NCBI GenBank assembly: GCA_006503475.1
Contig: RSEH01000364.1
Coordinates: 1 to 35,123 of the forward strand
From: Stentor roeselii
Lineage: Eukaryota; Ciliophora; Heterotrichea; Heterotrichida; Stentoridae
Reading direction: 5' to 3'
Length of the DNA stretch: 35,123 nucleotides
The notes under the pieces are model-generated. The model worked only from the letters and a program-made list of their open reading frames with translations, was not told the DNA's origin and searched no databases. Below are positions 1 through 35,123 of this stretch, piece by piece (within the stretch, counting starts at the first letter, position 1; each line of letters starts with the position of its first letter). Both the position numbers and the translations under genes were made by a program.

Positions 1-2423
1 CCTAAGTCATGTGCGAAACTTTCCCTAATCCAACTCAAGTCCTGAGAGACTGAGTATTTGGTATAAAGTTTGATAATATCGCAGAAACAAAGCATTTTCG
101 TTTTTAAGATTAATAGTTCCCCTAGCCTTAAGTCATTTTCAATAGTTTGCAATATACCATTAGCAAATAAGTAAGCATATTTAGCAAATGATAAATCGAA
201 TTTTTTCTCCATTAAACTTGCTTTTATGAAATGCTTAACGAAGAATTTTTGAATAAGACTACTTTCAAAAAACATATTAGCGTTGCTACCTAAAATTCAT
301 TGCCTTAAATACATGTTCTTGAATGAAATCATACTTTGTTTGTTATTTGCTTTTAGCTTTACAGATTCTAATTTAATTTTAAGCATTTTATAATCTTCAT
401 AAAAATAAGGAGTGCGAAATTCTCCCAAAATGTTAATGCATTACTTACAGGTTTAATTTGAACGACAATTTCAGTTGCAAGTTTCATAAATATTTTAGTC
501 CATATATTAAGGAGATCATCTTATAAGCTGGCATTGGCAAGAGAACTTATTCCTGAAATTTGCTCACAAGCTTCAAATAGTTTTGTTAGTTCCTCCATCA
601 ATTTATCACAAGTAATAATTTTAAGTGCTTCGCTAATAGAACTTACTGAACTAATAATTTTTTGGTTTCGTATAGCTCAATAATCCAAGTTCGCTCTAAA
701 CTGCTATCAAGTTCAAATAGAGACTGGAAGATCTTTTCTTTAAAAATTTTGTTTATTCGTGGGTCATTTATTACTAAGCCAGCAATCTTCTTTTTATAGT
801 CTTTTATAAACTGATAGTCGTAATAAATAGATTTTAGTAGCAAAGTGTCCAATACCTTTCAACGAAATTTTAAAAAAACTATTGAAATTGAATATTTTTT
901 CTTCCTGTACTCATTAAAAATTGTATTGAATGTTTTTTCCAGAATTTCTTTGTTGTCTTGGAAAAGGTCTTCAAACATTTTATACCTCCAACCTTTTGAA
1001 GAAATAGACCAGTGCTCTTTGTTCGTCTAATCTTTTTTGTTTTAGCAAAATACAGATATTTTTCACTATTTTCTGCTCGTCTATTTTCATGGCTTCATAT
1101 AAAGAGTTGATTAAGTGAATAATGAACCTGAAGTACTGATGTCTCTTGAGTTTTCAATTTCAAGCAAAAAAAGTGTGCAGTTCGAATCAGTTAAAAACTC
1201 TTCATATTCAGTTTTAAAATCCTGCTCAGACTTAAAATTGTAGCATTTTTTATATTGAGCATTTTGATTTAGTCTTTGTTTTATTGGTTCAATTATTGAA
1301 TCATCATAAGTAACTGCAATCAATTTTACTCTTTTCCCTTTGACTAGGTACCTTTCTCTATCACACAGCTTTGGCAAATAATCTTTAAACAATACATTAT
1401 TGAACTTTTTCCAGTCTTCTACAATACCCTTGTCAGTACTTCCCATTTCTTTAATATGACATAAAAATAATAAGTCCGTGCTTGCATTTTTCAATAAGAA
1501 TTTCTTGCATTTATTGAGAAGCTCACCTTGCTTTTATCTTCTCCTATAAACAGAATTAATAAGTTTATTGTTTCTTGGCTAAAAACAGGAAACTTAATGT
1601 ATTCTTAGTATTTTGAATGCTCATTATCATATTTACCCAATTACAGATCTCTTTTGATACTTCTAATGAAGCTGGTCTAATTATATCACTAAGACTGATA
1701 TAATGTTTTTCGAATCTATTTAGTAATGGTGGGTCTGCGGAGAGCAAATTAGACTCTTTGCTATCAAGGAAAACTACTGCTTTGAATTTCGAATGAACCA
1801 CACATATTGGGTTGAATTTTGGATTAAATCCAATTCGGCAGCATTTTCTGTTTACTTTTTCTGATGGTATGAAGGCCTGGTTAAATAAGTTGTATAAAGA
1901 ACTGTAAATGTAGTCAATGTTTTGGAAAATTACTGGACATCCCTTTTTTATGTAAAAAATTATTGATGAAAGGGTTTTAAATCTGATATTGTCATCGTTG
2001 ATGTCTTTTTCAAAGGAACTTCCACAATGTTTTGAAAATCACCAAATTCATTTGAAAAAATCTCAGTCTTTATGTACTCAAACACATCCTGAGGACAAAT
2101 AATCATCAAGTATCGTGCATCAAACTTATCAAGATTTGATTTAATATATAATTTAGGACATTTTGGTAAGTTATCACAAGTGATTGCTTTTCGAAAATTC
2201 TCATTTAATTTACTAACTGACGAAGGCAACCCATTGAAATTTCTGTTCAAAGCAGTATCAAAAACAAGATTTAAGTTAACTTGAGAGTCATCTCTTATTT
2301 TCTTGCAGCATATTTGATTGCGTGATAAAAGTTCCTTAATCAATAAAATTCTGGAAATTTTACTCCGTACTCTTTTTTGTTTATTCTGTAATAGTATTAT
2401 TTCACTAATCTCTCTATTATCCA
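1..2423 (-). other. Broken post-AAA4 to E3-shell segment of the RNF213-like pseudogene
   Basis: The residues RNFNGLPSS (2221-2247), a GCPVIFQNID element (about 1920-1945) and LLNRFEKH (1702-1728) follow the order seen in RNF213 after its fourth AAA module. The helical stretches read in shifted frames from about 1570 to 1, including a long run from about 415 to 1 with a single TGA near 297, look like eroded E3-shell sequence, but I cannot align them confidently. No RING or RZ zinc ligand cluster is visible before the window ends, so the catalytic end is either outside the window or lost. Confidence 0.65.
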
Positions 2424-3792
2424 TGTGTATTCTCTTGCCTCTTGGTATAAAGAAAATATAGATTTGCTGTCTCCATTAACTCATTTTCTTCAGGGTCAGG
2501 TCTCGCTAAGTATAATGCTCGGTTCATTTTAGAAGCATCTAGTCTCCAATATGAAATAGCTATAAACCCAAATTTGTAGTTTTCGTATTCCTATAGCTTT
2601 GCAGCACTTTCAATCGATTGTTAACTGAAGCCTCTGCAAATCCAATTTCATCTATTAAGACTACTGGTAAACTATCTTCAATCCTGGACAATAAATTTTG
2701 AGCCTTTATAAAAACTTGTTAAATTTCTTCAGACGTACACAAATCATATCCTTGAAGGTTTACTTATTAGAGTTCAGGAAGAGTTTGGAAGTATTTACAT
2801 TTGCTTTTAATTCCTTTAAGACTCGAATAAATCACTTCTATTGCTAAATTCTTACTACTTCCTGGTTTTCCACAAATGGATATGGGGATTTTATTGATGA
2901 TGCAAGGAACAATAGCAAAGATATTATCAATTAAAGCATGATTGGGTGCGATTTCTTTATTGATGTTCATTCTGCTTACAATTTCAAGCTCTTACCACCT
3001 AATAAAAAGGTAGATATGATCTGCAGTCACCATAAACTCATTATAGCAGCATACCTTGACCATAAGTTCAATAATGCTTTCTCTAAATTTTTGGCAACTT
3101 AATCTCAAATAGTAACAATAAATAAATGATATAAGCTCTGGTATTGCGTTTTTAATATTATCAAGCTTATTTATTTGTTCACTACATTTAGCATATTCAT
3201 TCAAAGGCTCATCGATTTCAAATTTTTCCCTTTCTTCTATTGAAACAACGAACCACTTATAAAGCAAAATAAATCTGTTTACGTCTCTTAGACTCACACT
3301 GATTACATCTTGATTTTTCTGAAAAAAATCATGAGCTGCGCATATCAGATCAGTTAATAAGCATGCTTTTTTCACTTGAGCTTTTTCAAGCATACTTCTA
3401 ACATATGCCTTGATTTCATTTTCCTTAAGTGAACCAAAATCCCAAATGTACTCAATCGCTTTATCAGGTTAGGCTTAACCAAATGCACAAGCTGAGCATT
3501 AGAATTTTTTTCTTTATTCCAACTTTTTGATCAAAGTTTACCCTTGCCTTTAATCTGTAAGGATTGCAAATTTCAACAAAACCAAGTTAGGGTGAAGCTC
3601 AATATTATCATATCTTCTTTCGCAAATGACTGAGACGATATCTCCGATGCAATCACTTGTATTAAACTCATCAAAGGAGACCCAAACTCTTTGATTGTCA
3701 TTGGCTAATTCATTCGCCTTAATGAGGTGCTCTTTTATTTCCTCAAGCTTGGTTTCTGAATGAACGTAAAATATCAAAAATGGCTCCTTCAA
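2424..3792 (-). other. Broken AAA3-AAA4 segment of the RNF213-like pseudogene
   Basis: Three open stretches in different frames carry the Walker B of one AAA module (core FDEFNT, near 3661-3684) and both Walker motifs of the next (GKPGSSK near 2847-2876; LIDEIG near 2632-2663). Between them are the family's NPYRLK, EYIWDFGSL and SLRDV elements. NPYRLK (near 3550-3565) is read only after a one-base shift from the preceding frame. The Trp-Asp-Phe element near 3440-3455 needs another. TAA codons at 2992-2994, 2764-2769 (a tandem pair) and 2719-2721 lie in the frame that carries the AAA4 motifs. The motifs are well kept although the frame is lost, which suggests recent decay. Confidence 0.8.
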
Positions 3793-5300
3793 AATATTTT
3801 CAATAAAAACCTCATTAAAGACGTTTTACCACATCCAGTTTCTCCCATAATTATAATCGGTAATCTTGAAATGCATCTTAAATAAATCAAATTCATCTTT
3901 AAAAAGTTATCAGGTGTTAAGACATATCCAGTTTTAAGTATTTGATCCAAACATGACTGAATAACATTATCAATATCTTCTTCTCTATCAATATAGTCTT
4001 TCAATGAGAATTTCTTATAAAACCTTATGAGCTTTTCGATTAGCTGCGAACTTGAATAACTATTGTAATCTTCTATTGAGTTATCTGATTTTTCTGAACT
4101 TTTATTAGAGAATTTGTCATAAATTTCCTTTTGGCTTGTAATAAGTTTCTTGAAACTTGGAATAATATATTCAGGATCCCTGTAAATGCTCATGTAATCT
4201 TCTTCTAAGAAAATCATAATCAAGTGATTAGAGTTTTCCCATTTTATTGTATTTTCTATCAAGAATTCTTTGCCTTTTTCTTTTTTCCTCATTTCTTTAG
4301 AATTTTGATTCATTTTTACATTATCGATACATCTCGAAGTGAACTCTTTGCTGGTTTCTACTAAAATCAAAGCCAAGCTTTCCCTCAGGTCTCCGAATTG
4401 ATAGAAGTTTTGGTTTATTATATTTGAAGAAAATATACTTAACTCGAAATTTTTAAAAAGCATCGTAAGGACGTTGAGAAAAGATGACAGCTGATGGAAA
4501 TTCGGAAAACTATTGCAGCAAGGCAAAAAGAATTCTTTTAGAAGTTCAATATCGGTGTTTTTGCCGTAATAAATAGGTTTTGAGTTTTGACTAAATTCTA
4601 TATCCCTATATCTAATTCTTTTCTGGTTGAGCAAGTACAAATAATTGCACACATAAACAGCTTCATTTGAAAATCTGATTTTTTCCAAGCTAAACTCTTT
4701 GATTTCTTCAGTCTGTAAAAAACTTAAAAATTTGACGCTTTCTAATAGTCCATTTTGAAAGCTACTGTCGACTTCAATGTAAACATATGAGTCTTTAGGA
4801 ATCATTATAATAGATTGATCACTGTAAACGATTTGGAATATAGCCAAGTTAAAAATGAATTCATGGAAGAACTCAGGTTCTGGCAAAAAGTTCAAATTGA
4901 GTTTATGCAGTCTTTGGGGAGACTCAAAAAAATTTTCTAATTTCTTTGCTAAACTTTGATTATCGAATGTACCTGAAATATTGATTTCACTCAAAGTAAT
5001 TTTTTTCTTTTTAGCTTCTTCGTGAATCAGGTCAGACTTCCCAAGGCCAACACAAGCTGAAGTTACGACCACTATATTCTTAGAAACTTGATGTACAATT
5101 CTTAAGATATCTTCTTTCGAAAGCATCATATAGTTCCAAATTCTGTAAATTTCAATATTTCTTTTGTAACTTAAGCTGCCGACTAGCTTCGATTTGCAGT
5201 CACTAGTTATTATTGCTAGAGAAAAATGAAAGCCTTGTTCAATATAAAGGCTAATTTTTGACCTGATTTTAGATTGGCTTTCTAATTTAAGCCTTTCTGG
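3789..5300 (-). other. Undamaged AAA block downstream of the TAG (RNF213-like AAA modules)
   Basis: After the TAG at 5301-5303 the same frame continues open for 57 codons to the first downstream ATG at 5129, then 446 more to a TGA at 3789. No other lesion lies in these roughly 1.5 kb. Near 5040-5075 is a P-loop-like motif with the core GLGKSD, taken by order as the first ATPase-type module here. At the end is the classic GETGCGKTS Walker A of the third RNF213 AAA module, followed at once by a frame break in a TTTT run. One added T would continue the family sequence into the next frame. If the protein were made from 5129 or by reading through the TAG, it would stop just after this Walker A, without the matching Walker B. 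Confidence 0.75.
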
Positions 5301-8300
5301 CTAGACTAAAGTATATATTTCTTTGTTAGGGTTCAGGTAACTTCTGTTCAAAAAGCGCTTTATTTCTAGCCAGTCGGTTGAATAGTGACAGAATAAAACT
5401 AGTTCAGCCCGAGGTAGATTCAGCTGATAGTTTGCATAAATTGTAAGAATTCCATTATAAAACTCTTTTGTTTCTAAAAGTATTATTGTGTTCTTGTCCA
5501 AGCTCTTTATTGGGATCTTCAAAGGAAACCTGATTACATCTTCTTCACTTTCCAAATTTTGTAAGAAGTTATCAATGCATTCTAATTGATCCTTTATTTC
5601 AATCGGAAGATCCTGGACTTCCCCTGTAGGAATTGGTACTTTTTTGCTCATATACTTAAACACCTTGAAAATCTTACTTAAATTCAGTTCACTTTTATCA
5701 AGCACAAACTTGTGAAACAAATAAATCATTTCCCAACTCAAGAAATTAAAAAAATAGCTTCTCTTGCTTATGTCTCTCAAGGCCTTTTTCCATACATTTT
5801 TCAGCCTATCTTCTTCTATTTTGCAATAATCCACAAGCTCGCTATAATTTCCTTGCTGCACACTAACTCGATACTCTTCTTGCAAACTTTCCCTACACAA
5901 CGAACTGGCAACTTCATTTAAAACATCAATATACTTACTTAATGTGTTCATGAAAGAATCAAACCCCTTAAACATTTGTAAGTCTTTGCTGATGTCTTCA
6001 TTAATATCTGTTCTTTTCTGATTGATCAAATTGATATTCAATAAAGCGCTGTCTCTCAGTTCCTTCAGTAAATCCATAGAAAGTGGAGTTAGAGAGTTCA
6101 AGTTTTTCGGGTTAGCCACTAGAATTTCAGCCGAGTATATATCTTTCCTAATGATTTTTAACTCAGAGTCTTTAAAAATCCCTTTAATCTTATTTTTTTT
6201 CATCTGTTCAGGCTCAAAAATCGAAGTATTGAACTCATCCAAAGCAGTAACTTTATATTTGCATTCATTAATAATTTCGAGAATAGTTGAGTACTTCTTG
6301 GTATGCATTAATTCTGAGATCTTGCTTAAATAACTTTTGAGGTTCTTCATAGAGTTCTTGATGATATCCAAAAATGACCAAAGACTTGAGAATTTTTTAA
6401 TGAGGTCTAAAGAAACTTCTTCGTTGTCTATATTCGGGTTGTATACTTCTTGCCAAATTTTTAGATCTTTTTCATCGACTGAATCTGCAAAAATAATCAA
6501 ATCCGCACTTTCAGCAACTAAATTTAAGAAATTTTTTAGTGATTCTAAGTCGTCATTATTTAACGATTCGAGTTCATCTTTCCTTAAGATGATCTGAGAA
6601 TTTGATAGTTTCCTAGTATATTGGTCACTTTCTGAATACAAATATTCTTCAAAAAGCTCTCTTGGTATCTTGAGAACTTTGCTTGAAGCGTCCAAGAATT
6701 CAATCAGAGACTTGAAATCTTTTTGATATTTATTGAAAATAATTCCTAAATCATTTAGTTCCTTTTCCAGTTCTGACCCAGGTTTGAACAGTTCAGGCAA
6801 GCTTTTTTTAATTAAAGCAATTTCAGTCTCAATCGAACTAGAATCATTTAATTTATCGAGTACATCTTCTATCTCTCTTACAGTGAGATCCTTCCGATCT
6901 ATCAAACCAATCAAAAATTTTTCAAGGAGACTATGAGCAGAATTTAAGCAACCTCCAATGTCTTCCACAAACGTAGGACCTTCTTTGTTTACCCAGTGCG
7001 CAAAAATCTTGGAGTGCAGAGGATACTTTAATAGATCTTTTAACTGATTATAAGACTGTGGCAGTATGAGTTCACACAATTTCAGATTTGGATAATTATT
7101 GATGAAGGATTGGAATTCTTTCAATTTTTCAGATAGTTGGGGAAAGTCAAACGGAAAATCTGTATTCAGCTGCTTGAGTTGGTTTAAAAATAGAAGTTTT
7201 CCTTTCGTATTTTCTTCGATTTGCAAAAATTTTTTTTCGAAATGGAACTTATAAATTCTAGCGTTGCTATAGCTGTGCATGATGTACTCTAAAAACAAGT
7301 TTCGCTTTTCAGGGCTGAGGTTGATAATGAACTCAAAATTTTCGATTAGTAATTCTTCATTTATAATTTCATTTGCTATTTTCTTGATGAACTCAAATAC
7401 TTTTTTCAGATAATTTTCATTATTTTCATCCCTTATCAGCTCCATCAAGATGTCACTCTCTTTAGGATCAACAATGATTTTCTCATACAATTCTTTTTCA
7501 GTAAATCTCAAGTAATCGTTTTCGACGTTTAAAATGTCGTCGATTATTTTACTCTTTATTCTTTTTTTTAGTGATTTCAAGTAGTCAATAGTGTTGTTGT
7601 ATTCTTCCCTGTCATTGCTCAGCAGTTTTTCTCTGAATACTTTTTTATAGACAAACTCTAATATTGGAGATAATTTACTAGGTAAGTTACAAATGAGTGA
7701 TTTTAATTGGGGATTACTGACCTGATTAAAAATCCACAAGTACGAACTCAGTTGAAGATTTTCAGGTAAACAACTTACTTCATTTTCGATTGCTTTGATC
7801 CACTCTTTTGATCCAGTATAATTATAGGAATCAATATAGGATTTAATTATTGCAGGAACTGATTCTGGCACTTTAAGTAGCAATTTAATACATTGATTTA
7901 AGCCATGGATCTTCGTTTGCTTTATTAAGAAATCTTTTATTTCCAGTATAAGATCTAATTCATCAGTCATAATCTCATCTAATATCAATTCGATCACGGG
8001 AAATTCACTTTTGTCCACTGTCCTACTTGTAAACAAATGCTTCTTGATAAAATTTGATATTTCCTCAATGTATTTAATGCCTTTCAAATAAATATCTTTT
8101 TCTCTTAAAAATATCAAAAAATTCAGCAGTTCCTTCTTACTTGGACTCATCACATTTAAAATTTCTCGCAAAAATGTTTTTCTCTCCAGAATTCTTTTTG
8201 AGTCAAATACAGGATTTAATAAGAACTCGATTTTATTTTCATGACTTTCGATTATCCTCATGATTTTGCTTAGAAACTTTGTTTTTTGCATTTTGGAAAA

Positions 8301-10454
8301 GGTAGCGATAAAGGCCAATATAAAATCTATTTCATCGCTGGCAAAATAAATTCGGTTTTTGATCAGGTTTTTTATGTAATTAACAATCAGATCGCTGAGG
8401 AATTCATAATCTATAATTGAATCAAAGAGATTTATTGTTTCCTGGTAGGCTATTCGATAAAATGCAAAAATTTTTGATAAGCCTTTTAATGCTAAACGGA
8501 AATTGGCTTTTGATTTTAAGTAAGGTATATAAGATTCTGAGTAATTTCTTATCAAACTAATAATTTTTTCTAGCACGTCTGGCTGAATCTTTACGTTTTC
8601 TTGGGTTAGCGATTCAGTCAGTCCAAGCAACGACAAGCTTAAATAGAGACTTTCAATGTCTTCTGTTTTAAATCTCTTGAAAAACTTAGTATTTAGTAAA
8701 TTCATAATCCTTTCTTGACCTTCTACTCTTCTTTCATAGTTACTTTTTTCTAAGTTATCAAAAGCTTTGATAAGGTCCTCTAATGCCTTTTCAGTCAGAT
8801 TATTCAAGTGTTTCATGCAAGTCCTCAAGTATATATACAGCTGAAGATAATTATCAGTAAAATGATTGAATTTATTTTCGAAGTTCCACCCAATTTGGAA
8901 ACGTACATCAAATAAGAACTCGAAATCTAAATTCCCGGCTATTCTATTGGATTTCTCAGTGCAAGCATTGTCGTTATACCTCAATCCTAAAGAATATATT
9001 TGCTTGTTTGGCAATAAAGTTTTGAACATAATTAAATGAGCAGATAAATTGGATTCTTTAAACTTCAATATCATTTTTTCGCTAGTGATTATACAAGTCT
9101 CATCTTTTAAAGAGAAGGTAATTCTTTGAGAGTTTTCAGCTAGATAGCACAAGAAAACAAACATTTTTTCATCTTTTTGTTGCTGGATTAAGTTCATTGA
9201 TAAGTTCGGAATAATTCTTTTGTTTCTTTCAAGTACCACGAACGACTTCATCCCAGTTCTCGAGAAATTTTCAATAAGATTTACGCAGTGCTTATTTTCT
9301 TCTAAACTTTCAATCTTTTGATTGATTTCTCTAGTACAACAAATGTCCATAATTTTGAGCTGGTAATAAAACTCTTTAGTTGATTGAAATCTGCTAACAC
9401 TCAATATCGAAAATATTTTTTTCTCTTTTTTCTCCTCTAGTCCCACAAGAAGAACTAAGAAGTTTTTGTTGGGGTCTTTATTCAGATCGGCATATTGGTC
9501 ATAGTCTTCAATGCCAAAGCCTTGAGCTAGTATGACAATTTTATTCAAGTAAAGAGCAAGGGTTTCATCATCAAATTCTTCAAAGATCTTAAGGACGTTA
9601 TTTTCAATCTTAATCTTCCAATTTAATTCAAGCTTAGAAAAAACATCAAAAGTAAGTTCTTTTTTCAGCTGCATTTTGAAATACTCAATTATTATTCTCA
9701 TCCAGCTCATTTTCTCTCTCTTGCTGATTTCAAGTAAAGTCAAGTATCTGTCCATGTCCTCTCCAATATGATTCTTTAGAGTCATTAGTTCTGGAGATAG
9801 TTCATTCAAAGGCTCTGCTAGGACTTCATTATATATAATTTCACCAGGAATAAAAGCTTCATTAATAAAACTGACTATGCACTCGCATTTTAATTGTTTA
9901 AAAGATTCTATTTTTCTTGAATCTCTGCAGAACTCTTCTATTATCAGGCTTAAGTTTTTATTAACTTTGCTCTTTTCCCTTGTTCCTACAAGAATTTTCA
10001 AGCTCAAAGGATTCTGCTGTACGATGATTATACTTATCAACTCAGCATCGGCTTCGTTTAGCACACTTAATGACCAGTACTTCTCTCTTTTTTTCTTAAT
10101 ATTAAACCTGCCTGTCATTAAGTTAATAAAGTAGGAAATATATTCCTTTTTATTTTGTTTTAACTTCATGAAGTCGTATGCTTGGGTACTTAAAATTATT
10201 TCCCAGATCGGTTTAATCTTCTCAAATATTTGAACATTTTTGCAAAGGCTTTGGCCTAATATATTAGGACTATCGCTAAGTAACTTCAAAAAGACCACAT
10301 CTTCCCAATCGATTCTCTTACGATATTCAATTTTATAAGCCTCAGCAGCTCTTTCACACGAAGGTTTTATCAGTTGTTCTAGTTCCCACTGCCTTTCTTT
10401 TTTAGGCGATATAGAAACTCTTTGATTCCTAGCTCTCTGCGGCCTATTTCTCAT
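5301..10454 (-). CDS. RNF213/mysterin-like N-terminal stalk protein, stops before the AAA core
   Basis: An uninterrupted frame of 1,717 residues, starting at the ATG at 10452-10454, which gives a basic N-terminus (MRNRPQRARNQR). The protein is helix-rich, Lys/Glu/Leu/Ile-rich, with no signal peptide, membrane segment or zinc cluster. It carries no motif I can name over its first 1,600 residues, as expected for the fast-evolving RNF213 stalk. The assignment rests on the last 60 residues (ELVLFCHYSTDWLEIKRF and on), which match the segment just before the AAA ring in RNF213, and on the ATPase motifs that follow in the same frame downstream. It ends at TAG 5301-5303, in the middle of a conserved element (after KEIYTLV), so the stop looks premature rather than native. 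No GT...AG intron of 15-16 nt removes this stop. The product, if made, would lack ATPase and ligase activity. It may be a truncated survivor, a new stalk-only protein, or a pseudogene too young to have decayed. Confidence 0.7.
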   Translation of the reverse strand: MRNRPQRARNQRVSISPKKERQWELEQLIKPSCERAAEAYKIEYRKRIDWEDVVFLKLLSDSPNILGQSLCKNVQIFEKIKPIWEIILSTQAYDFMKLKQNKKEYISYFINLMTGRFNIKKKREKYWSLSVLNEADAELISIIIVQQNPLSLKILVGTREKSKVNKNLSLIIEEFCRDSRKIESFKQLKCECIVSFINEAFIPGEIIYNEVLAEPLNELSPELMTLKNHIGEDMDRYLTLLEISKREKMSWMRIIIEYFKMQLKKELTFDVFSKLELNWKIKIENNVLKIFEEFDDETLALYLNKIVILAQGFGIEDYDQYADLNKDPNKNFLVLLVGLEEKKEKKIFSILSVSRFQSTKEFYYQLKIMDICCTREINQKIESLEENKHCVNLIENFSRTGMKSFVVLERNKRIIPNLSMNLIQQQKDEKMFVFLCYLAENSQRITFSLKDETCIITSEKMILKFKESNLSAHLIMFKTLLPNKQIYSLGLRYNDNACTEKSNRIAGNLDFEFLFDVRFQIGWNFENKFNHFTDNYLQLYIYLRTCMKHLNNLTEKALEDLIKAFDNLEKSNYERRVEGQERIMNLLNTKFFKRFKTEDIESLYLSLSLLGLTESLTQENVKIQPDVLEKIISLIRNYSESYIPYLKSKANFRLALKGLSKIFAFYRIAYQETINLFDSIIDYEFLSDLIVNYIKNLIKNRIYFASDEIDFILAFIATFSKMQKTKFLSKIMRIIESHENKIEFLLNPVFDSKRILERKTFLREILNVMSPSKKELLNFLIFLREKDIYLKGIKYIEEISNFIKKHLFTSRTVDKSEFPVIELILDEIMTDELDLILEIKDFLIKQTKIHGLNQCIKLLLKVPESVPAIIKSYIDSYNYTGSKEWIKAIENEVSCLPENLQLSSYLWIFNQVSNPQLKSLICNLPSKLSPILEFVYKKVFREKLLSNDREEYNNTIDYLKSLKKRIKSKIIDDILNVENDYLRFTEKELYEKIIVDPKESDILMELIRDENNENYLKKVFEFIKKIANEIINEELLIENFEFIINLSPEKRNLFLEYIMHSYSNARIYKFHFEKKFLQIEENTKGKLLFLNQLKQLNTDFPFDFPQLSEKLKEFQSFINNYPNLKLCELILPQSYNQLKDLLKYPLHSKIFAHWVNKEGPTFVEDIGGCLNSAHSLLEKFLIGLIDRKDLTVREIEDVLDKLNDSSSIETEIALIKKSLPELFKPGSELEKELNDLGIIFNKYQKDFKSLIEFLDASSKVLKIPRELFEEYLYSESDQYTRKLSNSQIILRKDELESLNNDDLESLKNFLNLVAESADLIIFADSVDEKDLKIWQEVYNPNIDNEEVSLDLIKKFSSLWSFLDIIKNSMKNLKSYLSKISELMHTKKYSTILEIINECKYKVTALDEFNTSIFEPEQMKKNKIKGIFKDSELKIIRKDIYSAEILVANPKNLNSLTPLSMDLLKELRDSALLNINLINQKRTDINEDISKDLQMFKGFDSFMNTLSKYIDVLNEVASSLCRESLQEEYRVSVQQGNYSELVDYCKIEEDRLKNVWKKALRDISKRSYFFNFLSWEMIYLFHKFVLDKSELNLSKIFKVFKYMSKKVPIPTGEVQDLPIEIKDQLECIDNFLQNLESEEDVIRFPLKIPIKSLDKNTIILLETKEFYNGILTIYANYQLNLPRAELVLFCHYSTDWLEIKRFLNRSYLNPNKEIYTLV

Positions 10455-10607
10455 ATTTATAAGAAAAATAGATAGATTGGGATTAATTCGAGGGAAATTT
10501 TTTTTTTTTGTTTCGAATTTTTAATTTCTTTTGGGAAATTATAACTTTCAAAGTTTAAGAGTTGTTTTTAGAACAATAGTTATTTTTTTATCGATGACAG
10601 GGAATTC

Positions 10608-10679
10608 TTTCTACAAAATTTCCAAAATTTCCAAAATTAAATATGGATTGTTTCTATAAAATCGTGGATTTTGTAGAAA
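10608..10679. repeat. 12-bp inverted repeat with internal AAAATTTCC tandem
   Basis: TTTCTACAAAAT at 10608-10619 is matched by its exact reverse complement at 10668-10679. The 48-nt spacer contains AAAATTTCC-type units in tandem directly after the left arm (about 10616-10636). It lies about 155-225 nt upstream of the ATG of the RNF213-like gene, where a promoter or 5' leader could be. In DNA this AT-rich, an inverted repeat of this length may be chance. Confidence 0.4.
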
Positions 10680-11316
10680 CATAAAAGAAACTTATATCTT
10701 AGAGATAATAAATATGGTATTCAAAAATTAGCTTTTTGTTTTAATCATTCTTTTATGATGAAACTGTCTTTTATCCCAGACTAATGCAAAAATTAAAAGC
10801 CTATAGTTAATTAGCTGACAGAAAGATATTATAAATAGATTTATTCCAAGTATAAACTAATTTGTGTATTTTTACTCAGATTTAAAGATTGAGGACACTG
10901 AGAATTTACAATTTATAGTAGACTTAGTTTTAACACAATATATTTAGCTCATAAATGAACTTAAATTCATATGACTTAGAATATCTCATTAATTAGAATA
11001 CCTAAGTGTCCAGTATGTATTCCTCATATTCTCCTCTAATTTAGGTTCTATGAGCATTTAAATGACCTTCTGAGCTTAAATATTAACTTTAGATTTATTG
11101 ACTAATTTCTATTTTTTCATGTAATCTTTCCTAGATTAGTGTCTTTCATTCAGTCTATCTAGGACCTTAGAAACTTAATAGGCTGCTCATTATAAACTCT
11201 GATATCAATCAAACTTTGTTTAGCTCTAATTTTAATCTTCACATATATTTAGAATCTCTTAAGAGTGAAAAGATATTATCCATCTCGTGATCCACTCACA
11301 CTTATTGACTCTTCAA

Positions 11317-11383
11317 TTCAAACATCAAGAATCAATTAGTCTCTAATGTTTGAAGAATATAATTTGTTTTGAGATTGATTCTT
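11317..11383. repeat. Two interleaved inverted repeats (pseudoknot-like order)
   Basis: TTCAAACAT (11317-11325) pairs with ATGTTTGAA (11346-11354). AAGAATCAAT (11327-11336) pairs with ATTGATTCTT (11374-11383). The arms alternate (a, b, a', b'), the order of an H-type pseudoknot, or two mutually exclusive hairpins if the spacing forbids both. There is no neighbouring gene start, and no known RNA family was recognised. Confidence 0.35.
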
Positions 11384-11751
11384 TGTTTAATTTAATGTTT
11401 TGTGATATTGTTTTGGGCTTTGTTTGGTTTGAATGCTGTAACTATATGATGAGAAGGTTTGAGTAAATTATCTCTCAATTCTGAATGATTTATTGTTTTA
11501 GTTTGACAAAAACCACAATTAAAAAACAAACAGTCATGATTTAAATCAAATCCTACTTCTAAGTAATTTACTTATATTTATCTATAATAAATCATATTTG
11601 TGAATAAAATGTTCATCCTTATTTAAACTTGAAAAATTCCTCAATCATATAATAATCAAATTATTGACAAATTAGAATAAAATCATTGGAAAATATCAAA
11701 ATTTTTCTCAAATATATAACAACAATCTGGTGAATCTAACTTAATATTAAA

Positions 11752-14700
11752 CTAAATTATTGATTTTTTTTCTTCAGTTTCAATAGCAGCTTGTTCTATA
11801 TCAATGTTTTTTACAAAAATTTGATCATTTTTCGAAGTCATACTAGTTACTTTTAAAGCTTCAACTTTTTTTTTATTTCTATACTTTCTATATTTTTCGA
11901 TTCCCAAGGAAACTATTTTGGCAATAGTACAAACGATATTCAAAGCCCATGCAAGAGTAATGATATTTATACAAATATCAGTGGCATTAAACTTAAAATC
12001 GTTTTTATTTTTGACAAGTGCTATGATTATCGTTATATGAAGAAAGCCTGTCAAAACTTCATTAGAAATATGAAGCAAGTTGTTTATTTTACTAATAAAG
12101 CATCTTGTTTCTAAAAGGTAACACAAATTCTAATTTATCATTACCATCAAAGAAAAAATAAATGAAAAAGTAAGCCTTAAAATAGGAACCTGAATCAGAA
12201 ATATTGCCATTGAGACTGCAATTCTTCTAACAAAAAACAGAGGGTAAAAATAAAGATTGATGTAATCATCTGAATCGAATTCCTTAAATAATGCTCCAAA
12301 TTTTTTATCAAACTTTTGAATTTCTTCTATCGTCTCAAGCTTTTGTCGCTTTTTAATTAGAACTAAAGTAATTAAAAAAAGTACGAACTGTAAGATCTAA
12401 GTATAAGTTACGATGATAATCACAGAGCAGCAGTAATCTGCAAAATAAAATAATCTTTTAAAGTATCCATGAAATAAAGCATTCAAAGAAGTAATTAGCA
12501 GGTCAAGGCAGGTCTGAATCCAGAACTTTAGAAAAATTTCATAATGGAAGTACTCCTGAATGACTATAAGCTTAGGCACCTTTTGATGAAACAAAGGAAT
12601 AGTAATATTTGTAAGGAAAAAGCAAAAAAGGATAATCAAAAATATAAGAATACTAACACCTGAGTTGATAATCGCTGAATTGCTTTTATACCCATACTTG
12701 ACCAGGTTATCATTCAGGTCTATTTGCAAACTATTCTCTGAAAACCTATCAAAAACGTTGGGGAGGGACTTTTGCACTCTAACTGATCTCAAAAACTCCA
12801 GCAGGTCATCTTCTAATTCAAGACCATATAAAGAAATAACTGAGAATATTTCAGCAAAGTTTACAAAACTAAATAGACTAGAAACATCAAAACTTGCTAC
12901 ACTTAAACACAATGAAACACTTGCACCTACAGTAGTACCTTTTTCAGCGATATCCTTCGAGCGTTGAATTTTCACCTCATAATCCTCAATATTATTAGGA
13001 AACAGTCCTATGGTTAAGTTTTTGGTGATGAGTAAAGAGTTGTAAATTGAAGTCACAGGTCTTAAAAATTCTATTCTTATTGAACTTCCAAGTCGAACAT
13101 TCCAAGTGATTTTACATTGAACTGAGGTGATTGACTGGTTTTCAGCCCAAATTTTAAATTTACAAGGTTCTGCATTGTAAAAGACTTGCACATCTTCAGT
13201 CGTCAGCTCTTTGCCAAGTGGTTCAGTGAAAACTATCTGAGCTGAATTATCAAGACTAATTTTAATGACTGATCCGAAAAGAACTCTTTCACAATAAGTT
13301 TCGTTCAAATAGTACCCAAGAGAGCAAATGCATGTTTTGTTCTGAACTTCAGCATTTGCATCACAGGAAAGACATTCAAACTCACTAAGACAAGTGACAC
13401 AAAGTCCTTTACACCCTTCACAAAGTTTACTTGAAACATTATAAAATACAGTTCCTTCACATTTTTTACATATGCCTGATGACAGCTGATACCCTGCCTT
13501 GCATTGAGTGCAAGATCCTGAATTAAAATCAAGACAATTCAAACATTCACTATCAAAGCACATGCCGCAGGTTGAACTATGTCTGCAGCCAGAACCACAT
13601 TCACTCATGCACAACTTGCAAAATTGTGAATATTTGTCAAAGTAATGATTTATTGAGCAGGTTGACATACACTCCCGGCCAATTAAGCACAAAGAACAGC
13701 CTTGGCAGTTACTTGAAACCATTAAGTTTGATGAACTAGCATTTCGTCTCAGGTCAATCTTGTAAAGAAAACCTTGGAATGAGGTCTGCTTTTCACTGTC
13801 AAAACCAAGAAGGATTTTATTATCGTCTTGGCTTATGAAAGGCTCTTCTGAAATGCTCCAGAAAGTTTTCTTATCTAAGTTTATGAAAAAAGATGCACAT
13901 GTCGGAGAACTGTGGCTTAAGGAAACAGCTACAAGTGTCCAGACCTCCAGAGGAACTGTTTGATTTGACTTCACTTCGGTTAAATTGTTAGCGATAAACA
14001 GAAAAAGCGATAATCCTTCATCGTCGAAGCTGAAAGAAATTTCGGTTAAGTTACTTGCAACTGAAGATGATCTTATTAAAGCCCCTGCATTGGCGTAGCT
14101 CCTAATCCAAAAAGATAAAAGAAACTCATCGGAAAATAAACGATTTTTCTGCTCAGTACTTCGGATCATCATGCCAGAATTCATTCCGTTAAAATAAAGT
14201 CCTTGGCCATAGACTGGAACAGGTAGACTTAAGTTTAAATGATTTGCAGGTTCTAATTTTATCCCGAAGACCTTATCAATATAAACAGTTGAAAAATAGC
14301 TAAATTCGAATCTCATCACTTCGCCTTCAGAGTCCTTCATGATGCAGACTCCTCCTCGATTGACATAGCCTAATGGACATTTATCAATGCAGAATTGTCC
14401 CAGCAAGACTGAATTGTTACAACTTGTACATGAAAAGAAACTTTCATCATTGCAAGTTTTACATTTTTCATTGCATTTTAGGCAAAAATTATTTCTTTCG
14501 AAGTAACCTTCTATACATTTGCATGAGTTGTTTGTATAAATAGAATTTTCTGGGCAGAAATAACAGTCTGAACTGCATTTATCGCATTCTGTTAAGTTGA
14601 ATGAATTGCAGTTTAGACAAAATTCAGAACAAGGAAGACAGGCTTCAAAATGATTGTCCCAAAATAAAGGTGGCTCACATTTACACTGACCTTCATTATT

Positions 14701-17700
14701 AAATATTAAACCTGTTTTACAAGAGCTGCAGTTATTTTCTGTTTCTTCAAGGCATGTTTGGCATGTAGGATGGCAAGAAATACATCTTCCAAGTTTCATA
14801 AAATAATTTCCTATACATTTGCATGCAAATTCACTTAATAAGATTGCATTCTTGTTGCATGAAAAACAGTTTTTTTCAGAGGGTCCCCAACAAGTTTTAC
14901 AACTAAAATGGCAGGGTTGACAAAACGTTGAGTTCAAAAAATATCCGTCAATACAAAAACATGATTCTTTCGATAAATAAAATTCTGAATTGCATGAAGT
15001 ACATCGAGTCTTCGATCCAGAGCATGTCTTACAAAGATCATCACAAATCTGGCATTGAGATGAAATATCATCAAAATAATACCCATCAAAGCACATGCAT
15101 GAATAACTAGATAAAAGAAAAGCTTTAGGTTTACATTGGGCGCAGTTTACTCTAGAAGGCCCAAAACAAGTAAAACATTCAGTGCTGCAAGGTTCGCACA
15201 TTGTTGGATAAGGTTCTTTGCGATAATATCCTTCTAGACAATAGCAAGTTCCATTGAATAAGTCACTGTTTGTCTTACACTCATTACAAGAATCTACAGA
15301 AGTGCAGTCAAGACACAGACCATCACATTCTTGACAACTAGATTTTATCTCATTCCAAAAAAACCCTTTTTTGCAGTAACATTGGGTACCATTTAAATAT
15401 GAATTTGAATCACAGCTGGTGCAGCTATTTTCAGTTTTGTCTAAGCAGTTAAAACACTTCGAATTGCAGGGTTGACAAACTTCTTGCACACCATCATTGA
15501 AAAGTTTATCTTTGCATTTACAAATTCCATCAATAACATAAGAAAAATGATCACAATCAAGACATTTCAAATAATCCAAGCATTCAATGCAAAACCTGGA
15601 GCATCTTAAGCAATCTCCTGTATCCATAAAGTATCCAGATAAACAAACACAACTAGAGTCATCTAGAATAACAGCATGATTTTTACATTCAAGGCAGTTG
15701 GTCATTAATGGTCCTGAGCAAGTTAAACAAGTTTCATCACAAGGCAAGCAACTTTGATTAGAGTTCTTAAAATACCCATCAATGCATGAACATATTCCTT
15801 CTTTTGTCAAGGTATTTTCCTTACATATCTTGCAGTCTGATAATGATAAACAGTCCTCACATAGTGAATCACAAGGTGAACATGCTGAATTTGCTGAATC
15901 CCAGAAAAATCCAACTATGCAATTACATGAGTTGTTAATTAATTCTGAATTCTGATTGCATGAAGTGCAAGTGCTTCCTGATAACTCTGAACAAGTTTTA
16001 CATTTTGCATCACAGGAGATACAAATTTCCAATTTAAGATTTGCGAATAATCCGTTAGGACATTTGCAGGTACCTTTTTCATAGATCATCCCTTGCTTAC
16101 AATTGTAGCAGTTTGTAAAATTAGAGCATGTCGAGCAGAGTCCATAGCACTTTTTGCATTCTCCAGCATCCATGAAATACCCATCCAAACAAGTGCACAT
16201 ACCTTCATTAGACTTAGAAGCGTTTTCATGACATGAAAGACAATTCGACTGTAAATTTCCAGAGCAAGTTTTACATTCCGTAAAACAATTCAAGCATTTC
16301 AGCCCATTCATATCAAAATATAATCCCTGGTTACAAACACACCAGTTATTATTTATCATCGAATCTTGAATGCAAGAGAGACAAAAAGTAGTATTTAAAC
16401 AATTCAAACAGGGCTCAGGACATTTTTCGCAATTCCAAGTAGTTTGATTCCAGTAAGTTCCATTTCGACAAGTGCAAGTTCCATCAATCATCACCGCCAT
16501 ATCAAGGCATTCCTCACAATAATTTTCAGAGAAGCTATAACAAACTTTGCATAAAGGATCACCACATAAGTTGCAACTCTTCTGGTTGATGCATCCACTT
16601 TTGCATGACGCTTGGCAATTTATACAATCATTTCCAGTCTCAAAAGTCAGAAAGGGACATTGTGATAAAGACTCTGAATAAACAGGATTGGTTGCTTCCA
16701 CATTGAATAAAGCTAGTCGATATATGAATCCTTGAAAGCAACTCAAAGGATCACCGAGGATAATGCTTGAACTAGTATCCATGAGTATATAATCCCAAAA
16801 GTATTGAAAATATATCTGATTATTATTTTCCTTAATAGAAACTACAAATTTTCCGTCAATATATTTAAAAATCTGAGCTGTTAGTCTATACCAAGTATTT
16901 TGTTTCTGAATTAAACTGCTTAAGATATTTAGATATCTTATATACTGGGTGTTAATCGAAAAAGATCCTCTTTTCAATATATTCCCATCACCAAATATTT
17001 TAATCCAGATACTGTATGTCTGGTTATATGAAAGATTCAAACTAGAACTTTGGACAACAGATTTTTTTCCAAAGTAATACCCTCGGCTCTGTGCAGGAAT
17101 AGGATTAAACACTGAAAAATTTGGATAGAAAAGTGAACTATTTGCAACTTCGAATTGTATCGGAAACAGAGAACTAATGGGATTTTTCAATATCTTATCG
17201 AATTTCACATCTATTGTAGAAACATTTAGAAGGATACAAACACTAGAAACATTCACAAAGCCTAAAGGACATGAAGGGTAGCATGCATGTCCGACTAAAA
17301 CAAAGTTAACTGAACAAGAGTAACAGTTATAATTAAATGTTCCATAACATGAGCTGCAAGAACTATGACAACATTCACCATTTTTACCCGCCTTTAATCC
17401 ATCTATACAGTAATTATTTGAATTTTGATAACAAGTAGCATTATTTTCATAACTACTACACATTGTACAGTTGAGTAACGCACATGAACTGCATCTACCA
17501 AATGAAGTACATCCTTGGCTGCATTCACTTGAGCAATATAAGCAATTTCTAAAATTTTCGCTATAATATTTAGCAGGCACACATTCAGATAAGCATTTAG
17601 ACCCGAGATCAACTCCACAAGGGACAAGTTCTGAAGATAAATCACTTACAAAGGTTTGCCAAATACTTATCGAATAAATGATTCCATAAAAAGTAGTCTT

Positions 17701-19290
17701 GTTGCTGTTCCCTAAGTACAAACTTGTGTTTCGATCATTAAAAGCTAAGCCTTTTACTGTATTAGTCATGGCATCGCTTAAATCATTTTTAAGGTAAATG
17801 CTCGTCATATTTGAATCAACTTTCAATCTTAATGCTATAAATCTCCATTTGCCTGCAGTTTCTGTAAATCTTGATGTGCTGATAGAAGTTATATCTTCAT
17901 CGTTTGTTATTTCTAGTATTCCTCTGGTATTACTAAAAATTTTCAATGTTTCTTTATATACTGAAAACCCTGAACTAAAGGAAATTATCCATAATGCAAT
18001 TGAAAATTCGCAACTTAGAGTTATTGGGAGAGTAGTTTTAAGGAAAACTATCTTGTTATCATTGAAAGCCATTCCTCTTGATTTTAATGGATAAGGATCA
18101 TCAATTTCACTATTGTTATAAGGACTGTAAGTTGAGGCATTATTTCCGCTTTGAAAAATATCGTAAAATTGATTAAATTCAATAAATTTTGTTTTTATTA
18201 CTGGTATTAGGAGATTTGTTGGATTGTATTGATATGGGGAAAGTACACAAATTCCTTTAATGTTTAGATAGATACTATTGCATAGACTGCAGTTATATAT
18301 TGTCCCTTGCAAACATCCTTTTAATAATCCGCATTTATTTCCTGAATTAAAACAATCCCCTATACATGAATCAACTTGAAAATTTGTGCAATCAGTGCAA
18401 TTTGTATGAAAGCATAAACTACATCCATTTCTGACACACCAAGGCCATTCTGGACAGCTTGGACTACATTTAATGCATGTATTATTGAAAAAGTATTCAT
18501 TAAATCCGCAAAGTATTTCACTTGCATACATCGTTCTGATTGAACTTATATCATTTCGAATGTACATATCATACAAAAATCCTACAAATGAACTGTTTTC
18601 TGGAGCTCCTAATGTAAAAGTTAAATCCTGTATTTGGAGTCTAAATTCTGCACTGCTAAAAGCGTATAATTTTCCGAAGATGTTTAATGAAATATCATTT
18701 AAATTCTGATTCACAATAAAAACTAAAACAATCCATTCATCTGAGTGAATGGTGCTCAAGTTTTCAGTTTTATTAACACTAGGATAACTCAGCAAGACTT
18801 TTCCTTCAAAATTTATTTTATTTCCAGAAATTTCTAAAAATATTTGATTCTTATTCGAAACTTTAAAAATTACACCTTGTTCTATTATTCTGATGCTTAG
18901 GACAATAGTTAGCTCAGGAGATAGAATCCAAGATGTATTTGAAACCAACATGCTTGACCTTGCAAAGTAAAGGCCTCGATCTTTAGTCATGATGGGTGAT
19001 TGTCTTCTAGAATCTCTTAGTTCAAGTCCAGCGGGATGATAAAACATTTCTACTGATTTTGCATCAAAAGGAAGAGGGACTCCTGGAGAAAATGAAAAAA
19101 GTGTTAAAGATGAAGTGATTTCACAAGTCTTGCCTGAAATTGTAAATCCTGAAGGGCAGAGTGAGAGGCATTTGATATCTCGATACTTGTATCCAGCAAG
19201 ACAAGAAGTGCATTTCGAGTCAGAGCACCAGTTGGATTGAGAACTTGATATTTCTACTTGGATTAGAATCAGCAAAAGAATCAAGATCAT
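11752..19290 (-). CDS. Giant cysteine-rich multi-pass surface protein with LamG-like modules
   Basis: Spliced as 12412-19290, 12145-12396 and 11752-12129, giving 2,502 residues. The start is the ATG at 19288-19290, which opens directly into a signal peptide (MILILLLILIQVEISSS). The frame can be extended to 19332 only with a TTG. Four LamG/concanavalin-like modules, each with an RG.YF or GLYF-type strand and ending near GF.Y..., lie around residues 60-245, 370-545, 700-860 and 1660-1850. Between the third and fourth is a furin/growth-factor-receptor-like array (about 878-1648) of some 15 cysteine units, with another short one at about 1860-2000. Asn-X-Ser/Thr sites are frequent. A beta-rich region follows, then about six membrane segments from about residue 2209 and a charged tail. 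Ciliates hold many such proteins. The ligand is unknown. Roles in adhesion, sensing or surface coat are inference. The family is clear, the function is not. Confidence 0.88.
12130..12144 (-). other. 15-nt spliceosomal intron 2 of the surface-protein gene
   Basis: On the coding strand this is GTAATGATAAATTAG, 15 nt, in phase 0, with a TAG in frame if retained. Splicing joins Phe-Ser-Leu-Met to Asn-Leu-Cys-Tyr-Leu-Leu and so links the main body to the last 125 codons, which otherwise look like a separate small membrane protein (11752-12126). Confidence 0.92.
12397..12411 (-). other. 15-nt spliceosomal intron 1 of the surface-protein gene
   Basis: On the coding strand this is GTAACTTATACTTAG, 15 nt, in phase 0. 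Left in, it adds an in-frame TAG and truncates the protein inside its third membrane segment. Removed, the hydrophobic stretch continues unbroken (Ile-Ile-Ile-Ile then Leu-Gln-Phe-Val-Leu). GTAA...TAG introns of 15-16 nt are the rule in Stentor and its relatives. Confidence 0.92.
14350..16655 (-). repeat. Tandem cysteine-rich module array encoded in the surface-protein gene
   Basis: About 15 protein units of roughly 40-50 residues follow one another, each with a C..C....C..C core followed by C..C and C.C..G(Y/F)(F/Y) elements. Two unit types tend to alternate: a longer one with a furin-like TCSGP....NC..C core and a shorter one of the form CLSLSDC..C. This gives a super-repeat of about 90 residues. 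At DNA level the copies have diverged and no long identical runs were seen, so the array is old and under protein-level constraint. Confidence 0.8.
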
Positions 19291-20481
19291 TTTATTATTA
19301 TAAAGAGATTGGCTTATTTCTAAGTTATTCAAAATAAGTCTATGAAAATATCGTGTCTTGCTTAGATAATTATAAAAATGTCCTTACTTAAGTTTATTAT
19401 AAAAAGATTGTTAGAATATTTTATAGACAGGAGAACTCAGAGATTTAGAATATATAATCATGGATTATTTATAAATCATTTTATTCAGAAGAATTGACTC
19501 TATACCCAGGGGTTAAAGAATGACAGGAGATTCTTCTTAGAAATTTTATATGCATTGAAGATTTAATCAATTAAAAATTTGAAAATATATATACGAAGTT
19601 TTCTGAATGTGAATAAAGAAATATAATTTTATTCTTTAATAATTAATATTTAAAGTTTGAATGATTTCGTTTAGACACAATTTCGCTATCGAATACTTTC
19701 TTTATAGAGGTTTTTCTTTAAAAATGTCAGTTTGTGATAGTTCTAACTTAGTTAGTTAAATATATTTTTTAATATAGTAAAAAAAAATCATAAAAATTGT
19801 TAGTTAAGAGTTCATTAACATGGTTTTGTTTAATTAAATTATGCTATACTTTAAGTTCAAATTTTTAAGTTATTCTTGCATGATTGATGGCTTATAGTAA
19901 TTTATTTTAGCAGATATTAACTAAATCTTATGTATTTTTTATCAGGCTTTCAATTATTGGCTTTAATATCCCAAGAATATATGGCTTTACTAATTTTCAT
20001 TGGTCTTAGTCCTTATTCAATATTTCAGATCATATGTTTATTCGATGATCACTTGTATAGAAGAATTAAATGATAATCATATTTCAGGTTATATTTTCAA
20101 TTGATGATTACTTTTATAAATGATTAAAATAATCCAAATAAGTTTTAAAATAAAATGAGACTTAAATAGCTTAATATTCAATCTTTTTCCAGTTAGTTCG
20201 ATGCCACATTTGAAACTTGTTAGACTAAAAATTCATCATTCAAAATAATTTTCATTATTTAAAATATATGCTAATAATAATTTCACTTTCCACATTTTTT
20301 CATGTTGCCAAAGTTTTCCAAATTCTTGCCATCTCTTGAAATAACATTTAAAATATAAAATAGATTTAAAAAATTTCAATCTAATACTAAATCGACTAAA
20401 ACTTCCCAAAAAAAAGATAATTTATTCATCCTTGTCAAGTATTTTAGTTAGAGATTACTTATCAAAACAAGATGAAATTTA
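19291..20481. other. Divergent intergenic region
   Basis: About 1.2 kb, very AT-rich, between the start of the surface-protein gene (minus) and that of the Ser-rich gene (plus). It should hold both promoters. I recognised no RNA gene and no longer repeat. A 47-codon hydrophobic frame at 19930-20073 is the only reading frame of note and is treated as chance. Confidence 0.6.
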
Positions 20482-20504
20482 ATGAAACCCAGACCATCAC
20501 TTGA
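20472..20504 (+). promoter_or_regulatory. Short upstream ORF overlapping the start of the Ser-rich gene
   Basis: An ATG at 20472, 10 nt before the main ATG and in another frame, opens a 10-codon frame that ends at TGA 20502-20504, inside the main gene. If the transcript begins upstream of it, scanning ribosomes would meet it first and lose initiation at the main ATG. The transcript start is not known. Confidence 0.35.
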
Positions 20505-21192
20505 CTTATTTTTTTCAAGTGACCCGAAAGACCCAAAAAAGACTTTCCACAAGAGCAAGTCAGAGTTGAACACTCCAAACTTATCAAAAGCGACATCTCC
20601 AACAATAGTCATGAGTTCAGTCAACTCACCTAGCGATTCAAGAAAATTTATCCGAAGAAAAACATTTTGCATGGCCAGTTCGACTAAAGGAATGTTAAGC
20701 CCGATACCAGAACGAAAGTGTTCATCTCCAAATTTAAAAAATCAGTTCTTTCCTGAAGAGCCAGTCACAACTTTCAGCCAAGCCGAAAGCCCGAACAAGC
20801 AAAGCTTGGAAACAAGCCAAGTCATTATTGCTGCACGTGAAAGTTTATACCAACTAAGACAAGAAGCAAGAAGTTACTATAACTCTAGTCGAAGAGCTCT
20901 TCAAGATGCACAGAAATCAAGAAGGTCCAGCGTCGCTTCAGAGGACTTTAGGAATTACATTTCTTTCTGTTATAGTGAAGCTAATGATCCTATCAAAGAA
21001 CTTGCTGAAAACATCAATTCTATAAAGAATAGGATTTTGTTAAATGAACTCAACTCTGAACAACAGATTAGGGATGATATTGACTTAAGAGTCACTTTGG
21101 AAAAAATTGAAGAGAAACTTGACTCGACTCAATACAAAATCGAAAAGAAAACTTGTTGTGAAGGATGTGCTAGTCGATGCAATGTGTTTTGA
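20482..21192 (+). CDS. Unrecognised Ser-rich protein with coiled coil and CaaX-like Cys tail
   Basis: 236 residues, starting at the ATG at 20482 and ending with TGA at 21190-21192. I do not recognise a family. Residues 1-110 are disordered in appearance, rich in Ser, Pro, Lys and Asn, with many S-P and R-x-x-S sites (for example RKCSSP and RRSS), as in phosphorylated regulatory tails. Residues about 115-220 are charged and likely helical or coiled coil (QLRQEARSYYNSSRRALQDA, later IKELAENINSIKNRIL). The last 13 residues hold five cysteines and end in CNVF, which fits a CaaX prenylation box preceded by possible palmitoylation cysteines. That would place the protein on a membrane, though this is inference. 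It is on the same strand as the dynein gene, 727 nt upstream. No upstream frame or intron is needed. Confidence 0.75.
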   Translation: MKPRPSLDLFFSSDPKDPKKTFHKSKSELNTPNLSKATSPTIVMSSVNSPSDSRKFIRRKTFCMASSTKGMLSPIPERKCSSPNLKNQFFPEEPVTTFSQAESPNKQSLETSQVIIAARESLYQLRQEARSYYNSSRRALQDAQKSRRSSVASEDFRNYISFCYSEANDPIKELAENINSIKNRILLNELNSEQQIRDDIDLRVTLEKIEEKLDSTQYKIEKKTCCEGCASRCNVF

Positions 21193-21919
21193 TTCATTAG
21201 AATAAGATATTATTTAGATAATTTATAAACTTTCGAAAATTTTGATATCGTTAGATGTTTATAAAGTTTCTAGGTTGAATGAAAATCTTTGGATTTTATT
21301 TTTTCACAAGTTTTAGGATTTGATCTAGTATTTAGCCTTGATTATTAATTTCTAATTAGATTTATAGCATCTTGATTTTATAGCATGTCCTTTTTTTATA
21401 AATAGTAGCTTTGAAATACATGGAGGTATTATAATCAGTAAAAGAATTAATTTCCTTATTGTTTATATATATACATATCAGTATTCTTTATCCTGACTTA
21501 CTTTCATTTCTATTTATTAAGACTTACTCTGGATAGAAAAGTTACTCACACATCTAAATATCTGCAAGTAATTTCATAATAAATCTTATTGAGATAAAAG
21601 CTCAAAGAATCAAAGAAACTAAATTAAAGGTAATTATATGTAAAATTCACGATTTTGAATTTATTCTATTTAATAAATCCTTTAATTAGAATAGTTCAAG
21701 TATTGATTCAATTTATCAGTCAATATATTATGCTATTTCTTACCTCCACATAAGAATTTCTCAGAAGTTTATCTCTATTGATTATAAAAAATGTAATTCA
21801 AAGTTAACCAGGCTAAATTATTTAAGCAAAAAGAATATTAAACTACAATCTAATAATCTGCAACTATCAAAATCAGAAAAATCAACCCTTTATTAATCAA
21901 TGTAAAATCCTATATTAAA
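21193..21919. other. Intergenic region upstream of the dynein gene
   Basis: 727 nt, AT-rich, with stops in all frames. It should contain the 3' end of the Ser-rich gene and the promoter of the dynein gene. Apart from the ATG-TAA pair at 21900-21905 nothing distinctive was seen. Confidence 0.6.
21900..21905 (+). promoter_or_regulatory. Start-stop element just upstream of the dynein ATG
   Basis: ATG directly followed by TAA, 14 nt before the dynein start codon. Start-stop elements in 5' leaders can stall or divert ribosomes in other eukaryotes. It matters only if it is transcribed, which cannot be seen here. Confidence 0.3.
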
Positions 21920-24900
21920 ATGAACAAAATCGATAAGGCAGTGTTCCGTAAAAAACCAGTTCCGACTAAAAACTCAAAAGCAGAGAGTTTACCATTCATT
22001 CTCCCCCCAACAATTCCAAAAACCAATCCAAAAACTCCAATCCCCTCAACCCTTTGCAATTCATACCAAGTCCTTCCCACAATGAGTAAATTTCCACCAA
22101 AGGACTCCGATTCAAAGACCCGAAGTAAGTCAATCAAGAACTATCAAAAGTTAACAAACCTTGGAACCTTATACACAACTTTCTCCTCATCACTTTCTTC
22201 AAACCAGATCCAATACTCAAAAGATCAAACCCCTAGAAAACGTTCAAGTTCCGAAAAAAGGCCTCCATACAGCAAAGCTCCATCAAAGTTAGAATTTTTC
22301 ACAAAGGAACCAACAAAGCTAAGCAATTATCTTTCCCTGGATGACTTTCGACCAACCTACCAAGAGACCAGTCCCAGGGTGTTGTTCGAGGTCATGAGTC
22401 AGCAGAACACCCAAGTCAAGGGACTATCAAAATGGTTCTTCGGCGACGGGACCTACGAGTGGAGAGATTGTGTAATAAAAAAATACGACCAAGAAAAAGA
22501 ACTATTTTCAATTCTCTGGCCAAATGGCAAAACCAAGCAAGTCTCTAAAATTAACCTTCGCTTTGAAAGTGAAGATGAAGCCACTCAGGAAAAAAACATT
22601 GAAAAAGCTAGGAAAAATCGACTGGAACTTGAAATATCTTTAAGATATGACGCGTTTCTAGGAGTTCCTGATGAGAGTTACCCAGTTTTCACAACTATTT
22701 TTATTCAGAAAATTGTTGAGTTCATGCAAGGATACCCTAGAAATATCGCTTGTTACTTGGATGCAGAGAAAATAGCTTTGATGACGATTGGACAAAAGTT
22801 TGATTTGACTCGCCACTTGTGGAAAAATGAGAAGACTCATATGGTAGACGAGTCGCTGATTTCTCATAAGCTTCGCTTTCCTTCCACTTATCATTTTATC
22901 AAGTCTTTTATAAGTAATCTTGCGGAATTTGAGCTTTTTTCACCAAAATCTGAGAAAAAGATTATTGCTTCTACTTCTCAGCTTAAGTCAATGTTTGAAG
23001 AGCTGATAATTTATTGGTTTTATGTTCAGAAAGATGAAGAATTCTGCACTTTGAATAAAGATGCACTTGCTGAGACTGTTTTTCAGGTAAAGTTGCAGGA
23101 TAGGCTGAAAGTTTACAAAGACTCGCTTTCTTTCTCTCCTCATATCAATGACCCTACCCGGTTTGAAGCTAGTTTCAAGTCATTCAAAGAAAATTCCATT
23201 TTAGATAAGAAAGAGTCAATCGCTCTTCTTCAGAAACTGCAAAAAGTTTGCCTTTCAATAAAACCCTTCATTTTCAATGCAAGCCGATTTGAACTGACTG
23301 ACTTGTCCAACTTTATTGGAATCCTTTTTTCTGAGTCTTTAGCTTTTTTTGATGATCTCAAAAATCAAGTTCTTGAAGTTCACTGCTCTTTGCTGTCGAT
23401 TTTAAATCATGAGGACTTTAAACGTATTCAAAGAAATGAATTGAAAGTTAAAGAAAAATGCTACTCCTCTCAAAAAGTTGAACTTGAAGACAAACTTTCA
23501 GGTGAAGTCCTCGGCTCAATAATGAAACTCTTAAAAGTTTGCAATATGCGTTTAGAAGATAAAATCAGAAGCTCTTTCATTGCTTCTTTGAAATCTCTTC
23601 ACAATAAAATCAAGCCTTGCTCTCGGTTAAACGGCCCGAATCTAAAAATATTCAGATCAAGCACATTAGGAGATTTTTCAAGATTCAAAAGATTAAACTC
23701 GATTAGCGACTCAGACTCAACAATTAACGCTTATTCCCAGGCGACCAGGCTCATGAGACTAGACCTCCAAATCAACTGGAAGGAAAAAAAAATAGAAATC
23801 TTTCCAACAAAGTCCTCATTTTTCTCATCTATTTTCGGGTTCATCGAAAGAAACAACGAATCTCTCTCTCAGGTAAAGTGTCTCGAAACTTTTCAAACAG
23901 GTCCAGCGCGTTGTTCAGGTTTCATGGAAATTTTAGGAATCAATTCAAAAATCTTGAAAAAATATTCAAAAAAAATTGAAGTGGGTCTTGATTTTCAGTT
24001 CAAATTAATAGAAATTCTTCTCAATAAACTTGACCCTTTTCTTTATATTTTAAGTCTCGATCGACAAGGACTTGAAAATTCTTTCTCTCAGTCCACTCCG
24101 CTTGAAGTCGAACAAGAAATTTCAAGACTTAATTCAGATGTCTTTAAAGTGAAAGAAATGTTTTTTCCTAGCAAACTGGTCTTCGGCATGTGGGTCGTTT
24201 ATGGAAACCTGGTCAGAGATGAAATGATGAAAAGACTTAGAAGAGCCATTGAAGTTCTAACGAAAATTTTACTCAATCTCATTGAGGAAAAAGTTGGAGA
24301 ACTCGATAAAAGGTTTTGCAAGGTTTTCGGAGCAATTGATTTGGTCCCAAGTACTTTAGAAGAGTTGAATGAAGTGAGAAGTTTCATCAAATTACACTTT
24401 ATGACTGAAGTTACCTTTTTTGATGTTGAAACGAGAGCAATGTTCGTCAATGTTCTTTACCTTGAGAGGAACTTTTACATGATTCCTCAAGATTTGTATA
24501 ACAGGTGCTGGAATTGTGTCGGGTATATCAAAAGACTTGTCCTCGCCAAGTCAAAGAGTCTTTATCGAATAGCGACTTTAATCGAGTCATTCACTTCTGA
24601 AGTAGCAATAAGAAGAGAAAGTCTTCACGAAGAAATAAAAGTCATGTATTCTCGGTATCAACAGCTTATTAAAGAAGAAAATATTGAAAACTATGAGAAA
24701 ATGGCAGAGGACTTTAAAATCCTCAAAGATTCAATTGAATCCGCTTCAAAAGAAACAAAATTAATCAACTCACGAGAAGTGATTCTTGAAGTCGATGTCA
24801 CAAATTTCAAGCTTTTAGATAAAATGCAGCGAAAATTCACTCCTTACTGCAAAATCTGGCATTTTATCCGAGATTTCATGTTAAACTACCCCTTCTGGAT

Positions 24901-27900
24901 GAGAGATCCTATTTTTTACCTGAAAGTCGACCAGATAGTGATGGAAATAAATCTTTACCTTACAGAAATCAACCGCATGGAAAAAGGTCAGTTTCGAGAA
25001 AACCCTTCATCCTTAAAAATAACGAAAGACTTTTCAGCGAAGGTCAAAGAATTTGAGCAGTTTTTGTCCCTGATCCGAGTTTTCACCAATCCAGGAATGA
25101 AAGAACGTCATTGGGCAGAAATCAACTCGAAAATCGGCTGGCGTCCTTCAGTTGAAAAGTCAGAAACTTTGAGGATCCTGATTGAAAAAAACATCATGCA
25201 ACATTCAGAAATACTTGAACTTGTCAATGAACAAGCCACTAAGGAGCTTGCTTTGGATAATGCCAGAAGAAACATGGAAACTTCTTGGAATTCTGTAGAA
25301 TTTCGATTTGAAGAATTTAAAGACTGTCAAATTATTGATAACTTCAACGAGTTACTTGATCTTATTGATGACCAACTCACGAAAACGGAAATCATGTTGG
25401 CTTCTCCCAATATTAAGTTCATTCATGCTGAAGTTGTCAAGTGGAAACAGAATATGAAGAAAATGCAGGATATTATTGAAAATTGGAAAAATTTGCAGTC
25501 TAGCTGGCTTTATCTGCATCCGATATTTATGAGTGATGATATTTCTTTGCAAATTCCTGCTGCTAGTCAACAGTTTGAGTTAATTGAATCTCAGTGGCTT
25601 GGATTGATTCATGCTTCTGGTGAAAATGGATTTGTTTATGATTTTTGTATGAATAAACCAAGGTTTCTTCAATATTTGCAGGAGACTAATAAGAACTTAG
25701 AAAAAATCATTAAAAGTTTAAATGAATACTTGTTGCATAAACGAAAGGCTTTTAGTCGGTTTTACTTTTTATCGAATGATGAACTTGTTTCTCTTTTGAG
25801 TTGTTCTCAAGATTTCAAATCAATACAGAGATATATTATTAAATGCTTTGAAGCTATATCTTCTGTTGGGGTTGATGAAAATTGGGCAGTCTCTATGATA
25901 TCTCCAGAAGGAGAAAAAGTAACCTTTCAAGAAAAAATCGATTTAAACAGATGCGGTAAAAACGTGGAAGTATGGCTAAACGACATAGAAATCCAAATGA
26001 AATCAACTCTAAAATCAATCCTAACCAACGCATCAATTTTCGATCAAGAAAATTTGCGTTCATTTGTCTTATCCTTTCCATCTCAAATAGTTCACATAAC
26101 CCGTCACTTAACCTGGACAAAAACGACAGAATCAATAATAAAAAGCAGATCCTTACTTTCCCATCAAATCCAAACGAATTCCAAATACTTAGACCTAATC
26201 GAAATCGTCCGAAGTAATCTCTCAACAAATGAAAGAATAACCTTCGGAACAATGGTAGTTTTAGACATTCACAGCAAAGACATCTTACAAGAATTGATAA
26301 AATCCAAAGTTTCAAGCGTTTCTGATTTTTCCTGGCTCCGTTGTCTGCGAATTTACCAGTCAAGCAATCAAGAAACTGTCCAAGTAAAGATGTTAGACTG
26401 CATCAGAGACTACGGCTTTGAATACCTGGGAAATCTGACTCGTCTTGTAAGCACCAAACTCACTGATCGTTGTTTTTTAACTCTCATGTGCGCCCTTCAC
26501 CTCAACCTCGGAGGCGCCCCTGAAGGCCCTGCAGGGACTGGGAAGACCGAAACCATTAAAGACCTGGCGAAGAGCATCGGGATGAAATGTGTCGTGTTTA
26601 ATTGCTCTGATAGTCTCGACCATCTCTACATGGCCAAGTTCTTCACAGGTCTCTGCTTCTGTGGAGCCTGGGCCTGCTTTGACGAGTTCAACCGAATTGA
26701 AACAGAAGTTCTTTCAGTTGTTGCTCAACAAATTCTTCACATTCAACTGGCTGTGCAAAAAAAAGCAACGAAGTTCAATTTGGATAATGATGAGGTTAAA
26801 ATGGACTTAAATGTTGCAGTTTTCATTACTATGAACCCAAGTTATGCCTCGAGGTCTAAACTTCCTGATAATTTAAAGGCACTGCTGAGGTCTGTTACCA
26901 TGATCACCCCTGAGTACTCGCTTATTGCACAGATTTATTTGTTTTCGTTTGGGTTTAGAGATGCTGAAAATCTTGCGAAAAAAGTTGTGAATTGCTTGCA
27001 GATTGCAAGTTTGCAGCTTAGTGGACAAAGTCATTATGATTATGGACTTAGAGCTGTTGCTACTATTGTTAAAGCTGCTGGCTGGGTCAAGCAGGTTGAA
27101 CATGGAAATCAAAGGGAGGACTTTGAATCTGAAGAAAGTATTATCATCAGAGCTATTAAAGTCACGAATATTCCGAAATTTGTCATTGAAGACATCCAAC
27201 TTTTTCACAATATTTTACATGACCACTTCGGTAATTCAAATCAAAGTAAACCTTTAAACGACAATCTCTGCATCTTAATTAAAAAAGCTTTAAATGATCT
27301 CAACTTAGAAAAAACATCTGAATTTGAATCAAAAATCATTGAAATTTACCAGACCCTAACTCTAAGACACGGACTGATGATAGTAGGCCCGACCTTATCC
27401 GGGAAGTCCACCGCTTTGAAAGTTTTATCCCTAGCTCTAAGTTTCGAAAAAACCAGTGAAATGAGCGTAGTGAACCCAAAAGCACTGACATCAGAACAGT
27501 TCTTCGGGTACTTCGACCACGTGGCCCATGAATGGGTTGACGGTCAGCTTTCATCCCACATGCGGAAATACTGCGAGTCCGACGAAGACGGTTATAAATG
27601 GGTAGTGCTTGATAGTCCTGTGGATTCAGGGTGGATAGAAAGCATGAACACTGTCATGGACGATAATAAAAAACTCTGCCTTTCCAGTGGGGATATCATT
27701 AAACTAAGTCCTTCTGTCAGGGTCATCATTGAAGTCGACCACCTCAACAATGCGACTCCTGCAACTGTCAGTAGATGTGGAATTGTTTATATGAAAGACA
27801 CTTTATCACCTGATTGTATTTTTAAAGCTTGGGTCAAGGATCCTCCTTTGAAAATGAATACTTCTGAGCATAAGTTTTTGTATTCTCAGCTTTTTAATGA

Positions 27901-30900
27901 CTTTCTTGTCCCTTCTCTTGACTTTTTTTCAAAGTTTACTGGAAAAAAATCTTCAAGTCTTATTCAAACCTGCAAAGTTACTGTGTTACTCTTTGAATCT
28001 CTCATCATCAGAAAAGGATTTTCCCGCAAAGAACATGACGATGCTGTGAAAGAAGAAGAAAAACAGATGAAGGAGGACATGGAAAGCATTTCAGTAAACA
28101 AATTTAAAGGAATGCTTGTTAAAAATCGACTTGTCACTCAAACTACTCTCGACATCGTTGAAAAAAAAGTGATGACTGAAGAAGAGATGTTAAAAGAACA
28201 AGCCCGGATTTCAAACTGGTTTTTATTCGCTTTATTCTGGGGTGTAAGTCTTTCAGAAAGTGAAAACTTCCGAAATGAGCTTTTTCATTTCATAAAAGGT
28301 TTCAACATCAGGAACACCCTGATCCCTGAAGACCTGCCAAACCTTTTCTACGACCCGAAAGAAAACAAATGGCTTTCATTTGAAACTCAAATAAATGCCT
28401 CCCCTTCAAGCCCGCCAACAACTCGCTTAGTCTACACAAGTTCTCTCCTGGCATATTCCTTTCTATTACTTCAGCTGATCCCCAGAAAACAAAACATTTT
28501 AATATCAGGAGCCACAGGGACTGGCAAGTCATTTTTAATATCTCAAGTCCTTTCAACTCTCGACAAGTCATTCGTAGTAGCCGCGACTTTGATGACAGGA
28601 AGAAGCGACGCGACAGAAGTCCAAAAGTTCATCGAAGCCGAAGTGACCAGAAGGCGAAAAGGAGTCTTCGGACCAGACATCAGCAAGTTCCAAGTCTTCT
28701 TCATCGACGACCTTTCTCTGCCATTAAAAGACCAGTTCGGGGTGCAAGGGGCAGTCGAGATGCTCAGAAGTCTCATTGAAAGAAAGCAGATCATCGACAA
28801 ACTGACTCACCTCTCCGCGGCTCTTGAGGACTTTCAGCTGGTGACCTGCTTGACCAGGACAAGCCAGGTGACTCCTCGATTTCCAAGCAAGTTCATCGAA
28901 ATCCACTTTGACGAGCATGATTCAAATTCACTGACAATCATCGCTAAAACCCTTCTAACAAGTGCAATGATAAATCATCAGTTTTTCATCCAACAAGCAA
29001 TTCCTCGAGTTTCAGAAGGAATCGTCAAAGTTTACCTTCAAGTTCGGTCTAAACTGCCCCCAACTCCTTTAAAAAGTCATTATTTGTTCAACTTTCGCGA
29101 CCTTTTTAGTGTTATTCAGGGGATCTCTGCTTGTGGAGCTTTAAAACTAGAAACTCTTGAAACTCTTTATAAACTCTGGACTCATGAATGCACCAGGGTC
29201 TTCTGTGATCGATTAGTTGATGATAATGACAAGTCAATTGTGAAAAGTATTTTGAAGGAGGTTTTTGATAAGACTTTCACTGAAAAATGGGAAAAAATCA
29301 TGGGGGAAGAGCCGATTTTCGTTAATTTTTTAGATGATAGAATGTATGAAGAGTGCCAAAGCGCTGTGAAGGCCAGGAAAACTCTCGAAAAGTTTTTAGA
29401 AGAATACAATTATGTAAACAACATCAAGTTGAATTTATTATTGTTTAATTATGCAGTCGAGCACATCTGCAGGATTTCAAGAGTTCTCGTTTGGAGCAGA
29501 GGGCACCTGTTGTTAATCGGAATTGCAGGAAGTGGACGATTAAGTCTCACGAAACTTTCAGTTTTCTTTCTGAAAATGAGCATCTATCAGATAAAACTCA
29601 CTAAAACTTACGGAATCAATGAATGGTCAGAAGACCTGAAAAACATTCTAAAAGAAACTGGCCAAGAAAGCAAAAAATTAGTTTTTGTCTTAAGAGACAA
29701 CGAAATAATCATGGAACATTTCTTAGACGGCATCAACCATCTTCTCAACTCTGGTCAAGTCCCTAATCTTTTTTCCTTAGACGAGAAAAAAGCGATAATA
29801 AACCACTTAAAAACAGGTTTTTTACTGAAAAACAAAGACGAAATCTGGCAGATCTTCATAGAAAACATCAGAGCTAATCTGCATATCGTCCTCTGCATGA
29901 CTCCTAAAGGAGACTCTCTACGATTAAGACTTCAACAGTTCCCTTCAATCGGCAACTGCTGCTTCATTGACTGGTTCGACGAATGGCCAGAAGAGGCCTT
30001 GTTGAAAGTCGCGGATTATTACTTGTCAGACGAGGCAGACATTCAAGACAGGAGCCTTGTGAGTAACTTGCGGAAGTTATTCGTTGACTTTCATTTGGCC
30101 AGCAGAAAGCTGGCCATTACTTACAAACAAGAAAGAAAACGAGTGGTATTCGTTACTCCTGCTCAATACCTGCTCTTTATGAGAAACTTCACAGAGATCT
30201 TCAAGTCAAAATCAGAGTTCATCAGGAAAATGGAGCAGAAGTACTCTGATGGCGTTAAGTACTTGGAAAGTACTCAAAAACTTGTCATTTTGATGCAAGA
30301 AAACCTGAAACTTCTGAAGGAAGACCTTGAGAAAAAAACTCAAGAAGTAGAAGAACTTCTACAAATAGTGACAAAAGAACAGCAAGATGCGGATAACCAA
30401 AGATTCTTAGTTGTTCAAGATAGTCGCTTCTGCCAGGAACAAGCTGTTTTCGCTAGAAAAACTCGTGAACAGTGCGAAGAAGCCTTGTCTCAAGTCCTTC
30501 CAGAACTCGATCTGGCACTTCGGTCTTTAGAAACAATAAAAAAACAAGATTTGAACATATTAAAGTCAATGATTAACCCTCCTGATGCAGTGAGACTTAC
30601 CTTAGAAGCCATTGCAATGTTTTACAATCAACCTGCTACTAAAGTGAAAGACCCGTCAAACCCCAGCCAGTTCATTTCAGACTTCTTCGAAACAGGCAGA
30701 CGGACAGTGTCGATGCCGAAGTTCATTAAAAACCTGCAAAACTTCGACAAAGACAACACTCCTGAAGATGCAATAAATCGCATTGCTCCTTATATGGATA
30801 TGGAAATGTTTAATCCTGAAATAGTGAAACATGCTTCTAGTGCTGCTGAAGGAGTTTGTCGATGGCTTCGAGCGATCTTTCATTATTACTTTATTTTTAA

Positions 30901-33900
30901 TGATGTCAGGCCAAAGAAACTTGCACTTGAGAAAGCGGAAAAAGAACTGAGGGATCGGGAGGAACATTTGATTCAGAAGAAAAATGAACTTAAGGGAGTT
31001 GATAAGTATATCAAGATCTTGCAAGGAAGGTATGCTAGTCAGTTGGCGGAAAAGAGAAGACTTATTATGGAGATCTCAGGAATTGAACTTAAACTTAAAA
31101 GAGCGGTTAAGTTACTGGAACTTTTACTTAGTGAGAAGGAAGCTTGGAATGAAAAAATCGTTGGGTATACTTCGCAGTATAAGAATCTTGTTGGAGATGT
31201 TTTACTTGCTTCAGCTTCGGTTTCGTATTTAGGACCTTTTGATATTGATTATAGAAAAATTGTCATTAATTTGAGTTGGATGGATGTGTTAAAAAACTTT
31301 CCTGGAGTGTTCTACTCAGACAACTTTTCACTGATAAACACCATAGGCAACCAGCAAGTGATCCAATCCTGGATCCTATGTGGTCTACCATCCGACACAA
31401 TCTCAATAGAAAATGCTTTAATCGTTCACCGTTCATGCAACAGGCCTCTAATAATCGACCCTCAAGGTCAAGCTTTAAAATGGTTGAAAACATCCTTATC
31501 AAAAGAAAAATCTTCAAAATACTTTTCATCAAAACTCGAAAGTCTAGACTTCATGTCAACTCTAGAAAACGCTTTACTTGTAGGTGCAAGTCTCGTGATT
31601 TTCGACATAAAAGAATCAATCGACCCAGTGCTTGACTCCCTTCTTTTAAAAGAATGGTACGTCCGTAAAGCTTCAACCTACATAAAAATCGGTGACCTGC
31701 TGAAAGAAGTAGTTTTAACTTTCAAACTTTTCATGGTCTCCTGTTACCCCAACCCTAATTTTTCTCCTGAAATTCAAACAAAAGTCACTTTGCTGAACTT
31801 CACAATCACAGAAGAAGGTCTCTCAGAACAACTTCTTCACATTGTCTGTCGCAAAGAAATGTTCAAAGAAACCAATGAAAGAGACTTGCTCATCATGCAA
31901 AGTTTAGAATATAAGAAGAAACTTACGGATTTCGAGGATAAGATGTTGGAAATGCTGCAAAGCAACAGAAGTATTTTAGACAATGAGGACATGATTGTTA
32001 GTTTAAATGAAATCAAGAAAATGGCTGTTGAAGTCGTGCAAAAGTTGGAAGTCGCGAAGAGGGCTGAACAGAAGATTTTCACTTTACAGAAAAAATACGA
32101 ACCCATTGCGAAGAAAACAACAGTTCTTTACTTTTGTATCGCGGAACTTCCTAATATTCAACATATGTACCAGTTTTCAATCACTTGGTTCATTTCGATT
32201 TACATCAAAGGCATCGAACAGGCAGAGAATTCGACGAAATTCCATGAAAGATTAAAAAATATCGTAAAAAAATGCAGAGAACTCATTTTCCGAAGCACTT
32301 GTAAAACCTTATACGAAGAAGACCGTCATATTTTCGCCTTTTTAATTTGCATAAAACTTCAAATGATCTCTTCAAACATCCAGGCCTGGCAATGGAAATT
32401 TCTAGTTTCAGGACTAGTCGATATTTCTCAAATCCAAGAAAAATCTCTGTCCTTTCTATCAGACCACAGCTGGAGACAAGTTTCACAACTGGACCTGAAA
32501 CTTCCAGGACTTGTTGAACATCTGAGCAAAAATCATCTAAAATGGGAAAACTTTTTAAAAAAAGAGAAAGTTTTTCAAAATGTTCCTAGTTTTGAAGAAC
32601 TAGTCATCGATTTACCTGAACCATTTTCAAAAACCTCTTCAATAATGAAGCTTCTAATTGCAAAGGCTCTGAAACCTGAACTTCTCAGTCTAATGATAAA
32701 ATCTTATATCAAGTCCCATCTTGGAGAAAAGTTTTTAAGTCCTCAGGTCTTTTCCTACCCGGAACTAGTGAAAGAAACAACTTGCATTCAGCCCATGCTC
32801 TGCATTTTAAACCCTGGAGCAGAAGTAAGGGAAAAAATCGTAAACCTTGCAAATGATCGAGAAGTCAAACTTCTGATGGTTTCAATGGGAAAAGGCCAGA
32901 ACGTCAAGGCAGAAGCTTTTATTAAAGAAGCGACTGTTCAAGGATACTGGGTCTTTCTTGAAAATTGTCATCTGGCCGTTTCTTGGCTACCTGCACTTGA
33001 CTTGATCATGGAAAACATTCAGTTGTTGCAAGAAAGCAGAGAACTCAGTCCTAAGTTTAAACTTTTTCTGACATCGGCGCCGATTTCTTCGTTTCCGATC
33101 AGCATTCTTATGACTTGTGTCAAATTCAATACTGAACTTCCCTCTGACTTAAACAGTAATCTTTTAGCTATTTATAAAGGATTAGCTGAAAATCATCATG
33201 ATTCACAGTTTTATGAAGTGGATAATAATGGAAAAATCTGGAAAAAATTGTTTTTTCAACTTTGTCTTTTTCATTGTGTTATTGTGCAGAGAAATACTTA
33301 TGGGTCTATTGGATGGAATAATGTTTATGAGTTTACTGATGGCGATTTGAAAGTCTCTGCGAAACAGTTGATGGGAATGGTTTGTAAGTATGAGGTTATT
33401 GATTTTGATGCTTTGAATTACTTAATCGCTGAATGTCATTATGGAGGCAAGATAACTGACAACTTTGACAAACGAACAATCCAAGTAATGCTTTCCAAGT
33501 TCATGACAAGTTCAATTCTAAATGATTCGAACTACAACCCAATACCAGTCGACGGATTTTCCTATCCAGATATCGATGATTTATCAGAGATGGTCGAACA
33601 TTTGAAATCGTTCCCATCCGCCCACAGTTCACTGATTTACGGTCTACACCCAACTTCAGAAATATCTCGTTCATTAAAGACCAGTTCAAGACAATCCTCA
33701 AAACTTTTAAACCTCGATTCAAAGTCAGTATCCAGTTCATTCGAATCCGAAAAATCATCACTTTTCTCAATACTAAAACTAATCCAATCTAAAATCAACA
33801 ATTATTTCAATGTCTCATCAGTCCGTTCAATTTACCCTTACAACTTCGAAGATCCCATCAACGAGTTTTTAATTCAAGAACTCGAAAAATTCAACAACTT

Positions 33901-34573
33901 ATCAAAATACATAAATTCCACTTTAATTGAAATAACAAAAGTCTATGAAGGACTGATTGTGATGAACGATGAACACGAAAAGTTCAGCAGGTCTTTGTTG
34001 AACAATCAGCTTCCAGAGAAATGGCTTAAAGTCAGCTATTTGACTTGCAAGTCCTTGATTTCATTTTTTGAAGACTTTGAGAAAAGAGTTGATTTTTATC
34101 GAACTTGGGTTGAAGAAGGTCGGCCTGAAACCTTCTGGATTTCTGCTTTTTATTCAGCACAAGCGTTTTTGACAGCTTTGGTTCAGGAGTACTCCAGGAA
34201 GAAGGATGTTCGAAGTGATGATTTAGTTATTGACTCTTTTGTGGATGATGGAAAAAGGACTAGAGTTGGAGAAGTTAGGGTTTTTGGACTTTATCTTGAA
34301 GGGGCTTCGTGGAATGAAGGGAAATTGGATGAAATGAGTCATTTTGGAGTTTTTTCAGTGTTTCCGAAGGTTATTTTAAAGGCTTGTACCCAGGGCGATA
34401 GAGATTCTAGGAATTTGTTTGAATGCCCTGTTTATAGGACTCAGGTTAGGGCTGGGAATGTTTCGACCACTGGCCATTCTACTAACTACTTGATCAGTGT
34501 TAATTTACCCTGCATGTTGACTTCTAATCACTGGATTTTGAGAGGAACTGCATTGTTCTGCCAGATTGAGTAG
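21920..34573 (+). CDS. Axonemal inner-arm dynein heavy chain, DNAH1-like
   Basis: A complete 4,217-residue heavy chain in one exon, with no GTAA...TAG intron noticed. The order is: a Ser/Pro/Lys-rich N-terminus (about 1-140); a DGTYEWRDC element with a KINLRFESED segment, resembling the DNAH1 N-terminus; the linker; then AAA1 with GPAGTGKTE at 1536-1544 and Walker B CFDEFNRI; AAA2 with GPTLSGKS at 1823-1830; AAA3 with GATGTGKS at 2197-2204 and Walker B FFIDDLSL; AAA4 with GIAGSGRLS at 2534-2542, Arg replacing Lys as usual in axonemal chains; a coiled-coil stalk (about 2770-2870 and 2990-3080) around the microtubule-binding domain; AAA5, AAA6 and the C-terminal domain ending STTGHSTNYL...ALFCQIE. 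It powers ciliary bending from the inner arms. The length fits DNAH1 (about 4,200-4,300). The DNAH1 subclass is less sure than the dynein identity, since other single-headed chains are similar. Confidence 0.97.
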   Translation: MNKIDKAVFRKKPVPTKNSKAESLPFILPPTIPKTNPKTPIPSTLCNSYQVLPTMSKFPPKDSDSKTRSKSIKNYQKLTNLGTLYTTFSSSLSSNQIQYSKDQTPRKRSSSEKRPPYSKAPSKLEFFTKEPTKLSNYLSLDDFRPTYQETSPRVLFEVMSQQNTQVKGLSKWFFGDGTYEWRDCVIKKYDQEKELFSILWPNGKTKQVSKINLRFESEDEATQEKNIEKARKNRLELEISLRYDAFLGVPDESYPVFTTIFIQKIVEFMQGYPRNIACYLDAEKIALMTIGQKFDLTRHLWKNEKTHMVDESLISHKLRFPSTYHFIKSFISNLAEFELFSPKSEKKIIASTSQLKSMFEELIIYWFYVQKDEEFCTLNKDALAETVFQVKLQDRLKVYKDSLSFSPHINDPTRFEASFKSFKENSILDKKESIALLQKLQKVCLSIKPFIFNASRFELTDLSNFIGILFSESLAFFDDLKNQVLEVHCSLLSILNHEDFKRIQRNELKVKEKCYSSQKVELEDKLSGEVLGSIMKLLKVCNMRLEDKIRSSFIASLKSLHNKIKPCSRLNGPNLKIFRSSTLGDFSRFKRLNSISDSDSTINAYSQATRLMRLDLQINWKEKKIEIFPTKSSFFSSIFGFIERNNESLSQVKCLETFQTGPARCSGFMEILGINSKILKKYSKKIEVGLDFQFKLIEILLNKLDPFLYILSLDRQGLENSFSQSTPLEVEQEISRLNSDVFKVKEMFFPSKLVFGMWVVYGNLVRDEMMKRLRRAIEVLTKILLNLIEEKVGELDKRFCKVFGAIDLVPSTLEELNEVRSFIKLHFMTEVTFFDVETRAMFVNVLYLERNFYMIPQDLYNRCWNCVGYIKRLVLAKSKSLYRIATLIESFTSEVAIRRESLHEEIKVMYSRYQQLIKEENIENYEKMAEDFKILKDSIESASKETKLINSREVILEVDVTNFKLLDKMQRKFTPYCKIWHFIRDFMLNYPFWMRDPIFYLKVDQIVMEINLYLTEINRMEKGQFRENPSSLKITKDFSAKVKEFEQFLSLIRVFTNPGMKERHWAEINSKIGWRPSVEKSETLRILIEKNIMQHSEILELVNEQATKELALDNARRNMETSWNSVEFRFEEFKDCQIIDNFNELLDLIDDQLTKTEIMLASPNIKFIHAEVVKWKQNMKKMQDIIENWKNLQSSWLYLHPIFMSDDISLQIPAASQQFELIESQWLGLIHASGENGFVYDFCMNKPRFLQYLQETNKNLEKIIKSLNEYLLHKRKAFSRFYFLSNDELVSLLSCSQDFKSIQRYIIKCFEAISSVGVDENWAVSMISPEGEKVTFQEKIDLNRCGKNVEVWLNDIEIQMKSTLKSILTNASIFDQENLRSFVLSFPSQIVHITRHLTWTKTTESIIKSRSLLSHQIQTNSKYLDLIEIVRSNLSTNERITFGTMVVLDIHSKDILQELIKSKVSSVSDFSWLRCLRIYQSSNQETVQVKMLDCIRDYGFEYLGNLTRLVSTKLTDRCFLTLMCALHLNLGGAPEGPAGTGKTETIKDLAKSIGMKCVVFNCSDSLDHLYMAKFFTGLCFCGAWACFDEFNRIETEVLSVVAQQILHIQLAVQKKATKFNLDNDEVKMDLNVAVFITMNPSYASRSKLPDNLKALLRSVTMITPEYSLIAQIYLFSFGFRDAENLAKKVVNCLQIASLQLSGQSHYDYGLRAVATIVKAAGWVKQVEHGNQREDFESEESIIIRAIKVTNIPKFVIEDIQLFHNILHDHFGNSNQSKPLNDNLCILIKKALNDLNLEKTSEFESKIIEIYQTLTLRHGLMIVGPTLSGKSTALKVLSLALSFEKTSEMSVVNPKALTSEQFFGYFDHVAHEWVDGQLSSHMRKYCESDEDGYKWVVLDSPVDSGWIESMNTVMDDNKKLCLSSGDIIKLSPSVRVIIEVDHLNNATPATVSRCGIVYMKDTLSPDCIFKAWVKDPPLKMNTSEHKFLYSQLFNDFLVPSLDFFSKFTGKKSSSLIQTCKVTVLLFESLIIRKGFSRKEHDDAVKEEEKQMKEDMESISVNKFKGMLVKNRLVTQTTLDIVEKKVMTEEEMLKEQARISNWFLFALFWGVSLSESENFRNELFHFIKGFNIRNTLIPEDLPNLFYDPKENKWLSFETQINASPSSPPTTRLVYTSSLLAYSFLLLQLIPRKQNILISGATGTGKSFLISQVLSTLDKSFVVAATLMTGRSDATEVQKFIEAEVTRRRKGVFGPDISKFQVFFIDDLSLPLKDQFGVQGAVEMLRSLIERKQIIDKLTHLSAALEDFQLVTCLTRTSQVTPRFPSKFIEIHFDEHDSNSLTIIAKTLLTSAMINHQFFIQQAIPRVSEGIVKVYLQVRSKLPPTPLKSHYLFNFRDLFSVIQGISACGALKLETLETLYKLWTHECTRVFCDRLVDDNDKSIVKSILKEVFDKTFTEKWEKIMGEEPIFVNFLDDRMYEECQSAVKARKTLEKFLEEYNYVNNIKLNLLLFNYAVEHICRISRVLVWSRGHLLLIGIAGSGRLSLTKLSVFFLKMSIYQIKLTKTYGINEWSEDLKNILKETGQESKKLVFVLRDNEIIMEHFLDGINHLLNSGQVPNLFSLDEKKAIINHLKTGFLLKNKDEIWQIFIENIRANLHIVLCMTPKGDSLRLRLQQFPSIGNCCFIDWFDEWPEEALLKVADYYLSDEADIQDRSLVSNLRKLFVDFHLASRKLAITYKQERKRVVFVTPAQYLLFMRNFTEIFKSKSEFIRKMEQKYSDGVKYLESTQKLVILMQENLKLLKEDLEKKTQEVEELLQIVTKEQQDADNQRFLVVQDSRFCQEQAVFARKTREQCEEALSQVLPELDLALRSLETIKKQDLNILKSMINPPDAVRLTLEAIAMFYNQPATKVKDPSNPSQFISDFFETGRRTVSMPKFIKNLQNFDKDNTPEDAINRIAPYMDMEMFNPEIVKHASSAAEGVCRWLRAIFHYYFIFNDVRPKKLALEKAEKELRDREEHLIQKKNELKGVDKYIKILQGRYASQLAEKRRLIMEISGIELKLKRAVKLLELLLSEKEAWNEKIVGYTSQYKNLVGDVLLASASVSYLGPFDIDYRKIVINLSWMDVLKNFPGVFYSDNFSLINTIGNQQVIQSWILCGLPSDTISIENALIVHRSCNRPLIIDPQGQALKWLKTSLSKEKSSKYFSSKLESLDFMSTLENALLVGASLVIFDIKESIDPVLDSLLLKEWYVRKASTYIKIGDLLKEVVLTFKLFMVSCYPNPNFSPEIQTKVTLLNFTITEEGLSEQLLHIVCRKEMFKETNERDLLIMQSLEYKKKLTDFEDKMLEMLQSNRSILDNEDMIVSLNEIKKMAVEVVQKLEVAKRAEQKIFTLQKKYEPIAKKTTVLYFCIAELPNIQHMYQFSITWFISIYIKGIEQAENSTKFHERLKNIVKKCRELIFRSTCKTLYEEDRHIFAFLICIKLQMISSNIQAWQWKFLVSGLVDISQIQEKSLSFLSDHSWRQVSQLDLKLPGLVEHLSKNHLKWENFLKKEKVFQNVPSFEELVIDLPEPFSKTSSIMKLLIAKALKPELLSLMIKSYIKSHLGEKFLSPQVFSYPELVKETTCIQPMLCILNPGAEVREKIVNLANDREVKLLMVSMGKGQNVKAEAFIKEATVQGYWVFLENCHLAVSWLPALDLIMENIQLLQESRELSPKFKLFLTSAPISSFPISILMTCVKFNTELPSDLNSNLLAIYKGLAENHHDSQFYEVDNNGKIWKKLFFQLCLFHCVIVQRNTYGSIGWNNVYEFTDGDLKVSAKQLMGMVCKYEVIDFDALNYLIAECHYGGKITDNFDKRTIQVMLSKFMTSSILNDSNYNPIPVDGFSYPDIDDLSEMVEHLKSFPSAHSSLIYGLHPTSEISRSLKTSSRQSSKLLNLDSKSVSSSFESEKSSLFSILKLIQSKINNYFNVSSVRSIYPYNFEDPINEFLIQELEKFNNLSKYINSTLIEITKVYEGLIVMNDEHEKFSRSLLNNQLPEKWLKVSYLTCKSLISFFEDFEKRVDFYRTWVEEGRPETFWISAFYSAQAFLTALVQEYSRKKDVRSDDLVIDSFVDDGKRTRVGEVRVFGLYLEGASWNEGKLDEMSHFGVFSVFPKVILKACTQGDRDSRNLFECPVYRTQVRAGNVSTTGHSTNYLISVNLPCMLTSNHWILRGTALFCQIE

Positions 34574-34964
34574 TTAAATTAGTCTAGTAGATTATTTAGT
34601 TTATAGTGTTCAATTCATCTAGAAAAAGATGATTTAGATTGAATGAATTTAAAGGTTTGTAGCTTTTCGGTTTATCTGATAATTATACTTTGAACACTTC
34701 CTGGAAAATCATAAAATTGTTATATTTCAAACAATTTCTTTTCTTATTTTTCAGCAAAAAAAAATTACGTTTTTTTTAGTGAAAATAATTTTCGGTTTTT
34801 TCAGTGAAAAATAATTTTGAGTACTTCAACTCCAGAAACCCCGAAAGTTTAAAATGCGATCAAATTTATCTTTTATACTCAAATTTTTAATATTTCACTT
34901 GATTTTCATATTTAAATTCAAACTAGTCATTAAATTTAATCAGGATATTCACAAGCCATTATAA
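34574..34964. other. Intergenic region after the dynein gene
   Basis: 391 nt between the dynein stop and the next ATG, both on the plus strand. It contains an imperfect direct repeat at about 34770-34818 (T-run, AGTGAAAATAATTTT, then again with CAGTGAAAAATAATTTT). The function is unknown, and nothing else was recognised. Confidence 0.55.
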
Positions 34965-35123
34965 ATGAGTGAAGAGGGTATCGAAACCAAGTGCATTCAA
35001 AGCAACTTGCTATTTACTTGGCTTTTTAAACACTTAAAACGGTCTGGCAATCCAAAACTTTGCAATATTCCCAAAGGTCTTCAACTCGAAGAATCTTTCA
35101 AAAGTTTGGAAAAAAAGTGGGAA
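34965..35123 (+). CDS. 5' end of an unidentified gene, cut by the window (possibly ABCC transporter)
   Basis: 53 codons open to the right edge, starting with the ATG at 34965-34967 (MSEEGIETKCIQSNLLFTWL). The order Ser-Asn-Leu-Leu-Phe-Thr-Trp-Leu-Phe, then a basic stretch, then LEESFKSLEKKWE, resembles the cytosolic lead-in of ABCC-type (MRP) transporters, where a similar F-S/T-W segment precedes the first membrane domain. This is a weak resemblance and the piece is too short to decide. Codon composition looks coding. Confidence 0.5.
   Translation, partial: MSEEGIETKCIQSNLLFTWLFKHLKRSGNPKLCNIPKGLQLEESFKSLEKKWE

Follow-up and report, generated by a model that had tools for sequence, protein, structure and literature searches.

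A 3'-collapsed RNF213-like gene of Stentor roeselii with a front half probably kept under selection

The window, that is, the whole stretch of DNA analysed, is the entire 35,123-bp contig C304 of Stentor roeselii. Its minus strand carries an RNF213-like gene that starts at ATG 10454 and is cut by the contig end at position 1. Between 1 and 3807 the former frame of this gene was aligned with 16 frameshifts and nine stops; between 3808 and 10454 it holds no frameshift and one stop, TAG 5303-5301. The gene is probably a 3'-truncated member of its family, the front half of which stayed under selection at least until recently. The lesion pattern, the common phylogenetic position of both parts and an independent open half-gene elsewhere in the genome (C231) were observed directly. 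A retained 5' part is the most likely explanation, followed by a join of two copies and a wholly dead pseudogene, with sequence error the least likely.

The window gene, its family and its neighbours

The searched assembly comprised 522 contigs (44.4 Mb), and all contig names used below (C9, C231 and others) refer to this genome, which shows features of a heterotrich ciliate (standard code, 15-nt introns and CCCTAACA telomeres). A search for three CCCTAACA repeats returned 547 places; among the contigs listed (at least 15), the places lay at contig starts, or near the ends of C9, C36 and C57. C304 bears telomere repeats at neither end. RNF213-like genes on C57, C106, C36 and C9 lie 2.6-14 kb from telomere-bearing contig ends.

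Domain borders applied to the window gene and its paralogs were those of mouse RNF213, given in PMC7311170 as N-arm 1-1290, linker 1291-1774, AAA1-6 1775-3405 (AAA3 insertion IR3 at 2487-2538), hinge 3406-3588 and E3 3589-4926. The window frame is open from ATG 10454 to 3792 apart from the TAG, and three parts were distinguished, all on the minus strand. The open 5' part (5301..10454; 1,717 codons from ATG 10454 to TAG 5303-5301) was taken from the ORF list and aligned to full-length paralogs. It is homologous to the paralog N-termini and corresponds, by position only, to the N-arm, the linker and part of AAA1. Scans of this part returned no Pfam match and, even as a seven-sequence profile, no PDB match up to E = 1 that would tie it to the helical-bundle N-arm stalk of RNF213, so that the labels 'N-arm' and 'linker' are positional. 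The open middle part (3789..5300; 503 codons) spans AAA1-AAA2 and ends just past the AAA3 P-loop (GETGCGKTSLMRFLL). It is 36-46% identical to the seven closest paralogs, and its translation includes an AAA2-type P-loop, GLGKS, also present at residue 1902 of paralog C9. When 3792-5300 was compared with the RNF213 chains of the PDB (phmmer), a match of E = 2.3e-6 was obtained over the AAA3 P-loop. The matching portion was residues 457-500 of the middle part, and its GETGCGKT P-loop, which aligned to residues 2352-2395 of the 5,161-residue chains, is read as that of AAA3. The retained stretch, from the N-arm position through the linker and AAA1-2 to the AAA3 P-loop, comes to 2,221 codons. The collapsed part (1..3807), delimited by paralog alignment, covers the remainder of AAA3, AAA4-AAA6 and beyond; the contig end cuts the gene near column 3611 of the closest paralog's 4,874. 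According to PMC7311170, two AAA units (AAA3 and AAA4) of RNF213 are catalytically competent. The window gene has neither, since its frame breaks past the AAA3 P-loop and both the AAA3 Walker B and all of AAA4 fall in the collapsed part. The RZ finger region falls past the contig end.

Identity of the family as RNF213-like rests on phmmer matches to the PDB RNF213 chains and on a zinc finger. Kinship in the AAA3/AAA4 core appears in the window match above and in paralog C9 over AAA3-AAA4 (phmmer, E = 2e-74), and C9 also carries an RZ-type zinc finger (PF20173, E = 1.9e-10). Pfam returned no CBM20 or RING in the stretches scanned. The genome was searched with the middle and 5' parts of the window gene and with the AAA3-AAA4 and C-terminal parts of C9. 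These searches gave a minimum of 21 loci containing the AAA3-to-AAA4 stretch or its borders, and 16 of the 21 are single frames of 4,173-5,139 aa; the remaining five are C185 (3,739 aa), C231 (2,382 aa), C74 (2,409 aa), C501 (483 aa) and the window gene. Ten full-length paralogs were read and aligned.

Several of the shorter loci were inspected individually. In C185, a lone in-frame TAA (C185:3481-3479) is followed by a continuing open frame, comparable to the TAG at window 5301, and may be a polymorphism, a read-through site or an error. C501:6124-7592, on a 10-kb contig, is a family fragment with an internal deletion and a frame change, a decaying member whose two long pieces share 56-67% identity with C154. 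The C74 locus (C74:33711 to about 40940) begins with about 340 N-terminal residues of its own, with repeats that are MORN-like by eye and without a Pfam match, and continues with family sequence only from behind the AAA4 Walker motifs.

The gene next to the RNF213-like gene (19383-11752, minus strand) encodes a cysteine-rich laminin-G-like membrane protein and has two 15-nt introns, at 12411-12397 (GTAACTTATACTTAG) and 12144-12130 (GTAATGATAAATTAG). Scripted removal of both stretches left a 2,533-codon frame; ORF callers will cut this gene short at the two introns. According to PMC9505925, Stentor coeruleus has the standard code and short introns (15-16 nt), and in most of the 15-nt ones the branch-point A sits at position 10; both introns of the neighbour gene have an A at that position. 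C304 further carries a dynein heavy chain frame of 4,238 codons. An intergenic element of about 135 bp (11375-11510) recurs in at least eight further genomic copies (70-81% identity) and had no Rfam match at gathering score. In the window as a whole, no Rfam family reached its gathering score and the tRNA scan returned zero.

Lesion pattern and the stop at 5301

Lesions were placed by aligning the gene, with frameshifts allowed, to a profile built from seven intact paralogs of the same genome; GT..AG introns of 15/16 nt were permitted. The first lesion in gene order lies at about 3806. Four other scoring settings or references, applied to 5600-1 only, gave, up to position 3807, 14, 14, 16 and 16 frameshifts with 10, 10, 9 and 9 stops; none of them placed any lesion except the TAG at 5301 in 3808-5600. 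A search of the same genome, reading 2023-3807 as one match, showed one TGA, three TAG and 11 TAA. An earlier note had counted about 13 frame changes and seven stops in 1-3793 and a single TAG in 3794-10454. The alignment raised the first two counts and left the TAG alone upstream, and the asymmetry held against the profile of intact same-genome paralogs. Tiny introns were considered as a source of the frame changes and rejected, the alignment having used none in the window gene, and a different genetic code was rejected on account of the dynein frame (4,238 aa) and the full-length paralogs, which are open under the standard code.

Lesions are evenly spread inside 1-3807 (KS p = 0.45, 25 positions), and under even scatter the probability of at most one of 26 lesions falling in 3808-10454 is 1.8e-10. 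For the collapsed part, with 4.9% of random substitutions yielding a stop, the nine stops correspond to about 0.050 neutral substitutions per site (0.023-0.094).

The TAG (5301..5303, minus strand) stands in a column occupied by N, Y or F in ten paralogs, and a 15- or 16-nt GT..AG intron does not fit there. The 1,493 bp between it and 3807 hold no lesion, against 9.8 expected at the rate of the collapsed part (P = 5.5e-5). Because 1.5 kb behind the TAG is free of lesions, the TAG is not an old end of a functional protein, and a functional end as old as the 3' decay was excluded on this ground. The TAG must be young: by arithmetic the upper 95% limit for the lesion-free stretch is about three lesions, which puts its age at no more than about one third of that of the 3' decay.

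The favoured reading is a sequence of steps. A once full-length RNF213-like gene would have lost its 3' part first, through a truncation that closed the reading frame at the AAA3 P-loop or close by (about 3806-3789). Selection on the downstream part (the rest of AAA3, AAA4-6 and E3) would then have ended, and this part would have drifted neutrally to about 5% substitution (2-9%). Throughout this period, or for most of it, purifying selection would have continued to act on the 2,221 codons upstream (N-arm position, linker, AAA1-2). The locus would presumably have gone on making an ATPase-dead, E3-less half protein. By the estimate above, the TAG would have arisen much later, at most in the last third of the decay; it could be a sign of final loss, a polymorphic site, a read-through codon or an error in the sequence. 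The earlier note had proposed that the stalk half is still selected. Retention is the best explanation of the pattern, and the retained unit exceeds the stalk, running through AAA1-AAA2 to the AAA3 P-loop. Several points weigh against retention: the TAG interrupts the retained frame, the collapsed part forms a non-telomeric contig end, where a misjoin or chimera is possible, and the dN/dS ratio, the losses of invariant residues, the residue comparison with the C507 relic and the tree support of the middle part, all given below, count on the same side.

Copies, substitutions and rival origins of the collapsed part

Trees were built separately from the 5', middle and collapsed parts, and in each the window gene grouped with C9 and C138 (support 100, 87 and 100). 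A chimera of two different family branches was rejected because the trees of the three parts agree, the middle part with a support of only 87. When the assembly was searched at the DNA level with window 1-6000, no further copy above 76% identity was found. The search with 5000-11800 returned one relic of the window gene, C507:708-970, which is 86% identical over 263 bp to window 7222..7483 (minus strand), contains two stops and adjoins C-terminal family pieces bearing stops. The whole of C507:1-970, at the contig start, is an internally deleted relic of the branch of the window gene with several stops. A second copy of this branch therefore once existed and then decayed.

It is possible, though unlikely, that recombination in the cell, or misassembly, joined an intact or young copy to the 3' portion of an older pseudogene from the same branch. 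Such a join would agree with the sharpness of the boundary (about 3806), with the former existence of another same-branch copy, whose remnant at C507:708-970 lies beside C-terminal family pieces, and with a contig that ends inside the gene without a telomere. Against it, both parts group with the same paralogs, the two DNA searches of the assembly found no intact 3' part and no decayed 5' counterpart, the 263-bp relic being the only other near copy, and the boundary coincides with the first frameshift, as expected from truncation. Of the suggestion in the earlier note that a fresh gene copy was joined to an older pseudogene, only this same-branch form keeps some weight.

In its collapsed part the window gene has lost 18 of the 156 residues that are invariant in all 10 paralogs; the corresponding losses are 1 of 41 (middle) and 2 of 11 (5'). 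With two divergent paralogs omitted from the reference set, the losses were 113/427 (collapsed), 24/149 (middle) and 45/134 (5'); against the same set, C57 and C96 lost 108 and 104, 28 and 34, and 45 and 47, respectively. The 5' part lost 16 of 65 residues invariant in seven paralogs and resembles divergent intact paralogs in this respect. Relative to the mean of C57 and C96, the window branch measured 0.88 (5'), 1.08 (middle) and 1.25 (collapsed, the longest). The excess loss of invariant residues in the collapsed part is real in direction and modest in size, and the case rests mainly on the numbers of stops and frameshifts.

Whole-gene dN/dS was ruled out because the closest full paralogs share only 26-46% identity, and the calculation was confined to a 251-bp segment of the C507 relic. 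Window and relic differ there at 34 positions (12/6/16 at codon positions 1/2/3), giving dN 0.124 and dS 0.224 with stop codons omitted. The ratio of about 0.55 would not indicate strong purifying selection unless the relic takes most of the change. Within the 251 bp two stops fall in the relic and none in the window copy; under neutral evolution of the relic, most of the nonsynonymous change would be its own. At the 22 differing residues, the window residue occurs in paralogs in 13 cases and the relic residue in eight, a weak indication that would fit constraint on the 5' part of the window gene.

Neutral decay of 3808-10454 was simulated with the indel rate scaled with the substitution level d. 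At d = 0.05, 21.6 stops and 28.0 frameshifts were obtained, at the lower bound of d = 0.023, 10.4 and 12.8, and at d = 0.01, 4.6 and 5.5; one lesion was observed. Among 2,000 runs, counts as low as this never occurred at d = 0.05 or 0.023 and had P = 0.0005 at d = 0.01. The earlier note had judged the lesions too unevenly placed to come from neutral decay of a single whole pseudogene, and the scatter probability and the simulations bear this out. That the whole gene is dead, with its 5' part spared by chance or very recently dead, is accordingly an improbable explanation. The TAG does break the 5' part, and further family relics are known (C507 and the frame-broken, internally deleted C501 fragment). 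A neutral pseudogene should carry lesions across its entire former frame, and 1 of 26 falls in 3808-10454; equal ages of the two parts are rejected by the simulations. The pattern would fit only if the 5' part had died very recently, and it would then have had to be retained until that time.

Least probable is a consensus error at the contig end that made the lesions. The 3.8 kb at this contig end does hold all lesions but one, and 14 of the 16 frameshifts score as -1. The nine stops, however, imply about 190 substitutions (90-360) against 16 indels in 3.8 kb, a ratio from which the error profile of long reads differs; inferred substitutions exceeding indels several-fold argue against a simple consensus error. 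As a control, of the ten paralog ORFs read, four (C96, C106, C57 and C511) reach to 1.3-2.9 kb from a contig end and are unbroken, the C96 end being non-telomeric; at the opposite end of C304, the dynein ORF remains unbroken up to 0.55 kb from the terminus. Two damaged loci near contig starts detract from this control: the lone TAA of C185, 3.5 kb from its start, and the C507 relic.

Half-length members and comparison with RNF213

C231 is an open half-length member of the family. Its frame of 2,382 aa was taken from the search rows, and its last 837 residues and stop (TAA at C231:12385) were read directly. It covers the N-arm position, the linker and AAA1-3, is without AAA4-6 or E3, and is 23-27% identical to ten paralogs. 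In its AAA3 the P-loop is kept (GGRGTGKTS), the Walker B DEFN is replaced by DSFG with loss of the glutamate, and the CNP motif is replaced by CRD. In the 1.4 kb downstream, no frame matched ten paralogs at E 0.01; the opposite strand of this interval carries a YSPTSP-repeat frame. As the C231 frame ends after a catalytically altered AAA3, half-RNF213 genes exist in this genome, and the stalk-side relative without an enzymatic half that the earlier note had envisaged has here an example with an open frame and a clean stop. According to PMC7311170, a gap in the AAA ring of mouse RNF213 divides AAA1/2/3 from AAA4/5/6, and the end of C231 after AAA3 coincides with this division. C74 is the converse of C231, but the comparison did not support it as the other half of a gene split with C231: it is closest to C187 (45% over 421 residues, with 763 of its 2,409 residues read), and its family part begins behind the AAA4 Walker motifs.

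A half protein from the window gene would most likely have served as a target-binding arm without enzymatic output, whether as decoy, scaffold or brake on full-length relatives. For human RNF213, PMC11549300 describes coats whose growth is driven by cooperative incorporation and requires ATPase activity, and an N-terminal region under positive selection. By analogy, an arm-only half protein could bind targets or full-length partners without output and so act as a decoy or brake.

We suggest tentatively that enzymatically dead half-RNF213 proteins (N-arm and AAA1-3, no E3) constitute a functional class next to the 16 or more full-length members, with C231 as the established case and the window gene as a second, independent one whose tail is decaying. 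If this is true, such proteins would be target-binding decoys, scaffolds or dominant-negative partners of the full-length ligases. RNF213 has mostly been studied in vertebrates, as a single giant protein. A genome with at least 21 family loci, some of them halved, would provide natural separation-of-function variants. The halves could show what the N-arm and the first half of the AAA ring do without ATPase or ligase, and whether they antagonise the full enzyme. Among the literature matches listed, a search whose scope leaves out most subscription journals, no half-RNF213 protein was reported; ciliate RNF213 genes did not appear by title or abstract start, and RNF213 combined with Stentor gave no match.

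The closest known system is RNF213 (mysterin), the giant E3 ligase of animals. The AAA3 P-loop region of the window gene matches its PDB chains, C9 matches over AAA3-AAA4 and carries the RZ finger, and the full paralogs are of similar total length. The window copy differs in having lost AAA3 past the P-loop and everything after it, and in an N-arm without a sequence match to solved RNF213. C231 resembles the window gene in its N-arm position, linker and AAA region and in the absence of AAA4-6 and E3 from the open frame; unlike the window gene, it ends later, after AAA3, at a clean stop, and the 1.4 kb read behind this stop yielded no remainder of the family. In 3'-truncated genes and decaying gene tails generally, an open 5' frame is followed by a 3' remainder that is collapsed from the first lesion onward. 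The window gene shares this open 5' frame and departs from the general case in its unusual scale and in its extra, young in-frame TAG.
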